DNA of 64,000 bases, taken from NCBI GenBank assembly GCA_016744295.1, contig JADGEQ010000025.1:1-64000 (forward strand), read 5' to 3'. This DNA is from Desulfobacteraceae bacterium. GTDB taxonomy: Bacteria; Desulfobacterota; Desulfobacteria; Desulfobacterales; Desulfobacteraceae. The notes below the pieces were generated by a model. The model saw only the letters and a list, made by a program, of their open reading frames with translations. It made no database searches and was not told the origin of the DNA. Numbering within the stretch: position 1 is the stretch's first letter; every line of letters starts with the position of its first letter. Positions 1-64,000 of this stretch are shown piece after piece. A program made the translations under genes and the position numbers.

Positions 1-271
1 TCATTATTACATTATTCAAAGTACGTTCTGCAACTTCAGTATCGTATGCCACTTGAGCACGTAACCAGTAGCCATTAGACAAGCCAAAAAAACGACATAA
101 CCTTAAATCTGTATCTGCTGTGATTGAACGTTTCCCTAAGACAATTCTACTAATACGCTGAGCGGGAACGTCAATTTCTTTGGCTAAACGATACTGGCTA
201 ATCCCCATAGGTTTGAGAAACTCTTCCGAGAGAATCTCACCAGGAGTGATAGGTTTAAGTTTGTTCATCAT
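1..271 (-). CDS. higA: HigA-family antitoxin (XRE/HTH), runs off the left edge
   Basis: My translation from ATG at 271: MMNKLKPITPGEILSEEFLKPMGISQYRLAKEIDVPAQRISRIVLGKRSITADTDLRLCRFFGLSNGYWLRAQVAYDTEVAERTLNNVIM...; typical HigA HTH protein directly downstream of a HigB-like gene. Confidence 0.9.
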   Translation of the reverse strand, partial: MMNKLKPITPGEILSEEFLKPMGISQYRLAKEIDVPAQRISRIVLGKRSITADTDLRLCRFFGLSNGYWLRAQVAYDTEVAERTLNNVIM

Positions 272-280
272 AAATTCTCC

Positions 281-559
281 TCAGTGGTAATCAACTATTT
301 CCACATCTTCCGCACCTGCATTCGTCCAATAAAAGCAGACACGCCATTGGTCGTTAATGCGGATACTGTGTTGACCTGAACGATCACCCTTGAGTATTTC
401 AAGGTGATTTCCAGGCGGAACTCTTAAATCTTCAAGCTGATTAGCAATTTCAAGTTGTCTTAGTTTACGTCGTGCAACATTTTCAATATTTACAAATCGC
501 TTGACACGCTGACCTTTTGAGAGTGTTTTTGTGTGTTTACATTTAAAAGATCTTATCAT
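281..559 (-). CDS. higB: HigB-like RelE/ParE-superfamily toxin (internal start MIRSFKCKHTKT preferred; the track ORF to 694 reads through the attC site)
   Basis: RKLRQLEIANQLEDLRVPPGNHLEILKGDRSGQHSIRINDQWRVCFYW is a HigB signature; adjacent to higA. Confidence 0.9.
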   Translation of the reverse strand: MIRSFKCKHTKTLSKGQRVKRFVNIENVARRKLRQLEIANQLEDLRVPPGNHLEILKGDRSGQHSIRINDQWRVCFYWTNAGAEDVEIVDYH

Positions 560-608
560 GTTTATATAGTAACGCGTGACGTCATTGATGTCAAGCGTGA
601 CTACGAAT

Positions 609-680
609 GCCCAACGCCCGCAACACCGGACAATTTGGAGCGCAGCGTGAAATTGTTCCGAGTGCTTGCGTTTGTTATAC
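609..680 (-). repeat. attC: integron attC recombination site (end of the FRG-domain cassette)
   Basis: Minus strand GTATAACAAACGC...CGGAACAATTT...AAATTGTCCG...GCGGGCGTTGGGC: R''/R' core sites at the ends and an imperfect internal stem (CGGACAATTT / AAATTGTTCCG with one extra base). Confidence 0.8.
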
Positions 681-790
681 GTTACCTGCACCATCTTTGA
701 GATGTCAAAATTCGGCCATAAGCGGACATTGGAGGTTTACTCAGTAATAAACTTTTGTTAGCCGTGATTAAAAAATCTATTATTTTAGTA

Positions 791-2053
791 TTAAACGTAT
801 TCATTATTTTCGTCATCGACCTCACTTTGGCAGGACCGTTTTGCTTTAGTCATGAAGTTCTGAGGGTTTTCAATAAATGAATGGAAATCAGGGTATATCT
901 TTTCATCTGAATACTCGCAATAGTCATAAAAGGCTGATTTCAAACTTGGCGCTACCAGTAAGTTACTAACTTTGGCTCCACATCTATTTCTGGGTAGGAA
1001 ACCTTGATAGCAATACAGGAATACGCTCTTTTGGGCTTCAACTCGATTTTTTGTAATATCCGTGATAGCAGGGCTTATTAAAAAATCTTCCTTATTTGGA
1101 TAGGCTACATCTTCTTTTTGTTCATACTCAGATTTTTCAAGAATTAGTATCTCTGCGCTCGTAGCCGTATTGTCCAACATTGGGTGACATGAAAAAAATA
1201 GTGCGATATTAAAATCTTCCGAAAAATCAAGTAGGCAGGTATCTTTACCGAAATGTCTCAAGTCTGTAAGTGCAGAAATTGGACTTTTCCCTTCAGGTTG
1301 GTAAAAATCTTTACTCAATAAGTTCGTTACAACCTCGCTTTCATGCTCCTGTAGTTTTCCATTCTCTACTAAATCGCGGTTATTTCTGTATATGGATGCG
1401 GCTATTCCATCACTGTGAAAGTAATGTCTATTTATACCGCGAAATAAATGGCTGTTTTTTGATTCTTCCAGCCGATTCAATATGAATTTCGCATCAATAT
1501 CATCAAACGTGACTGGTTTACCAAACTCAAAATGTGATATTTCTTCAATGCCTTCAATTGTTACCCTAAGGACATTTTCCTGTGTCTTGTATCGAAATGA
1601 CCAATCGCCATGGTGAGTTTTGTATCCCATAGTGACTGATCTTGAAAACTCGCAAGATTCACTGAATCTATTATGTAGATGACATTCTACCCTTTCAAAA
1701 TTGATCGTAATATCTGTTGCATAAAGATATTTGATACTCTCAATAACTTCTTGTCTGATATCTAACTTGCAAAGCTCAAGTAATTTACCGAGTGACGTTT
1801 TTATGTGTTTATCAACTTTAATTAAGACATAGTCTTCTGTTGTAATTGGTTCTTCATAGTCATCAATGTAAACATTCAGAGCATGTAAGTAGTGTTTATT
1901 CCCAATGTATAGCGGGAAACTATCTAGTTCATTTTTAACTTTTTCAGAGTAGCATTCACGGTTGCACTGATCACACATATTATCTTTGTAGAGTGGTGAC
2001 TTTAAGCCATAAACGCCACATTGTTTACAAGTGAAATAATTATCTCTATCCAT
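791..2053 (-). CDS. FRG-domain protein with N-terminal zinc-ribbon-like Cys pairs
   Basis: CKQCG...CDQC near the N-terminus; LFRGINRHYFHSDGIAASIYR...LTDLRHFGKDTCLLDFSEDFNIALFFSCH matches the FRG domain pattern. Confidence 0.75.
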   Translation of the reverse strand: MDRDNYFTCKQCGVYGLKSPLYKDNMCDQCNRECYSEKVKNELDSFPLYIGNKHYLHALNVYIDDYEEPITTEDYVLIKVDKHIKTSLGKLLELCKLDIRQEVIESIKYLYATDITINFERVECHLHNRFSESCEFSRSVTMGYKTHHGDWSFRYKTQENVLRVTIEGIEEISHFEFGKPVTFDDIDAKFILNRLEESKNSHLFRGINRHYFHSDGIAASIYRNNRDLVENGKLQEHESEVVTNLLSKDFYQPEGKSPISALTDLRHFGKDTCLLDFSEDFNIALFFSCHPMLDNTATSAEILILEKSEYEQKEDVAYPNKEDFLISPAITDITKNRVEAQKSVFLYCYQGFLPRNRCGAKVSNLLVAPSLKSAFYDYCEYSDEKIYPDFHSFIENPQNFMTKAKRSCQSEVDDENNEYV

Positions 2054-2109
2054 ATAATCTCAAATAATAATATCCGGTTTGGGTTGAAATCAGACGTACT
2101 ACGCCCACC

Positions 2110-2160
2110 GTATAACATTCCGGTTCAGTCGTTCATCGACTGCAAGCGGTTGGTTAGCGT
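2110..2160 (-). repeat. attC: integron attC site (end of the glyoxalase cassette)
   Basis: Minus strand CGCTAACCAACCGCTTGCAGTCGATGAACGACTGAACCGGAATGTTATAC: core sites at both ends, internal CAGTCG/CGACTG stem; overlaps the stop codon of the glyoxalase ORF, as is common for cassettes. Confidence 0.72.
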
Positions 2161-2579
2161 TTTAGTGTATTTGAGTCCCTCTCATAGGCCTGAAGTCGTT
2201 CCTCAAGTGTGCCGGTATGAAGTTCGAACAGGTGGTTGTCGTAATCATAGAAATATAGGGAAAGCCCTTCTCCTTGGACTCTTGAACGTTCCTGTCGAAA
2301 TTCAACCTTGGCAATTTCAAGCCGTTGTCTATAATCTTCAAACTGAGATTCTGGAATCCTGAATGCAATATGGTTGTATGTGCGTTCAGGTAATGGGCTT
2401 CCCTCCATGATTGCGATCCAAATTCCGCCTAGAAGGAAGAACCGTTCCTTTGACAGGGAGAACATCTTGTCTCCGCTATCGTAGACTTCCTCTGCTCCAA
2501 GAACGGATGAAAAAAAGTTTCCAGTCCGTTCAAGGCTTTCGACGACAAAGGTTATATGGCTGATTCCGTCAATTGTCAT
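2154..2579 (-). CDS. VOC/glyoxalase-fold protein, FosX-like
   Basis: GISHITFVVESLERTGNFFSSVLGAEEVYDSGDK...LYFYDYDNHLFELHTGTLEERLQAY is typical of FosX/glyoxalase superfamily proteins. Confidence 0.8.
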   Translation of the reverse strand: MTIDGISHITFVVESLERTGNFFSSVLGAEEVYDSGDKMFSLSKERFFLLGGIWIAIMEGSPLPERTYNHIAFRIPESQFEDYRQRLEIAKVEFRQERSRVQGEGLSLYFYDYDNHLFELHTGTLEERLQAYERDSNTLKR

Positions 2580-2611
2580 TGTGTATATCCGTCTCAGGTC
2601 TCTTCTTTGTA

Positions 2612-2630
2612 GCTAACAAGGGGTTAAGCA
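2612..2630 (-). repeat. half attC or attI-like core site at the right end of the cassette array
   Basis: Minus strand TGCTTAACCCCTTGTTAGC resembles the L'-R' half of attC sites; GTTAGC is complementary to the GCTAAC core of the glyoxalase cassette's own attC (2153-2158). Confidence 0.55.
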
Positions 2631-3683
2631 GTTTTTTTTCTGGCCAACACCACAGATATCCCTTTTGTCGAGTAACATTCAATTTATTGATTGTCAGAAG
2701 ATTTTAACAATTGAATTTTGATAGTATTCGGGTGTTTTCTAACAGCGTAACACTCAAATTCGGGGGGTATGAGACAAAAGGATAACCACAAATGATTCAA
2801 ATTGATTCTCATACTACTAAAAAATATAAAATGGCATTGATCAACAACTTTATGTCATTGATATTATTCATCTTTTATGTGACAAATCCAATTGTAAAAA
2901 ATAAATTCAGGAGGCATCATGGCATAGAAAAAGATCGAATACGGTTTATCCTTTCCACTTATCTGACGCCTTCTTCCCAGAATGACTCCCATCTGCCTAT
3001 GGTTATTATTTCCAGTATGCATACGAAAAATAAAATTCAAAAAGTTTAGGCTGACAAAGGCGCGGGCGCCCCAAATCGTGGGTTCCTTGTCTTAAACAAG
3101 ATTAAAGATGGCATCATGGGTAAAGATTCTAAAACAGCCAAACTGACTGAGACAGAAATTGAGTGCAATAAAGCGATTTCAAAATTGCGGTACATGGTTG
3201 AACAAAATTTCGGGATCAGCCACTTGTATGATAATGGAGAAAGGGCTCGATTTCCAAAAATCCGGGAAAAACCGCCTCCTCCAGCCCTCGGAGTGTAAAA
3301 AAAATCTCAAAATATTAAAGCCGGAGAATATCCTAATCACGCAAAGCTCTCGACTTGTGAACGTCCTTTGTCAGGGTATTTTCCTTTGAGGGTGACTTAA
3401 AAAAGGGCATAGCTTCGCTTTGTCGGTTACATGGGTGTTCCCGGAAAAAGTTCATAACAATAATTTGACTTGGTTTTTATACTGCAACTAGAAAAAAAGC
3501 AATCAGGGACCTTGTTTTTTTTAATATAGTGAAAAAGGTATAAGACTGCGGACAGGGGGTGATCGCGAAAGCCGCTTTTTCTTGATTCTTTAAACGTTTC
3601 GATAATCAGGTGGTGGTTTCTATGGGTGTGGAGATGAATTGAACCCGGAAGATATTTTCATGGGTCCACCGTGACAAAAAAAA

Positions 3684-4772
3684 TTAGGAGGTAAAATAAT
3701 CATCGAGCAAAGGGGAAAGTTTTTTTCTGGATATGCCCGGGTTGCCCTGGCGATAAAAGGAGATCTTTCCTTTAAGACAGGAGGTTTGGTTTTTAAGGAT
3801 GAGAGGTGTCAGTTCAAGGTTTTTTTTCTGCAAAAATTCAATAAGAGTGTCATGGAGGTACAGGTCTGTGCAATAGACGGCCAGCTCCCGGTTAAAGCCT
3901 GGGGTGGCATGAACATTCATTGAAAGAAGCAGGTCAAGGCTTTGGTTTTGAGCATAGGATTCAAATTCGAGACAGAGCGCCCTGTCCTTTTGTTCCCACT
4001 GGGTCAGCGGCAACGGAACAGATGCGATACCGCAAAGGATATTGCCAAATTGAAACTTTTTATAATCCCTGCGCAGCAGGTCAAAGGTGTTCAGATCAGC
4101 CGTGTTGAATTTGGCCTTCTGAATGGTATTAAAATAGAGTTGTCGTCCCGGGTGGCATAACGGCATGAGGATATTTGCAATTTTTTCATCCTTGGGGGTC
4201 ACCCGCCCGACAGCAGGATCCATGTTCACCGTGTCCAGGAGTATGGTTCCGCAAAGCAGCAGGGCCAGATGCACATCAACAAGGTCATGGGTAATCAATT
4301 GTTCTCCAACCAGGGTGGCCGTGGACCCCACGGGTTCTATCACACGTTTACTTGCATGGGGGTAAAGGTTTTCATCCCTGTGGTGATCCAGAATGATGGC
4401 CACCTTGTCTCCATATTGATCCATGGAAGACGATAATCTATTGTGATCCACCAAGACCAGTCCTGACACTCGTTTCATGACCGCTTCTATGTTCAGCTCA
4501 TCCAGGAAGACAAGGTTATTCAAATCGATGCCGGCCTGGCCAAAAACATAGACCGCTTCACTCCTGAGCTTAAAATCAGCCCTTGGAATGGGCATGAGAG
4601 CTAGAATGGTGCTATCGTTTTTTTGGGCAGCCATCAGATAGGCATAGACGATGGCAGATGCCATTGAGTCCAGGTCAGCAGCTTCATTTCCCAGAACAAG
4701 ATAGTCAATGGATTTGCAATGGATATACGTTTTGGCTTCGGCCAGGTACTGGTTTAGTCGATGGCGTGGCAT
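3684..4772 (-). CDS. DHH-family phosphoesterase (exopolyphosphatase/Prune/PPase-like)
   Basis: LGNEAADLDSMASAIVYAYL; GLVLVDHNRL; AIILDHHRDE (DHH motif). Confidence 0.85.
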   Translation of the reverse strand: MPRHRLNQYLAEAKTYIHCKSIDYLVLGNEAADLDSMASAIVYAYLMAAQKNDSTILALMPIPRADFKLRSEAVYVFGQAGIDLNNLVFLDELNIEAVMKRVSGLVLVDHNRLSSSMDQYGDKVAIILDHHRDENLYPHASKRVIEPVGSTATLVGEQLITHDLVDVHLALLLCGTILLDTVNMDPAVGRVTPKDEKIANILMPLCHPGRQLYFNTIQKAKFNTADLNTFDLLRRDYKKFQFGNILCGIASVPLPLTQWEQKDRALCLEFESYAQNQSLDLLLSMNVHATPGFNRELAVYCTDLYLHDTLIEFLQKKNLELTPLILKNQTSCLKGKISFYRQGNPGISRKKLSPLLDDYFTS

Positions 4773-4814
4773 ATTAATCTCCTGTTAATCTGATGAACTT
4801 GGGTCACCCTGGGA

Positions 4815-7397
4815 TCAGGTATTGGCCAGAAGTTTTACAGGTTTTGTATTCATAACTTTCCGGGATGCTGCCAGGGCCGTTCCCATGCAGATAAATGTGG
4901 TCAAAAATAAAATCAAAAGGGAGGCCTTCAGGTCAAACTGCCAGAGGCTGTCAAAAAAATACCGGGAAATTGCCCGGGAAAATCCAAAACTCAAGAGCAC
5001 AGCAAACAGGGCTGCGGTTAACCCAATAAATCCAAATTCCACCAGGGTGATTCCCTGGATCATGTTAAAGTCTGCGCCCAGAACCTTTAACAGGTTGACC
5101 TGATTCTCATTTTTCCTGGTTTCGTGGCGGACAATGGAGAAAATGGAAACCAGGCCGGCTGCAATGGCCAGCCAGGCCATGAACCGTATGGACAGGGACA
5201 ACCGATCGGTGATGTCCAGAAGGGTTCCGGCCATCTGGGTCACATCAATGATGGAGACATTGGGAAAGGCGGTTACAATATCGTTTTTCAACCTTTGACG
5301 CTTTTCCGGGGGTACCTGGGAGATGGCAGCCAGGTGGGTTTTGGGGGCATCATTTAAAACCCCGTCCTGGAAGAGCAGATAAAAATTGGGTTGAAAGCTG
5401 TTCCACCGGACACGGCGCAGATTTACCACCCTCCCCATTAGGGGAATCCCCTGGATGTCAAATTTGATGAGATCCCCCAGTAACAGGCCGTATTGTTCGG
5501 CAAAGGAGATTGCAACCGAGATCTCAAAGGGGGTGTCGGTTTCAAAGGACCAGGGTATTTTGGACAGGGGTCTGCCCTGGACGATGGTTTCCGAAACATC
5601 CAGCCTGCTGCGGTGGGAAAAATTAAACTCCAGCCTCCGGCCCCCCCTTGCCCGCCGGGAACCGGATTGTATGGAGCCCTTTTGTTGGGATATAGCCCTG
5701 GTTCTCCCATGAAATGGTTTCTGATTCACGGAAAGAATCCGTCCCCTGACCATGGGAGAAAGGTTTGCAAGATCTGCATCCTGTTTTTGAATAAATCGGA
5801 CAAAGGGTGTTTTTTGTTCATCCTGAATATCCACCAGAAAGAAAACCGGTATTTTCAGACCCTCCGGCCGCATTATTTCTGTTTGAAGTCCCTTCTGGAT
5901 CTGGGGTATCATGGAAATTAAAAATACCCCCATGGCAATGGTTACAAAACAGGACAAAGAGGGCCATTTGTTCCGGTACAGGTTTCGAAATGCGATTTTA
6001 CCCACCAGAAACCGGGTGGTGGAAATAAATTTGCAGCCCGTGAAAATAAGCCAGCCCATGCCGGATAAAAAGGCCAGGGCCAGCAAAAAGACCAGGGCAA
6101 AAATTACGCCATTTTTGACAGAATCAGCCACCACAATTGAAACCAGGAAAAAGGCCGTACCTAGGGGAAGAAAACTGATTGTCTGGCGGAATAACATCCC
6201 CGGAGGTCTTTGGCCACCCTCGCCCCTGAGCAGGATAACCGGTTTTATCCCAAAGATGCGGACAAAAATCGGCAGACAGAACATAAGACTGCCTCCCATG
6301 CCCATTCCCAATGCCAACCCAATGGTGGCAGGATCTGTGAAAAGTCGGATATCTGCGGGAATCAATCCCTTGAAGATAAGGGGAAAGGCTGGAATCAGGA
6401 ACAGGGAAATGAAGATCGCCAGGACAGAGGCCAGACTGCCCAGCAAAATGAGCTGAAGGCTGAATAAAAGATAAATTTCCCTCTGCCCGGCGCCTATACT
6501 CATTAAAATAGCCATTTCCCGCTGTTTAAGGTTCAAATAGCCCCGGAACAGATAGGCCGTGGCAATCCCCGCCAGAAACAGGGCCACAATGCTGACCAAT
6601 CCCATGTATCCGGTGAAATACCCGGCAATTTTACCCAACCGCCTGTTCACATCCCGGCTGTCATAAACATTGATCCTGGGCTGTCCCCGGGACAGGTCGT
6701 AAAATTCTTGTTCCAGTTTTCCTGCCAGTTTTGGAACATCGGTTTCCCGGCTGAACCGATAATAGTAAAGATAGCGAATACGGCTTCCGAACCGGATCAA
6801 ACCAGTCCCTTCCAGTTGATTGATCCCCATATAAATTTTAGGGGCAAGTTCAACCGCTGTCACCGATTTATCCGGATCTTTTTTAAAAAAATTTTTAATA
6901 TAAAATGTTTTATTCCCCAGAACCAGGGGCGTTGTCATAGCAGTGGCATTTTCCAGCCCCAGGGCCTGGGCTGTATCCCTTGTCATTAGCACTTCTGGAC
7001 TGTCCTGAATATCTCCTGGGGCATTGTCTTCCAGGGAAAAGCTTCCGTAGAGGGGGTAGGGGGCATCAATGGCCATCACCCGAACCAGCCGGGCCCTGTC
7101 CCCGGCCTTTACCATGGTGTAAAACCGAACCAGCCGGGCTTGGGTATTTGGCCCCATTGGCCCCATTACCCTCTGGGCCAGGTTCAGTTCCGAAGGTGTC
7201 AGGGGCTTTGGGGCGGACAAGACCAGATCTGCTGTTAGAATTTGTTTTAAATTGTCATCCAGATGACGGTCCAGGGAACTGCCAAAGGAGTGGATGGCAA
7301 TAAAGCCGGCAAGCCCCAGGGACAGGTTTAAGATGAAAAAAAAGGCAAACCCCCTGTTGTTCATCAACTCCTTTGCCCCCAGGCGTATCCAGAGCAT
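4815..7397 (-). CDS. FtsX-like ABC transporter permease (YbbP type)
   Basis: Large permease with two FtsX-like halves; followed upstream by ABC ATPase and TesA-type hydrolase genes. Confidence 0.85.
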   Translation of the reverse strand: MLWIRLGAKELMNNRGFAFFFILNLSLGLAGFIAIHSFGSSLDRHLDDNLKQILTADLVLSAPKPLTPSELNLAQRVMGPMGPNTQARLVRFYTMVKAGDRARLVRVMAIDAPYPLYGSFSLEDNAPGDIQDSPEVLMTRDTAQALGLENATAMTTPLVLGNKTFYIKNFFKKDPDKSVTAVELAPKIYMGINQLEGTGLIRFGSRIRYLYYYRFSRETDVPKLAGKLEQEFYDLSRGQPRINVYDSRDVNRRLGKIAGYFTGYMGLVSIVALFLAGIATAYLFRGYLNLKQREMAILMSIGAGQREIYLLFSLQLILLGSLASVLAIFISLFLIPAFPLIFKGLIPADIRLFTDPATIGLALGMGMGGSLMFCLPIFVRIFGIKPVILLRGEGGQRPPGMLFRQTISFLPLGTAFFLVSIVVADSVKNGVIFALVFLLALAFLSGMGWLIFTGCKFISTTRFLVGKIAFRNLYRNKWPSLSCFVTIAMGVFLISMIPQIQKGLQTEIMRPEGLKIPVFFLVDIQDEQKTPFVRFIQKQDADLANLSPMVRGRILSVNQKPFHGRTRAISQQKGSIQSGSRRARGGRRLEFNFSHRSRLDVSETIVQGRPLSKIPWSFETDTPFEISVAISFAEQYGLLLGDLIKFDIQGIPLMGRVVNLRRVRWNSFQPNFYLLFQDGVLNDAPKTHLAAISQVPPEKRQRLKNDIVTAFPNVSIIDVTQMAGTLLDITDRLSLSIRFMAWLAIAAGLVSIFSIVRHETRKNENQVNLLKVLGADFNMIQGITLVEFGFIGLTAALFAVLLSFGFSRAISRYFFDSLWQFDLKASLLILFLTTFICMGTALAASRKVMNTKPVKLLANT

Positions 7398-8059
7398 CAG
7401 ACCAGCCGGCCCCGTTCAAGGTTGCGGATTTTCTGACATCGGCCGGCAAGCACCGGGTTGTGGGTTACCAAAATCAAAGATTTTTTTTCTGTTTCCACAA
7501 GATCAAACAGGAGCTGGGCAACCTTTTCCCCGGTTTTAATGTCCAGATTGCCCGTGGGCTCGTCGGCCAAAAGCAGGGCAGGCTTGATGATAAGGGCGCG
7601 GGCAATGGCCACCCGTTGGCATTCCCCTCCGCTGAGCTGTCCGGGCAGATGATGCTGGCGGTCGCCTAGTCCCACCTTTTCCAGCATGGTATCGGTTCTT
7701 TTCCGAATTTTTTCCTGGTGAAGAATTTCCAGGGGCAGACTGATATTTTCCCTGGCCGATAAATGGGGCATCAAATGAAATTGTTGAAAGATAATCCCGA
7801 TTTTCAGGGCCCGGTAGCGTGCAAGCCTACTTTCCTTCATGGTGCACAAATCTTGCCCCTCTAAAATCACCTGGCCGGAATCCGGATTGTCCAGGCCTGC
7901 TATCAGGGAGAGCAGGGTGGTTTTCCCGCTGCCGGACTGGCCGGTTATGGCATTGGTTTCGCCTAGTGCAAGGGTAAAATTCACCCGGTTTAAAACCGCT
8001 ATATTACCGGCCCTAGGCTGTTGAAAAGATTTACAGACCTTCTGTATTTCCAGTATCAT
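7397..8059 (-). CDS. ABC transporter ATP-binding protein (YbbA/LolD type)
   Basis: Walker A GQSGSGKTTLL, signature LSGGECQRVAIARAL, Walker B LLLADEPTGNLD. Confidence 0.95.
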   Translation of the reverse strand: MILEIQKVCKSFQQPRAGNIAVLNRVNFTLALGETNAITGQSGSGKTTLLSLIAGLDNPDSGQVILEGQDLCTMKESRLARYRALKIGIIFQQFHLMPHLSARENISLPLEILHQEKIRKRTDTMLEKVGLGDRQHHLPGQLSGGECQRVAIARALIIKPALLLADEPTGNLDIKTGEKVAQLLFDLVETEKKSLILVTHNPVLAGRCQKIRNLERGRLV

Positions 8060-8700
8060 AATTGCTCCAGAATATAGGGAAGCACGGTTGCGGCAATTAT
8101 CTTATGCCCTTCACTATTGGGGTGGATGCCGTCTGCCTGGTTCAGCAGTGGATTTCCTGCCACATCTTTTAATAAAAACGGGATGAAGGGCAGATGATGT
8201 TTGGCTGCCAGAACTGCAAATACCTCCCTGAATGCCCTTGAATAGTCCGGCCCGTAATTGGGCGGAATTTCCATGCCTGCCAGGATGACCCGGATACCAT
8301 GGGATTTTGCCAGAAGGATTGTCCTGTCAAGATTTTGTCCCATTGTCTCGGTGCCAAGCCCCCTCAAGCCGTCATTGGCCCCCAGGGCCAGCACCAGAAT
8401 ATCAGGTTTTGCCCTAAGAAACCACTTGAGCCGGGAAAGTGCCCCTGCGGTTGTGGAGCCGCTGATACTGCCGTTGGTAATTTTAAAATTTCGGATTCCA
8501 CTTTCTTCCAGCAGATCATTGAGAAGGGTTGGATAGACATTTTCCAATTCAACCCCAAGCCCTGCGGTGATCGAGTCTCCGATAAACAGTATTCCGGTGC
8601 TGCCCTCCTCTGCCCGCAAAGAGGGTGGAGCTCCAGAACCCAGCCATGAAAGAGTTGTCATCATAAAAAGAGCAAAACAAAATTTGAAATTATAGGTCAT
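8056..8700 (-). CDS. tesA: SGNH/GDSL arylesterase (TesA-like), secreted
   Basis: FIGDSITAG (block I), LGANDGLRG, DGIHPNSEGH; signal-peptide-like N-terminus. Confidence 0.88.
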   Translation of the reverse strand: MTYNFKFCFALFMMTTLSWLGSGAPPSLRAEEGSTGILFIGDSITAGLGVELENVYPTLLNDLLEESGIRNFKITNGSISGSTTAGALSRLKWFLRAKPDILVLALGANDGLRGLGTETMGQNLDRTILLAKSHGIRVILAGMEIPPNYGPDYSRAFREVFAVLAAKHHLPFIPFLLKDVAGNPLLNQADGIHPNSEGHKIIAATVLPYILEQL

Positions 8701-8736
8701 TTGTCTATATTTTTAATTTTGGGTTCAATTTGAAAT

Positions 8737-9546
8737 TTAGTTGGTTGCCAAATATGTCTGGGGCTCCTTTCTTTGGGCATAATTTTCACTAAGCCATTTT
8801 GCCTTTTTCTTGATAGGGCCATCCTTCAAAATTCTGGCTTGCTGGGGACAGGCTTTAATACAGGCACAGCAAAAAATACATTTTGCATCAATGGTTGAAT
8901 AATGGTTGGATTCATCAATTGCATTTTTTGGGCAGGCCGATGCACAAAGACCGCAGTCATCGCAGTCGTCCGTGACATTTATAAAGGAAAATGCCCCATT
9001 TGCCATCCCGTCTCTGTAGGGAAAATTACCGGGAACTTCAACCGGTATGATATCCATGGGAGTTTCAATTGTGTTCAACAAATCACCAATTTTCTTTCCA
9101 AATAAAAATGCTTTTTCAAGATCATCTTCATCGGGTCTGTTTTTGGCAATTAAAAATTCATTATCAGAAAAAGAATGTTCGCCAATAAAAGCACCAGCGG
9201 CAAAGGGAACAAATCCCCTTTCACTGGCAACATTTTTCAGCTCCAGCATGGCATCCTCAAATTCCCGGTTGCCGTACAATACCACCAGGACAGCCAGTGA
9301 GCCTGCGCCGGTCAGGGTGTTAAAATAATCAACTGCATCTTTTGCTATTCTTCCGGCATACACAGGAGCTCCAATAAGCACCAGATTATTGTCAAATTTC
9401 GGGGCGGGTTGATTCCGAATTTCTGGTCTTGTAATGTCAATAACATCGTAAGATTCATAACCGAGTCCCCTTGCGATTTCTTCAAGAACGATTCCCGTTG
9501 TTGAGGTGGGGCTAAAGTAAATCAGTGAAATGTTTTCAGGCTTCAT
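8737..9546 (-). CDS. flavodoxin-ferredoxin fusion (EFR1-type)
   Basis: Flavodoxin-like N-terminus (IYFSPTSTTGIVLEEIARGL) and two 4Fe-4S motifs (CDDCGLCASACPKN, CIFCCACIKACPQ). Confidence 0.88.
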   Translation of the reverse strand: MKPENISLIYFSPTSTTGIVLEEIARGLGYESYDVIDITRPEIRNQPAPKFDNNLVLIGAPVYAGRIAKDAVDYFNTLTGAGSLAVLVVLYGNREFEDAMLELKNVASERGFVPFAAGAFIGEHSFSDNEFLIAKNRPDEDDLEKAFLFGKKIGDLLNTIETPMDIIPVEVPGNFPYRDGMANGAFSFINVTDDCDDCGLCASACPKNAIDESNHYSTIDAKCIFCCACIKACPQQARILKDGPIKKKAKWLSENYAQRKEPQTYLATN

Positions 9547-9621
9547 TTTGAGATTCCTCCATTGGTATCAAGTGTTTCAGCTTTTCAGCCATCTTTATTT
9601 ATTGAGTTGTGCTTGCTTTTT

Positions 9622-10515
9622 CTATTTTTTTGTTTTTCTGTGCCACGGGTCCTCTTTTTCCAGATCTTCTTTTTCCGGTTCTTTTCCTTGCTTAAGACAT
9701 ATCCCGGTTTCCTTCAACTCCAGGATACCTTTTTTAAACAGACCGCCTATGGCCCGTTTAAACTCTTTTTTACTCATGGAAAAAACCTCTTTAATCTCTT
9801 CGGGCGAGCTTTTGTCATGACAGGGGATAAAACCTCCGGCTTGCTCTAGAAGGTTGACAATGGTCTCTCCGGATCCTTTTACGGAATTATAACCCGGTTC
9901 TTTTAAGGTAAGATCGATTTTGTTGTCTTCACGAAGACGCATGATGTACCCTGTGCACCTATCTCCCACGGACAGCTCCTGGTAGGTCTCGCTTTTGTAT
10001 AACATACCAAAGTACCGGTTGTTTACCACGGCCATGATACCGATCTCGGTGAGCGAATGGATCAGAAGATCCACTTGCTGGCCGGCCTTAAGATCTTCAA
10101 TGTTTTTATCACAATTGGCAGAGATTTTAGCGGTGCCGTAAACTCTGCCTGTTCCCTCATCAAGGCAGAGCTTTATGAGATATTTTCTGGGGGGAAGCAT
10201 TCTTTCCTGCTGTTCACTTTTAGGGATCAGCAAATCTTTTTCAAGTCCCCAGTCCATAAAGGTTCCAAAGGATACAATTTCTTTTGCTTTTAGGAAAACA
10301 AAATCGCCAACAGCCCCCTTTGGCTCTAAGGTTGTTGCCACAAGGCGGTCTTCAGAATCGGTATATATAAATACCCGAATGGTGTCACCGATTTTAAACG
10401 CTTCTGAAACATATTTTTGGGGAAGCAAAATCTTTCCCTGGTCAGAATCCAGATATAACCCGAAATCAACTTCGCTTTCCACAACCAAATCATTATAACT
10501 TCCTATTTTAAGCAT
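9622..10515 (-). CDS. CvfB-like S1 RNA-binding domain protein
   Basis: S1-like modules and C-terminal winged-helix segment (SMSKKEFKRAIGGLFKKGILEL). Confidence 0.82.
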   Translation of the reverse strand: MLKIGSYNDLVVESEVDFGLYLDSDQGKILLPQKYVSEAFKIGDTIRVFIYTDSEDRLVATTLEPKGAVGDFVFLKAKEIVSFGTFMDWGLEKDLLIPKSEQQERMLPPRKYLIKLCLDEGTGRVYGTAKISANCDKNIEDLKAGQQVDLLIHSLTEIGIMAVVNNRYFGMLYKSETYQELSVGDRCTGYIMRLREDNKIDLTLKEPGYNSVKGSGETIVNLLEQAGGFIPCHDKSSPEEIKEVFSMSKKEFKRAIGGLFKKGILELKETGICLKQGKEPEKEDLEKEDPWHRKTKK

Positions 10516-10539
10516 GTTTTTCCTATGTATTATTGTTGT

Positions 10540-11448
10540 TTAGCTGAGCAGGGGGCCCATGTATTCAAACATTCCCAATGCACTTTCGTGCGCCCGCTTA
10601 TTTTCCATGGTTGAAATCTTTTCAAAATTGTCCCGTATCTCTTCAATGGAAATAGGCCTTTTTGCATTTCCCAGGCAAAGACCGTCTCCGGAAACAATGG
10701 ATGTCCGCCCATACCATCCTGCACCCATGGCATAGATATGTCCGGTTGCTGTATTTTCCTGGGAGCAAAGATAAAGCGCCATGGGTTCATTGAACTGGGG
10801 ATTCATTTTATCTTCAAATTCCGGAGGAAACACATCTGTTGTCATTCGGGACCAGGCCGTGGGTGCAATGGTATTGATCTTAATGTCATATTTGGACAAT
10901 TCAAGTTTCAACGAATTCATGATGCCCACCACCCCCATCTTTGCAGCCCCATAATTGGTTTGTCCGAAATTACCGTAGAGTCCCGAGGTGGATGCCGTAA
11001 AAACGATTCTCCCATATTCATTCTCCTTCATCGCTTTAACAGCAGGCTGTGTCACACAAAAGGCCCCTTTCAGATGAACATTTATGACCAAATCCCATTC
11101 TTCCTCGGTCATTTTCATGAATGACTTATCCCTGAGGATACCGGCATTGTTAATCAAAATATCCACTTTACCATATGTATCAACCGCTGTCCTGACAATA
11201 TTTTGTCCGCCGGCCATGGTGGCCACGGAATCATGGTTGGCAACTGCCTGGCCACCTGCCGTTACAATTTCTTCAACCACCCTGTCTGCAGCAGAATCGT
11301 CAGAGCCTGAACCCTCCCGGGTCACGCCCAAATCATTGACAATAACCTTTGCGCCCCTGCGGCTAAGCTCCAGGGCATACATTCTCCCGATACCCTGCCC
11401 GGCCCCGGTTACGATTGCCACCCTGTTGTTAAAATTTATTTTTTCCAT
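10540..11448 (-). CDS. SDR-family oxidoreductase (start at MEKINFNNRVAIVTG)
   Basis: TGAGQGIGRMYA, NNAGILRD, YGAAKMG motifs. Confidence 0.92.
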   Translation of the reverse strand: MEKINFNNRVAIVTGAGQGIGRMYALELSRRGAKVIVNDLGVTREGSGSDDSAADRVVEEIVTAGGQAVANHDSVATMAGGQNIVRTAVDTYGKVDILINNAGILRDKSFMKMTEEEWDLVINVHLKGAFCVTQPAVKAMKENEYGRIVFTASTSGLYGNFGQTNYGAAKMGVVGIMNSLKLELSKYDIKINTIAPTAWSRMTTDVFPPEFEDKMNPQFNEPMALYLCSQENTATGHIYAMGAGWYGRTSIVSGDGLCLGNAKRPISIEEIRDNFEKISTMENKRAHESALGMFEYMGPLLS

Positions 11449-11512
11449 TTTTGACTCCAATGTGAATAGATTAAAATTTATTTTTTTTGGTGGAAGCCAC
11501 CCTGCCCGTTTT

Positions 11513-12523
11513 CTAGGCACGGGTTTTAAATATCATATTCCTGCCCCCGAAACTGGTGATAATATCCCCCTTTTCAAAAAGATATTGGAGGGAGACAAGT
11601 ATCCATCCTTCCAGCAAAGACTTTTTAAATAGAGGTGATTTAGGATAGAAGGCATGAAATATTTCCCCGAAGGAAAGCCCTCTTTTCCCGGACCTTAACA
11701 ACAATAGAAAAAGATCCCTGGTCCTTTTTTCCCGATGATCAATGGCCTCTTGAATTCTTTTTACAGGATTACGTATGGGACTGCCGTGGGCAGGAAGAAT
11801 CAGCTTAAGATTGGGTAATTTCATGAGGCGTTCAAGGTTTTCCAGGTAATCCTTTAGGTTTGATCTGGGCGGGCCTAACCAGGTTGTGATACGCCGAAGG
11901 ATGATATCTCCCCCGAGCAGAATCCCCCTTTCCCTGTTGTACAATACAATATCATCATCGCAATGGCCCGGAACCGGAATCATCTGCCAGGATTCTCCAT
12001 TGACGGAAAGCCTGGTGTTCTCGTCAATGATATTAATGGGGCCTGACACAAAACTGACCTTGGCCAGTTTCATGAAAAGTTCATTGACCAGATTGTCCCA
12101 GATGTTGTGGCAAACTTCGAAAAATTTAGGGGTGGGGGGATTAAAAAGCGGAGAATCCTCCCGGAAAGAGTCTTTAAATGATTTTTTTGACCCTATTTTT
12201 TTTGCCTGCTTTTGAGTGGCAAGAATCTCAAGTCCAAGGGCATTCTGCAAATGGCCTAGCCCGGAAAAATGGTCCCAGTGTCCATGACTGGGCATTGCCC
12301 TGGTAATGGTGCAAGTCTCGCCCCTGGATCTCTTGAGATGTGAAATTTTGCCAAGGGCATGGACAAGTCGTCTTTTCTTTTGTCTGCCGCCATACCCTGA
12401 ATCAAATACCAATCCATCTTTTCCGGCAATAACAAAGAGGTTAACCGATGACTTAAGATGTTTTTGGGTGATGACCTGTGTGATCATAAAAATATCAGGC
12501 GCCACCTCTTTTATTGAATGCAT
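11513..12523 (-). CDS. MBL-fold metallo-hydrolase
   Basis: SHGHWDHFSG (HxHxDH), VPGHCDDDIVLY, LPAHGSPI. Confidence 0.9.
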   Translation of the reverse strand: MHSIKEVAPDIFMITQVITQKHLKSSVNLFVIAGKDGLVFDSGYGGRQKKRRLVHALGKISHLKRSRGETCTITRAMPSHGHWDHFSGLGHLQNALGLEILATQKQAKKIGSKKSFKDSFREDSPLFNPPTPKFFEVCHNIWDNLVNELFMKLAKVSFVSGPINIIDENTRLSVNGESWQMIPVPGHCDDDIVLYNRERGILLGGDIILRRITTWLGPPRSNLKDYLENLERLMKLPNLKLILPAHGSPIRNPVKRIQEAIDHREKRTRDLFLLLLRSGKRGLSFGEIFHAFYPKSPLFKKSLLEGWILVSLQYLFEKGDIITSFGGRNMIFKTRA

Positions 12524-12641
12524 TTTTACCTATTGTTTCCTCATCCTGAAAATAATCAAAAATAAATATTATTAGTAAAAATTACAGAAATTGGAAAGAC
12601 TTCTTTTTCCGGGGGTGTCCTTATCTCTCTTGTTGGCAGCA

Positions 12642-13292
12642 TTAATTTTTCAATGTGGAGAGCCCCTTGGTCAATTCAAGCAACACTCCCATCCCCTGTC
12701 TTATCTCCTGGTCATTCATGGCCAGGAGCATGGAAACCGGCCCGGCTGGTTTTGAATTTTCCAGGTGGATGCCGGCCGGAATTTTTGAGGCTTTCTCAAA
12801 CAGATCAATTGCGTTGGGGTCGGTGAGATTGCCCAGGGAATCTGCAAGCTTTCCTAACCCCTGGCAAATTTGTTCTATCTGTTCCGGGGTATATTTCCGG
12901 GTGATATCCTTTAAAACATCAAGGGTTGTGATCAGTATTTTGAATACATTTTTTTGCTCCAGTTCATCCAGAAAGCTGATGAACTGGGGAACGGTTGATT
13001 TTAATAAGGGCTCTGCATTGATGGCCAAATCCATGAAATTGTGGAGCAGATCCATGGCAAAGCTGAAATTATCAATATTCCGCATGGCTTTTTTTATCAG
13101 GGCGATCAATTTTTCCAACTGGAAATCAGCCTCAACATCGGCCAATTCCATGATCAAGGCCTGAACCCCTTCATTTACCCTCGGTGCCAGCTCTTCCTTC
13201 AGCTCTTTTATGGCAGCAGCCGATTCAGCAATGGGGGTTATTTTTGCCTCAATGCGCTCCAGGCGTTCAAGAATTTTTTCTTCATTTGTCAT
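12642..13292 (-). CDS. DUF1641 domain-containing protein
   Basis: Helical protein adjacent to an SQR-like flavoprotein gene, a familiar pairing for DUF1641. Confidence 0.7.
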   Translation of the reverse strand: MTNEEKILERLERIEAKITPIAESAAAIKELKEELAPRVNEGVQALIMELADVEADFQLEKLIALIKKAMRNIDNFSFAMDLLHNFMDLAINAEPLLKSTVPQFISFLDELEQKNVFKILITTLDVLKDITRKYTPEQIEQICQGLGKLADSLGNLTDPNAIDLFEKASKIPAGIHLENSKPAGPVSMLLAMNDQEIRQGMGVLLELTKGLSTLKN

Positions 13293-13302
13293 GACCCACC
13301 TC

Positions 13303-14535
13303 CTATGCTTTTTGGCGAATTTTTCCGGCGATATTCATCTGGGGTTCCAGGGGAAGATCAAGCCCCTTCATCATGAGATTCCAATAGACCCACCTGAACA
13401 TCATTTTTCCCCAATAATTGCTAAGGCTTTCCTTTAGCAGGCTGAAGGGTCCCATGCCCGGGAAGGGAAACTTGCCCGGCAATGGCTCCACATCATAACT
13501 AAAATCCAATAGGATGGCCTTTTCAAAACCAGATGCCAGAAAACAGGTGGCATGGCCGTCAAATTTTGGAAGGGCTTTATGGCCGTCCATTTCCCGGACA
13601 ATATTTTCAACAAGGGTATAGGCCATGTAATGGGCAACGGATCCGGCCTTGGAGGTGGGAACATTTGTGGTATCCCCAAGGACAAAAATTCTGTCAAAAT
13701 TTTCTGCCTTCAGGGTGTGGTTATCCGTGGGAACAAAGCCCACGGGGTCGCTGACCCCTGAGTCAATGAGCATTTGATTTCCCATGTTGGGCGGGATCGC
13801 CACCAAAAGATCATAGCCCACCTTGTCGCCCTTATGGGATTCAATGGTTTTATCCTTGGCATTGACCTGGGCAATATCAAAGTTCGGGGTGACCTTGATA
13901 TTTTTTTTTGCTGCAAATTCGGCCAGGATATTGGCTGCCACAGGTTTGGTAAATACATTATCAAGGGGGGTTACAAACTCTAACGCCACCTTGTCCCTTA
14001 CCCCATTTACCTGGAAAAACCAATCTGCCATAAATACGAATTCCAGGGGAGCTATGGGGCATTTATAAGGTACTTCTGCAATGTTCAGGACAATTTTACC
14101 CGAGTCAAAATATTTCAATTTCTTGGCCAGGGCCGTGGCTCCTTCCAGGGTGTAAAAATCAAAAACATCTGTTCGCCAGGCATCGGTCATGCCATCGATC
14201 TCTTCGGGGGCAATGTCGCAGCCGGTGGAAATGACCAGCCAGTCATATTCATATTTTCCCAACCGGGTTTCAACCCGGCGATTTTCCGAATCAATTTTAA
14301 CAATATGATCCACAATAAATTCTACCCCCTGGGGGATAAACCCTTTTTTGGCCTTGATGACATCATGGGGCGAATAGACACCAAAGGGGATGAACAGATA
14401 TCCCGCCTGGTAATGGTGGCGCTCATCCCTGTCAATAATCCTAATCTCAAGTTCAGATTCTGGCACTTGATTGCGAAGCATGTTCGCCACGATTGTCCCT
14501 CCGGCGCCAGCACCCAATATTAAAACTTTTCTCAT
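13303..14535 (-). CDS. FAD/NAD(P)-binding oxidoreductase, sulfide:quinone oxidoreductase-like
   Basis: MRKVLILGAGAGGTIVANML, C-terminal GDTTNVPTSKAGSVAHYMA; SQR-like architecture. Confidence 0.82.
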   Translation of the reverse strand: MRKVLILGAGAGGTIVANMLRNQVPESELEIRIIDRDERHHYQAGYLFIPFGVYSPHDVIKAKKGFIPQGVEFIVDHIVKIDSENRRVETRLGKYEYDWLVISTGCDIAPEEIDGMTDAWRTDVFDFYTLEGATALAKKLKYFDSGKIVLNIAEVPYKCPIAPLEFVFMADWFFQVNGVRDKVALEFVTPLDNVFTKPVAANILAEFAAKKNIKVTPNFDIAQVNAKDKTIESHKGDKVGYDLLVAIPPNMGNQMLIDSGVSDPVGFVPTDNHTLKAENFDRIFVLGDTTNVPTSKAGSVAHYMAYTLVENIVREMDGHKALPKFDGHATCFLASGFEKAILLDFSYDVEPLPGKFPFPGMGPFSLLKESLSNYWGKMMFRWVYWNLMMKGLDLPLEPQMNIAGKIRQKA

Positions 14536-14716
14536 GGTGAAATCCTCCAATGAAATAAATCGGTTAGTAGAAAGCTGGTTTTGGTGAAAACAAGATTTAA
14601 CATCATACCACTTAGTGATATACTGTCAATGATTTTACAAGGGAAATCCAAGGGGTTAAGAACCTCTGACAGAAATGCTCCGGTGGGACTGTTTTGAAAT
14701 CAATTGCGTAATAAAT

Positions 14717-14741
14717 ACCCCGGTCCCAAGGAGACCGGGGT
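14717..14741 (-). terminator. hairpin terminator downstream of the MCP gene
   Basis: ACCCCGGTC-N7-GACCGGGGT stem, then TATTTATT on the minus strand. Confidence 0.6.
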
Positions 14742-14793
14742 CTAATCAGATGTGACAGGAATCAAATGTATGGATTCAGGCTTCTTGAAATGG

Positions 14794-16806
14794 CTATAGT
14801 TTAAATTGGCGAACCATATCGCCCAGCTTTTTGGACAAGTCGTTCAATGCACCGGAGCTTGTGTTAACCTGGGCGCTGCTTTTCGAAATTTCGTTGGATT
14901 CCTGGTTAACATTGGCAATATCCTTAGCAATTTCTCCTGCCACCATTGAGCTTTGGGTGATGTTTTCCGTAACTTCCTGAATGCCCTGGGATGCATTGGT
15001 GACATTGTTTGCGATTTCATTGGTGATGTTTGATTGACTGTCAATGGCCGATGTTATGTTGACCACCTTTTCATTTACATCATTTATCACCGATGAAATC
15101 TGGTCGATATTCCTGATTGTTTCACCGGTGGCGTTTTGAATATTATCAATTTTAGACTTGATTTCATTTGTTGCTTTCTCGGTTTGATTCGCCAATTCTT
15201 TGATCTCACTTGCCACAACGGCAAAACCTTTTCCTGCTTCCCCGGCTCTGGCAGCTTCAATGGTTGCATTCAAGGCAAGAAGGTTGGTTTGCGCTGAGAT
15301 ATCTGCGATGGTTTCCGTAACCTTACCCACTTCTTTGACGGTCTGACCAAACACCATCATCTTTTCAGTGGCTTTTTGGGTTTGGGCCACGGCATCTTTG
15401 GTGACGCTCATGGTTTCTTCAGTATTTTCTTTTATTTCATTAATGGTGGTTTTCATATTTTCAGAAGCTGTTGAAACCATGTTGACATTGACGGAGGTTT
15501 CTTCAGCCGCCGCTGCCACAGTGGTCATATTCGCGCTCATCTCTTCTGCTGCCGCTGACACGCTGGTCGCCTTTGAAGAAGTCGTCTCCGCCCCAAGGCT
15601 CATCTGTCGGGCGATTTTTGACAGGTCAACGGCAGAACTGTTCAAATTGTCTGAGTTCAGTGAAATATTATGGATGATCCCATGAACCTTTTCAATGAAA
15701 ACGTTGAACCATTCGGAAAGTTCACCAATTTCATCCCGGCTTTTAATACTGAGTCTCTTGGTCAGATCCCCCTCACCCTCTGCAATATCTTTGAGCATGT
15801 CTATGGTTTGACGGATGGGTTTGAGAATTCCGCCCGTAATTAAAACGCTGAGTATTATCAGAGCAATGATGATAACCACGGATACCACCAGGTTGTTATA
15901 ATTGGCCTTCTGGATGCTTTTCTTAAGTTCTGCTTTTGTGATATCCGAAATTTGTGCCGCTATTTTTTTTACCTGGTTGCCGGTTGAATCCAGCTGGGGC
16001 ATCAGGGATCTGCTTTTTTTCCAGTCATCAAGAAGGAGAGATTCCTGTTTTTTGGTTGTAACCAGCATTTCTTTGATCTTTACAAGAATTTTGTCAAATT
16101 CTTCAGATTGGGCTGACAGATAAATTGTTGTCAGGTTGTTCACCGCCAGGTCCATATCTTTTTCTATTTTTGATTGATTCTCCGTATATTTTTCAAAATC
16201 ATTATAAACAAGCAAATTGCTTAGCAGATTAAGAAGTCTTTGGTTTCCATAGGATAAAAAATCTACGGTTTCTTTTCTTGCGGAAATTTTTTCAGAAGAG
16301 ATTAAATCCCCCTCCATCATTAATTCAGTCTCTTGCAAATCAATTGAATCTATGATTGTTTTCAAAAGAGCGGAGATTCTTTCATTGCTTGAGGTATAGG
16401 CGTCTTTTGTTCGATTTAGATTAACCAATGCCGCCAGAATCTGTTTGAAAATTTCTGCATGTTGGGTTTCCAATTTAAATATTTTATCTGTGGATAGTTT
16501 GATCTTTTTCTGTTTTGCGTTTTTCTTTAAATTGGTTATGGTTTCGCCCATGACCTTTCGCTCTTTCGCGTATGCGGTCAGGTCATTGTCTGAAGAATTG
16601 ATCAATTTTTCTTCAATTACCATTATATTCAGTATGGTACTGGCGATTTCCTGGCTCAATTGTCCGAGATAAACAGCCTTGTTTTTAGTGATATCAAAAT
16701 ACTTGTTGATTGCGGAAATTGAGGAAACGCCTAATATTCCCACAATAGTAAAGATGATTAATTTTGTTTTAATGGATAGAAACAGTTTCAGTCTTGGATG
16801 AGCCAT
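14794..16806 (-). CDS. methyl-accepting chemotaxis protein
   Basis: N-terminal TM and helical sensor, HAMP-like region, hairpin signature [40 protein letters not shown]. Confidence 0.97.
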
Positions 16807-16835
16807 GGTTTTGCTCCCTAATCAGAAAACGTGCT

Positions 16836-16868
16836 GCCGGTTCTGCAATGGAATATTGCAGAACCGGC
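16836..16868 (-). terminator. perfect 14-bp hairpin between cache protein and MCP genes
   Basis: GCCGGTTCTGCAAT-GGAAT-ATTGCAGAACCGGC. Confidence 0.6.
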
Positions 16869-16881
16869 GTTTTATGTGATG

Positions 16882-17352
16882 TTATTTATAGATGCCTGCT
16901 GCCATGAATACGGATTCGCCTGGAACTTTATATACATAAGTTGCTTTGGTGGAGGGCTTTTTTTCGCCCAGCTTTGGCCACATATATTCAACCCATCCCG
17001 CGCCTTGTCCCTTTGCCAGATTTATAAACTCGGCAAAAAATAATTTTCCGTTAACATCTTTTACATGCATAAGATTTTTTCCGATCAATTTTGGCTTAAT
17101 GGGGTGGGCAACATTGGCTTTTTTTTCAATATCAATACAGAAAATATAGGTATCTTTCCATACAAAGGGTCCGGCTTTATCCATAATAACCGCAAGGGTT
17201 GCGTCCAATCCTTTTTCTTTGACCATATCAGCCGCTTCTTTGCATTTTGCCATGCACTCTTCCTGTGTGGCTTTTTCCGTTGCAATTGCTGTCCCAATGA
17301 CACAGAACATAAAGAGTGAAATAAGTGTAACCATGATTGACGTTTTTTTCAT
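16882..17352 (-). CDS. secreted single-cache-domain protein
   Basis: Signal peptide; GPFVWKDTYIFCIDIEKKANVAHPIKPKLIGKNLMHVKDVNGKLFFAEF...GAGWVEYMWPK is typical of cache domains. Confidence 0.85.
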   Translation of the reverse strand: MKKTSIMVTLISLFMFCVIGTAIATEKATQEECMAKCKEAADMVKEKGLDATLAVIMDKAGPFVWKDTYIFCIDIEKKANVAHPIKPKLIGKNLMHVKDVNGKLFFAEFINLAKGQGAGWVEYMWPKLGEKKPSTKATYVYKVPGESVFMAAGIYK

Positions 17353-17546
17353 TTTTTCTCCTTTCTGCGTGACCTGTTAACATTTACCCCATTTAGTAGA
17401 TTTTACCATGAGAATTATGGGAAAAAAACTATAACAGCAAGTAATTAAGATAACAAGCAGATAAGTAGAAAATTTCGCCCGGCACGAAAAAGGGTGTTGA
17501 CAATTTAACATCAATCGTTTTAGCCATGATTAATTGTCTAATGGCA

Positions 17547-18434
17547 TTATTCAAATGAACTCACGGGAGTCAGGGCTTTTTCCGGATAAATCTGATCTGA
17601 ATTGGGGGGCATGGAATTATAGACCCAGTCAATATCAATCTGGCCGATTTTTATGCCGTATATACGTTTATAGCCTGTAAATTTCCCCCGGATAAGGACA
17701 GATTCAAGGGTGGTCTTTAAACAGAAGACAGCTATTTCCATATTTGCATTGATCGCATGTTGGTGATCCCCCAGGGATTTGGCATAAAAAATAAGGCATT
17801 TGGAATCAAGGGTCATGCACTGGACAAAGGGTATTAAACAGGGGAACCCATCCATTGCCATAAAGGATAAAAACTTCATGGTAAAAGGGCTTGAGAATAA
17901 TTTTTCTCCATAGGGTTTGAGTATGGGAGGAGATGGCCTGTTGTTTGTTACCCGGTTGTTTTTTTGCCTATGGTTTGTTTTTGCACCAAACCTTGCCATA
18001 AGGGTCATCAGGGTGGACCAAATCATTTTAACAAGCGGCAACCCATTGGCAGGGGTGGTTTCAACCAGATCAAAATAATGGACCCTATGGATGGGGAAAT
18101 AGGAATTATACCGTTGCAGGGGTTTTTCCTTGTAAATTTCCAGTTCATCTCCCTGGGACTGCTTCTTTTTCCACAAAATCTTTCCTGTCCATATTTTCTT
18201 TGTATGGACCGACAGAATAAAAAAAGACACTTTTGGGTTTTTCTGCATAAAATATTTACTGTTACCCCGGATAAACTGCCCCAGGGTCATGGTGGTGTCA
18301 TCTAAGGCCATCAGGGAATTGATAAAAGTAATATGGGGTAGGCCCTCCAGGTTTTGGGTGGCAATGATGCCAATTTTTTCCAGGGGGGCGGTCTTTTCAA
18401 TATCAAAGGCATTAAAGTTCGTTTTTATTTTCAT
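17547..18434 (-). CDS. pyridoxamine 5'-phosphate oxidase family protein
   Basis: APLEKIGIIATQNLEGLPHITFINSLMALDDTTMTLGQF; FMN-binding split-barrel style. Confidence 0.75.
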   Translation of the reverse strand: MKIKTNFNAFDIEKTAPLEKIGIIATQNLEGLPHITFINSLMALDDTTMTLGQFIRGNSKYFMQKNPKVSFFILSVHTKKIWTGKILWKKKQSQGDELEIYKEKPLQRYNSYFPIHRVHYFDLVETTPANGLPLVKMIWSTLMTLMARFGAKTNHRQKNNRVTNNRPSPPILKPYGEKLFSSPFTMKFLSFMAMDGFPCLIPFVQCMTLDSKCLIFYAKSLGDHQHAINANMEIAVFCLKTTLESVLIRGKFTGYKRIYGIKIGQIDIDWVYNSMPPNSDQIYPEKALTPVSSFE

Positions 18435-18515
18435 CTGCTCTCCCATAATGATTTTTAGAATTTGGTTATAACTTAAAATTTGTTCTGGCGGCCCTGTGCC
18501 AGGACCAGACCGTTA

Positions 18516-19562
18516 CTAGGTTCGCACAGAACCGCTCCAGAAAACAATATCATCCCCCAGGCCGGATTTTAACGCCCCCTGGTACAAGGCTTCCATTTTT
18601 TTTCTTTCCATGAGCAATGCGGTCCCATGGGCCCACTCCATCCCCAGGCGGGTATACTTTTCTTTTCCCAAATTATTAAAGGCGCACAGCTCCCACCGGG
18701 AAACCTTCCCTTCCAGGTTATTTACAATAAAGGCACCAATGGCCCCCAGGGTTTCTTCCCGGTCTGTTACACCGGGAATAATGGGGGTTCGGATCCATAG
18801 ATCGGTATTTGTAGCCGCGAGTAAGCCGGGTAATTGTTTCAGATTTTCAAGAATCCTTTTATTGGAGGAACCCGTAAAATTTTCATGGCGCAGGGCATCT
18901 ATTTCCTTGATATCAAAAAGAAGCAGATCTGTGCAGGGCAGAAGTTTTTCCAGACGGTCAAAGGAACACATCCCGCAGGTATCCAGCCCCGTATGAATCC
19001 CGCGTTCCTTCAAGCCCTTTAGGACCCCATGGGTGAAATGGTGCTGCAAGGTTGCTTCCCCCCCGGAAAGGGTGACACCCCCCTTTGATTGTAGAAAATA
19101 GGCATCATCCTTGGCGAGTTCGTTCACCAGATCACTTGCCCGCCATTGCTCTCCCAAAAGCACCATGGAAAGAGAGGGGCATTCTCGGGCACACTCTCCG
19201 CACCCGTTGCATTTTTCTCGGTCAATGGCAATTCCCCTAGGATTGGCGGCAAGCGCACCCCGGGAACAGGTATCCACACAGATGCCGCATCCAATACACC
19301 CGGCGCCATTCCATACCAGCTGGGGTTTCGGAGAAATGCTTTCAGGATTATGGCACCAACTGCAGTTCAAGGGGCATCCCTTTAGGAAAACCGTTGTTCT
19401 CAAGCCCGGCCCGTCTTCCGTGGACATTCTCTGAATTTCAAGGACAATCCCCCGGGGCTCTGTCCCCTGAATATCAGCCCCATGAAGCTCAGCGATGGGG
19501 TTTGACATTGACGCCACGGGGTTCCCCTGGAGGCCCCCGGGACCCGCTTTAAAAATTGCCAT
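18516..19562 (-). CDS. glycyl-radical enzyme activating protein (radical SAM + ferredoxin clusters); start approximate
   Basis: GCPLNCSWCHNPES (CxxxCxxC), CIGCGICVDTC and CNGCGECAREC; immediately downstream of the GRE gene. Confidence 0.9.
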   Translation of the reverse strand: MAIFKAGPGGLQGNPVASMSNPIAELHGADIQGTEPRGIVLEIQRMSTEDGPGLRTTVFLKGCPLNCSWCHNPESISPKPQLVWNGAGCIGCGICVDTCSRGALAANPRGIAIDREKCNGCGECARECPSLSMVLLGEQWRASDLVNELAKDDAYFLQSKGGVTLSGGEATLQHHFTHGVLKGLKERGIHTGLDTCGMCSFDRLEKLLPCTDLLLFDIKEIDALRHENFTGSSNKRILENLKQLPGLLAATNTDLWIRTPIIPGVTDREETLGAIGAFIVNNLEGKVSRWELCAFNNLGKEKYTRLGMEWAHGTALLMERKKMEALYQGALKSGLGDDIVFWSGSVRT

Positions 19563-22053
19563 GGCTGATTCGCTTGATGACTTCATCCTGGAGTTCCTTT
19601 CCAATACTGGTGAAATAGGCATTATAACCGGTGATTCTGACCAGAAGATGCCGGTGATCCCCGGGATTTTTCTGGGCGTCCAACAGCCGAGCGGGATCCA
19701 GCATATTGATTTGCAGGGCTGTTCCCCCGTTTTCATTGTACCCTTTTAAAAAAGAGATGAACTTATTCTTGTGACTGGGGTCCTTTAATATGGACGGATT
19801 AAAGGTGATGGTGTGACTGGCCCCATTGGGAAGGTCATTGATAAATTCCTTAAAATCTCCGGTTTTTTGTCTGGTTTTTCCCCCCAAAACCTTGCCCACT
19901 GAATTTGAATTGGCGGTGGGACCTTTGATATCCGCCCCGTTTGAGGGACAAATGGCATTGGAAAGAAATTGTCCCCTTTTTCTGCCATCGGCACTGGCTG
20001 CCATGACATGGCCGTCGGCTGCCCAATAATTCCAACTGAGCATTCCCGGCCGAAACTGCCGCTTGGTGGAAATGGTTTTATGTTTCCAGGTTTCATCACA
20101 AAAAAGCATCATCACCTGTCTGGCCAGCGAGTCGGCCTGGTCATCATCCCTGCCATACTTGGGTGCCCGGTTCCTGGCTTTTGCCTGGAGAATTTCATGC
20201 CCTTCCCAATTGTCCTTCAGGGCCTGGGTCAATTGGGCCAGGGAACAGGCCTTTTCATCAAAAACCAAATACGCAATGGCCAAAAGGGAATCCACGGTTG
20301 TGGCATAGGTAACCGCCTCCAGGGTGGTAAAGTTGACTTCAGCCCCTCCCTGGGTGACATCACGGCCCTTTTCCATACACCCTTTCACCAGGCAGGACAG
20401 ATAGGGCGTGGCAAAATAGGAATTTCGCAGGGATTCGGACAATTCGTAAAGATCCGCACATTTTTTGATGATAAAGGCAGTCTGGACCTTAAAGGCATCC
20501 CAAAAAGCGTCAAAGGTGTTAAATTTGTTGGGGTTCCCTGTGTCCGGCCCGGCCTGCTTTGCTTTTTCCGGTTTTCCGGTCATGGGGTCCACATAGGGAT
20601 TCAGATCTTTACCCCGGGTTAGGACCAACTCAACCGCCTTTAAAAGGTTGAGGTTATTGTCCACGGTTCCGGACCGGTCATTTCCCTGCATGGTATTTTC
20701 CAGACATCCCACCGGGGCATAGTCGTGAACATTGATTTCATTGATGAGGTCGGTGACATCCCCCTTTTGCCCCTGGCCCACCATCCCGGCCATGGAACGT
20801 TCGTCAAAGTTCAACAAAAAAGGCGCTCCGTCAGCCCCAGCGATCATGTCAACGCAAAGGTCGTAGAGTTTTTCCGGGGTATTTCGATGAAGCCTCACAT
20901 TGGGCTTGGGTTCTAGGATGGGAGACAATTCATCAATTACTTCGAGTATCATATAGGTCAACTCATTGGTCAAATCCTTGCCCCTAGGCCCCATGCCGGA
21001 AAGGGTCACCAGTTGGCCAAACCCGGCCGTGATTCCCTGGTTTCCGCATCTGATGGTGGCATCATAGGCGGTGTTGCAATGGATCCAGAAACATTTCAAA
21101 ATTTCCTTGGCAAAATTCCGGTCCATCCCGTCGGCTTTTGAGCGTTCCCAATAGGGCAGCAGATATTGGTCGATCCTTCCCAAAGAGACCCCGGGGCCGG
21201 GGTAATTCTCATCGCTCATCACCAGCATGTGGTTGATCCAGAGCGCTTGAACCGCCTCCCAGAAATCATTTGCCGGTTCCCAGGGCACCCGGTTTAAAAT
21301 CTGGGTCATCTGGTCCAGTTCTTTTTGCCGGATCGGATCGGCTTCTTTTTCCGACAAATTTTTGCACAATAGGCTGTATTTACCCGCCAATTCACCGGCC
21401 ATTTGGCTTGCCGTCATCATGGCCCTGAGTTGGGACCCTTTGGAACCTTTTTTTTCTGTTTCTCCCAAAGAATTCAATTTTTCTGTTAGCTCACTGGCAA
21501 TCCCCTTCCAGCCGATTTTCAATGCCCTTTCATGGCCGGGTATGAGATGACCGCTGGTGGCTCCGGCATTTCCATACCCATGGTCATGGAACCATTTCAC
21601 CCTGGCCCTGACCCCATCTTTACCCAGAATTTTCCCGTTATAGTCGGCCTGTTCCTTCTCATCCAGGCACATGGAGGTGAGGATATTAAATCGGCCCCCG
21701 GCAATCAGGTCTCCCGGCAAAATTTCCTGGGGCAGATGATTCACCATCACCTCTTTCACAAAAAAAGCCCTGCGCTCGGCAATGCCCTTGTCCCAAAAAT
21801 CAGGTTTAATTGGGATCCGCCTTGCCGCCTGGGCGTACCCTCCCCGCATTACGTCAAACATCAGATAGGTTTCAGGGACAATATAATAGGTAAATTCATG
21901 GTATTGGAGATCCCAGGGGGTTCCCGTGGACCAGACAGTATACTCGTTATTCCATTTCCGCTTATTTCCCAAAAAATAGTAATCCCTGAGCCATTGGATT
22001 CGTTGGGAATTTTTCTTCCGGGTCTTTTCTTTCCTGGTAATTGTCTGGTTCAT
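19549..22053 (-). CDS. glycyl-radical enzyme (PFL-like family), substrate unknown
   Basis: C-terminal glycyl radical loop VRITGYNAYF; active-site loop YAPVGCLENTMQGND; followed by activase. Confidence 0.92.
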   Translation of the reverse strand: MNQTITRKEKTRKKNSQRIQWLRDYYFLGNKRKWNNEYTVWSTGTPWDLQYHEFTYYIVPETYLMFDVMRGGYAQAARRIPIKPDFWDKGIAERRAFFVKEVMVNHLPQEILPGDLIAGGRFNILTSMCLDEKEQADYNGKILGKDGVRARVKWFHDHGYGNAGATSGHLIPGHERALKIGWKGIASELTEKLNSLGETEKKGSKGSQLRAMMTASQMAGELAGKYSLLCKNLSEKEADPIRQKELDQMTQILNRVPWEPANDFWEAVQALWINHMLVMSDENYPGPGVSLGRIDQYLLPYWERSKADGMDRNFAKEILKCFWIHCNTAYDATIRCGNQGITAGFGQLVTLSGMGPRGKDLTNELTYMILEVIDELSPILEPKPNVRLHRNTPEKLYDLCVDMIAGADGAPFLLNFDERSMAGMVGQGQKGDVTDLINEINVHDYAPVGCLENTMQGNDRSGTVDNNLNLLKAVELVLTRGKDLNPYVDPMTGKPEKAKQAGPDTGNPNKFNTFDAFWDAFKVQTAFIIKKCADLYELSESLRNSYFATPYLSCLVKGCMEKGRDVTQGGAEVNFTTLEAVTYATTVDSLLAIAYLVFDEKACSLAQLTQALKDNWEGHEILQAKARNRAPKYGRDDDQADSLARQVMMLFCDETWKHKTISTKRQFRPGMLSWNYWAADGHVMAASADGRKRGQFLSNAICPSNGADIKGPTANSNSVGKVLGGKTRQKTGDFKEFINDLPNGASHTITFNPSILKDPSHKNKFISFLKGYNENGGTALQINMLDPARLLDAQKNPGDHRHLLVRITGYNAYFTSIGKELQDEVIKRISHGNF

Positions 22054-22065
22054 GGGTAACTCCCT

Positions 22066-22779
22066 TTATTTTTTTAAAATTGACCTGAGATGTTTTTCGC
22101 CATGTAACAATAATGTCTTTGCATATTTACGGGCCTTTTCCGGTGATTGGGTCTCAATGGCCCGGACAATTTTGGTGTGGTGTTCAAGGACCCAGGGGAT
22201 CACCGACCCATCGGTAAAAAATTTTATGGTCAGACTGATGTAGAATTGTTTAAGAGAGTTAAGCAGCAGGGGATAGACCAGATTATCCGAAGCAATTGAG
22301 ATGAGATGATGGAACTCAAAATCAAGGAGGGCAATCTCTTTTAAATTTTTAGGATCGATGCATTTTTCTTTGTTAAGGATCTCCTTAAATTCTACTATTT
22401 GGCTCTCGGAGCGGTTTCTAGCCGCAAGCCCGGCATTTTCAATTTCAAACAGCATCCGCATATCCAGCATACTGGAGAGCAGATGTCCAGATACCTGGCC
22501 GTCACTATACTCAAACAAGGACGTGAGTACAAAAAGAGATCCTTCCTTCCGATAATCATTTATCACTGACCCCCGACGGGGGGTCATGGTGACAAGGCCC
22601 TTTGATACCAGATTTACAAGGCCTTCATGGACCACGGGTCGGCTCACCTTCAGTATCCGGGCAAGCTCCCTTTCCGGGGGCAATCTTTCCCCTATTTTAA
22701 AATGTCCCGAAAAAATCAACCGCTCAAATTTTTGAATGAATATGTCCCGTAAACTATCAGACTGGATCGGTTCGATCAT
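22066..22779 (-). CDS. GntR/FadR-family transcriptional regulator
   Basis: GERLPPERELARILKVSRPVVHEGLVNLVSKGLV wHTH plus FCD-type helical C-terminus. Confidence 0.92.
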   Translation of the reverse strand: MIEPIQSDSLRDIFIQKFERLIFSGHFKIGERLPPERELARILKVSRPVVHEGLVNLVSKGLVTMTPRRGSVINDYRKEGSLFVLTSLFEYSDGQVSGHLLSSMLDMRMLFEIENAGLAARNRSESQIVEFKEILNKEKCIDPKNLKEIALLDFEFHHLISIASDNLVYPLLLNSLKQFYISLTIKFFTDGSVIPWVLEHHTKIVRAIETQSPEKARKYAKTLLLHGEKHLRSILKK

Positions 22780-22822
22780 TGAATCTCCTTTGGAATCTTC
22801 TGTCAGCTCTGTTTTTTATGGC

Positions 22823-22839
22823 TGGTGGTATTACCACCA
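22823..22839. promoter_or_regulatory. candidate FadR-type operator upstream of the regulator-GRE operon
   Basis: Perfect dyad TGGTGGTA-T-TACCACCA, 44 bp upstream of the regulator start. Confidence 0.6.
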
Positions 22840-23078
22840 TTAAACAAATAACCGGAGAAGTCAAGAAAAAATACCTGAGTGCCGGTTCTATCCTTTTGGG
22901 GGGTGGGTCGAGCAGGCGTAACAGAAAACCTTCGTCAAGGGTAAATTGGACCTAATGTTTTAATTTTTTGATTTATAAGGATTTCTGATGTATGAATTTA
23001 ATTGTCTGTGGCATTTGAACGGTTAATAACGCAAGAGACATTGGTGGCAAATCATTCTGAAGTTACAATTTTTAAAAA

Positions 23079-24224
23079 TTGGAGACTTTTCCATTGGCCA
23101 AAAAACCGACCTATGAGGAGCTAGAAAAAAGAGTTCAGGAATTAGAGAATACAGCGTCTGGACAAAAACTGGTGGAAGAAAAATTATATGAAAAGATGCA
23201 TTTCAGTCAAACTTTGCTTCAGGCTGCTCCAGTCTTTTTTGTGGCGATAAACGCCCAAGGCAAAACAATAATTGCAAATGAAACCATGCTAGATTCTCTT
23301 GGATACAAACAGGAAGAAATTGTTGGAAAAGATTATCTGACAACTTTCGTTCCGGAAAAAAATCGTGAAGAATTATCCAAAATATTTTATAAATTGATTC
23401 GACTAAATAAACCCACTTTAAATGAAAATTATATTCTGACCAAAGATGGTAAGGAAATTTTAATCGAATGGCATGGAAGATCTATTTTTAATAAAAAAAA
23501 CGAATTTCTCTATTTTATTGGCTTAGGAATAGATGTAACCGAACGAAGACAGGCAGAAAAAGAACTCAAAAGAGAAAGAGAAGCCCTGTCAATGATTTTA
23601 GAGAGTACCCCCCATGGTATAGCATTGGTAGATCATGGGGACAACTATCGTTATTTGAATCCATATTACACTAAAATAACCGGATACACACTTGAGGATA
23701 TTCCATCTAAAGAAAAATGGTTTGAAAAAGCGTATCCCGATGAAAATTCACGAAAAAAAGCCATTGAAGCATGGAATAAAGATAAAAATATTCGTAGTGA
23801 TAAAGTTGGAAAACATCGAGAGTTCAAAATCAAATGTAAAAATGGGGATACCAAACATATCGAATTTCGGACTTCTTTCCAGAAGAATCAAATGATTACC
23901 GTTTTAACGGATGTGACCCTAAGGAAAGAATCCGAAGAAATGGTCAGGGATAAAGATCGCCTGCAAGGGGCGCTTGAACTTTCTGGAGCTGTTTGTCATG
24001 AAATGACCCAGCCCCTGATGAGCGTTCTAGGATATTTTGACCTTATGCTGATTGATATGCCTGTGGATGACCTAAATTATTCAAAAATTGGTAAAATCCA
24101 AATACAATTAGAGCGAATGTCAAATATTACAAAAAAAATGATGGAGATATCAAGATACCAGACGAAAGATTATCTTAATGGGAAAATCATAGATTTGGCT
24201 GGAATATCAATATCAGAAAAATAA
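23079..24224 (+). CDS. PAS-PAS-HisKA protein without a HATPase domain (TTG start)
   Basis: Two PAS/PAC units; H-box GAVCHEMTQPLMSVLGYFDLM; ORF ends shortly after the dimerisation helices. Confidence 0.82.
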   Translation: METFPLAKKPTYEELEKRVQELENTASGQKLVEEKLYEKMHFSQTLLQAAPVFFVAINAQGKTIIANETMLDSLGYKQEEIVGKDYLTTFVPEKNREELSKIFYKLIRLNKPTLNENYILTKDGKEILIEWHGRSIFNKKNEFLYFIGLGIDVTERRQAEKELKREREALSMILESTPHGIALVDHGDNYRYLNPYYTKITGYTLEDIPSKEKWFEKAYPDENSRKKAIEAWNKDKNIRSDKVGKHREFKIKCKNGDTKHIEFRTSFQKNQMITVLTDVTLRKESEEMVRDKDRLQGALELSGAVCHEMTQPLMSVLGYFDLMLIDMPVDDLNYSKIGKIQIQLERMSNITKKMMEISRYQTKDYLNGKIIDLAGISISEK

Positions 24225-24283
24225 GATTAGCCGAATACGGAATTGCTTTTATGGAGATCGGTTCGTGGCATGGGCCATTGAAG

Positions 24284-25018
24284 CTAAAATTCATATTTTT
24301 TCTTGAGATTTTCCATAAAACCATCATTTTTCATCTTTTTCAGAACGGCTGAAAATTTTCTTGCCCAGCCCTTATTGGACTGTTTTTCCTTTATCTTTGA
24401 AAATGCAACATATGTCGGGCTTGTGAAAATAACATAATCCTGTATTTTGAACTTATTTTTCATGTCGAGTTTCTCATACCAATATTTGGCCACACGTTCA
24501 TCCATCACGACAAAATGTGTTCTGCCGACCGCCAACTTTTTGAGTAAGGCTTCATTTGTGTTCCCTAGGTCTTTGATAATCCAGTCACAATTATCAAATT
24601 CTTTTCCATATGAGCTTCCCCGGTATACACCTATCGTTTTTCCCTTCAGATCTTCCATTTTTATAACATCAATATCACTCTCTCTTTTTGCTATCAGAAT
24701 CATTTTCACGCTATTGATATGTTCATCCGGATAATTTAGGTATTTTAGTCGTTCGTTATTTTTAAAAAGGGAAAAGATCGCATCTGTCCTACCATGCTTC
24801 ACATATCCCAGCGCCCGTTGCCAGGGCAACTGACGGAACTTGGGTGTTATATGAAGTCGATTACACGCTTCCTGAAGAATTATGATATTTATCCCTATTT
24901 CTGAACGCTCTTCAAGATATTCAAATGGTGGAAACTCACTAAACACAAATTCCAGTGTCTCCGCCTCTAGGATAAAGGAGACATTCATGAACAGCACACA
25001 CCAAAATACAAATTTCAT
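24284..25018 (-). CDS. periplasmic substrate-binding protein, family 3-like
   Basis: Signal peptide; FPPFEYLEERSEIGINIIILQEACNRL...GKTIGVYRGSSYG. Confidence 0.85.
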   Translation of the reverse strand: MKFVFWCVLFMNVSFILEAETLEFVFSEFPPFEYLEERSEIGINIIILQEACNRLHITPKFRQLPWQRALGYVKHGRTDAIFSLFKNNERLKYLNYPDEHINSVKMILIAKRESDIDVIKMEDLKGKTIGVYRGSSYGKEFDNCDWIIKDLGNTNEALLKKLAVGRTHFVVMDERVAKYWYEKLDMKNKFKIQDYVIFTSPTYVAFSKIKEKQSNKGWARKFSAVLKKMKNDGFMENLKKKYEF

Positions 25019-25299
25019 AACGAAAGATCCTTTTTGTGAAAAACTCTTGAAAATAGATGAGAGTATTTCTGGATGCCGTCTACAGGATTTTATGTGCCTT
25101 TACAAACCATGACCATAGCTTCAGTTAATTGAGTAAAATTAATTTTAATACTATATAGGGCCGATGGTAATAAAGCAATTACTCGTATTCAAAATTCTGT
25201 TATCCTTAAGAATTCAGGCTTCTTCTCCAAGTCCTGGGTAGGAATTCAGACCGCATCGTCACGAAAAATATGATAATGGAATACCAATAAAACGATGTG

Positions 25300-26658
25300 T
25301 TAGGTTGTTGTCAGAGCTTTTTTCCGGTCTTTTTTGGCTGCCCGTGCTTTTTCAAAGGCTTCCTTTGGAAAGGTTTCCTTTAAAAAAAGAGCACAGATAA
25401 ATTGAAGAATTGCACTTCCGGTTAAAAATGCAAAAACCATGGTGTAACCGGTAACAGGATATGTACCATCGGGCGTACGTCCGAATTCGTCAAGAATATT
25501 ACCGATAATAGCCATGAATACGGCACCGCCTAAAAAAGGGAAAAAATTTCCGATGGCTACAGAGGTTCCAGCAATTTGAACAGGATAGAGTTCTTTCAAG
25601 GTTGTAAAGGCGACCACCATTGTACAGGCGGAGAAAGAAGTGAAAAAAATAATGACACCGTACAAAGTCGGAATCGGAAGACCGGAAGGGTTCAGCCATA
25701 AGAAAGAAAACAAGGCGCACAGGCAGGCAGTACAGAAGATCATGTTTTTTTTTCGGCTTTGGAAAATATTATCGGAAACAGACGCCATGAGAGGGCTTCC
25801 CACGATCATTGTACAGGCTATCATGCTGAGGACGGCTCCAGCCTGGGGCTTGGTCAATCCATACACATCCATAAAATACGGACCTGCCCAGAGTCCACCA
25901 AACGCAAAAAAGGTGCCTGCATTGCAAAAGAACCAGAGAGCAAGGGGATAAAACCCTGGTTCCCTTATAACCAGCTTAACCCCTTGGCCTAATGGTATTG
26001 GTTTTAGTTTTTGGGGAGGCGGATGGTCGGTTCTGAAATTTTCTATTTCGGCAATGGAAGGCCATCCTTTTTCTGTGGGCGAATTTCGAACAAAAAACCA
26101 GATTACAAACACAAGAAGTCCGGTTGTGATGCCAATAGTTTGAAAAATAATCCTCCAGCCAAAGGCTTTTGCAAGCCAGCCGAGCCCGAAGGTCCCCAAC
26201 AGAACACCCATGCCGCCCAATGCAGTGATAATGCCTTGCATTTTTGCAAATTCTCTTATGGCAAACCATTCCGCTACAATTTTCATAATGGCAATAAAAA
26301 CGGCTGAAACCCCTAGCCCGACCAGACCTCGCCCAATCATAGCAACGCTAACTGTTGGGGCAAAACCAAAAATAAGGGCACCGAAGGCCGCAATTCCCAA
26401 GGAAAAGGATACAGTTTTCCGAGAGCCCACTGAATCGCAGAGCAAGCCGGCAGGGATCTGCATGGCCGCATAAACATAAAAGTAGATGGACGCCATCACC
26501 CCGATCATAGTGGCATTGCAGTTCAGGTCCAGCATAATGTCATTGGCGACGACGGCCACCGACATTTGATTGAAAAAGACAAGGACATAGGCTGCTCCGA
26601 AAGCAGAAAAAACGACCCACCTAAAACGCAGTACCCGATTCATCAACGTTTCATTCAT
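25300..26658 (-). CDS. MFS transporter
   Basis: About 12 TM segments; GLLCDSVGSRKTV loop motif. Confidence 0.9.
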   Translation of the reverse strand: MNETLMNRVLRFRWVVFSAFGAAYVLVFFNQMSVAVVANDIMLDLNCNATMIGVMASIYFYVYAAMQIPAGLLCDSVGSRKTVSFSLGIAAFGALIFGFAPTVSVAMIGRGLVGLGVSAVFIAIMKIVAEWFAIREFAKMQGIITALGGMGVLLGTFGLGWLAKAFGWRIIFQTIGITTGLLVFVIWFFVRNSPTEKGWPSIAEIENFRTDHPPPQKLKPIPLGQGVKLVIREPGFYPLALWFFCNAGTFFAFGGLWAGPYFMDVYGLTKPQAGAVLSMIACTMIVGSPLMASVSDNIFQSRKKNMIFCTACLCALFSFLWLNPSGLPIPTLYGVIIFFTSFSACTMVVAFTTLKELYPVQIAGTSVAIGNFFPFLGGAVFMAIIGNILDEFGRTPDGTYPVTGYTMVFAFLTGSAILQFICALFLKETFPKEAFEKARAAKKDRKKALTTT

Positions 26659-27199
26659 GGTTCACTCCTTTGTTCAACAACCGGAATTATTTTTTAAACT
26701 GCTTTAATCATTCGTGATCAAAATGGGTTGGTTCAACATAAGGTCTCGGTTGTTTTATCAAAAAAAAGACTAATCAACGATGAAATACATGTCAAGCGAT
26801 TTATTTAATTTTATTAGGCTTTTTTAGTGATGTGGCGAAGTGTTGAGGGTAAAATGGTAAATTTTATTAATTTATCATTGTTTATTGGCGAATGATCTTA
26901 ATTTTATTAAGTTCACAATTAATGTCTTCCATGAAATTTTGTCATCAACAGAGTCGGTCAGAAATATTATTACCCGATTATTTTTATAACGACATTTTTG
27001 CTCTCACTTTCGATTTCAGTAATGTGCTTTGTGACAAAGGATGGATTTGCCGCCTCCTATTATAGTGGCCAATTAATTAATATTTTTGCTGTTGCTTTTT
27101 CTTGCCGGGGATGATTAGCTCAGCTCACGTGATAATGAGCTCTTGACCGGATGAACCACAATTATTTCCAGTCGTATATCACTCAGATCTGCATGATCT

Positions 27200-28047
27200 G
27201 CGGTTTGAAAAAGTTGGTGAGCTTGGGCGTGTTTTCACCATGGTTTTAATCCTGTTTGGTGGCAGTTTTTTTGTGCCTGACAAATGGTATCATTAAATTT
27301 TTTGTGGAAGAATGGATCCGATCCGTTCTCGGGAGACAAAAATTGGACAATCAAATTAAAAAACTCGACGGCCATTATATAGTTTGTGGCTATGGCAGGA
27401 TAGGCCGACTGGTGACACAGTACTTGGTCCAGAAGTACATCAATGTGGTGGTCATCGAAAAGAACAGTAAGCATGAGGCTCACCTGGATGGAGATGGGGT
27501 CCTTTATCTGATCGGAGAGGCAGTTGATGAAAATGTGCTGATCCGGGCCGGTATAAAGCGGGCTTCCGGCATCATTGCAGCCCTAGGAACAGATGATGAG
27601 AATATTTTGCTTGTTCAGTTCGCCAGGCAATTGAATCCTGATATTTTTGTTGTGGCCCGTGCATCCCGGGAATCATCCAAGAAAATCCTGGAGAAAGCAG
27701 GTGCCCACAAGGTGATATCACCCTATGATATCGGTGCCCGGCGGATGGCCCATGCGATTTTGCGCCCCACGGTCATTAAATTTCTTGAAACCGCATTTAA
27801 TGATGAGTCAACTGAATTTCAGTTCGAGGAAATCCGTGTCAGGCAGGGAGCAACGCTTGCCAATGTAAGCTTAGTGGATTCCGGGATCCGGCAGAAGATG
27901 AATCTGATTGTCATTGCCATACAAGATAAAAAAGGGGAAATGCTGTTTAACCCGAAAGCAGATACAAAATTTGTCATTGGGGATACTATTGTCGTCATGG
28001 GAAGTGCCAAGAGCATTAAACAGCTTGAGAGCCTGATGCGGGGATAA
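27200..28047 (+). pseudogene. K+ channel/TrkA-N (RCK) gene with disrupted N-terminal pore region; intact RCK ORF from 27256 (TTG)
   Basis: Intact RCK part (HYIVCGYGRIGRLVTQYLV, TrkA-C). The channel-like FEKVGELGRVFTMVLILFGG lies just upstream in another frame (ATG 27240), so the gene appears frameshifted. Confidence 0.65.
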
Positions 28048-28072
28048 ACCATATTCGTTTTGTCTCCCGGGT

Positions 28073-30124
28073 TTAATCATCCTCCAGAGTTGACATCATT
28101 TGTTCCAGATATGACTGGGTGGTTGACAATTCTGAAAGGTAGGCGTCCAGAGCGGCATACTCTGCGGCCATGGCTTCATATTTTTTATCCAGGCGCTCCA
28201 TTTGTTGGTCATAATCTTTATTCAGGCGGGTGATTTGTTCGTCAATCATGTCGATTTCACTGTCGAGATAGCCGTTTGAAAGGGCATATTCCCCAATTTC
28301 CTCATTGAGGATATCGGCCAGGCCGGTTACGGAGTCAGACCCTAAAAGCAGTGCCTGGACCTGATCAAAATTTTCCGACAACTGCTGGCTTAAGATGGCC
28401 TCATCCAGGGTGATGGTGCCGTCCTGGTTGATTTCAATTCCCAAGTCCATAAGGCTTGTGATGTTGCCACCGGTATTTATTGGGGTGCTGAACAGGCTTT
28501 TGAGATCCTGTTCCAGAGACCTTGCCGTCGAACTCTGGGACAGTGTACCCCAGGTATCCGTGTCTTCGTCATAATCATCGTTTTCGTCAATTTCCGTGAT
28601 CAGGGTGTTGTAGGTTTCGACCAGGCTGGTAATTGCATCTTCCACAGTACCGGTACTGGCGTTCACACTGATGGTGGTCACGCCGGTGGCGTAGAGGGAC
28701 AGGGTCACCCCGTCAATGATGCCGGTCAGGCTCTGGTTATCCTGGCGCTGATAGGAAATCCCGTCCACCGTGACCTCGGCATTCAGGGAAGAGGATGCTG
28801 GCGTGATCTCCCGGGTTTCGGAAAACCCCAGTAGGGCTGATGCAGTACTATCGCTATCCCCCCACTGGATATTGAGACCTTCAAGTGTGCCGGCTTCTGC
28901 TAGGGTCATTTTTCCCGTATCGGTATCAATTTCGACTTGATAATCCTTTTCATTGCCATTGAGGCTGGATTCGTTTTCAAGGGCAGACTCAATAGCCCGG
29001 GCCAGTGCCTCCGGGGTCTCGTAATCCCCTGGGTCAATTTGGGCGGTGAGGCTTTGTCCATACCCCTCCCCTGCATCTTCCTGAAAGACAATGGTGTTGT
29101 TGGTTCCGTCAATGGTGACGGAACTGTCAAAGGAGATGGCCTGATCTCCGGTCATGGCATAGCCGCTGCCGTTTTTTTCAGTCAGGATCAGGTCCGGCGG
29201 TTCGCCAATGAGTGTTATCCGGGCGTCTTCACCACTATCGTCCGCTTCCAGAACCAGCTGATAGGGGGTGTCTCCGGTGCCTGTATTAATGATCTTGGCG
29301 GTAACACCGGGATTGTCTTCATCTTCATTGATCCTTTCGGCCAACCCTTCAAGGGTGGTTTCTGCCGGGACAGAAATCGTATACACCTCGCCATCCCCTG
29401 TTGAAAACGAGAGTTCAGACACTGGTGGGGCAAATCCCAAATCAGATCCTGAAACACTGACACGGTTAGCCTCCCCGGTTTCTCCGGAAGCGGCTTCGAT
29501 CCGGATGGCTGTTTTTCCGTCCTCGTCGGTATAGGTCGAGGCCGTGACCAGAACATTGCCGTCACTATCCTGGTTAGCCGCATCTGAATTTACGGCAGAC
29601 ACCAGGTCAGCCGCAGTCATGTCCCCGGTTCCGGTAATGGTAAAGACTTCAGGATCATCTTCAGGTCCATATTGGATATCAAGGGTTTCCCCTTCTGCCA
29701 GGACAACCTCTGTATCTTCGAATCCCCTGGTGGATTCCTGAACCGTGGGCACGTATACACAAGCTGTTTCTGATGATGTTTTTCCAGACATATAGGTGCT
29801 GGAGGAAGCCAGCCTGCTGGTTTCAATCCGGTGCGACCCGGTATCTGTACCGTCCAGGGCCGTGGCCGTGACCAGGTCTGTGTCTGGCACCGTCACCGAC
29901 CGATAAAGATAATTTGAAGACAAAGAAAGGCTCAGGCTATTGGTCTTCATGGAGAGCAACTGGTTGAGCACTGAGTTGAGCTGTGTTTTTACCGCTGTCT
30001 GCGCTTCCACTTTATCCTTCTTCAAACCAAGTATGGCTTCATCTGCCTCCCGCTGGACATCCAGCATCCCCTGGAGGTCTATGGATGACCCTATTCCTAA
30101 AGAAGTAATTGATCCGGTTGCCAT
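28073..30124 (-). CDS. fliD: flagellar filament capping protein FliD
   Basis: MATGSITSLGIGSSIDLQGMLD N-terminus; C-terminal YLDSEIDMIDEQITRLNKDYDQQMERLDKKYEAMAAEYAALDAYLSELSTTQSYLEQM. Confidence 0.93.
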   Translation of the reverse strand: MATGSITSLGIGSSIDLQGMLDVQREADEAILGLKKDKVEAQTAVKTQLNSVLNQLLSMKTNSLSLSLSSNYLYRSVTVPDTDLVTATALDGTDTGSHRIETSRLASSSTYMSGKTSSETACVYVPTVQESTRGFEDTEVVLAEGETLDIQYGPEDDPEVFTITGTGDMTAADLVSAVNSDAANQDSDGNVLVTASTYTDEDGKTAIRIEAASGETGEANRVSVSGSDLGFAPPVSELSFSTGDGEVYTISVPAETTLEGLAERINEDEDNPGVTAKIINTGTGDTPYQLVLEADDSGEDARITLIGEPPDLILTEKNGSGYAMTGDQAISFDSSVTIDGTNNTIVFQEDAGEGYGQSLTAQIDPGDYETPEALARAIESALENESSLNGNEKDYQVEIDTDTGKMTLAEAGTLEGLNIQWGDSDSTASALLGFSETREITPASSSLNAEVTVDGISYQRQDNQSLTGIIDGVTLSLYATGVTTISVNASTGTVEDAITSLVETYNTLITEIDENDDYDEDTDTWGTLSQSSTARSLEQDLKSLFSTPINTGGNITSLMDLGIEINQDGTITLDEAILSQQLSENFDQVQALLLGSDSVTGLADILNEEIGEYALSNGYLDSEIDMIDEQITRLNKDYDQQMERLDKKYEAMAAEYAALDAYLSELSTTQSYLEQMMSTLEDD

Positions 30125-30612
30125 GGCGTGTCTCCTTCGATCTGATCTCCGGCAATTTTTGCCGAGTGTTTTGGGCCTATTATCGAAGGGATTCAGAAAG
30201 GACTTTAATGGGCTTAAGCCCTTTAAAATAGCATGTATCAAGGGATTAGTTCCAACAAAAGTCCGGAATGACAGGGGGTGACTTTTGTTAAGAAAAACCA
30301 AACTATTGAGACTTTATAAGGATAAAGTTTTTTGTGTGGAAGTTCGGGGCAGCCAAAATAACTTAACTATGTATTTGTACCTGGCTAGGTAAAATTTTCC
30401 GATTCTTTGTTGGCTATAATCTTTGATGGTAAAGGGATTTAGGCTTTTTTTGCTATGGAGTATCAGATGTTTGGTTGTTAAATAAAGTTAAAATTTATTT
30501 ATTACTAGTTTGCCAGATCGTCTTTCAGCAAGACTCTCCATTGAGACCGTATCCTCGGGTCAGGGAAGGCCAGATGATACCCAATCCCGTGATACGAACA
30601 ACCGCGTGCCCA

Positions 30613-30635
30613 GGCTGGATCCATCCAGCCTTTTT
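30613..30635 (+). terminator. intrinsic-terminator-like hairpin in the flgD leader
   Basis: GGCTGGA-TCCA-TCCAGCC followed by TTTTT. Confidence 0.6.
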
Positions 30636-30730
30636 CAGTGGCATTTTTATTGATGTTACAAGATTGCGACACCGTTTTTTGAACCGGGAATAACCATGGC
30701 AAATTTATGCTGATTATATAAGGAGGTAAG

Positions 30731-31846
30731 ATGTCGAGTTCATCCATTGAAAATGATGCACTGAGTGCGCTTCGATCCAGCTATAAAGCTTATGAGACAG
30801 AAGACACATCCGACAGTGGCACCCTGGGGAAGGAGGCTTTTCTCACCCTGCTTTGCGCCCAGCTCGAGAACCAGAACCCCATGGACCCAACCGATATCAG
30901 TTCGTTTAGCGACCAGCTGGCCCAGTATACACAGGTGGAACAGCTGATCAACGCCAACGACACCCTGGAGGAGATGCTCGAACAAACCTCCGGCTCTGAA
31001 TCCGCTACCAATGCCACGGATTTTGTCGGTATGCAGGTTACAGGGGAGGTCAACACCATGACCGTGGGGGACGGCAGTGTCACCTCCGGATTCTACACTT
31101 TGTCCGAGGCAGCCGAGGTGGTTATTGTGGTTTCGGATGCTGACGGCAATTTGGTGACAACCCTGACCGAAGGCCAGCAGGAGGCAGGGTCCTTTCTGGT
31201 TACCTGGGACGGAACCGATGGTAACGGAGATGCCGTGGATGAGGGTACCTACACCTATGCGGTCATGGCAAATCCAGGGTCCGGCTATGAACAGGTCTCC
31301 TCAACCATCACAGGAACGGTGAGCGCAGTGGCCTACCAGAACGGCACGGCCTTTCTGGTGGTGGGCGGGGTGCTGCTTGATCCCTCTTCTCTTACCTCTG
31401 TGACTGAATCTGCTACCACCCCTTCCGACGATACTGCCACCTCCATTCTGGAGTACCTGGGCAAAACCGTGGGTTCAAACTATCCCCTTGTCCAGGTAGA
31501 GGATGGACAAGTAGCCGGCGAGGAGTTGGGCTACTACCTGGAAACCGCCGAGGCTGTAACGGTCACCATCTATAATGCCATTGGCGAGGCCGTTGCCACC
31601 ATTGAGGTGGCGGCAGATGACACCCTGGCCGGGGATAACAAGGTCTCCTGGGATGCCCTTGCAGATACCGGCCACCAGGTGAATGACGGGCTTTATTTTT
31701 ATTCGGTGGAGACCTCAAGCGGCACCGCAACAACGCCCATTTCCGGTGAGGTAACGGGAATTCAGTACGTAAACGGCGTGCAGTACCTGGCACTGGGGGA
31801 ATCCGGCCGCCTGGTCTCCCTTTCAACGATTACATCCGTCCAATAA
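30731..31846 (+). CDS. flgD: flagellar hook assembly protein FlgD
   Basis: LGKEAFLTLLCAQLENQNPMDPTDISSFSDQLAQYTQVEQL. Confidence 0.95.
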   Translation: MSSSSIENDALSALRSSYKAYETEDTSDSGTLGKEAFLTLLCAQLENQNPMDPTDISSFSDQLAQYTQVEQLINANDTLEEMLEQTSGSESATNATDFVGMQVTGEVNTMTVGDGSVTSGFYTLSEAAEVVIVVSDADGNLVTTLTEGQQEAGSFLVTWDGTDGNGDAVDEGTYTYAVMANPGSGYEQVSSTITGTVSAVAYQNGTAFLVVGGVLLDPSSLTSVTESATTPSDDTATSILEYLGKTVGSNYPLVQVEDGQVAGEELGYYLETAEAVTVTIYNAIGEAVATIEVAADDTLAGDNKVSWDALADTGHQVNDGLYFYSVETSSGTATTPISGEVTGIQYVNGVQYLALGESGRLVSLSTITSVQ

Positions 31847-31898
31847 CCCTTTGCCTCTCATATTAACTTTTTGCCATCAACCATAAGGAGCACCCCCA

Positions 31899-34616
31899 AT
31901 GTCTTTATCCAGTTCCCTTTATACCGGCACCAGCGGCCTGGGCAATACGAGCAAAGCACTCCAGGTCACCAGTAACAATATCGCAAACACCAATACACTT
32001 GCATTTAAAAAGGGATCTACCACCTTTGCAGACACCCTTTATCAGACTGTGGGGACCCAGGCTGGTGCTGCCCAGGTGGGGCTTGGCATGTCCGTTGGCA
32101 ACGTGTCTCAATCCTTTTCAGCCGGTTCACTTGAGACAACCGGCAATGCCACGGATCTGGCCATTGGGGGGGATGGTTTTTTTGTTGTCTCCCAGGCCGG
32201 ATCAAACGAAACCTATTATACCCGGGCCGGCAATTTTTCCTTTGATGAGACCGGTGCCCTGGTGAATTCTGAAGGGTACATACTCCAGGGGTGGAATGTG
32301 GATTCCGAAGGTGATTCGGTGGGCGCTGTTACCGACCTTGTGCTGACCGCATTCAGCAGCCCTCCGGAAAAGACCGAGGAGATGACCATCATCGTCAACC
32401 TGGATTCGGATTCAGACGGCACCCCCTCTGTCCTGTCCAATGTATATGGTTTTGAAGAGGGGGAGGAGATCACGGTCTCATCAGATACCTACGAGCACCA
32501 AAGCGTGGTCACGGTTTATGACTCTCTTGGCTCTGCCCATGAGGTCACTGTGTATTACGATAAGATATCCGACACTGAATGGGAATACATCATCGTGTCC
32601 AATCCTGAAGAGGACAACCGGAGCCTGGTCAAGGACACCTCTTCCCAGGGACTTCTGGCAAGAGGAACCATTGAGTTTTCTGAAAGTTCAGGCGAGGTTG
32701 TCAGCATGACCATGGAAGAGTTAACCGGCCGGGTGGGTAATCTGGAAACCATTGGTTCTAACAGCGTGGACAATATCAACTTTGAAATCGAAGATTCTGA
32801 AGCCATGCTCCAGGACGGATACGGCATTGAAATGAGTTTTGACGGCAACAACTGGGCCCTGGATACGGCTACCCTGCCGGCCGCTTACCAGAATGCCCAG
32901 ATCCTCTATTCCGATGATCAGAATATTTACCTGGTGCTGGACCCGACCAGCAGCGGCGGTGAAGAAGAAGCAGACCTGAAAATCAAGCTTGACCAGGATG
33001 CCATGGCCGGCGACACCATCAGTTTTGACATCAACGACACCACGGATCTCCATGTCCAGGACCTTGTAAACATCAACGCTACCGAGGACGCTAACAACAA
33101 TACCACATATGAAATTAACAACCCCGGTGTCATGACCCGGGATGCGGAAAACTGTAGCATCATCTGGAATAACCTGACCGAGTCCTGGCAGTGGAGCAAC
33201 CCGGAAGGTGCAAAAGAGGCCGGTACCCTGGTGACGGGCATGTCAACAAACAATCCGGCGAACGTAACCACCACCGACGCTGTCATGGAGATCACCAATG
33301 CCGGGGACCTGACCATGGCCGTGGAAGATGTCGACTTGATGTATAACGCCATCCTTGGGGTATGGGACTGGAACGAAACCCTCAAGGAGAATGATCTTGT
33401 GAATGTTGCCAACACCTTTGACCCGGAAAACAACATGACCCTGGAAATCATCACCCCGGGGGAGGAAGGGGCGGTGGCCAGCGCAAACGATATTGAACTT
33501 ACCTGGGATGGTGCCCAGTGGGCCGTGACCGATGACGGTGGCCTTAACGTGGCCATTGTGGCCGCTGGATCCAGCGATGGTCAGGTTCAAGTAGAGATAT
33601 ACGACACCAACGCGGCCCAGGCATCCACCATCCAGTATACCTTTGACTCGGCCATCTCCGCAACCCCGGGTCAGACCGTATCTTTTGGTATCGATCCCTC
33701 TCCACCGGCCGAATATGCCGACGCCCAGATTGTTGCCACGGCAGACAATAGTGTTGCCATTGATTTCAACGGCAACGGCTCCACCGACCTGACCATCGAC
33801 GTCACTGACGGGGGCACCACCACCCTGGCCGGCGGGGATACCCTGAGCTTTGATGTGGACCCGGACGTGCCGCCTGCCGAATACAGAGATGCCGTTCTCA
33901 CCGGGGATGAGACAAAGGCGGTCATCGACCTGGATGGTTCAGGGGGCGAGGATGACAAGGAGGACATTGTCTTTACCTTTTCCGAAGACTTAACCCTGGC
34001 GACCCAGAGCATCATCTCCTTTAACATATCAGGGTCCAGTGCATGGAAGGAATGCTCAACCGATGAAGCAAAAGATACAGGATATTTCCAGTTTTCCACT
34101 GACTTTCTGGGCGGGGAGTTCGGCGCTACACAAACAGATATCTCCTTTAATATCGGTTCACAGTGGGACGGAAACAATTGGGTAAATGATTCCCTTTCCA
34201 CCACCCGGAATTCCAACGCCTCTTCCACCACCTACCAGGATTCCGACGGATACCCGCCCGGAGATCTTAACGGGGTGGAAGTGTCATCGGACGGCACCGT
34301 GATCGGAAGTTACTCCAATGGTCAGACACTTGCTTTGTTTAAGGTTGCCCTGGCGGATTTTGTCAATCCCAACGGCCTGGTCAGCGAAGGGGGAAACCTG
34401 TACTCCGAAACCCTTGAAAGCGGTTCGGCCATCACAAACACAGCCGGGAGTAATGGGTTGGGCGAACTGACCTCCTATTCTCTTGAAATGTCCAACGTGG
34501 ATATATCCGATGAGTTCGTTTCAATGATCGAACTCCAGAACGCCTACGAGGCCAATGCAAAAGTGATCACGACCGTGGATGAGATGATGAGCACAGTGAT
34601 TTCCATGAAACGGTAG
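31899..34616 (+). CDS. flgE: flagellar hook protein FlgE, enlarged (905 aa)
   Basis: N-term SLSSSLYTGTSGLGNTSKALQVTSNNIANTNTLAFKKGSTTFADTLYQ; C-term NVDISDEFVSMIELQNAYEANAKVITTVDEMMSTVISMKR. Confidence 0.96.
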   Translation: MSLSSSLYTGTSGLGNTSKALQVTSNNIANTNTLAFKKGSTTFADTLYQTVGTQAGAAQVGLGMSVGNVSQSFSAGSLETTGNATDLAIGGDGFFVVSQAGSNETYYTRAGNFSFDETGALVNSEGYILQGWNVDSEGDSVGAVTDLVLTAFSSPPEKTEEMTIIVNLDSDSDGTPSVLSNVYGFEEGEEITVSSDTYEHQSVVTVYDSLGSAHEVTVYYDKISDTEWEYIIVSNPEEDNRSLVKDTSSQGLLARGTIEFSESSGEVVSMTMEELTGRVGNLETIGSNSVDNINFEIEDSEAMLQDGYGIEMSFDGNNWALDTATLPAAYQNAQILYSDDQNIYLVLDPTSSGGEEEADLKIKLDQDAMAGDTISFDINDTTDLHVQDLVNINATEDANNNTTYEINNPGVMTRDAENCSIIWNNLTESWQWSNPEGAKEAGTLVTGMSTNNPANVTTTDAVMEITNAGDLTMAVEDVDLMYNAILGVWDWNETLKENDLVNVANTFDPENNMTLEIITPGEEGAVASANDIELTWDGAQWAVTDDGGLNVAIVAAGSSDGQVQVEIYDTNAAQASTIQYTFDSAISATPGQTVSFGIDPSPPAEYADAQIVATADNSVAIDFNGNGSTDLTIDVTDGGTTTLAGGDTLSFDVDPDVPPAEYRDAVLTGDETKAVIDLDGSGGEDDKEDIVFTFSEDLTLATQSIISFNISGSSAWKECSTDEAKDTGYFQFSTDFLGGEFGATQTDISFNIGSQWDGNNWVNDSLSTTRNSNASSTTYQDSDGYPPGDLNGVEVSSDGTVIGSYSNGQTLALFKVALADFVNPNGLVSEGGNLYSETLESGSAITNTAGSNGLGELTSYSLEMSNVDISDEFVSMIELQNAYEANAKVITTVDEMMSTVISMKR

Positions 34617-34625
34617 AGAGGCGAT

Positions 34626-35090
34626 ATGATACCCTTATTTAAAGAAAATTTAGAAGATGACAGCTTGCATACCCTTGAAAAAAGAATGATCCGGGCACTG
34701 GCCCTTCACCGGGAAATGAAAAAACTGTTGGAAGCCGAGTATGCGGCAGGGCAAAAATTTGATTCAAGGGAACTTAACAAACTGATCCTAAGAAAAAATA
34801 ATTGTGTCAACCGTTTTAAGCATCTGGTGGGTTCCATCCTTGATCAGTTGAAGCGCATGGCAGGAAGAAAATTGCCCAGAACCTGCCCAAGAACCCTGGC
34901 AAACCGTGTGAGGGCTATCCCGGGGTTGACCCCTGATTTTGAAGCAACCCTGCTGCCTTTGGCAAGGGAGCTTGAAGAGGAGAACCGGCTGCTGATACAG
35001 GCAACCCGCAGAAACATGGTCATGCTCAAGGGCGCAATTAACCGATTTTGGGCGGTATCGCAATACACCCATCAGGGGGAAACCCTATGA
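34626..35090 (+). CDS. FlgN-like flagellar chaperone
   Basis: Small helical protein directly upstream of flgK; position and character fit FlgN, weak sequence call. Confidence 0.55.
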   Translation: MIPLFKENLEDDSLHTLEKRMIRALALHREMKKLLEAEYAAGQKFDSRELNKLILRKNNCVNRFKHLVGSILDQLKRMAGRKLPRTCPRTLANRVRAIPGLTPDFEATLLPLARELEEENRLLIQATRRNMVMLKGAINRFWAVSQYTHQGETL

Positions 35091-38000
35091 GCCTTAGTTC
35101 AATTCTAAATACGGCCGGTGCCGCCCTCAAAACCTACCAGTCAGCCCTCAGCGTCACCGGGCAGAATATTGCCAATGCGGACAACCCTTTGTACAGCATT
35201 CAGAACGCCGAATACACCACCACAACACCGGTTTCCACAGACGGGCAGATATACGGGACCGGGGTAACCGTGGCATCCATCACCCAGGAGATCAACCAGC
35301 TTTTGGAAAACCAGTTGACCACACAGATGTCCGTCCAGGCGGCACTGGAAGAGAAACTGGTCTACATGAGCCAGGTCGAGGATCTTTTTGCAGAAGGAAC
35401 TGATGACAGTCTCAACACCCTTCTGGACAACTATTGGAGTGCCTGGGAATCCTTGGGTAATACCCCTGCCGTGGACACTGAACAAGAACAGGTATATGAA
35501 ACCGGCCTGGCCCTGGCCCATCGTCTCAATGCGATTGATTCCACCCTTAAAGGGCTTCTCAGCGATCTTGACCAGGAAATAGCTGGCGGTGTCGGTGATA
35601 TCAATGCACTGACAACCGAAATTGCTGCCCTGAACAAGTCCATCCTGTCAACGGAGAGTTCGGGTGCCAACGCCAATGACTTAAATGACCGACGCAATGC
35701 GCTGGTGGACGATTTGGGCGCGCTCATCGACATCGACATCACAATTAAGAAGGACGGTTCCTACCTGATCACCACCACAGGAGGCCTCCCCCTGGTGGAG
35801 GACCAGATTTCCCATTCCCTTAAGGTGGCAGATGACCGGGTATGCTGGTGCGGGAACTCCGGAAACGACTACGATATCACCGATGATATTTCAGGGGGGG
35901 CCATGGGCGGATGGCTGATCATGCGGGACGAAGTGATACCGGAAATCAGTGCCGAGTTGGACGAACTGACCACAGCGGTCATCTGGACCATGAACTATCA
36001 GCATTCCCAGGGGGCTGGGCAGACCTATTTTCAGGGCCCTCTGGAGGGCACCTATGCCACCGACGGCAGCGGGACCCTGGCAAGCCTGTTTTATGCGAGT
36101 AATATCGACTATTCAAAAGATTTTTCCATGGTGATCCAGGACGATTCCTCTGCGTCCAGCAGATTTCAGACTGTTTTGGTGAATATGGGCATTTCCCGGG
36201 CCCAGATCACGGATATCCAGGGCAGCGGCCAGGCCGACGCCACCTATGAACTCACCGTGGTTGATGAAGGGGTGCTGGGGGAACAAACCGTGGTTCAGTC
36301 CGGGGGAGACGCCCTGGGAGGAATCAGCTCCTCGGCCTCGGGCAGTGTGTCCGATGCCCTGGACGCGGCCCTGGGGGAACAAACTCTGACCATCACCACC
36401 CCAGACGGTACACAGCAGCTTCTGATCAGTGATTCCGGTTCCGGCGCCGCCCGTTCGGCAGCCGACATTGCAGCGGAACTCAGCAGCATCGACGGCATCA
36501 CTGCCCATGCCTCAGCCACCGAGGCACAATTTTCCCTGGGCGGGATCACCCAGGCCCAGAACGGCGATATTGTCAAGTTTACCCTTTATGTGGACGGCCA
36601 GGAAGAGGCCGTCAGTTTTACGGTTGACGGTTCCCAAGGCTCCCTTGAAGAGCAGTTTGAAACTGCCCTGGCATCGGCTGCCCAAGAGATAAACCAAGCC
36701 CAGCAGAACACGGATCTGATGGTGGACGGAACCACCCTCCAAAGCGCCTCGGGCGTCACCATCGGAATTCAGGATTTTGAAGTAATCGACAATGCAGGGG
36801 TTGCCCTGGGCAATTTCCAAAATTTTGATACGGGAGATAGCCTCACCCTGACCCTGGCAACGGACGCGTCCCCCCCCGATGCGATGACCGTAACCATTGA
36901 CCTTATGGATGTGGACACCTCGGATTCCGCCCTCGTGGCCCAGGCCTTTTACGATGCCATCAATGACCAGCTTTCAATGCCCTTTACAGCAGAAATGGAC
37001 GAGGCCACAGGACAGCTTATCCTCAGGACCACCGACGGGACGGGGATCAGCATTTCAGGCGTCGGGGATACGGGAAACGACGCCAGCGTGGCCGTAACCG
37101 TCCTGGGCGGCAGTACCTCCTCGGGGGATGGCCAGCTGGATTTTGACAATTTAGACATTGAAGGCGCCACTGCAAACACCACCACGGACGACTTTCTTGT
37201 TTTTGCCCTGCCCGGATGCAAGGACAGCGCTATCCGTTCTGCTGCAACCAATGTGGGAGAGGCCGGCGGCACCTATGACACGGCTGCGGTGCTCACCGGC
37301 AGTGTAACGATTCTCATGGGCCCGGACCTAAAGATCACCTCTGACGACACAACTTCAACCGGGCTTTTCGGTACCACGGGAACTGCAGGTGACGGCAACA
37401 GCATGATCACCCTCGGGGGAACGGGCGGGTACACCAATTTTGACGACGGGGATAATATTTCCTTTGAGGTGGACGGGTATGCAGTATCCTATACAATCAC
37501 AGATCCGGGCACAGGCCTTACGGATGCAGAACAGGCACAACAGCTTTATGCAGCGTTGACGGCGGCCCTGCCGCCGGAGGGATACCAGGTGATCCAAAAC
37601 GGTACCAGTATCAGCATTGTCAGAACTGCCGAAGGTGATGATCCCCTGACCGTTAGTGAATTTACGGACAATACAGGTCAAAATGCCACCCTGGCAGTAT
37701 CCACAGGGACCGGCACCGGAGCTGAGGCACCGGAAAACGAGCTGCTGGTATCCGGAGACGACTTGAACAATTCTGCCACTGCCCAGACCTGGGGGAATCC
37801 GGCTGTGGTCTACTGGGAAATTTTTGACAGTAACGGTGAGCCCACAGGGGAATCCGGGTATGTTGAGATCGATGAACCAGGGACTGTGGAGATTACGGAC
37901 AACAACGGAACCGCCCTGACATTTGAGGTAAGTCAGGGCAGTCTTGTGGCCGGGAACACCCTCAGAATCAATACGGATGATCAAGGAATTCCCGATCCCC

Positions 38001-39277
38001 TGGAAGTGGAAGTGACCGGGACAGCCAATTGCATTGATGATACCTACGAATTTACAGTGATCTCCGGGGGCAGTGTACCGGACAACGGGGAGCCCGTGGT
38101 GATCGAGTGGTCTTCGGGTACCGCTTCCGGCACCGTGGAAGTGGCGGGCAGCGACGCTGGCGATGTCCCTGTCTCGGTGGTAGTGGACGGTATGACCCTC
38201 CAGTTTAACAGCGGCACCCTGGTGGAAGGCGACGTATTCTACGTGACCACGGACACCACGGGTGAGCCCCTTAACACGGATGATAACGGGGTCGGGGCTG
38301 TTGACACCCTTTCGGACTGGCACTGGACCATCAACTCCTTTGCCGATGAATTTAATAGAAGCGCAGGAGGGGTGACCGCAACGGTGTCCGATGACAACAC
38401 CCTGGTTTTTGATACCAACAAAGACTATTGTGCCGTTGACAACATCCGCTTCAGCGATGCCGATGGCATTAGTGAGACAAATACAAGTATCACTGTTCTG
38501 AACTATACGGCCCTGGAAACAGCAGCCGAGGAGTTGCAATTGGTCCGGACGGACGGCATCTGGACAATTGCAAATGATCCCACCGGCGGCTCCATGCAGA
38601 TCATACCCCAAGGCGGCGATGATGACGGGTTCATGGTGGACCTGGACGGGGACGGACTGGGAGATATCCAGATCCACTTTGACCAGGCCGTATCCGGGGA
38701 CGGGGCCATCCAGATGGATCTGGCACCGACGGATTCGTCTGATTATAGTTTTGTCTTTGCAGGAGATGAGGATGGAGACAGCGGCCTTGCGGCAGCCCTG
38801 GGACTCAATACCTATTTTACCGGGGTTGATGCCGGAACCATCGGGGTGAACCAGGTTCTGGCCGACGGTGATTACCTTGCATCGGGCATGGTGGATTCCG
38901 CCACAGGAGAGCTGGCTTCCGGAGACAGCACCAATGCCATGGCCATGGCCGATACCCGATATGAGAAGCTTTCCTTGAAAAATTGGAACTATACCCGGGG
39001 AGAGGCACCCACAGCAAGCCTTTCGGAAACCTGTCTGGATGATTACGAGGCCACCCTGATTTCCGCCATTGGGTATACCTCATCAAGTGTTCAGACTTCC
39101 CTGGATTACTCGGAACTCATGGTGTACCAGCTCACCAAACAGCGGGATTCGTTTTCTGCTGTTTCCCTGGATGAGGAGATGATCAAGCTTACGGCCCAGC
39201 AGGCGGCATACGCAGCAGCAGCAAAGCTGCTGACCGTTGTGGACGAAATGTTTCAAACCCTTCTGGCCGTACGCTGA
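35087..39277 (+). CDS. flgK: flagellar hook-associated protein FlgK (HAP1), very large (1396 aa)
   Basis: MSLSSILNTAGAALKTYQSALSVTGQNIANADNPLYSIQNAEY; C-term VYQLTKQRDSFSAVSLDEEMIKLTAQQAAYAAAAKLLTVVDEMFQTLLAVR. Confidence 0.96.
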   Translation: MSLSSILNTAGAALKTYQSALSVTGQNIANADNPLYSIQNAEYTTTTPVSTDGQIYGTGVTVASITQEINQLLENQLTTQMSVQAALEEKLVYMSQVEDLFAEGTDDSLNTLLDNYWSAWESLGNTPAVDTEQEQVYETGLALAHRLNAIDSTLKGLLSDLDQEIAGGVGDINALTTEIAALNKSILSTESSGANANDLNDRRNALVDDLGALIDIDITIKKDGSYLITTTGGLPLVEDQISHSLKVADDRVCWCGNSGNDYDITDDISGGAMGGWLIMRDEVIPEISAELDELTTAVIWTMNYQHSQGAGQTYFQGPLEGTYATDGSGTLASLFYASNIDYSKDFSMVIQDDSSASSRFQTVLVNMGISRAQITDIQGSGQADATYELTVVDEGVLGEQTVVQSGGDALGGISSSASGSVSDALDAALGEQTLTITTPDGTQQLLISDSGSGAARSAADIAAELSSIDGITAHASATEAQFSLGGITQAQNGDIVKFTLYVDGQEEAVSFTVDGSQGSLEEQFETALASAAQEINQAQQNTDLMVDGTTLQSASGVTIGIQDFEVIDNAGVALGNFQNFDTGDSLTLTLATDASPPDAMTVTIDLMDVDTSDSALVAQAFYDAINDQLSMPFTAEMDEATGQLILRTTDGTGISISGVGDTGNDASVAVTVLGGSTSSGDGQLDFDNLDIEGATANTTTDDFLVFALPGCKDSAIRSAATNVGEAGGTYDTAAVLTGSVTILMGPDLKITSDDTTSTGLFGTTGTAGDGNSMITLGGTGGYTNFDDGDNISFEVDGYAVSYTITDPGTGLTDAEQAQQLYAALTAALPPEGYQVIQNGTSISIVRTAEGDDPLTVSEFTDNTGQNATLAVSTGTGTGAEAPENELLVSGDDLNNSATAQTWGNPAVVYWEIFDSNGEPTGESGYVEIDEPGTVEITDNNGTALTFEVSQGSLVAGNTLRINTDDQGIPDPLEVEVTGTANCIDDTYEFTVISGGSVPDNGEPVVIEWSSGTASGTVEVAGSDAGDVPVSVVVDGMTLQFNSGTLVEGDVFYVTTDTTGEPLNTDDNGVGAVDTLSDWHWTINSFADEFNRSAGGVTATVSDDNTLVFDTNKDYCAVDNIRFSDADGISETNTSITVLNYTALETAAEELQLVRTDGIWTIANDPTGGSMQIIPQGGDDDGFMVDLDGDGLGDIQIHFDQAVSGDGAIQMDLAPTDSSDYSFVFAGDEDGDSGLAAALGLNTYFTGVDAGTIGVNQVLADGDYLASGMVDSATGELASGDSTNAMAMADTRYEKLSLKNWNYTRGEAPTASLSETCLDDYEATLISAIGYTSSSVQTSLDYSELMVYQLTKQRDSFSAVSLDEEMIKLTAQQAAYAAAAKLLTVVDEMFQTLLAVR

Positions 39278-39352
39278 TCCAGGGTCAGATTTTTTGAGTT
39301 AGGGATACCCATAACCAAACCGACGTCTGCAGATGAAATGAGGAGATTATCC

Positions 39353-41311
39353 ATGAGAGTCCCGACCATCACCATATACAAACAAGCCACCTATCAGCTG
39401 AACCAGCTGAGCACAAGTGTAAACAAGGCCAATGAGGTGATCGGCAACACCGGCCAGATGAACGCTGCCTCGGATGACCCATCCGGCATGGCCCAGGTGC
39501 TGGACATCAATTCCACCATCTCTTGCCTGGATCAGTACCAGACCAATATTAACCAGGGCCAGGCCACACTGACGGCCGCCGAGACCGCCCTTGACGCCAT
39601 GGCAGACCAGTTATTGGAACTCAACCTTTTATGTTCCAAGCTGGCCAATGCATCGGCCAGCTCCCAGGAAAGGACCGATGCAGCCGACAGCATGCAGATT
39701 TACCTGGATCAGCTGATAGATCTTGCCAATACCGAGGCCTATGGCGGCTATGTTTTTGCAGGTGACCAGAATCAGGTGGCCCCGTTTACCTATGATGATC
39801 CTGATAATTCCACCCGTGTGACCTATGGGGGCAGTGATGATCCCACCTGGGTGAAGACAGGTCCGGACGTGGTTTTACCCATTGAATGCTGCGGTTGTGA
39901 TCTGTTTTATGAGGATGAGATCATCGTGGATGAAAGCAATAATACAATTGTTTTCCAAGAAGACCCGGGCACCGGAACGGAAAATATCCTGGTCATTGAG
40001 GCCACCATCCCCAGCGGCTCCTATACCCGGGAAGCGCTGGCGAAGATGGTTGAAAACACGTTGACCCAGGCTTCCCTGGAAAAGGGATATGGTGTGGGCT
40101 ATGAGGTGACCTATGATGGGACAGAAAATACCTTTTCCATGGGTACGAACGGAAAGTTTGACCCGGAAATGGTGACAACTCTGACAGCGGCACACACGGA
40201 CACGGTTTGGATCTCGAACATGAGCGTCAGCGGGGAGTTCCCGGATATGGAGATTGAAATTCTCAACCCCTCTACCCTGACCGAGTATACCCCGGACCCG
40301 GAAGGCACGGCACCTCTGACCCTGACCTATTCGGAAGAAAACAAAACCTGGACGGTTGAGAATGATCCCGGATACGGACTGGCAACCGAGATCGAGGGGG
40401 ATGGGCAGACTCTGGAGCTGGACCTGGACGACGACGGGGTGGCGGACATTCGCCTGGATCTCAACGGCAGTCCCGAAGAAGGGACCCGGGTTGCATTTGA
40501 TATTATCAAAGGGTTTGAAAACAACAGTATCCTGCCGGATCTGGGGGTTGACGATGATGCAATGGCCATTGAACCCGTCCGGAGCAGCGTTGCCGTGGCC
40601 GATACTTTTACAATTGTGCCAGGGGAAAACGACACCATCGATTTTGTCGAGACCCTGATCGGTGAATCCAGCGGGTCCACACAGCTCACAGCCGTTATTA
40701 AACCCGGCGATTACACAGACCCCGAATCCTATGCCATGGCTGTGGAAGATGCACTGGAAACCGCATCTGCCCAAAGTGGCAACCGGGTAAATTACGAAGT
40801 GATTTACAATGCCGACAACCAGAAATTTACCCTCCGGGAGGATACCGGCACGGGCCGTCAGCTTGAATCCTTTGACCTGCTATTTTCAACCGGTACCCAC
40901 AAGGATGCAAGTGCCGCCGCTGACCTGGGTTTTTACACCCAAGATATTCATTCAGGCCCGGTCAAAGGAGAAATTGCCACCTGGAGTATTTTCGACACCA
41001 TTTTTGATCTTGAACAGGCCCTGGCTGCAAATGATGTGGACAGTATTCAGCGAGCCATGATTCGCCTGGAAAACCATTACGAAAGCCTCACCAGCAGCAT
41101 TTCCTCGATGGGGACGGCCTATTCCGGCCTGACAACCGCGGAATCCAGGGCATCCAGTGCCGAAACCACCCTGACCATACAGCTTTCGGATATCCAGGAT
41201 ACAGATACCGTGGAAGCAATAATGAAACTCAATTCTGCCGAGACTGTGTACGAGGCAGCCTTAAGTTCCTGCGCCAGCATTATGGGGTTGAGTCTGGTGA
41301 ATTATATGTAG
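39353..41311 (+). CDS. flgL: flagellar hook-associated protein FlgL (HAP3), enlarged
   Basis: MRVPTITIYKQATYQLNQLSTSVNKANEVIGNTGQMNAASDDPSGMAQVL; C-term LSDIQDTDTVEAIMKLNSAETVYEAALSSCASIMGLSLVNYM. Confidence 0.95.
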   Translation: MRVPTITIYKQATYQLNQLSTSVNKANEVIGNTGQMNAASDDPSGMAQVLDINSTISCLDQYQTNINQGQATLTAAETALDAMADQLLELNLLCSKLANASASSQERTDAADSMQIYLDQLIDLANTEAYGGYVFAGDQNQVAPFTYDDPDNSTRVTYGGSDDPTWVKTGPDVVLPIECCGCDLFYEDEIIVDESNNTIVFQEDPGTGTENILVIEATIPSGSYTREALAKMVENTLTQASLEKGYGVGYEVTYDGTENTFSMGTNGKFDPEMVTTLTAAHTDTVWISNMSVSGEFPDMEIEILNPSTLTEYTPDPEGTAPLTLTYSEENKTWTVENDPGYGLATEIEGDGQTLELDLDDDGVADIRLDLNGSPEEGTRVAFDIIKGFENNSILPDLGVDDDAMAIEPVRSSVAVADTFTIVPGENDTIDFVETLIGESSGSTQLTAVIKPGDYTDPESYAMAVEDALETASAQSGNRVNYEVIYNADNQKFTLREDTGTGRQLESFDLLFSTGTHKDASAAADLGFYTQDIHSGPVKGEIATWSIFDTIFDLEQALAANDVDSIQRAMIRLENHYESLTSSISSMGTAYSGLTTAESRASSAETTLTIQLSDIQDTDTVEAIMKLNSAETVYEAALSSCASIMGLSLVNYM

Positions 41312-41330
41312 TGGGTTATATGCAAAAAAG

Positions 41331-41360
41331 AACCTCCTGTGGCTTTTGCCCCAGGAGGTT
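41331..41360 (-). terminator. terminator between convergent flgL and flagellin genes
   Basis: AACCTCCTGTGGC-TTTT-GCCCCAGGAGGTT; followed by CTTTTTTG on the minus strand (flagellin side). Confidence 0.75.
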
Positions 41361-41380
41361 GTCTGTTGTTCCTGCTTTAT

Positions 41381-44206
41381 CTACTGGAGCAGGCTCAAGA
41401 CGTTCTGGGAGGAGGCATTGGCCTGGCTCATGGCATAGGAACTTGTTTGCCCAAGGAGTTGAAGTCGTGTGAAATTGGCTGTTTCCTCTGCAAAGTCAAC
41501 GTCCCTGATGGTGGATTCTGCAGACTGGACATTGGTCTTGGTCACGGACAGGTTGGCGATGGTTGAGGTGAGCTGGTTCTGTACCGAACCCAGACTACTG
41601 CGGGTGGCGTCCAGATCCGCCAGTGCCGCGTCGGCAATGTCGATGGCAATCTGGGCATCGGCCTGGGTCATGACACTCAGGTCAGCCAGGGTCAGGCTCT
41701 CCTGGTCGGTCAGGTTCAATTCACCGGCACTTTCGCTGTTAATGATGAGTTCCGAACCTGCGGCAATGGTGCTGCCCGTTGTCAGGGTCATATTTTCTGA
41801 CAGCATCGTGTCCGCATTTACATAAAGATCTTCGGTGAGAACCGTACCCGCAGTCACCTCAACTTCACTGCCGCCGCCAGTGCTGAGTTCCGTATTCAGG
41901 GTCATGTCCTGACTGACGGTGGTGCCTGCCTTAAGCAGTGTATCCTGGGCCAGGGTGCTGCCGGCCTCCAGGGACATGGCGCTTTCCAGTTCCGCAACCT
42001 CACCAACGGTAATGGCTTCTTTCACCACAGAGCCTTCCGCCAGAACGGAACCACTCCCAAGGGTAGATCCGGATGTCATTTTTGTTTCAGCATAGGTGTT
42101 AAGGTTTCCGTTATCGCCGGTGACCGTGGTCGCATCACCAAGGGTAGAACCGGCCATGAGGACAGATCCGCCGGCAAGGTCCGATCCTATCCCAAGGGTC
42201 ATGGCCTCGGTCATTGTGGCATCATCCAGGGTGACAATGTCGTAGTCTGTTACTGCAATGTTCTGTCCTCCCAAGTCACTTCCTTTGGCGATGATAGATC
42301 CTTCGAGAAGGGTGGCGCCATTGGCTGTGGTGGTAAGATCATTTGTAATGGTCTGGGTTCCCTTGAGGATGTATTCGGTATCTCCGTCAATGGTATCTCC
42401 GTCCCTAAGGGTGCCGTTGGTGGTCACCAGGGTGGGGCCGCTGTATGTGCCGTCGGCGATTTCCACGGTGGAACCGTCCGCCAGGGTGCTCCCGGCCACC
42501 AGCGTGACTGCGTTGTTGGTGAGGTCGGCACCAGCGCCCGCCGTAACCAGGGCATCGGAACCAGTGACACCCGTCAGAGCGGCAGAAGGATCCGATGTAT
42601 CGTCCCAGGTCACCCCGATTTCTATATCCGCCCCCATGACACTGCCCTGGGCCAGGGTAGAGCCGGCGGCAATGGCAGAATCGTCGGACAGGGTGATGTC
42701 CTCGGTGATGGTCAGATCACTGGTGAGGGTGACATCCGTGGTCAGGGTTGTGCCTGCCGTATAGGTGGTGGTGCCATCCGTAAAGGTCGAGGTGATCGTA
42801 GTGCCCGCCCCCAGGATCGATCCGGCCCCCAGGATCGAGCCGGTGGTTACCAGCATCTCCTGATTCAAGGCTGTGGTATCCGGACCGGCAGCGGCTGTGT
42901 TACCGCCTACCTGAACGGAGCCGCCCAGCACTGTCCCCTGGGCCAGTTTAGAGCCGGCCCCCAGGGTGGAACCCTGGACCAACTCATATTCGGACAGGCT
43001 ATCTTCGACGGTAACATTCACCACAGCATCCCCGCCCACCACTGTGCCGAGGGCCAGTATTGACCCTGTTTCAATGGTAGAGCCGGCTGCCAGGTTGCTG
43101 TCGCCAATGGTTTCCAGGTCAGCGCTCAGGGTGATGGCATCTCCGGTACCGCCGCTGCTGGTGCCTTCGATGTTGAACTGACTTGATCCTGACTGGGTCA
43201 GGCTGATATACCCGATGGTGGACAGGTCGCCTGCCGACTGGCTGCCGAAAACTTCCCCGGTATCACCGGATACTGCGATGGCCCGTCCGTCACTGGAGGT
43301 CAGGGTCAGGGTGCCATTGGTATCCCGGCTGGCCGTCACACCGGTTTCGGTAGTCTGGTCATTGATGGCCGTGACCAGGGCGGAATCAGAATCACCATTG
43401 CTCACATTAATAGCGCCGATTTTTACGCCGTTGATGGAAAAATCCGATCCGGTGGCCCCTTCCTGTATGGGCGCATCTGTGGTGCTTTGAACTACAGCCA
43501 GGGCGCTGATACCGGTGAGATAGGTCTGGGTGTTGATCTCATCGGCCAGGGCACCCATCCCGTTCTCCGCCGAGTTGTTCTGAAGAATCTCGACGCTTTC
43601 TAACTCGACCGCTTCTCCTGTAATGGACGAGGTGATCGTGAGCTGAACCTCGCCGCCCTCTTCGTTGTCCAGCGCCAGATTGGCAGTGGAGATGTGGCCG
43701 GTATTGGTCGACTCTGTCGAAGCGATATCTATGGTGGCGGTTTGATTGGCAGAGGACCCCACCTGCAATTGCTTGTTGGAAAATTCGCCATTGAGCAATT
43801 GCTGGCCGTTATAGGATGTTGTCTCTGCAATGGTGTCCAGTTCCTCCATCAGCTTGTCTATATCCGCCTGAATCGCTGCCCTGGTATCTGCGGTCTGGCC
43901 GTCGGATGCTGCCTGTATTGCCTTTGTCTTGATGGTATTGACAATATTGATGGACTCTTCCAGGGCACCGTCAGCAATCTGAACAATGGACACCCCTTCG
44001 TTGGCATTCTGTATACCCTGTCCGATTCCCAGGTGCTGGGACCTAAGGGAATCCGCAATGGTCATACCCGAGGCATCGTCCGCGGCCCTGTTAATTCTAA
44101 GTCCTGTGGACAGTCTTTCCAGGGATGTGCTCATTGCATTGTCGTTTGAGAGCATGTTTCGATGAGCGGTCAGTGAAGCAACGTTGGTATTAAGTGTTAA
44201 ACTCAT
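41381..44206 (-). CDS. fliC: flagellin, giant (941 aa) with repetitive central region
   Basis: N-term MSLTLNTNVASLTAHRNMLSNDNAMSTSLERLSTGLRINRAADDASGMTIADSLRSQ; C-term LGQTSSYAMSQANASSQNVLSLLQ. Confidence 0.97.
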   Translation of the reverse strand: MSLTLNTNVASLTAHRNMLSNDNAMSTSLERLSTGLRINRAADDASGMTIADSLRSQHLGIGQGIQNANEGVSIVQIADGALEESINIVNTIKTKAIQAASDGQTADTRAAIQADIDKLMEELDTIAETTSYNGQQLLNGEFSNKQLQVGSSANQTATIDIASTESTNTGHISTANLALDNEEGGEVQLTITSSITGEAVELESVEILQNNSAENGMGALADEINTQTYLTGISALAVVQSTTDAPIQEGATGSDFSINGVKIGAINVSNGDSDSALVTAINDQTTETGVTASRDTNGTLTLTSSDGRAIAVSGDTGEVFGSQSAGDLSTIGYISLTQSGSSQFNIEGTSSGGTGDAITLSADLETIGDSNLAAGSTIETGSILALGTVVGGDAVVNVTVEDSLSEYELVQGSTLGAGSKLAQGTVLGGSVQVGGNTAAAGPDTTALNQEMLVTTGSILGAGSILGAGTTITSTFTDGTTTYTAGTTLTTDVTLTSDLTITEDITLSDDSAIAAGSTLAQGSVMGADIEIGVTWDDTSDPSAALTGVTGSDALVTAGAGADLTNNAVTLVAGSTLADGSTVEIADGTYSGPTLVTTNGTLRDGDTIDGDTEYILKGTQTITNDLTTTANGATLLEGSIIAKGSDLGGQNIAVTDYDIVTLDDATMTEAMTLGIGSDLAGGSVLMAGSTLGDATTVTGDNGNLNTYAETKMTSGSTLGSGSVLAEGSVVKEAITVGEVAELESAMSLEAGSTLAQDTLLKAGTTVSQDMTLNTELSTGGGSEVEVTAGTVLTEDLYVNADTMLSENMTLTTGSTIAAGSELIINSESAGELNLTDQESLTLADLSVMTQADAQIAIDIADAALADLDATRSSLGSVQNQLTSTIANLSVTKTNVQSAESTIRDVDFAEETANFTRLQLLGQTSSYAMSQANASSQNVLSLLQ

Positions 44207-44342
44207 GTTTTTTTCCTCCGTGAAATTGGATCGAGTGGTGAAGACATCATTGTCGTTTCACCTGTTATTACACTCGATAGGTTCTTAGTGTACATTGGTT
44301 TGGCGGTAGCTACCCGCACGGATCAATCCGTTCTTGAACCTG

Positions 44343-44370
44343 GTATCGTGAGTGTTCAAGTGTTTCTTTA
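44343..44370 (-). promoter_or_regulatory. candidate sigma28 (FliA) promoter of the flagellin gene
   Basis: Minus strand TAAA-N16-CACGATAC, compared with sigma28 TAAA-N15-GCCGATAA. Confidence 0.45.
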
Positions 44371-44689
44371 GCTGGTAAAGTTAGTCAAAAAAGTGAAGAG
44401 ATATAAGTCTCAATCAATTGGTTCGCAGAGGTTTTAACCTGCTATTGGCTTTGTTGTTTTTTTCTAGGAAACAATCCATTGAGATTTTACAAAAATAAAA
44501 TATTGATTTTTGTGTCTTTTTTTCAGGATGCTTTCCACTATCCCCCCCCCCCTTTTTTTTGGGGGGGGGCATGAATATGCCGGGACCCGGCAGCCAGGGT
44601 AAAAATAATGGATGGTTAGCCTCCTGGCGCCGGGAAACACTGGTGTTCTCCCGGTAAGCTCTGGATAGGGAAGAGGAAGGCGGGCAGGC

Positions 44690-45619
44690 CTATACCCTTA
44701 CTTCTGGCTTTTGCCTGAAACTGTTGGGGAAATGGGTATGATGGCTCTTCAGGGCCTGGTGGGGGGTTTGCTGTTTTAACGCGCCGAGGGTGAACAGAGC
44801 ATTATACTGATCGATCTGCCCGGCAAACTCAACATTGGAAGACCAGGGAAAATTCCAGGAGATCCGGGTCTCACTGTTATTGAGGGAGATGCAGGTTTCT
44901 TTAAGTTTTTGAATGGTTTTGGGGTACTGGTCCTCGAGATGATGGGCGATAATCTTGTCTGACCGGCACTGGCTCTCCACCATCATGTTCTGGTGAGGGC
45001 ACTGCTCGGTGTCTAGGCCAGGGGTCAGTACAACGGGATCCTGGTAGATGACGCCCAGAATCTTTAAGGGAAACTTGCGGATATGCCGGGACAAAAATTC
45101 CGAACCGGAAAGGGATAGTTCTGCATTGAAAACCCTGAAGGAGCAGTCCAGAAGGGTATGTAGACAGAGCGGGCCAACTGGACCGAAAAATCCGGGAATC
45201 TGGAAACAGGTATAATAAAAATAGGTGCCAGTGTAGTCCTTGATATCATAGGGAACTGCATGACACAGGGGGGGCAGTCTTGAGATCTCATACCGCTTCA
45301 GGCAGCGGTTCAGGCTGGCTCTGGAACAATCAATGCCGAGAAAGGATTCAATGATTTTATGGAGGTCGTCCAGCCCGGCCCGGGTGGCCAGACGGCATAG
45401 AACAATCTTAACTTCATCCATGGGGGAAAGCGCTTTGTTGAGGTGGTTGGGGGCATGGGAGCGGTCAAATACATTGGACCGCTTCCGCCAACGCCGCACC
45501 GTGGTCTTGCTGACCCCTATTTTTTCTGCCAGCTGGGCCACACTGATGTTGGGGTTGTTCTGAATAAATGCTCGGTGTGCAGGTGTGGTGGTGGCGTTCT
45601 TATGAAGGTGAATTTTCAT
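44690..45619 (-). CDS. degenerate or domesticated IS481-family transposase-like protein
   Basis: HKNATTTPAHRAFIQ...VSKTTVRRWRKRSNVFDRSHAPNHL and C-term TPHQALKSHH match IS481-type proteins, but the TDNG and QTNGxVER motifs are not intact. Confidence 0.7.
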   Translation of the reverse strand: MKIHLHKNATTTPAHRAFIQNNPNISVAQLAEKIGVSKTTVRRWRKRSNVFDRSHAPNHLNKALSPMDEVKIVLCRLATRAGLDDLHKIIESFLGIDCSRASLNRCLKRYEISRLPPLCHAVPYDIKDYTGTYFYYTCFQIPGFFGPVGPLCLHTLLDCSFRVFNAELSLSGSEFLSRHIRKFPLKILGVIYQDPVVLTPGLDTEQCPHQNMMVESQCRSDKIIAHHLEDQYPKTIQKLKETCISLNNSETRISWNFPWSSNVEFAGQIDQYNALFTLGALKQQTPHQALKSHHTHFPNSFRQKPEVRV

Positions 45620-45745
45620 TTTGTTACCCTTTTAGCTAAAGTTCTTTTTTATACTATCCGATGAGCTATTTCTATCTAAGAGCAGAATGCGTGCCCACTA
45701 TGTATGTTCTTTAATTTTAAGTGGTTAGGTACAAACAAGCCTGGA

Positions 45746-45788
45746 ATTTACCCCATGGGGGATTCATGCTTTACGCCATGGGGTAAAT
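45746..45788. repeat. perfect 13-bp inverted repeat upstream of the ECF operon
   Basis: ATTTACCCCATGG-N17-CCATGGGGTAAAT. Confidence 0.85.
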
Positions 45789-45897
45789 CAGACAAAATTT
45801 TATCAAATGGTGTAAAATATGGACGATGGCAAAAAAAATGCGCTGGATTATTACGGCTCGTTCGTTGATATAAATGAATACTTCAAGGAGGTACGGT

Positions 45898-46314
45898 ATG
45901 AAATGCAAGGATGCACACGGAATGATGAATGCCTGGGTTGATGGAGAACTGTCCCCGGACAAAAGAACGGTTTTGGAACTTCACCTTGTCAGCTGCAGCT
46001 CCTGTTCGGCACAGGCAGAAGAACTGAGCCGCCTGACCGCTCTCTTGAGAACCTGCCCCCCGGACCTTCCTTCTGCAGGTCTGAAGGAAAAAACCTTGTC
46101 CCTGTTTCTCAAGGAAACAGGCTCCAAGAAAGTGTCCTGTGGGGGGGCTGGTTTCGGTTGGGGAACGCATGCGGCCATGATGGCAAGTGTGCTGATCGGT
46201 CTTGGAATCGGCTGTCAACTGGGAGCCGGGTGGAACTACGTCCAGTTGTCGGATCAATATAGCATTACCGAATTTCTCTTTTCTGCGGGAGACTTGCTGT
46301 CATCATGGGCGTAA
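45898..46314 (+). CDS. anti-sigma factor with zinc-finger-like N-terminus and one TM segment
   Basis: MKCKDAHGMMNAWVDGELSPDKRTVLELHLVSCSSCSAQAEEL (zf-HC2-like), TM segment, AAGGAGGT ribosome-binding site. Confidence 0.85.
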   Translation: MKCKDAHGMMNAWVDGELSPDKRTVLELHLVSCSSCSAQAEELSRLTALLRTCPPDLPSAGLKEKTLSLFLKETGSKKVSCGGAGFGWGTHAAMMASVLIGLGIGCQLGAGWNYVQLSDQYSITEFLFSAGDLLSSWA

Positions 46315-46814
46315 TATCTTGGAAAAAAGGGGGATGGGTGTTGTTGTTTTTTTCCCTCGCACTGAATATCGGATTTGTCTTTACTGCCGCGAACCAAAAA
46401 GTGGGGGCTGGTTTTTACCCGCTGTCAAGACTGAGGGGGCCGGGAGGTATTAGAGGACCTGGAGGACCGGCTTTGGAATCCCTGGACAGAATGGATCTGG
46501 CCGAGGGGGTTAAAAAAAAGGTAACAGAATCCTTAAAGCAAATGCGTACCGATCACCGGAAATTTGTCAAACTGCTTTTCAAGGAAGAGGAAAAAGTGCT
46601 GATGTTGATAAGCCGGCCAGGAAACATAGATCTGGATATGGTCTCCCCCGTGATTGAGTCATACACCCAGATCTCAAAAAAAAGCGCCCTGAACAAGGCC
46701 GGATACATTATCGAAGTTCGAAATTTGCTTGGAAGTGAAAAAATGTTGTATCTTATTTCGGAAATAAAAAAGGATTTCAGAAAGAGGAAGCCCAAGGGTA
46801 GACCGCAAGATTGA
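46305..46814 (+). CDS. periplasmic heavy-metal-sensor/Spy-CpxP-like protein, membrane-anchored
   Basis: N-terminal TM, then LTExxLKQMRTDHRKFVKLLFKEEEKVLMLIS-type helical segments; lies between anti-sigma and sigma genes. Confidence 0.65.
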   Translation: MGVISWKKGGWVLLFFSLALNIGFVFTAANQKVGAGFYPLSRLRGPGGIRGPGGPALESLDRMDLAEGVKKKVTESLKQMRTDHRKFVKLLFKEEEKVLMLISRPGNIDLDMVSPVIESYTQISKKSALNKAGYIIEVRNLLGSEKMLYLISEIKKDFRKRKPKGRPQD

Positions 46815-47356
46815 TTTTTTTTGATCTCTATAAAAACAAATCTGATGCTGATTTGATTGCCCTGATTTCGAAGGGGGACAGGGGCGCATTCCAAGAGATT
46901 TTAAACCGATATCAAGCTGCGGTATATGGTTTTGCTTTCAGCTTCCTGAAGGATGCCCAGGAAGCTGAAGATATCTCCCAGGAGGTCTTTCTCCGGCTTT
47001 ACCGTACAGCAGAGTCCTATCGCAGCTTTGCCGCCTTGCGGACCTACCTGTTCCGAATTACCCGTAACCTGTGTATTGACCATTTGCGGAAAATGCGGCC
47101 GGAAACAATGACAGATCCGCCCGAAGCCGTGGGCGCAAAGACTCCCCTAAGCCAGCTTTGTGCATGTGAACTAAAAAAACAGATCGATCTTACCCTTTCA
47201 GGGCTCCCGGAAAACCAGCGGGCTGCCATTTACCTGCGTCATGAGCAGGGGATGAGCTACAGGGAAATTTCAAAAACACTGGGAGTGACACTGCATGCTG
47301 TTGAATCTCTTCTAACACGCGCTAGGAAGGCATTTCGCAGCAAGTTTAAATTTTAA
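46811..47356 (+). CDS. ECF-type RNA polymerase sigma factor (TTG start)
   Basis: LNRYQAAVYGFAFSFLKDAQEAEDISQEVFLRLYR; GMSYREISKTLGVTLHAVESLLTRARKAFRSKF. Confidence 0.94.
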   Translation: MIFFDLYKNKSDADLIALISKGDRGAFQEILNRYQAAVYGFAFSFLKDAQEAEDISQEVFLRLYRTAESYRSFAALRTYLFRITRNLCIDHLRKMRPETMTDPPEAVGAKTPLSQLCACELKKQIDLTLSGLPENQRAAIYLRHEQGMSYREISKTLGVTLHAVESLLTRARKAFRSKFKF

Positions 47357-47458
47357 TTTTGCCCCATACAAAATTTATTCCGCCGGTTTTGTCAGGCTCA
47401 TTCGTATTACTAATTAGTAGAAATAGATTTGTGATTTTGAGCTATAGTGAGGGGCAAA

Positions 47459-47620
47459 ATGAGAAGTAAGCTAAAAAGAAAATCCATCATCGAAACACCA
47501 TGGATCTGGTCGGAAATGAACCTTTTACTGTTATCCCCGGCAGCAGCAGCTTTCCTGACCCATGGTGACACTCACTCGGTCGAGGGCGTGTCAAATGACA
47601 ACACTGTTTACCCTGAATAG
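47459..47620 (+). CDS. small 53-aa ORF (MRSKLKRKSIIETPWIWSEMNLLLLSPAAAAFLTHGDTHSVEGVSNDNTVYPE)
   Basis: ATG preceded by GTGAGGGG; downstream of the ECF operon; not in the supplied ORF track (too short). Confidence 0.3.
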   Translation: MRSKLKRKSIIETPWIWSEMNLLLLSPAAAAFLTHGDTHSVEGVSNDNTVYPE

Positions 47621-47711
47621 TTCTTATTCACTACCCATCAAACTAAATTTTTATGTCGGGAAGGATGCTTGATTTTAGCCCGACCGGTGCATCATTTGAG
47701 AGTTAAGAACA

Positions 47712-48746
47712 ATGGAAACCCTAAGGCGTAATGATCATATATTCTTTGACCGAACCCAGGTAATCGGTGCGGAAAAGGGGCTTGCCCGGGTTATGGAACA
47801 GGTGGAACAGGTTGCAGGCATGGACACCTCGGTGCTGCTGATGGGGGAAACCGGTGTGGGTAAAGGACTGATTGCCTCGGCAGTCCATAATAACTCGACC
47901 CGGAAAAACGGTTCCTTTATCAATGTCAACTGTGGCGCCATCCCTGAAGCCCTGGTTGACAGCGAATTGTTCGGGCATGAAAGAGGATCGTTTACCGGTG
48001 CGATGATCAGAAAGCAGGGTCGATTTGAGCGGGCCAACAAGGGCACCATTTTTCTGGACGAGATCGGAGAATTGTCCCGGTCTGTCCAGGTGCATCTATT
48101 GCACGTGCTCCAAAGTCATGAAATAGAGCGATTGGGAGGCACAGGCGCTCTTTCTCTGGATATCCGGGTGATCTCTGCCACCCATCGGAACCTGGATGCC
48201 ATGGTGTCTGCCGGTACATTCAGAAAAGATCTCTGGTTCCGGCTGAATGTCTTCCCCATTCATATCCCCCCCCTTCGCCAGCGCAAATCAGATATCCCGG
48301 ATCTTGCCCGGTATTTTATACGTAAAAAGGCCTGTCAATTGCATCTTTCCAAACCCGCTGAGATTGGGAAAAAAGGGATCAGCCAGCTATACGATTACCA
48401 TTGGCCGGGCAATGTCAGGGAACTTGAAAATGTTATTGAACGTGCCATGATCTGTTGCGGGAACCGGTACCTTGATTTTTCAGGCCTGATTCCGGGAAAT
48501 GGGATGACCCTTCATCCGGTTTGCGATGTAAACGAACCGGATTCCTTTTTAAGTTTAGAACAGGTAAACCGTCTTCACATCAGAAAGGTGCTGACCTCGG
48601 CCAAGGGAAAAATAAACGGGCCCGGGGGTGCCGCCCAACTATTGAATATCCATCCCAACACCTTGCGGAAACGAATGGACCGGCTGGGGATTCATTACAA
48701 AAAAAAATGTGAAGACACCATACAAAAACAACTCTGCCGAGGGTGA
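47712..48746 (+). CDS. sigma54-dependent activator (AAA+ and Fis-type HTH, no receiver or PAS domain)
   Basis: GETGVGKGLIASAVH, ELFGHERGSFTGA, GTIFLDEIGEL, C-term GGAAQLLNIHPNTLRKRMDRLGI. Confidence 0.93.
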   Translation: METLRRNDHIFFDRTQVIGAEKGLARVMEQVEQVAGMDTSVLLMGETGVGKGLIASAVHNNSTRKNGSFINVNCGAIPEALVDSELFGHERGSFTGAMIRKQGRFERANKGTIFLDEIGELSRSVQVHLLHVLQSHEIERLGGTGALSLDIRVISATHRNLDAMVSAGTFRKDLWFRLNVFPIHIPPLRQRKSDIPDLARYFIRKKACQLHLSKPAEIGKKGISQLYDYHWPGNVRELENVIERAMICCGNRYLDFSGLIPGNGMTLHPVCDVNEPDSFLSLEQVNRLHIRKVLTSAKGKINGPGGAAQLLNIHPNTLRKRMDRLGIHYKKKCEDTIQKQLCRG

Positions 48747-48994
48747 GGGTTTCGGGTACTGACCTGATCACCGGAACAATCGGGACACTTAAAATACCGG
48801 CATAAACTCCTGAAAAAGATATCAAATCAAAAAAAAGACTATCCAGGGCTTGTTGCCATTAAATTGCCTGTTCGGATTTCTTTGAAAAAAGCATATGGGT
48901 TGGCACTAGGGACAGGTTCGGTACACCTTGACTTGGGACGATACTTTTTTTATTCTCTTCCATATTTGCTAAAAAAATAACAAGGAGATCTTCC

Positions 48995-50197
48995 ATGCTG
49001 TATAGAAAAATGCCGAAAACAAATGAACGACTGTCTGCCCTGGGTTTCGGGTGCATGCGTCTGCCCGTGCTCAAGGGGGGGATGATAGACAAACAACGGG
49101 CCATTAATCAGATTCGCCACGCCATCGACCAGGGGGTCAATTATATTGATACGGCCTGGCCCTACCATGGCGGGCAAAGCGAACCTCTGGTGGGGGAGGC
49201 ACTGGAAGACGGTTACCGGGATAAGGCCTATATTGCCACCAAATTGCCCTCCTGGATGGTGAAGGACCGGGACCATATGGATGTCTTTCTCGATGCCCAG
49301 CTTAAACTTTTGAAAACAGAACAAATCGATTATTATTTGATTCACAATCTGGCCGGTCCCATGTGGGACAGTTTAAAGCAGATGGCGGTTCTTGAATTTA
49401 TCGACCGGGCCAAACAAAGCGGAAAAATCAAATATGCCGGATTCTCCTTCCACGGCCGGGTGGATGATTTTAAAACAATTGTGGATGACTATCCCTGGGA
49501 ATTCTGCCAGATTCAGTACAATTATCTGGACGAGTTTCACCAGGCAGGAACCGAGGGGCTTGAGTATGCGGCCCAAAAGGATCTGGGGGTTATTATCATG
49601 GAACCCCTCAGGGGCGGAAACCTGGGCGCTCCTGAACCACCCCCGGAAGTAAAGGCAGTCTGGCAGGAGGCGGACAAGGCCAGAACACCAGTGGAATGGG
49701 CATTGCGCTGGGTATGGGATCGCCCCGAGGTCACGGTGGTGCTGTCCGGAATGAATGAAGAGGCCCATGTAAAAGAAAATTTAAAGATTGCGGCCAATGC
49801 CCCGGCCAATTCCCTGACCCCCCAGGAACATGGCCTGATCAAACGAGCCTCTGACACCTATAAACGATTGATGAAGGTCGACTGCACCGGATGTGAATAT
49901 TGCAAGCCCTGTCCGGCTGATGTTAATATATCCGGGGCCTTTGAATTGTTGAACAAACTTCATTTGTTCAAGAATGAGCAAGAGGCCAAATTTACCTACG
50001 CCGTCCGCTGCGGCGGTGTTTTCAGCGGCGGAGAGCCTGGTTATGCCTCCCAGTGCGTTCAGTGCGGAGAGTGTTTGGACAAGTGCCCCCAGGGGATTGC
50101 CATCCCCGATTTTCTGGAAATGGTGGTCCGGGACCTGGAAGATGACAAAACTCCGGAACGCCTGGCCATGGGCAGAAAAATGCTTAATATGGATTAG
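48995..50197 (+). CDS. aldo/keto reductase with C-terminal 4Fe-4S binding domain
   Basis: LGFGCMRLPVLKGG...NYIDTAWPYHGGQSE; CVQCGECLDKCPQGIAIPDFL. Confidence 0.93.
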   Translation: MLYRKMPKTNERLSALGFGCMRLPVLKGGMIDKQRAINQIRHAIDQGVNYIDTAWPYHGGQSEPLVGEALEDGYRDKAYIATKLPSWMVKDRDHMDVFLDAQLKLLKTEQIDYYLIHNLAGPMWDSLKQMAVLEFIDRAKQSGKIKYAGFSFHGRVDDFKTIVDDYPWEFCQIQYNYLDEFHQAGTEGLEYAAQKDLGVIIMEPLRGGNLGAPEPPPEVKAVWQEADKARTPVEWALRWVWDRPEVTVVLSGMNEEAHVKENLKIAANAPANSLTPQEHGLIKRASDTYKRLMKVDCTGCEYCKPCPADVNISGAFELLNKLHLFKNEQEAKFTYAVRCGGVFSGGEPGYASQCVQCGECLDKCPQGIAIPDFLEMVVRDLEDDKTPERLAMGRKMLNMD

Positions 50198-50326
50198 GCG
50201 GATTACCCGGGAAAAGAATCACAAGAAACAGGCTGTCCTGGACAATGAGCAGAAAGAAAAGGGTGATAACGACCATATCAAAAATTTAGTTGAATCTTAC
50301 CTGGTTTTTTTTAAAAGAATATTGGC

Positions 50327-50359
50327 CTTTTGCCCATTGGGATTTCCAATGGGCAAAAG
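50327..50359. terminator. 14-bp perfect hairpin between convergent genes
   Basis: CTTTTGCCCATTGG-GATTT-CCAATGGGCAAAAG. Confidence 0.75.
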
Positions 50360-50378
50360 ACGGTTCTCTTGTTTCTCG

Positions 50379-50409
50379 GCTTTTATCTTGTTTATAAAAA
50401 GATAAAAGC
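50379..50409. terminator. second hairpin of a tandem pair between convergent genes
   Basis: GCTTTTATCTT-N9-AAGATAAAAGC. Confidence 0.65.
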
Positions 50410-50424
50410 ACTCATATTGCGAAA

Positions 50425-51048
50425 CTAAAGTCCTTGTTCGATGATCTGGTCAATACGATTTTTAATCTGCAGGGCATCTTGATAAAATTGATTTGCCTGC
50501 TGTTGTTTTTGGGCAGTATATTCGGCATCTGTGATGGATCCAAGGTTGATCCTGACATTCATCAACGCTCCCCTTAATCCTGTCACCGATGCCTCGGCAG
50601 CCACACCAATATCGCTCAGGGCATTTGCGTTTGCCTTTCCTGCGATATCATTAATCAGCATCAGCACTTCAAAGCAATGCTGGGATACCCTAAAGGGAAT
50701 ATCTGCTGCATTTTTGAATGCAACCTGGATGGCACAGCTTCGCTGACTTTTCTGGTCTGGGGTTTCCCTGGGCAGTTTGAATGCTGCCATCACCTGATTA
50801 AAGGCCTCTGTGTCATCGTCCACCAGGCAGGTGAGACTGCGCTGAAAAGTTTCAACCTGGGCCAGGGTTTTTTCCATCAACTCTTCTACGGACTCATATT
50901 TTTTCTTGCCTATTGTCAGACGACAAACCATGGCCACCAGGCCTGCGGCAAGGGCACCGGAAAGAGCAGCAACACTGCCGCCCCCGGGTGCCGGGGAATT
51001 TGAGGCCAGCTCTTCTGTAAATTCTTTGACACTCATGTTCACGAGCAT
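50425..51048 (-). CDS. cyclodeaminase/cyclohydrolase (formiminotetrahydrofolate cyclodeaminase, FchA-like)
   Basis: VKEFTEELASNSPAPGGGSVAALSGALAAGLVAMVCRLTIGKKKY. Confidence 0.93.
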   Translation of the reverse strand: MLVNMSVKEFTEELASNSPAPGGGSVAALSGALAAGLVAMVCRLTIGKKKYESVEELMEKTLAQVETFQRSLTCLVDDDTEAFNQVMAAFKLPRETPDQKSQRSCAIQVAFKNAADIPFRVSQHCFEVLMLINDIAGKANANALSDIGVAAEASVTGLRGALMNVRINLGSITDAEYTAQKQQQANQFYQDALQIKNRIDQIIEQGL

Positions 51049-51100
51049 TTTTTAAGGGTCTCCTTAACACGTTTTGTTCACTTTATTCGATTTTGAATCC

Positions 51101-52003
51101 TTAAAATCCAATCATGTGATTTTCAATGATCTGATCCCGGTTGAAATCATCTATCTGCAAAAAGTATTCTGCACAATTGATCAAAGCCTCCTGGGGGATG
51201 GTGCCGACAATCTGGGAATATACAACCGGCACTCCATGGCGTTGGGCTTCTGATTTAACCAGCTGAAAGGCCCGGTAGATTGGTGTTTTATTGGTATCAA
51301 ACATATTCATGGAAACAGCCACCTGGTTTTTGTCTTCAAAGGCAAGACCAATGGACCGGATGGTGCTAAATCCCCCGCTTGGCCCGCGAACGGTTTTGGC
51401 AATGGCTTTGGCAATGCCAAGGTCATTGGTTCCAAGAACCACGTTGACGGCAACAAGTCCTGTGGTTGCAGCGCTGACAATGGTGGCACCGGCGGTTGCA
51501 TGGAGAGCTGCAGGTCCTATATCAGGCGCTCTTTCCGCCAGATGCGCCACCTCCTTAAGCCCCTCATATTGTCCCTTTCGAATAAAGTCCAGGCTTTTGC
51601 GCTGTTCACACCGGGCATTTTCTCCGGTAAAGAAAACCGGCACCTGGTATCGATCAAATACTTCTGTTCCAATCTCTTCGGCAAGCTGTTTACACTCTTC
51701 AAGACTTATATTGGCCAGGGGAAAAAGCGGAATGGTATCCTGGGCACCAATCCTTGGGTGGGCCCCTTTCTGCTCTTCCATGTTTATCAGTTCATAGGAT
51801 TTGCCAGCCATGTTGAGCAGGGCCTCTTTCAAGGGGGCAGGTTTTCCGATAACTTCGATTACGGTGCGGTTAAAATCAGCATCCGGATAATGATCTATGA
51901 GTTTAACGCCTTCAACATCTTTGAATTGACCGATTATAGCCTCAATAACATCTTTTCTTTTACCTTCACTGAAATTGGGAACAGCATGAATATACTGTGA
52001 CAT
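51101..52003 (-). CDS. glutamate (or glycine) formimidoyltransferase
   Basis: VPNFSEGKRKDVIEAIIGQF...AHPRIGAQDTIPLFPL...VAVNVVLGTNDLGIAKAIAKTVRGPSGGF. Confidence 0.93.
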   Translation of the reverse strand: MSQYIHAVPNFSEGKRKDVIEAIIGQFKDVEGVKLIDHYPDADFNRTVIEVIGKPAPLKEALLNMAGKSYELINMEEQKGAHPRIGAQDTIPLFPLANISLEECKQLAEEIGTEVFDRYQVPVFFTGENARCEQRKSLDFIRKGQYEGLKEVAHLAERAPDIGPAALHATAGATIVSAATTGLVAVNVVLGTNDLGIAKAIAKTVRGPSGGFSTIRSIGLAFEDKNQVAVSMNMFDTNKTPIYRAFQLVKSEAQRHGVPVVYSQIVGTIPQEALINCAEYFLQIDDFNRDQIIENHMIGF

Positions 52004-52126
52004 AGCTTACCTCTTGCAATTATTAGTAGATTTATTCACATCATCCGGATTCTTCAGGACCCGATTTTTCAAAAACCGGTATCGTTGAAACCATGATTTT
52101 TGTGGATAACAAATAGAAAAAAAATA

Positions 52127-52152
52127 GTCACGGGGGCATAAGCCCCCGTGAC
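52127..52152 (-). terminator. intrinsic terminator after the cyclase-family gene
   Basis: GTCACGGGGGC-ATAA-GCCCCCGTGAC; minus strand continues TATTTTTTTTC. Confidence 0.88.
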
Positions 52153-52168
52153 CTGACGCGATTAAAAT

Positions 52169-52888
52169 TTATTTTTCGATAAAAGCCATGGCCCGAATCG
52201 GAGAGCCACTTCCTTCACGAATTCTCAATGGCAGCCCCATGTACATGAATCTTTTGCCAACAACCTTGTCCAGGTTACACAGATTTTCCGTGTTGGTAAT
52301 GCCAAATTTTCCACATACCCAATGCCCTGAAAAATCCAGATCATCCGGCGTCTGATCAATGGCAGGGGCATCAACGCCAATATTAACAACCCCTTGTTTG
52401 GCCAGCCATTCGGCGGCAGCATAGGATACACCTGTGTGTTTGCTGCCAAGCCCCCCATAATCCTTGTCCGGATAGGTTCTGTCATAATGGCCTGTATACA
52501 TGAGGAAAATATCCCCTTTTTTGATCCCAAGCCCCTGTTTCTCAATTGCGGCTTCCAGGTCTTTCACCTCAATATAATCAGGATATCTGATGTGGGAGAG
52601 ATCCACGCAGATGGCATCACCCCAGAACAGATTGATATCCATATTCTCGATGGTAGGTCCTGTTGGATCATATTCCCAAACCGCATCAGAATGTGTGGGA
52701 CCATGTTCACTGATCAGCATATTTCGGGCGGAAAACCCCAGGGTTGGAGACCCGGTGTCTTTCATATTTTTTTCATGGGTCTGGTTGAGCATGAAAAATG
52801 TTTTCTGATGCATGCCAAAAACAGGCATGCCTTCATAGATCTCCTGGGACAAATTAATGACTTCAAATCTGTCATGGTAATTGTTCAT
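52169..52888 (-). CDS. cyclase-family protein (kynurenine formamidase-like fold)
   Basis: INLSQEIYEGMPVFG...ISEHGPTHSDAVWEYDPTGPTIENMD...VNIGVDAPAID. Confidence 0.85.
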   Translation of the reverse strand: MNNYHDRFEVINLSQEIYEGMPVFGMHQKTFFMLNQTHEKNMKDTGSPTLGFSARNMLISEHGPTHSDAVWEYDPTGPTIENMDINLFWGDAICVDLSHIRYPDYIEVKDLEAAIEKQGLGIKKGDIFLMYTGHYDRTYPDKDYGGLGSKHTGVSYAAAEWLAKQGVVNIGVDAPAIDQTPDDLDFSGHWVCGKFGITNTENLCNLDKVVGKRFMYMGLPLRIREGSGSPIRAMAFIEK

Positions 52889-52919
52889 GACATTCTCCTT
52901 TTTTTGTTTTTAATAGTCG

Positions 52920-52936
52920 TGTAAACAGTGTTTACA
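52920..52936. promoter_or_regulatory. perfect dyad, candidate operator
   Basis: TGTAAACA-G-TGTTTACA between the cyclase and permease genes. Confidence 0.45.
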
Positions 52937-52975
52937 GCCTTGTCCGGATACAATGTATACAGGCAAGGACAATTT

Positions 52976-54442
52976 TTAAGCCTCTTCGGGAAAACGGCTC
53001 TCGCCCATGGCCCGTGCTGCCGCATAGGTTGGATGATTCTTGACCAGAGTGTAATAAAGAACACCTGCTGTTATAACCCCTGCAAAATAGCTTAAATCAG
53101 CTCCCCCAAAGTGGTTTACCATCAAGGGACTTGCATAGAGATTTGAATTGGTGAATAAAAGGGATACTGCCATGGCCGCAACAAAGCTGATAACCCCGGG
53201 CCAGAAGATGCCGCTGTTATACCAATAAGATCCCTGGCCCCAATTCATTATCTCCACAGAATCATAATTACCATTTCTTAGGAAATAATCGGTCAGCACA
53301 ATGGTGATCCAAGGGCAGGTCCATATGATGATATAGAGCAACCATTGTTCATAAAGTTCAAAAAATTGTCCGTAAAGCAGGGTGACAATTCGAAAAATCA
53401 GGGTAGCTGCCGCAATGACAAGTATTCCCTGGACTCTTTTCAAAGGAAGGCGCAGGGCCAGAAGAGACAGGCCTGCAGTATATCCATTGGGAACGTTGGT
53501 GGCGACACATCCCAATACAACGGCCAGCATAAAAATGGCAAAAAACCAGGTGGGAAGAAGCTGGGGCAGTTGGCTTACAGGGTCACTGGCAAGGCCGCCC
53601 AGGGTTTGAAACGCCACAATCCCTACACACACACCAACGATTTCAGTCAACATCAGGGCAGTAAACTGGCCGCCGCCGGAGAAGAATGCCACTTTTTTCC
53701 AGGATACGTCTGGGTTGAGGTATCTTGAGTAATCACTTGCAAAGTTTGTCCAGGATATTGGATATGAAAAAATGATTCCCATGCCCAAAAGCCAGGTTCC
53801 CCAGCCGGCAGACCCTTCACCTGGAGCCAGGGTTCCGGCAAAACTCCAGTCCATGTTGGGAAGCATAAAGCAAAACATTCCAAGAAACATGGCAGCCAGA
53901 ATAATTGCAATCCACTGTTCCACCTTGATGATGGTGGCATGGCCGTATATGGCAAGAAGGGTTTCTGCCAGAAGAACGATACCCATGCAGATCCACATCA
54001 AAGTTGTGCTGTCCGGAATACCTATTAGTTTAAACAATTCCTGTAATCCCATGGTGGCAACAACCGAATTGATGGAAAACCACCCCAGAACGGAAACCGT
54101 ACTGATAATGGTTGGCAAATAAGCGCCAAGATGACCAAATGATGTACGAGTGGTAACAATACCTGCTGTGCCTGTCCGGGGCCCCATGATGGCGGCAAGA
54201 CCCAGAACCGTGCAGCCAAGAAGGTTACCCACCAGGATCGCCATGATGGACTGGAGAAAACTAAGGCCCAGGCTGATCATCAGAACACCTTCTAACATGA
54301 CCACATAGTTGGTATTTGCACCCACCCACATCCCAAAAAGTTCTTTTGGCAGACCGTGTCTGTGTTTAAGGGTTATGGGTTCAAGATCATTTTGTTCAAT
54401 CTGACCGACAGCGTCAATCGGACTCTGATTTATGTTTTCCAT
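52976..54442 (-). CDS. NCS1-family (purine-cytosine) permease
   Basis: Polytopic; FGMWVGANTNYVVMLEGVLMISLGLSFLQSIMAILVGNLLGC...GPRTGTAGIVTTRTSFGHLGAYLP. Confidence 0.9.
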   Translation of the reverse strand: MENINQSPIDAVGQIEQNDLEPITLKHRHGLPKELFGMWVGANTNYVVMLEGVLMISLGLSFLQSIMAILVGNLLGCTVLGLAAIMGPRTGTAGIVTTRTSFGHLGAYLPTIISTVSVLGWFSINSVVATMGLQELFKLIGIPDSTTLMWICMGIVLLAETLLAIYGHATIIKVEQWIAIILAAMFLGMFCFMLPNMDWSFAGTLAPGEGSAGWGTWLLGMGIIFSYPISWTNFASDYSRYLNPDVSWKKVAFFSGGGQFTALMLTEIVGVCVGIVAFQTLGGLASDPVSQLPQLLPTWFFAIFMLAVVLGCVATNVPNGYTAGLSLLALRLPLKRVQGILVIAAATLIFRIVTLLYGQFFELYEQWLLYIIIWTCPWITIVLTDYFLRNGNYDSVEIMNWGQGSYWYNSGIFWPGVISFVAAMAVSLLFTNSNLYASPLMVNHFGGADLSYFAGVITAGVLYYTLVKNHPTYAAARAMGESRFPEEA

Positions 54443-54481
54443 ATTTTCTTTTCCTATTCCTGTTTCGGTTTCGGTTTCGGT

Positions 54482-56314
54482 TTAAGATTTGATGGTTGGT
54501 AAAATGCAATAATTCTGGGCATCAACAACGCCCTTGTCAGTGATCTTCCATTTGGGACTTGTTGTAAGGGATAAAAAGGCCAGGTGCATAAAAGGAGCAT
54601 GGGCTTTACATTCAAGTTTGTCGGCTGCAAGGCTTGTCAAATGACGCATCTGGTCTGTCAGCTCACTGGCACTCAGTTCATCCGTGATCAGGCCTGCGAC
54701 ACGCAGGGGCAGTTCGCCTATAATCTTGTTGTCTTTGGTCAGAACAAGGCCGCCCTGGAGCTCTATAATCCGGTTTACAGCAAGGGCCATGTCCTCGTAG
54801 TTGGTTCCCATAACCATGATGTTATGGGTGTCGTGGGAAACGGTCTCTGCAATGGCACCATGTTTCATTCCAAAGCCTTTGACAAAGGAAGTGCCGATAT
54901 CGCTCTGGCCATGTCTGCCCACAACAGCAATGGGCAAAAGATCCTGATCAAGGTCGGGTTGTACAAAACCATCAACCACTTCCATTTCTGACTCAACGGC
55001 TTCTGAAAGGTTTTGGTCAAGAATCAATCCGATACAGCGTACCACAGCCTTGTTCTTGCCAGGGCAGGCAACCAACAAATCTTCGGGTGTGATGGGATCG
55101 CGTTTAACCGAATGCTTGACTGAATCAGGATAGGTATAGGGCGGCAGATCAATTTTTAATTCTCTGTCCTGGGCAACCAATTGTCCTGACAGAAAAACCT
55201 CGGATACCTCCATATCCTCAAGATTTCCCTTGATCACGGCGATGTCGGCAAGTTTGCCAGGTGCAAGAACGCCAATGTCGGAAAAACCCTGCCAGGTGGC
55301 AGCATTAATGGTTGCCATCTGAATGGCTTCAACCGGATCAACACCCGCCTTGATGGTGCGGCGGATGATGTCATTCATGTGTCCTGTTTTGGCGATATCT
55401 TCAGCCAGCATGTCGTCTGTGGCAAGAATAGCCCTTCGGGAATCCATGTTCTCTTCGGTTATGGCCCGGATACATTCAGACATATTGCGTTGGGTGGAGC
55501 CTTCCCGCATCAGCATGTACACGCCATAGCGCAGTTTTTCCATGGCTTCTGCCTTTGAGGTGGTCTCATGGCAGGAAATTTCAGTGCCCCCGGCAAGAAT
55601 ATGGGCAGCCAGTTCATTGCCAAAAAGCTCGGCAGCATTCCCGTCCACTTTTTTTCCGCAACTCTGGGCATAAACCGTGGAGACGATGGTGTCTCTGAAT
55701 ACGCCGGGGTTGTGCTCATAAACATCCCGTGCCGCGGTAACACCCTGGGTCTCACCAATACCTGATACAGTGGGGTATTCAAGCATTTCAGGAATGTCTC
55801 TGGAATCAATATCCACCCCTGCTGTTTCAAGGCCGGGAGAATCAGGGCAGAGTGCAGGAACCCTTGAATGAACATGATGGGGCATTAATGCAGCTTCGTC
55901 ACACATGGCCTTGATACCTAAGGGACCCAGGACATTACCGATTTCGTGGGGATCTGAAATCAGGCAGGTCGTTCCTGTGGGAATGGAGAGCCTGGAAAAT
56001 TCGGTGACCGTCAACATGGCGCTTTCAAAATGCATGTGAGAATCAATAAAACCGGGGCTTAAAAATTTTCCTTTCATATCGATAACCTGGGTTTTCTCCC
56101 CGATCAGGGCCTTGCAGTCTCCGACCATGAGGATATAGTTGCCAGCAATGGCAATATCAGCTTCATATATCTCCCGGGTGATGACATTGATAACCTTCCC
56201 ACCCGTTAGTACCTTGTCTGCGAATTGACCTGAATCCATCAGAATATCAACGGCCTTTTGTCGCTCAGACACGAGCTTGAGTTGATGAATGCTTGATTTT
56301 CCACGAACTTCCAT
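54482..56314 (-). CDS. ade: adenine deaminase
   Basis: SPGFIDSHMHFESAMLTVTEFSRLSIPTGTTCLISDPHEIGNVLG; IAVVGRHGQSDIGTSFVKGFGMKHGAIAETVSHDTHNIMVMG. Confidence 0.95.
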   Translation of the reverse strand: MEVRGKSSIHQLKLVSERQKAVDILMDSGQFADKVLTGGKVINVITREIYEADIAIAGNYILMVGDCKALIGEKTQVIDMKGKFLSPGFIDSHMHFESAMLTVTEFSRLSIPTGTTCLISDPHEIGNVLGPLGIKAMCDEAALMPHHVHSRVPALCPDSPGLETAGVDIDSRDIPEMLEYPTVSGIGETQGVTAARDVYEHNPGVFRDTIVSTVYAQSCGKKVDGNAAELFGNELAAHILAGGTEISCHETTSKAEAMEKLRYGVYMLMREGSTQRNMSECIRAITEENMDSRRAILATDDMLAEDIAKTGHMNDIIRRTIKAGVDPVEAIQMATINAATWQGFSDIGVLAPGKLADIAVIKGNLEDMEVSEVFLSGQLVAQDRELKIDLPPYTYPDSVKHSVKRDPITPEDLLVACPGKNKAVVRCIGLILDQNLSEAVESEMEVVDGFVQPDLDQDLLPIAVVGRHGQSDIGTSFVKGFGMKHGAIAETVSHDTHNIMVMGTNYEDMALAVNRIIELQGGLVLTKDNKIIGELPLRVAGLITDELSASELTDQMRHLTSLAADKLECKAHAPFMHLAFLSLTTSPKWKITDKGVVDAQNYCILPTIKS

Positions 56315-56382
56315 TTGGTTCTCCTTATATTAGAATTTACCCATTGATGCTATAACGGCGTTTATCTATGAGGAACTGCAAT

Positions 56383-56398
56383 TGCCAGATTCGTGCCA
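56383..56398 (-). promoter_or_regulatory. candidate sigma54 (-24/-12) promoter of the adenine deaminase operon
   Basis: Minus strand TGGCACG-AATC-TGGCA (consensus TGGCACG-N4-TTGCA, one mismatch, GG-N10-GC kept). Confidence 0.7.
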
Positions 56399-56541
56399 TG
56401 AAAACAAGGGTGATATCAGGTGTCTTTTGTCGGATGGAGACAGGGGTGGGTATGAGAAAAAAATACTATAAATTAAGATAGATAGGCGAATAAGAAAGGG
56501 CGGATGCCCTCTTTGGATAAAATAATATCCAAGGGGAATTT

Positions 56542-56580
56542 AAGTCATTTAAGACTTGGGGCCAAGTCGTTATTGACTTG
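56542..56580. promoter_or_regulatory. paired dyads, candidate activator (UAS) sites for the adenine deaminase promoter
   Basis: AAGTC-ATTTAA-GACTT (56542-56557) and CAAGTC-GTTATT-GACTTG (56563-56580), centres 22 bp apart. Confidence 0.65.
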
Positions 56581-58066
56581 ATTTCAGAGCAGGTTTTACA
56601 TGTTTTTTGATAAGCCTGTGGGCCCGGGACTGACTGATCTTAAGTGCGCGGGCCATTTTATAGGAACTGCCTGTCTCTTCATAGGCAGCCCTGATTATTT
56701 GTGATTCAATTGTGTGAAGGGTATCATCCAACGCAAGATCCTGGGTTGAGATTTGGAAATCCCTTGTCTGGGTCGGGAAAAAACCCATGGGAAGGAGGGC
56801 TGATGTAATCTGAGACCCGGCAGTTGTCACCACCAGCATTTCAACAAGGTGCTTAAGCTCCCTGACATTGCCCGGCCATGAATACCCAATCAGATGTTCA
56901 ATTGCCTCGGGGGAAAAAGAGTGGTCAACATGGTATTGCTGATCAAATTTATTTAAAAAATACTGGCTCAGGGGAATCACGTCTTCCCGTCTTTCCGTCA
57001 GGGGCGGGATATCAATCTCCAGTGTTTTTAAACGGTAGTACAGGTCACTGCGAAATTTGCCCTGATCGACAAGTTGTGCCACGGGCTGGTTGGTTGCCGC
57101 CAGAAACCTGCATTGAACTTGCTTATAAACGCTGCCGCCCACCGGCAGATATTGTTTTTCCTCAAGCATGTGAAGCATTTTTGCCTGGAGATGTAAAGGG
57201 ATTTCCCCAACCTCATCCAGCAGCAAGGTGCCTCCCCTGGCAAGCTCAATAAGACCTGGCTTGCCTTTTGGGTCTGCTCCGGAAAAGGCGCGTGAAGCAT
57301 AACCGTAAAGCTCAGATTCCATGAGCTGATCCGGGATGGCAGCGCAATTGACGGGGATAAACGGTCCTTTTTTGTGGGGGCTTTGTTTGTGAATATATTT
57401 GGCCAGCATGGTTTTGCCAGTACCGGTCTGCCCGGTGATCAACAAGGATGCGTTGACCTTGGCCAGCCTTCTGACCAATTCGAGAATGTCGGTCATCACT
57501 TTGCTATGGGTTATAAAATCAACTTCCAGCTCTTTTTTCCGCAACACTTCCACTTCACGCTGATACCTGTATAAAAGTTTCTTGGTCAGATCCAAGTCAT
57601 TTTTGACTTGGTTGAGCATGGTCACATCCCTCAGGTTTTCCACAACCATCTCCAGCTTATTGTCATTGTCAAAAACAGGAGTGGCCGTAACCAGAAGATT
57701 CCGGCCCGTATTACTCATGGTTTCGTAGGTGGCTGTTTTCTCGGTTTTCAGGACGATGGGACCGACGGGCGGATAAAAATATCCCTGGTTGCTGGACTCG
57801 GTTACATTCTGTCCAATGATTTTCTCAGGCTGAATCCCATAATGCTTAAGGGAGGTTTTATTTACATAAACACAGGTGCCGCTTTTATCAATAACATAGA
57901 GTTCGTCATACATGTGATCAAGGATTTTAAGCAAGGTTTTTCGATCAGGATATACTTTTTTTTTAAGCCTTTTTTTTTGAGCAGATAAATCAGATGTCAT
58001 GCCAGTTTTGCCTCTATCATTAAAAATAATAACGGCAAAGATAAGCAAAAAAACATTAAAAAGCAA
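56570..58066 (-). CDS. PAS-sigma54 activator with Fis-type HTH (true start may be at an internal Met)
   Basis: PAS (LYVIDKSGTCVYVNKTSLKHYGI), GQTGTGKTMLAKYIH, TLLLDEVGEIPLHLQAKML, C-term HTH GSSYKMARALKISQSRAHRLIKKH. Confidence 0.93.
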   Translation of the reverse strand: MLFNVFLLIFAVIIFNDRGKTGMTSDLSAQKKRLKKKVYPDRKTLLKILDHMYDELYVIDKSGTCVYVNKTSLKHYGIQPEKIIGQNVTESSNQGYFYPPVGPIVLKTEKTATYETMSNTGRNLLVTATPVFDNDNKLEMVVENLRDVTMLNQVKNDLDLTKKLLYRYQREVEVLRKKELEVDFITHSKVMTDILELVRRLAKVNASLLITGQTGTGKTMLAKYIHKQSPHKKGPFIPVNCAAIPDQLMESELYGYASRAFSGADPKGKPGLIELARGGTLLLDEVGEIPLHLQAKMLHMLEEKQYLPVGGSVYKQVQCRFLAATNQPVAQLVDQGKFRSDLYYRLKTLEIDIPPLTERREDVIPLSQYFLNKFDQQYHVDHSFSPEAIEHLIGYSWPGNVRELKHLVEMLVVTTAGSQITSALLPMGFFPTQTRDFQISTQDLALDDTLHTIESQIIRAAYEETGSSYKMARALKISQSRAHRLIKKHVKPALKSSQ

Positions 58067-58201
58067 GGGATGTTCGGTTCACTTCCGATTGTTTACTGAA
58101 GACCCTGCCGTTACCAGATATTTCCTTGCACTTCAGATCTATGTCTTGCCATGGGCAGAGAAGCACTCAATATGGATTAGGGAGAACTGCTGTCAAAACG
58201 G

Positions 58202-59623
58202 TTAATGGGTTAAATGGGGGGGATAGGATTTTTTTAGTTTTCTGGACAGGGTTGACTGGCTGATGCCAAGGGCTTTTGCAGCTTTACGCTGGCTGCCATG
58301 TTTTTCAACCGCCTGTTTGAGTTTTTTTTGTTCAAAGGCACCTAACTCACCCTGATGGGTTGACGTCTCATGGGCTGAATTCATCTCATCTATATTTATT
58401 TTTGCCAGCATGGGGGGGAGGTGTCCCAGATCAATATGGTCGGTTTTTGTCATGGTGACCAGACGTCTGATAAGGTTTTCCAATTCCCTGACATTGCCGG
58501 GAAAATCATATTGGGACAACACCTGGCAGACAGGTTGGGACAGGGTCTTTTGGGTATTAAACTCCTGGTTGAACCGGTCGAGAAAAGACAGGGCCAGGGG
58601 GACAATATCCTCTGACCTTTCCAGGAGTGATGGAATCCGAATGGGCACCACATTGAGCCTAAAATAAAGATCCCGCCTGAAGCTGCCTTTTTCCACCATG
58701 TCTTCAAGATTCTGGTTGGTGGCGGCAATGATTTTTGTGTTAATTTTTATGGGGCTGGTTCCCCCCACCCGGATCAATTCCATTGTTTCCAGAAATTTTA
58801 ACAGCTTTACCTGTATGGGAAGGGGAATCTCACCGATTTCATCCAAAAAAAGCGTTCCCTGGTCTGCAGTTTCAAAAAGACCCTTTTTCCCTTTGCTGGA
58901 TGCCCCGGTAAAGGCCCCGCTCTCATGGCCGAATAATTCAGATTCAATCAAAGAGGGGGTGATGGCCGCGCAGTTCAGATCTGTAAACGGATAGTTCCTT
59001 CTCCGGGACAATTGGTGGATCAACCGGGCAATCATGGATTTACCCACACCGGATTCTCCGGTAAGAATCATGGGAACATCAAATTTAGATGCCTGGATTA
59101 CCATCTGAAGCACCTTTACCATGGCCGGACTTTTAACCACCATTTTTTCCAATTCCGTGGAGACAAGATCAATGTCTGAAAAATCCAGTCTCAACCCGGC
59201 TTCGGGAGACTCCTCGGGATAAAGGCTTTGGGCCAGCATGTTGATGTGGGAAATATCCCTGTCATTGACCATTACAAATTTAATTTGACCGGCTGAATCA
59301 AAAATAGGCACCCCGGTTGAAAGAATTTTCTTCTGGTGGCGGGTGGTCTGAATCAAAGAAATTATGGTTTTTTGCCTGAGGACAAGGAGGGAAACCGATG
59401 GTTCGTAAAACCCTGCTTTGACCAGGTCCCGGACATTTTTCCCAAGAACCTCGGCGGTCTTAAAACGAAACATGTCTTCGGTGGCCCGATTCACCATCAC
59501 CACCACCCCGTTTTTATCCACCACAAAAAGGCCGTCCTTTGAATGATCCATGATGGCGTCAAAAATCAGCTCAAAATCTTTTGGTTTCAGGGTGCTGAAA
59601 AGCCCCATTTTTTCTTTCAACAT
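58202..59623 (-). CDS. PAS-sigma54 activator with Fis-type HTH (start chosen at MLKEKMGLF; the track ORF extends to 59869)
   Basis: PAS (LFVVDKNGVVVMVNRATEDMFRF), GESGVGKSMIARLIH, ELFGHESGAFTGA, C-term GSQRKAAKALGISQSTLSRKLKK. Confidence 0.93.
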   Translation of the reverse strand: MLKEKMGLFSTLKPKDFELIFDAIMDHSKDGLFVVDKNGVVVMVNRATEDMFRFKTAEVLGKNVRDLVKAGFYEPSVSLLVLRQKTIISLIQTTRHQKKILSTGVPIFDSAGQIKFVMVNDRDISHINMLAQSLYPEESPEAGLRLDFSDIDLVSTELEKMVVKSPAMVKVLQMVIQASKFDVPMILTGESGVGKSMIARLIHQLSRRRNYPFTDLNCAAITPSLIESELFGHESGAFTGASSKGKKGLFETADQGTLFLDEIGEIPLPIQVKLLKFLETMELIRVGGTSPIKINTKIIAATNQNLEDMVEKGSFRRDLYFRLNVVPIRIPSLLERSEDIVPLALSFLDRFNQEFNTQKTLSQPVCQVLSQYDFPGNVRELENLIRRLVTMTKTDHIDLGHLPPMLAKINIDEMNSAHETSTHQGELGAFEQKKLKQAVEKHGSQRKAAKALGISQSTLSRKLKKSYPPHLTH

Positions 59624-59731
59624 GATATTGGGCGTCCTCTCCCTGGAAAAAATCGTTTTTACAAGTTTATATCCCGCTCCCCTCACTCTTGTCAAATAAT
59701 TTGGGAACAAGGGTTTTGGAAAATTAATCAA

Positions 59732-59780
59732 TGATTCAGATATGAATAGTCCATCTTTGATGTGATTCATATTTGAATCA
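59732..59780. promoter_or_regulatory. paired dyads, candidate UAS of the TRAP operon
   Basis: TGATTCA-GATA-TGAATAG (59732-59749) and TGATTCA-TATT-TGAATCA (59763-59780). Confidence 0.72.
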
Positions 59781-59911
59781 TTTTTCACAAGATAAGGCTC
59801 TTTTGTAAACAGACTTTCTTTCCAGGCAACACCATGTTTTGCCGTAATCCATTGTTTTTTCGGATACATATGCCCTGTGATCTAGGGTTTGTATATCCAT
59901 TAAAAAATCAA

Positions 59912-59927
59912 TGGCATGCTTGTTGCT
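59912..59927 (+). promoter_or_regulatory. sigma54 (-24/-12) promoter of the TRAP operon
   Basis: TGGCATG-CTTG-TTGCT, 75 bp upstream of the first ATG. Confidence 0.88.
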
Positions 59928-60001
59928 CATTTTATGGATCGTGTTATTAAATGCATGACTGACTTTCTACAATCGTTAATCTTTAATCTTAAGGAGTGTA
60001 A

Positions 60002-61015
60002 ATGATGAAGAAAAAAGTATGGTTAAAATGTGTTACAGGCTTTGCGGTAACCGCCTTGGTGCTATCTCTTTCCCTCCCGGTATCCGCCAAAACATGGAAA
60101 ATTGCTGTGGGTGATTCGGGGGGAAGCCCCCAGGAGCAAACCGGTATTAAATTTGCCCAGGTTCTGGAAAGAGAAACAAATGGCAACTACAAAGCAACTC
60201 TTTTTCTTAACGGCCAGCTGGGCAGTGAGCAGGACACGGTGAATGATTGTGCCATGGGAACCTTGGATTTTTCTCTGCTTGCCATTAATAATGTGACCCC
60301 GTTTTCTCCCACCGTTGGCAGTCTGTCTTTGCCCTATGTTATTCAGAGCATTGAAGAAGCCGAAAAACTCACCCAGGGTGAAATTGGTGCAGAATTGACC
60401 CAAAACACTATCCGGGACGCAAACGTTCGAATAATTGCCTGGACCTACACGGGATTCCGTGTTCTCACAAACTCGAAAAAACCGGTCAAAACCCTGAAAG
60501 ACTTGAAGGGTTTGGTTGTTCGTGTTCCTAAAAATGCGATTATGATTGATACCTATAAATCATGGGGCATTAATCCTACTCCCATGGCCTGGTCTGAAAC
60601 CTTTACAGCCCTTCAGCAGAAGGTTGTGGATGGTCAGGACAATCCCTATATGACCGTATGGGCAATGAAATTCTATGAAATTCAAAAATATGTAACCGCA
60701 ATTCGATACCTCTTCTCCCTTGAACCGCTTATTATTTCCGAAGATCTTTTCCAGAGCCAGTCTCCCGAGATGCAGGCAATTATTCTCAAGGCCGGAAAAG
60801 AAGCCACCCTCCACAGCGCTGCCTTCTTGAAAAAATCCGAAGACAATATCAAAAAGGAGCTTGTGAATGCGGGTATGGTCATAGATGAACCGGCAAACGG
60901 CGAAAAAGAGTGGATTGAAAAGGCCACCAAAGCCGTATGGCCCAAATATTATGATAGTATCGGCGGAAAAGACAAACTTGAAAAAATTCTAAACATGTTG
61001 GGGCGAAGTATCTAA
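60002..61015 (+). CDS. TRAP transporter substrate-binding protein (DctP family)
   Basis: Signal peptide; GTLDFSLLAINNVTPFSPTVGSLSLPYVIQSIEEAEKL; LQQKVVDGQDNPYMTVWAMKFYEIQKYVT. Confidence 0.95.
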   Translation: MMKKKVWLKCVTGFAVTALVLSLSLPVSAKTWKIAVGDSGGSPQEQTGIKFAQVLERETNGNYKATLFLNGQLGSEQDTVNDCAMGTLDFSLLAINNVTPFSPTVGSLSLPYVIQSIEEAEKLTQGEIGAELTQNTIRDANVRIIAWTYTGFRVLTNSKKPVKTLKDLKGLVVRVPKNAIMIDTYKSWGINPTPMAWSETFTALQQKVVDGQDNPYMTVWAMKFYEIQKYVTAIRYLFSLEPLIISEDLFQSQSPEMQAIILKAGKEATLHSAAFLKKSEDNIKKELVNAGMVIDEPANGEKEWIEKATKAVWPKYYDSIGGKDKLEKILNMLGRSI

Positions 61016-61132
61016 TAAATCTCGGCTGACTATTTTACGAAAAGCAACCTGTTTTAAGAAAAACAAAATGGGGATGTTCTGGGCAAAGATAGATGACAGG
61101 GCATCCTTTTTTTTTCAAGAAAAGGAAGCACC

Positions 61133-61699
61133 ATGGAACAAAGATACCGCGTTATCCTTCAGTTTCTCAATAATTTTGAGAGCTATATTTGTCAACTTTT
61201 ATTGGCGTTTTTTGTTGTATTGCTCTTTGTGCAAATCCTCCTCAGAGAATTTTTTTCCTATTCCATCTCCTGGGGGGAAGAACTGGCAACCTATCTGTTT
61301 GTCTGGTTTGTATTTTTTGGGGCCTGTTATGCCTGTCGCCTGGGTGCCCACAACAGGGTGACCTTTCAGTTCAAACTGCTGCCCCGGAAAGTTGCCCTTG
61401 GTATTGAAGCCTTCTCCGATCTGATCTGGGTCATTTTCAATTGTTATTTTATCTACCTGAGTTATACCTTTGTTTTTGTCAAAATGAATCTGTTCTGGAA
61501 GTCACAGACCATGGGCATTCCCATGAAATATTTTTATATGGTGCTGCCCCTGGCCTTTGGGTTGATGACAATTCGAGTGCTCCAACTGAACTACCTTAAA
61601 CTGATCAAGGGAATCGACATCAAGGATCCTGATGCCCTGGAGGTGGAGAAAGTCCTGGCAGAAAATAATCCTAAACCCCTAATGCAGGAGAACAATTGA
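61133..61699 (+). CDS. TRAP transporter small permease (DctQ family)
   Basis: FFSYSISWGEELATYLFVWFVFFGACYACRLGAHNRV; lies between DctP and DctM genes. Confidence 0.94.
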   Translation: MEQRYRVILQFLNNFESYICQLLLAFFVVLLFVQILLREFFSYSISWGEELATYLFVWFVFFGACYACRLGAHNRVTFQFKLLPRKVALGIEAFSDLIWVIFNCYFIYLSYTFVFVKMNLFWKSQTMGIPMKYFYMVLPLAFGLMTIRVLQLNYLKLIKGIDIKDPDALEVEKVLAENNPKPLMQENN

Positions 61700-61700
61700 T

Positions 61701-63041
61701 TTGGAAACCGCTATCGTCTTCATTCTTTTTGGCGCCTTTTTGATACTGCTCCTGCTGGGAGCACCGATTTCAATCTCTTTGGGTGTGTCTGCCGTGGCCG
61801 CCTTTCTCTACCTTGGAGACAATCCCATTAAACTGGTGCAAATTGCTTTTACCTCTGTGGGATCTTTCCCTTTGATGGCCCTGCCGGCATTTATACTGGC
61901 CGGGGCATTGATGGAGGCCGCCGGTGTTTCCAAACGTTTGGTCACCCTGGCAGAATCCTTTGCCGGGCCTATGACCGGCGGAATTTCCTGTGCCACGGTT
62001 ATCGCCTGTATGTTTTTTGGGGCCATCTCAGGTTCCGGACCGGCCACCACGGCTGCCGTGGGCATGCTCATGATCCCGGCCATGGTGAACCGGGGATACG
62101 ACAAGGGCTATGCCTCTGCCATTACAGCATCTTCCGGGGGATTGGGGGTTGTTATCCCCCCTTCAATTCCCATGGTTATTTTTGGAATATCCGGCATGGG
62201 AATCCAGGCCCCGGCGGAAGCCGTCGCCAAGTTTGGAAGCTTTCAAACCGTGTCCATTCCCAAACTTTTTGTGGCGGGTTTTTTCCCTGGCCTGGTGATA
62301 TCCATCGCACTGATGATAATGAATTATTTTTTGTGTAAAAAATATGGTTACAAGGGCCTCACAGACAGCTGGTCCTTCAGCGCCATGGGGCGGGCCTTCA
62401 GGGACGGATTTTGGGCAATCCTTGCCCCCATTGTTATCCTCGGCGGAATTTATACGGGAATGTTCACCCCCACGGAATCTGCCATCATTGCCATTTTTTA
62501 TACCCTGTTCGTGGGGCTCTTTATCCATAAAGAATTAAAGCGAAAAGAGATCATGCGAGCCCTTGAAACCACCACCTGGTTGACGGGCAGGGTGTTGCTC
62601 ATCCTCTTCACGGCAACGGTTTTCGGTCGTCTCTTGGTTGAGAATCAGATACCGGCCATTGTGGCGGAAGCCATGCTTTCATTTACCCAGAATCCCTATC
62701 TAATATGGGCCATGATTATATTTTTCCTGTTGTTTGTGGGAATGTTCATGGAAACCCTGGCCACCATCATGATTCTAACACCTGTGCTGCTGCCGATCAT
62801 GTACAACCTGGGTATAGATCCCATCCATTTTGGTATTGTTCTGGTCTGCTGCTGTGAAATTGGATTTCAGACACCACCCCTGGGAGAGAACCTGTTTATT
62901 GCCTCGGGTATTGCAGATGTCACCATTGAGGAAATATCCATCAAGGCGATCCCCTTCTCCATTGTTGCGGTTATTGCCGTTTTTCTGATTGCCTATATAC
63001 CTCAGATATCCCTCTGGCTGCCCAAATTGATGGGATATTGA
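61701..63041 (+). CDS. TRAP transporter large permease (DctM family)
   Basis: LGAPISISLGVSAVAAF...GAISGSGPATTAAVGMLMIPAMVNRGYDKGYASAITASSGGLGVVIPPSIPMVIFG. Confidence 0.97.
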   Translation: METAIVFILFGAFLILLLLGAPISISLGVSAVAAFLYLGDNPIKLVQIAFTSVGSFPLMALPAFILAGALMEAAGVSKRLVTLAESFAGPMTGGISCATVIACMFFGAISGSGPATTAAVGMLMIPAMVNRGYDKGYASAITASSGGLGVVIPPSIPMVIFGISGMGIQAPAEAVAKFGSFQTVSIPKLFVAGFFPGLVISIALMIMNYFLCKKYGYKGLTDSWSFSAMGRAFRDGFWAILAPIVILGGIYTGMFTPTESAIIAIFYTLFVGLFIHKELKRKEIMRALETTTWLTGRVLLILFTATVFGRLLVENQIPAIVAEAMLSFTQNPYLIWAMIIFFLLFVGMFMETLATIMILTPVLLPIMYNLGIDPIHFGIVLVCCCEIGFQTPPLGENLFIASGIADVTIEEISIKAIPFSIVAVIAVFLIAYIPQISLWLPKLMGY

Positions 63042-63086
63042 TACCCCTCCCCTTATTTGTTTAAATAACCCCTGAATTAAAAACTT

Positions 63087-63126
63087 GCCGGTGTCTGTAA
63101 TGGCAATTGCTATAATAGACACTGGC
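63087..63126 (+). terminator. terminator of the TRAP operon
   Basis: GCCGGTGTCT...AGACACTGGC stem followed by TTTTTATTTGTTTTTTG. Confidence 0.75.
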
Positions 63127-63155
63127 TTTTTATTTGTTTTTTGTCCCAACCCAAG

Positions 63156-63203
63156 TGATTCATATTTTCATCACTTTGATTCAAATGATTCAGCCCTGAA
63201 TGA
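63156..63203. promoter_or_regulatory. paired dyads, candidate UAS of the FAD oxidoreductase gene
   Basis: TGATTCA-TATT-TTCATCA (63156-63173) and TGATTCA-GCCC-TGAATGA (63186-63203). Confidence 0.68.
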
Positions 63204-63331
63204 AAATGAATAATTTAAAAAAAATAAGCCCATGTTGTCCACCGGAGCAATGGGGCTAACTATCTGTTTTAAAGGCGTATAATAATCTAACTCTTTCCAA
63301 AACACTATTTCTTTCACCCGTGGATACCCCC

Positions 63332-63347
63332 TGGCACAGCTGTTGCT
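63332..63347 (+). promoter_or_regulatory. sigma54 (-24/-12) promoter of the FAD oxidoreductase gene
   Basis: TGGCACA-GCTG-TTGCT, 89 bp upstream of the ATG at 63436. Confidence 0.88.
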
Positions 63348-63435
63348 ATACTCTTTTATCAATATCATTTATTTGAAATTTTAGTTTCAATTGTAAAAAT
63401 AACCTAGTTTGCATGTTTTAAAACAGGAGATATCA

Positions 63436-64000
63436 ATGACAAACACACTACCCAAACAGGCCCAGATCATCATTATCGGCGGCGGTATTGTTGGATGCAG
63501 CACAGCCTATCATTTAACCAAGGCAGGATTTAAGGATGTATTGCTTCTGGAAAGAAAGGAATTGGGATCCGGTACCACCTTTGCGGCGGCAGGACTTTTG
63601 GCCCAGCTTCGCCAGAACCAGGAGATGACCAACCTGGCCAAATATGCTGCCCAGCTTTATTCCACCCTGGGAGAAGAAACAGGGGTCAACACCGGGTTTG
63701 TAAGAACCGGTGCCATTGGTGTCTGTCAGACCGAGGACAGAAGGCTGGAATGGTTACGGGGTGCTGCCATGGCCAAGGCCTTTGGCATTGATATGCACGA
63801 GATCAGCCTGAAAGAGGCCGAGGACATGGTTCCGGGAATGAGCAGCCAGGGGCTTATTTCCGCTTTTTATCTTCCCAATGACGGCCAGGTGGATCCCATT
63901 GGCGCCACCCAGGCCCTGGCCAAGGGCGCAAAGATGGGCGGGGCCACCATCATCGAAAACTGCAAGGTGTTGGATATTGAGGTCAAAAACGGGGAAATTG
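63436..64000 (+). CDS. FAD-dependent oxidoreductase (DAO/sarcosine-dimethylglycine dehydrogenase-like), truncated by the window edge
   Basis: My translation: MTNTLPKQAQIIIIGGGIVGCSTAYHLTKAGFKDVLLLERKELGSGTTFAAAGLLAQLRQNQEMTNLAKYAAQLY... Confidence 0.9.
   Translation, partial: MTNTLPKQAQIIIIGGGIVGCSTAYHLTKAGFKDVLLLERKELGSGTTFAAAGLLAQLRQNQEMTNLAKYAAQLYSTLGEETGVNTGFVRTGAIGVCQTEDRRLEWLRGAAMAKAFGIDMHEISLKEAEDMVPGMSSQGLISAFYLPNDGQVDPIGATQALAKGAKMGGATIIENCKVLDIEVKNGEI

Follow-up and report, generated by a model that had tools for sequence, protein, structure and literature searches.

The window analysed here is the whole stretch of 64,000 nucleotides from a marine sulfate reducer (Desulfobacteraceae bacterium, GCA_016744295.1, JADGEQ010000025.1, positions 1-64,000, forward strand). 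It holds the gene for an activator that we call REG, a complete set of TRAP transporter genes (dctP, dctQ and dctM together) and the first part of fad; etfB and etfA follow closely downstream of fad and reach contig position 67704. The genes, the predicted sigma54 promoters of the two operons and the dyads upstream of them are listed in Table 1.

Table 1. Genes, predicted sigma54 promoters and dyads of the REG locus
Feature	Position	Strand	Sequence or basis
REG, PAS - sigma54-interaction AAA+ - Fis/HTH_50, predicted one-component activator, 473 aa	58202..59623	-	Pfam
Distal dyad, dctP promoter	59732-59749	.	TGATTCAGATATGAATAG, 2 mismatches
Proximal dyad, dctP promoter	59763-59780	.	TGATTCATATTTGAATCA, perfect
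Predicted sigma54 promoter, TRAP operon	59912-59927	+	TGGCATGCTTGTTGCT
dctP, TRAP solute-binding protein	60002..61015	+	Pfam DctP; MAG.124 has an ortholog, 87% identical, at the corresponding position
dctQ, TRAP small membrane subunit	61133..61699	+	Domain search
dctM, TRAP large membrane subunit, TTG start	61701..63041	+	Domain search
Distal dyad, fad promoter	63156-63173	.	TGATTCATATTTTCATCA, 2 mismatches, perfect TGAT-N10-ATCA core
Extra half-site, between both fad dyads	63177-63183	+	TGATTCA
Proximal dyad, fad promoter	63186-63203	.	TGATTCAGCCCTGAATGA, 1 mismatch; OB14 counterpart TGATTCAGCCCGGAATGA
Predicted sigma54 promoter, fad-etfBA operon	63332-63347	+	TGGCACAGCTGTTGCT
fad, DMGDH-like FAD-GcvT oxidoreductase, 815 aa	63436..64000 in the window, ends at contig position 65883	+	Pfam

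Anatomy of the locus

The first-pass annotation had placed a PAS-sigma54 activator at 58202-59623, and this is borne out by the Pfam domains of REG (PAS, Sigma54_activat, AAA_lid_14, HTH_50 and HTH_8) and by a GAFTGA loop (HESGAFTGAS) and a Walker A motif (GESGVGKS) in its translation. The sensory part is the PAS domain; Pfam gave neither a response-regulator domain nor a match to an ACT domain. Judged by this domain content, REG is a one-component bacterial enhancer-binding protein (EBP). A rescan recovered both sigma54 boxes and all four dyads where they had been annotated. The -24/-12 box TGGCAY-N5-TTGCW is matched exactly at 59912 and 63332, and the dyads are tandem 7-N4-7 palindromes of the TGATTCA-N4-TGAATCA type with the core TGAT-N10-ATCA. 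The two dyads of a pair start 31 bp apart before dctP and 30 bp apart before fad, as annotated, and the centre of the proximal dyad lies 140.5 bp (dctP) and 137.5 bp (fad) from the -24 box, against earlier estimates of about 140 and 138 bp.

The gene annotated as an FAD-dependent amine or amino-acid oxidoreductase can be described more closely, on the basis of Pfam and the structure 5l46, as an FAD-GcvT protein that resembles DMGDH and is accompanied by an ETF pair. Fad carries DAO, FAO_M, GCV_T and GCV_T_C domains, the architecture of dimethylglycine/sarcosine dehydrogenases, and matches human DMGDH (5l46) over nearly its whole length. It resembles DMGDH (5l46, 4p9s) in having these four domains at full length, here with ETF genes adjacent, but it differs in the FAD motif. 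In DMGDH, the His of the WHAAGL motif is the site of covalent FAD attachment. In Fad this His, present in 5l46, is replaced by Ala (GTTFAAAGL), and the close orthologs that were examined likewise have Ala (GTTWAAAGL).

For the TRAP system, solved relatives of DctP gave no ligand. Contig C6 carries a closely similar paralogous TRAP operon (L117 9935-13064; DctP 71% identical) with its own sigma54 promoter. It was considered as a third target of REG and rejected; the sigma54 box is present but dyads are absent, and the paralog should therefore answer to another activator.

Specificity of the dyads within the genome

Single dyads with up to 3 mismatches sit at background in the window (6 found, 5.35 expected), so that a lone weak dyad says little. 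The weight of the dyad evidence lies in close matches, in pairing and in the association with sigma54 boxes. Dyads with at most 1 mismatch occur at four places in the 6.73-Mb genome, two of which are in the window, and TGATTCATATTTGAATCA at 59763 is the sole perfect match in the whole genome. A genome scan near sigma54 promoters had been named beforehand as a test, and it placed the dyads above background. The survey covered strict consensus boxes: the genome has 70 exact TGGCAY-N5-TTGCW boxes, 69 of which were checked (67 others and the two window promoters), and dyads of such quality were found at only 2 of the 69, both in the window. When the promoters were scored with a weight matrix built from other genomes only, the window promoters ranked first and second (18.6 and 15.9; next best, 12.4); with a matrix from all sites the scores were 21.8 and 19.2 versus 11.7. 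When the 300 bp upstream of each promoter were dinucleotide-shuffled, 0 of 2000 shuffles scored as high as the real sequence, for either promoter. A search for pairs at a fixed spacing of 31 bp returned only one or two places per genome, one of which was the REG locus in G000, G007 and G244. At one further candidate, L178 on contig C86, the only sites are weak, overlap one another and lie 56-71 bp from the box.

Outside the dyad region the dctP and fad promoters are unlike each other; a recent duplication of one promoter is not evident, and that explanation was rejected. That the dyads reflect a chance similarity of AT-rich DNA agrees with the background frequency of single dyads with 3 mismatches, but it is contradicted by the ranking with the held-out motif, the shuffles, the fixed-spacing pair search and the conservation described below. 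The held-out motif, the shuffles and the co-occurrence with REG together rule out a chance origin with practically no residual doubt.

Conservation of the sites and co-occurrence with REG

Conservation of the dyads at orthologous loci, the other test named in advance, was found in six relatives that have REG beside the fad operon: OB14, MAG.124, ERR599032, Desulfocicer vacuolatum DSM 3385, MO_167.B19 and the Grevelingen Desulfosarcina MAG. Each has a sigma54 box and dyads before the fad operon. A sigma54 promoter together with paired dyads at a spacing of 29-41 bp is present at fad or dctP in Desulfocicer vacuolatum, MO_167.B19, the Grevelingen Desulfosarcina, MAG.124 (at dctP) and ERR599032. 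The spacing is 31 bp in Desulfocicer (TGATGCATACAGACATCA and TGATGCATGCGGACATCA), MO_167 (TGATTCATCTATGCATCA and TGATGTCGGCCTGCATCA) and Grevelingen (TGATGCAGTTTTTCATCA and TGATTCATCCTTGCATCA). In the Grevelingen genome a FixC/ETF-dehydrogenase-like gene heads the operon, and the dyads are retained though the REG gene lacks the recognition helix. The OB14 sites are mostly direct half-site repeats in place of clean dyads; the fad enhancer (L024 1338-1400) consists of TGATTCA half-sites in a tandem 12-bp array (TGATTCATTCAC) and one dyad. MAG.124 repeats the whole order REG, dctPQM, fad-etfBA, with the TRAP genes between REG and the fad operon under their own promoter. It has dyads at both promoters, that of fad having one dyad and half-sites, and the held-out motif scores there were reached by 3 of 2000 and 2 of 2000 shuffles.

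REG orthologs in relatives are 64-85% identical, and the intact ones that were aligned share the recognition-helix sequence QSTLSRK. Near the REG orthologs of Desulfospira, G035 and a Desulfobacula MAG, clear dyad pairs are missing. Loss of the activator in relatives seems to proceed in steps, with the proviso that these are MAG assemblies in which assembly errors are possible: at L194 2217-3641 the recognition helix is lost and the dyads are kept, and at L196 and L197 3560-4119 a PAS-only remnant is left, the sigma54 box is present and the dyads are absent.

The co-occurrence sample comprised fad orthologs of at least 63% identity, with absence of REG judged at E 1e-125. Where REG is adjacent, the fad promoter carries both a sigma54 box and dyads in 7/7 Desulfobacterota genomes, versus a sigma54 box or dyad pair in 0/14 genomes without a REG ortholog (Fisher p about 9e-6, with genomes treated as independent despite their relatedness). 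Two genomes retain only the PAS part of REG; in these the sigma54 box is kept and the dyads are absent. The dyad pairs are thus unusually well conserved across species and gone where the REG gene is missing, and this co-occurrence is the strongest evidence that REG would be the protein that uses them.

The TRAP arm is less widespread; only the window genome and MAG.124 have it with dyads. The DctP orthologs of Desulfocicer and MO_167 (G007 and G244) were considered as targets in trans and rejected, since their dctP genes are located elsewhere and have no dyads. In the other relatives dctP is absent, or is unlinked and has no dyads, which points to fad-etfBA as the conserved target and to the TRAP genes as an added one. 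The TRAP genes therefore look like a lineage-specific addition, and our best reading of the sequences is a small regulon of two operons with fad-etfBA as its conserved core target.

Other activators that might use the dyads

The dyad sequence alone names no regulator, because a REG paralog encoded on contig C11 (39% identical, with the same PAS-AAA-HTH layout) has an identical consensus. In the window genome its dyads lie at C11:56248, 56308 and 56373 (array C11:56248-56390, equal to L017 6249-6391), and 11/12 loci of its orthologs (L206-L217) have two or three dyads of the TGATTCA-N4-TGAATCA type directly downstream of the gene for the activator, so the consensus is common to two activators of one genome. 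On this ground the C11 activator, or both activators, might mainly bind the dyads, and the window operons would belong to a wider cross-regulated set. We consider this improbable. The C11-type arrays have spacings of about 60 and 65 bp and precede an ABC transporter operon (polyamine-type, named by inspection), whereas the pairs at the REG targets are 30-31 bp apart. Moreover, the dyads at fad follow REG, and the fad promoters of G022 and G027, which have the C11 activator without a close REG, lack both the sigma54 box and a pair of dyads. At the window promoters, geometry and co-occurrence thus favour the neighbouring REG over C11 as the likely activator. A tentative idea, rather unlikely at present, is that the two paralogs read the same site and are either kept apart by array geometry (30-31 versus about 60/65 bp) or engaged in deliberate cross-talk.

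A second PAS-sigma54 activator is encoded at 56570-58006, only 2-3 kb away, and could by its proximity be the one that uses the dyads. However, it adjoins a gene for adenine deaminase that has a sigma54-like box of its own (56383-56398). In relatives that have kept the dyads it is not encoded next to fad, and a weak resemblance to it is shown there only by REG itself and further activators; its involvement is very unlikely. Hardly more credible is the proposal that the dyads mainly autoregulate REG and that both sigma54 promoters are controlled in another way. The sites do lie between REG and a divergent target in the window genome, OB14, MAG.124 and ERR599032, but a distance of 3.4 kb separates the fad dyads of the window from REG, and the dyads of G007, G244 and Grevelingen are downstream of REG and before the target. 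Because they are kept at the target promoter when REG is upstream and codirectional (G007 and G244), the dyads are not merely autoregulatory. As a separate observation, the 56570-58006 activator precedes the adenine deaminase gene, whose sigma54-like box reads TGGCACGAATCTGGCA, and the two probably form a separate purine regulon.

Discussion

The first-pass annotation had proposed that REG controls both operons, and this gains support from the conserved dyads, from their sigma54-linked specificity and from the co-occurrence with REG. We consider it very probable that REG acts as an EBP on the paired dyads and switches on dctPQM and fad-etfBA through sigma54. From the anatomy of the locus, the motif specificity, the conservation and the co-occurrence we infer how binding, activation, ligand and substrate may fit together. 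REG dimers would occupy both TGAT-N10-ATCA-like dyads of a pair, which are separated by about three turns of the helix, and REG would oligomerise when a small molecule is sensed, presumably by the PAS domain. It would then loop over the approximately 140 bp, and its AAA+ domain would open the sigma54 polymerase at the two promoters, so that uptake by dctPQM and demethylation by fad-etfBA would be switched on together. Fad probably demethylates dimethylglycine, sarcosine or a related N-methyl amino acid, the C1 unit passing to tetrahydrofolate and the electrons to ETF, and the TRAP system probably imports the substrate of Fad or its precursor.

In Pseudomonas aeruginosa, the TyrR-like EBP GcsR uses three tandem 18-bp sites (TGTAACG-N4-CGTTCCG) and responds to glycine (PMC4894688). 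The likeness to REG extends to an activator beside its target, tandem 7-N4-7 sites upstream of a sigma54 box and a one-carbon/glycine target (PMC4894688). REG differs in that its sites are TGATTCA-N4-TGAATCA-like, number two per promoter instead of three and serve two operons. TyrR carries an N-terminal ACT domain, and because such a domain was not found in REG we describe REG as working like TyrR without filing it as one. According to the main text on the Desulfovibrio vulgaris EBPs, one-component EBP regulons there mostly comprise one to four operons; the EBP gene adjoins its sigma54 promoter and the EBP sites lie upstream (PMC4641369). TRAP and betaine genes go unmentioned in that main text, no TGATTCA-type motif was seen there (PMC4641369), and a literature search for TGATTCA with sigma54 gave no match. 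By analogy, the predicted REG circuit is an ordinary kind of control that fits known EBP regulons.

What is gained is a candidate assignment of regulator, site and target for the methylated-amine pathway of marine sulfate reducers. The regulation of this pathway in these organisms has, to our knowledge, hardly been studied. The assignment also suggests candidate ligands for an orphan TRAP transporter, namely dimethylglycine, sarcosine or a betaine. The site consensus common to two paralogous activators raises the question of activator specificity by spacing, and cross-talk, if true, would tie methylated-amine catabolism to the ABC transporter operon.

The genomic context is consistent with such a substrate. 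REG orthologs that lack an adjacent fad have other neighbours: in Desulfospira a glycine-betaine-type ABC transporter, MttB genes and pylSc, in a Desulfobacula MAG an MttB-family gene together with choline-sulfatase and pyl genes, and in G035 glycine-cleavage genes. In the window genome, pylSc, pylD, pylC and tRNA-Pyl lie just downstream of fad-etfBA (contig C28 at about 68.8-72.3 kb; L016 11789-15253), and there are 13 MttB-family genes, one of them with an in-frame TAG. The neighbours of the REG orthologs, the pyrrolysine set and the MttB genes all point to methylated glycine or betaine catabolism, and our best reading is that the regulon serves the catabolism of N-methylated glycine or a similar compound, the exact one being a deduction from this context. 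Elsewhere, at C49:60070-63990, a second DMGDH-like gene, 42% identical, directly adjoins a member of the MttB family whose reading frame contains a TAG (probably pyrrolysine).
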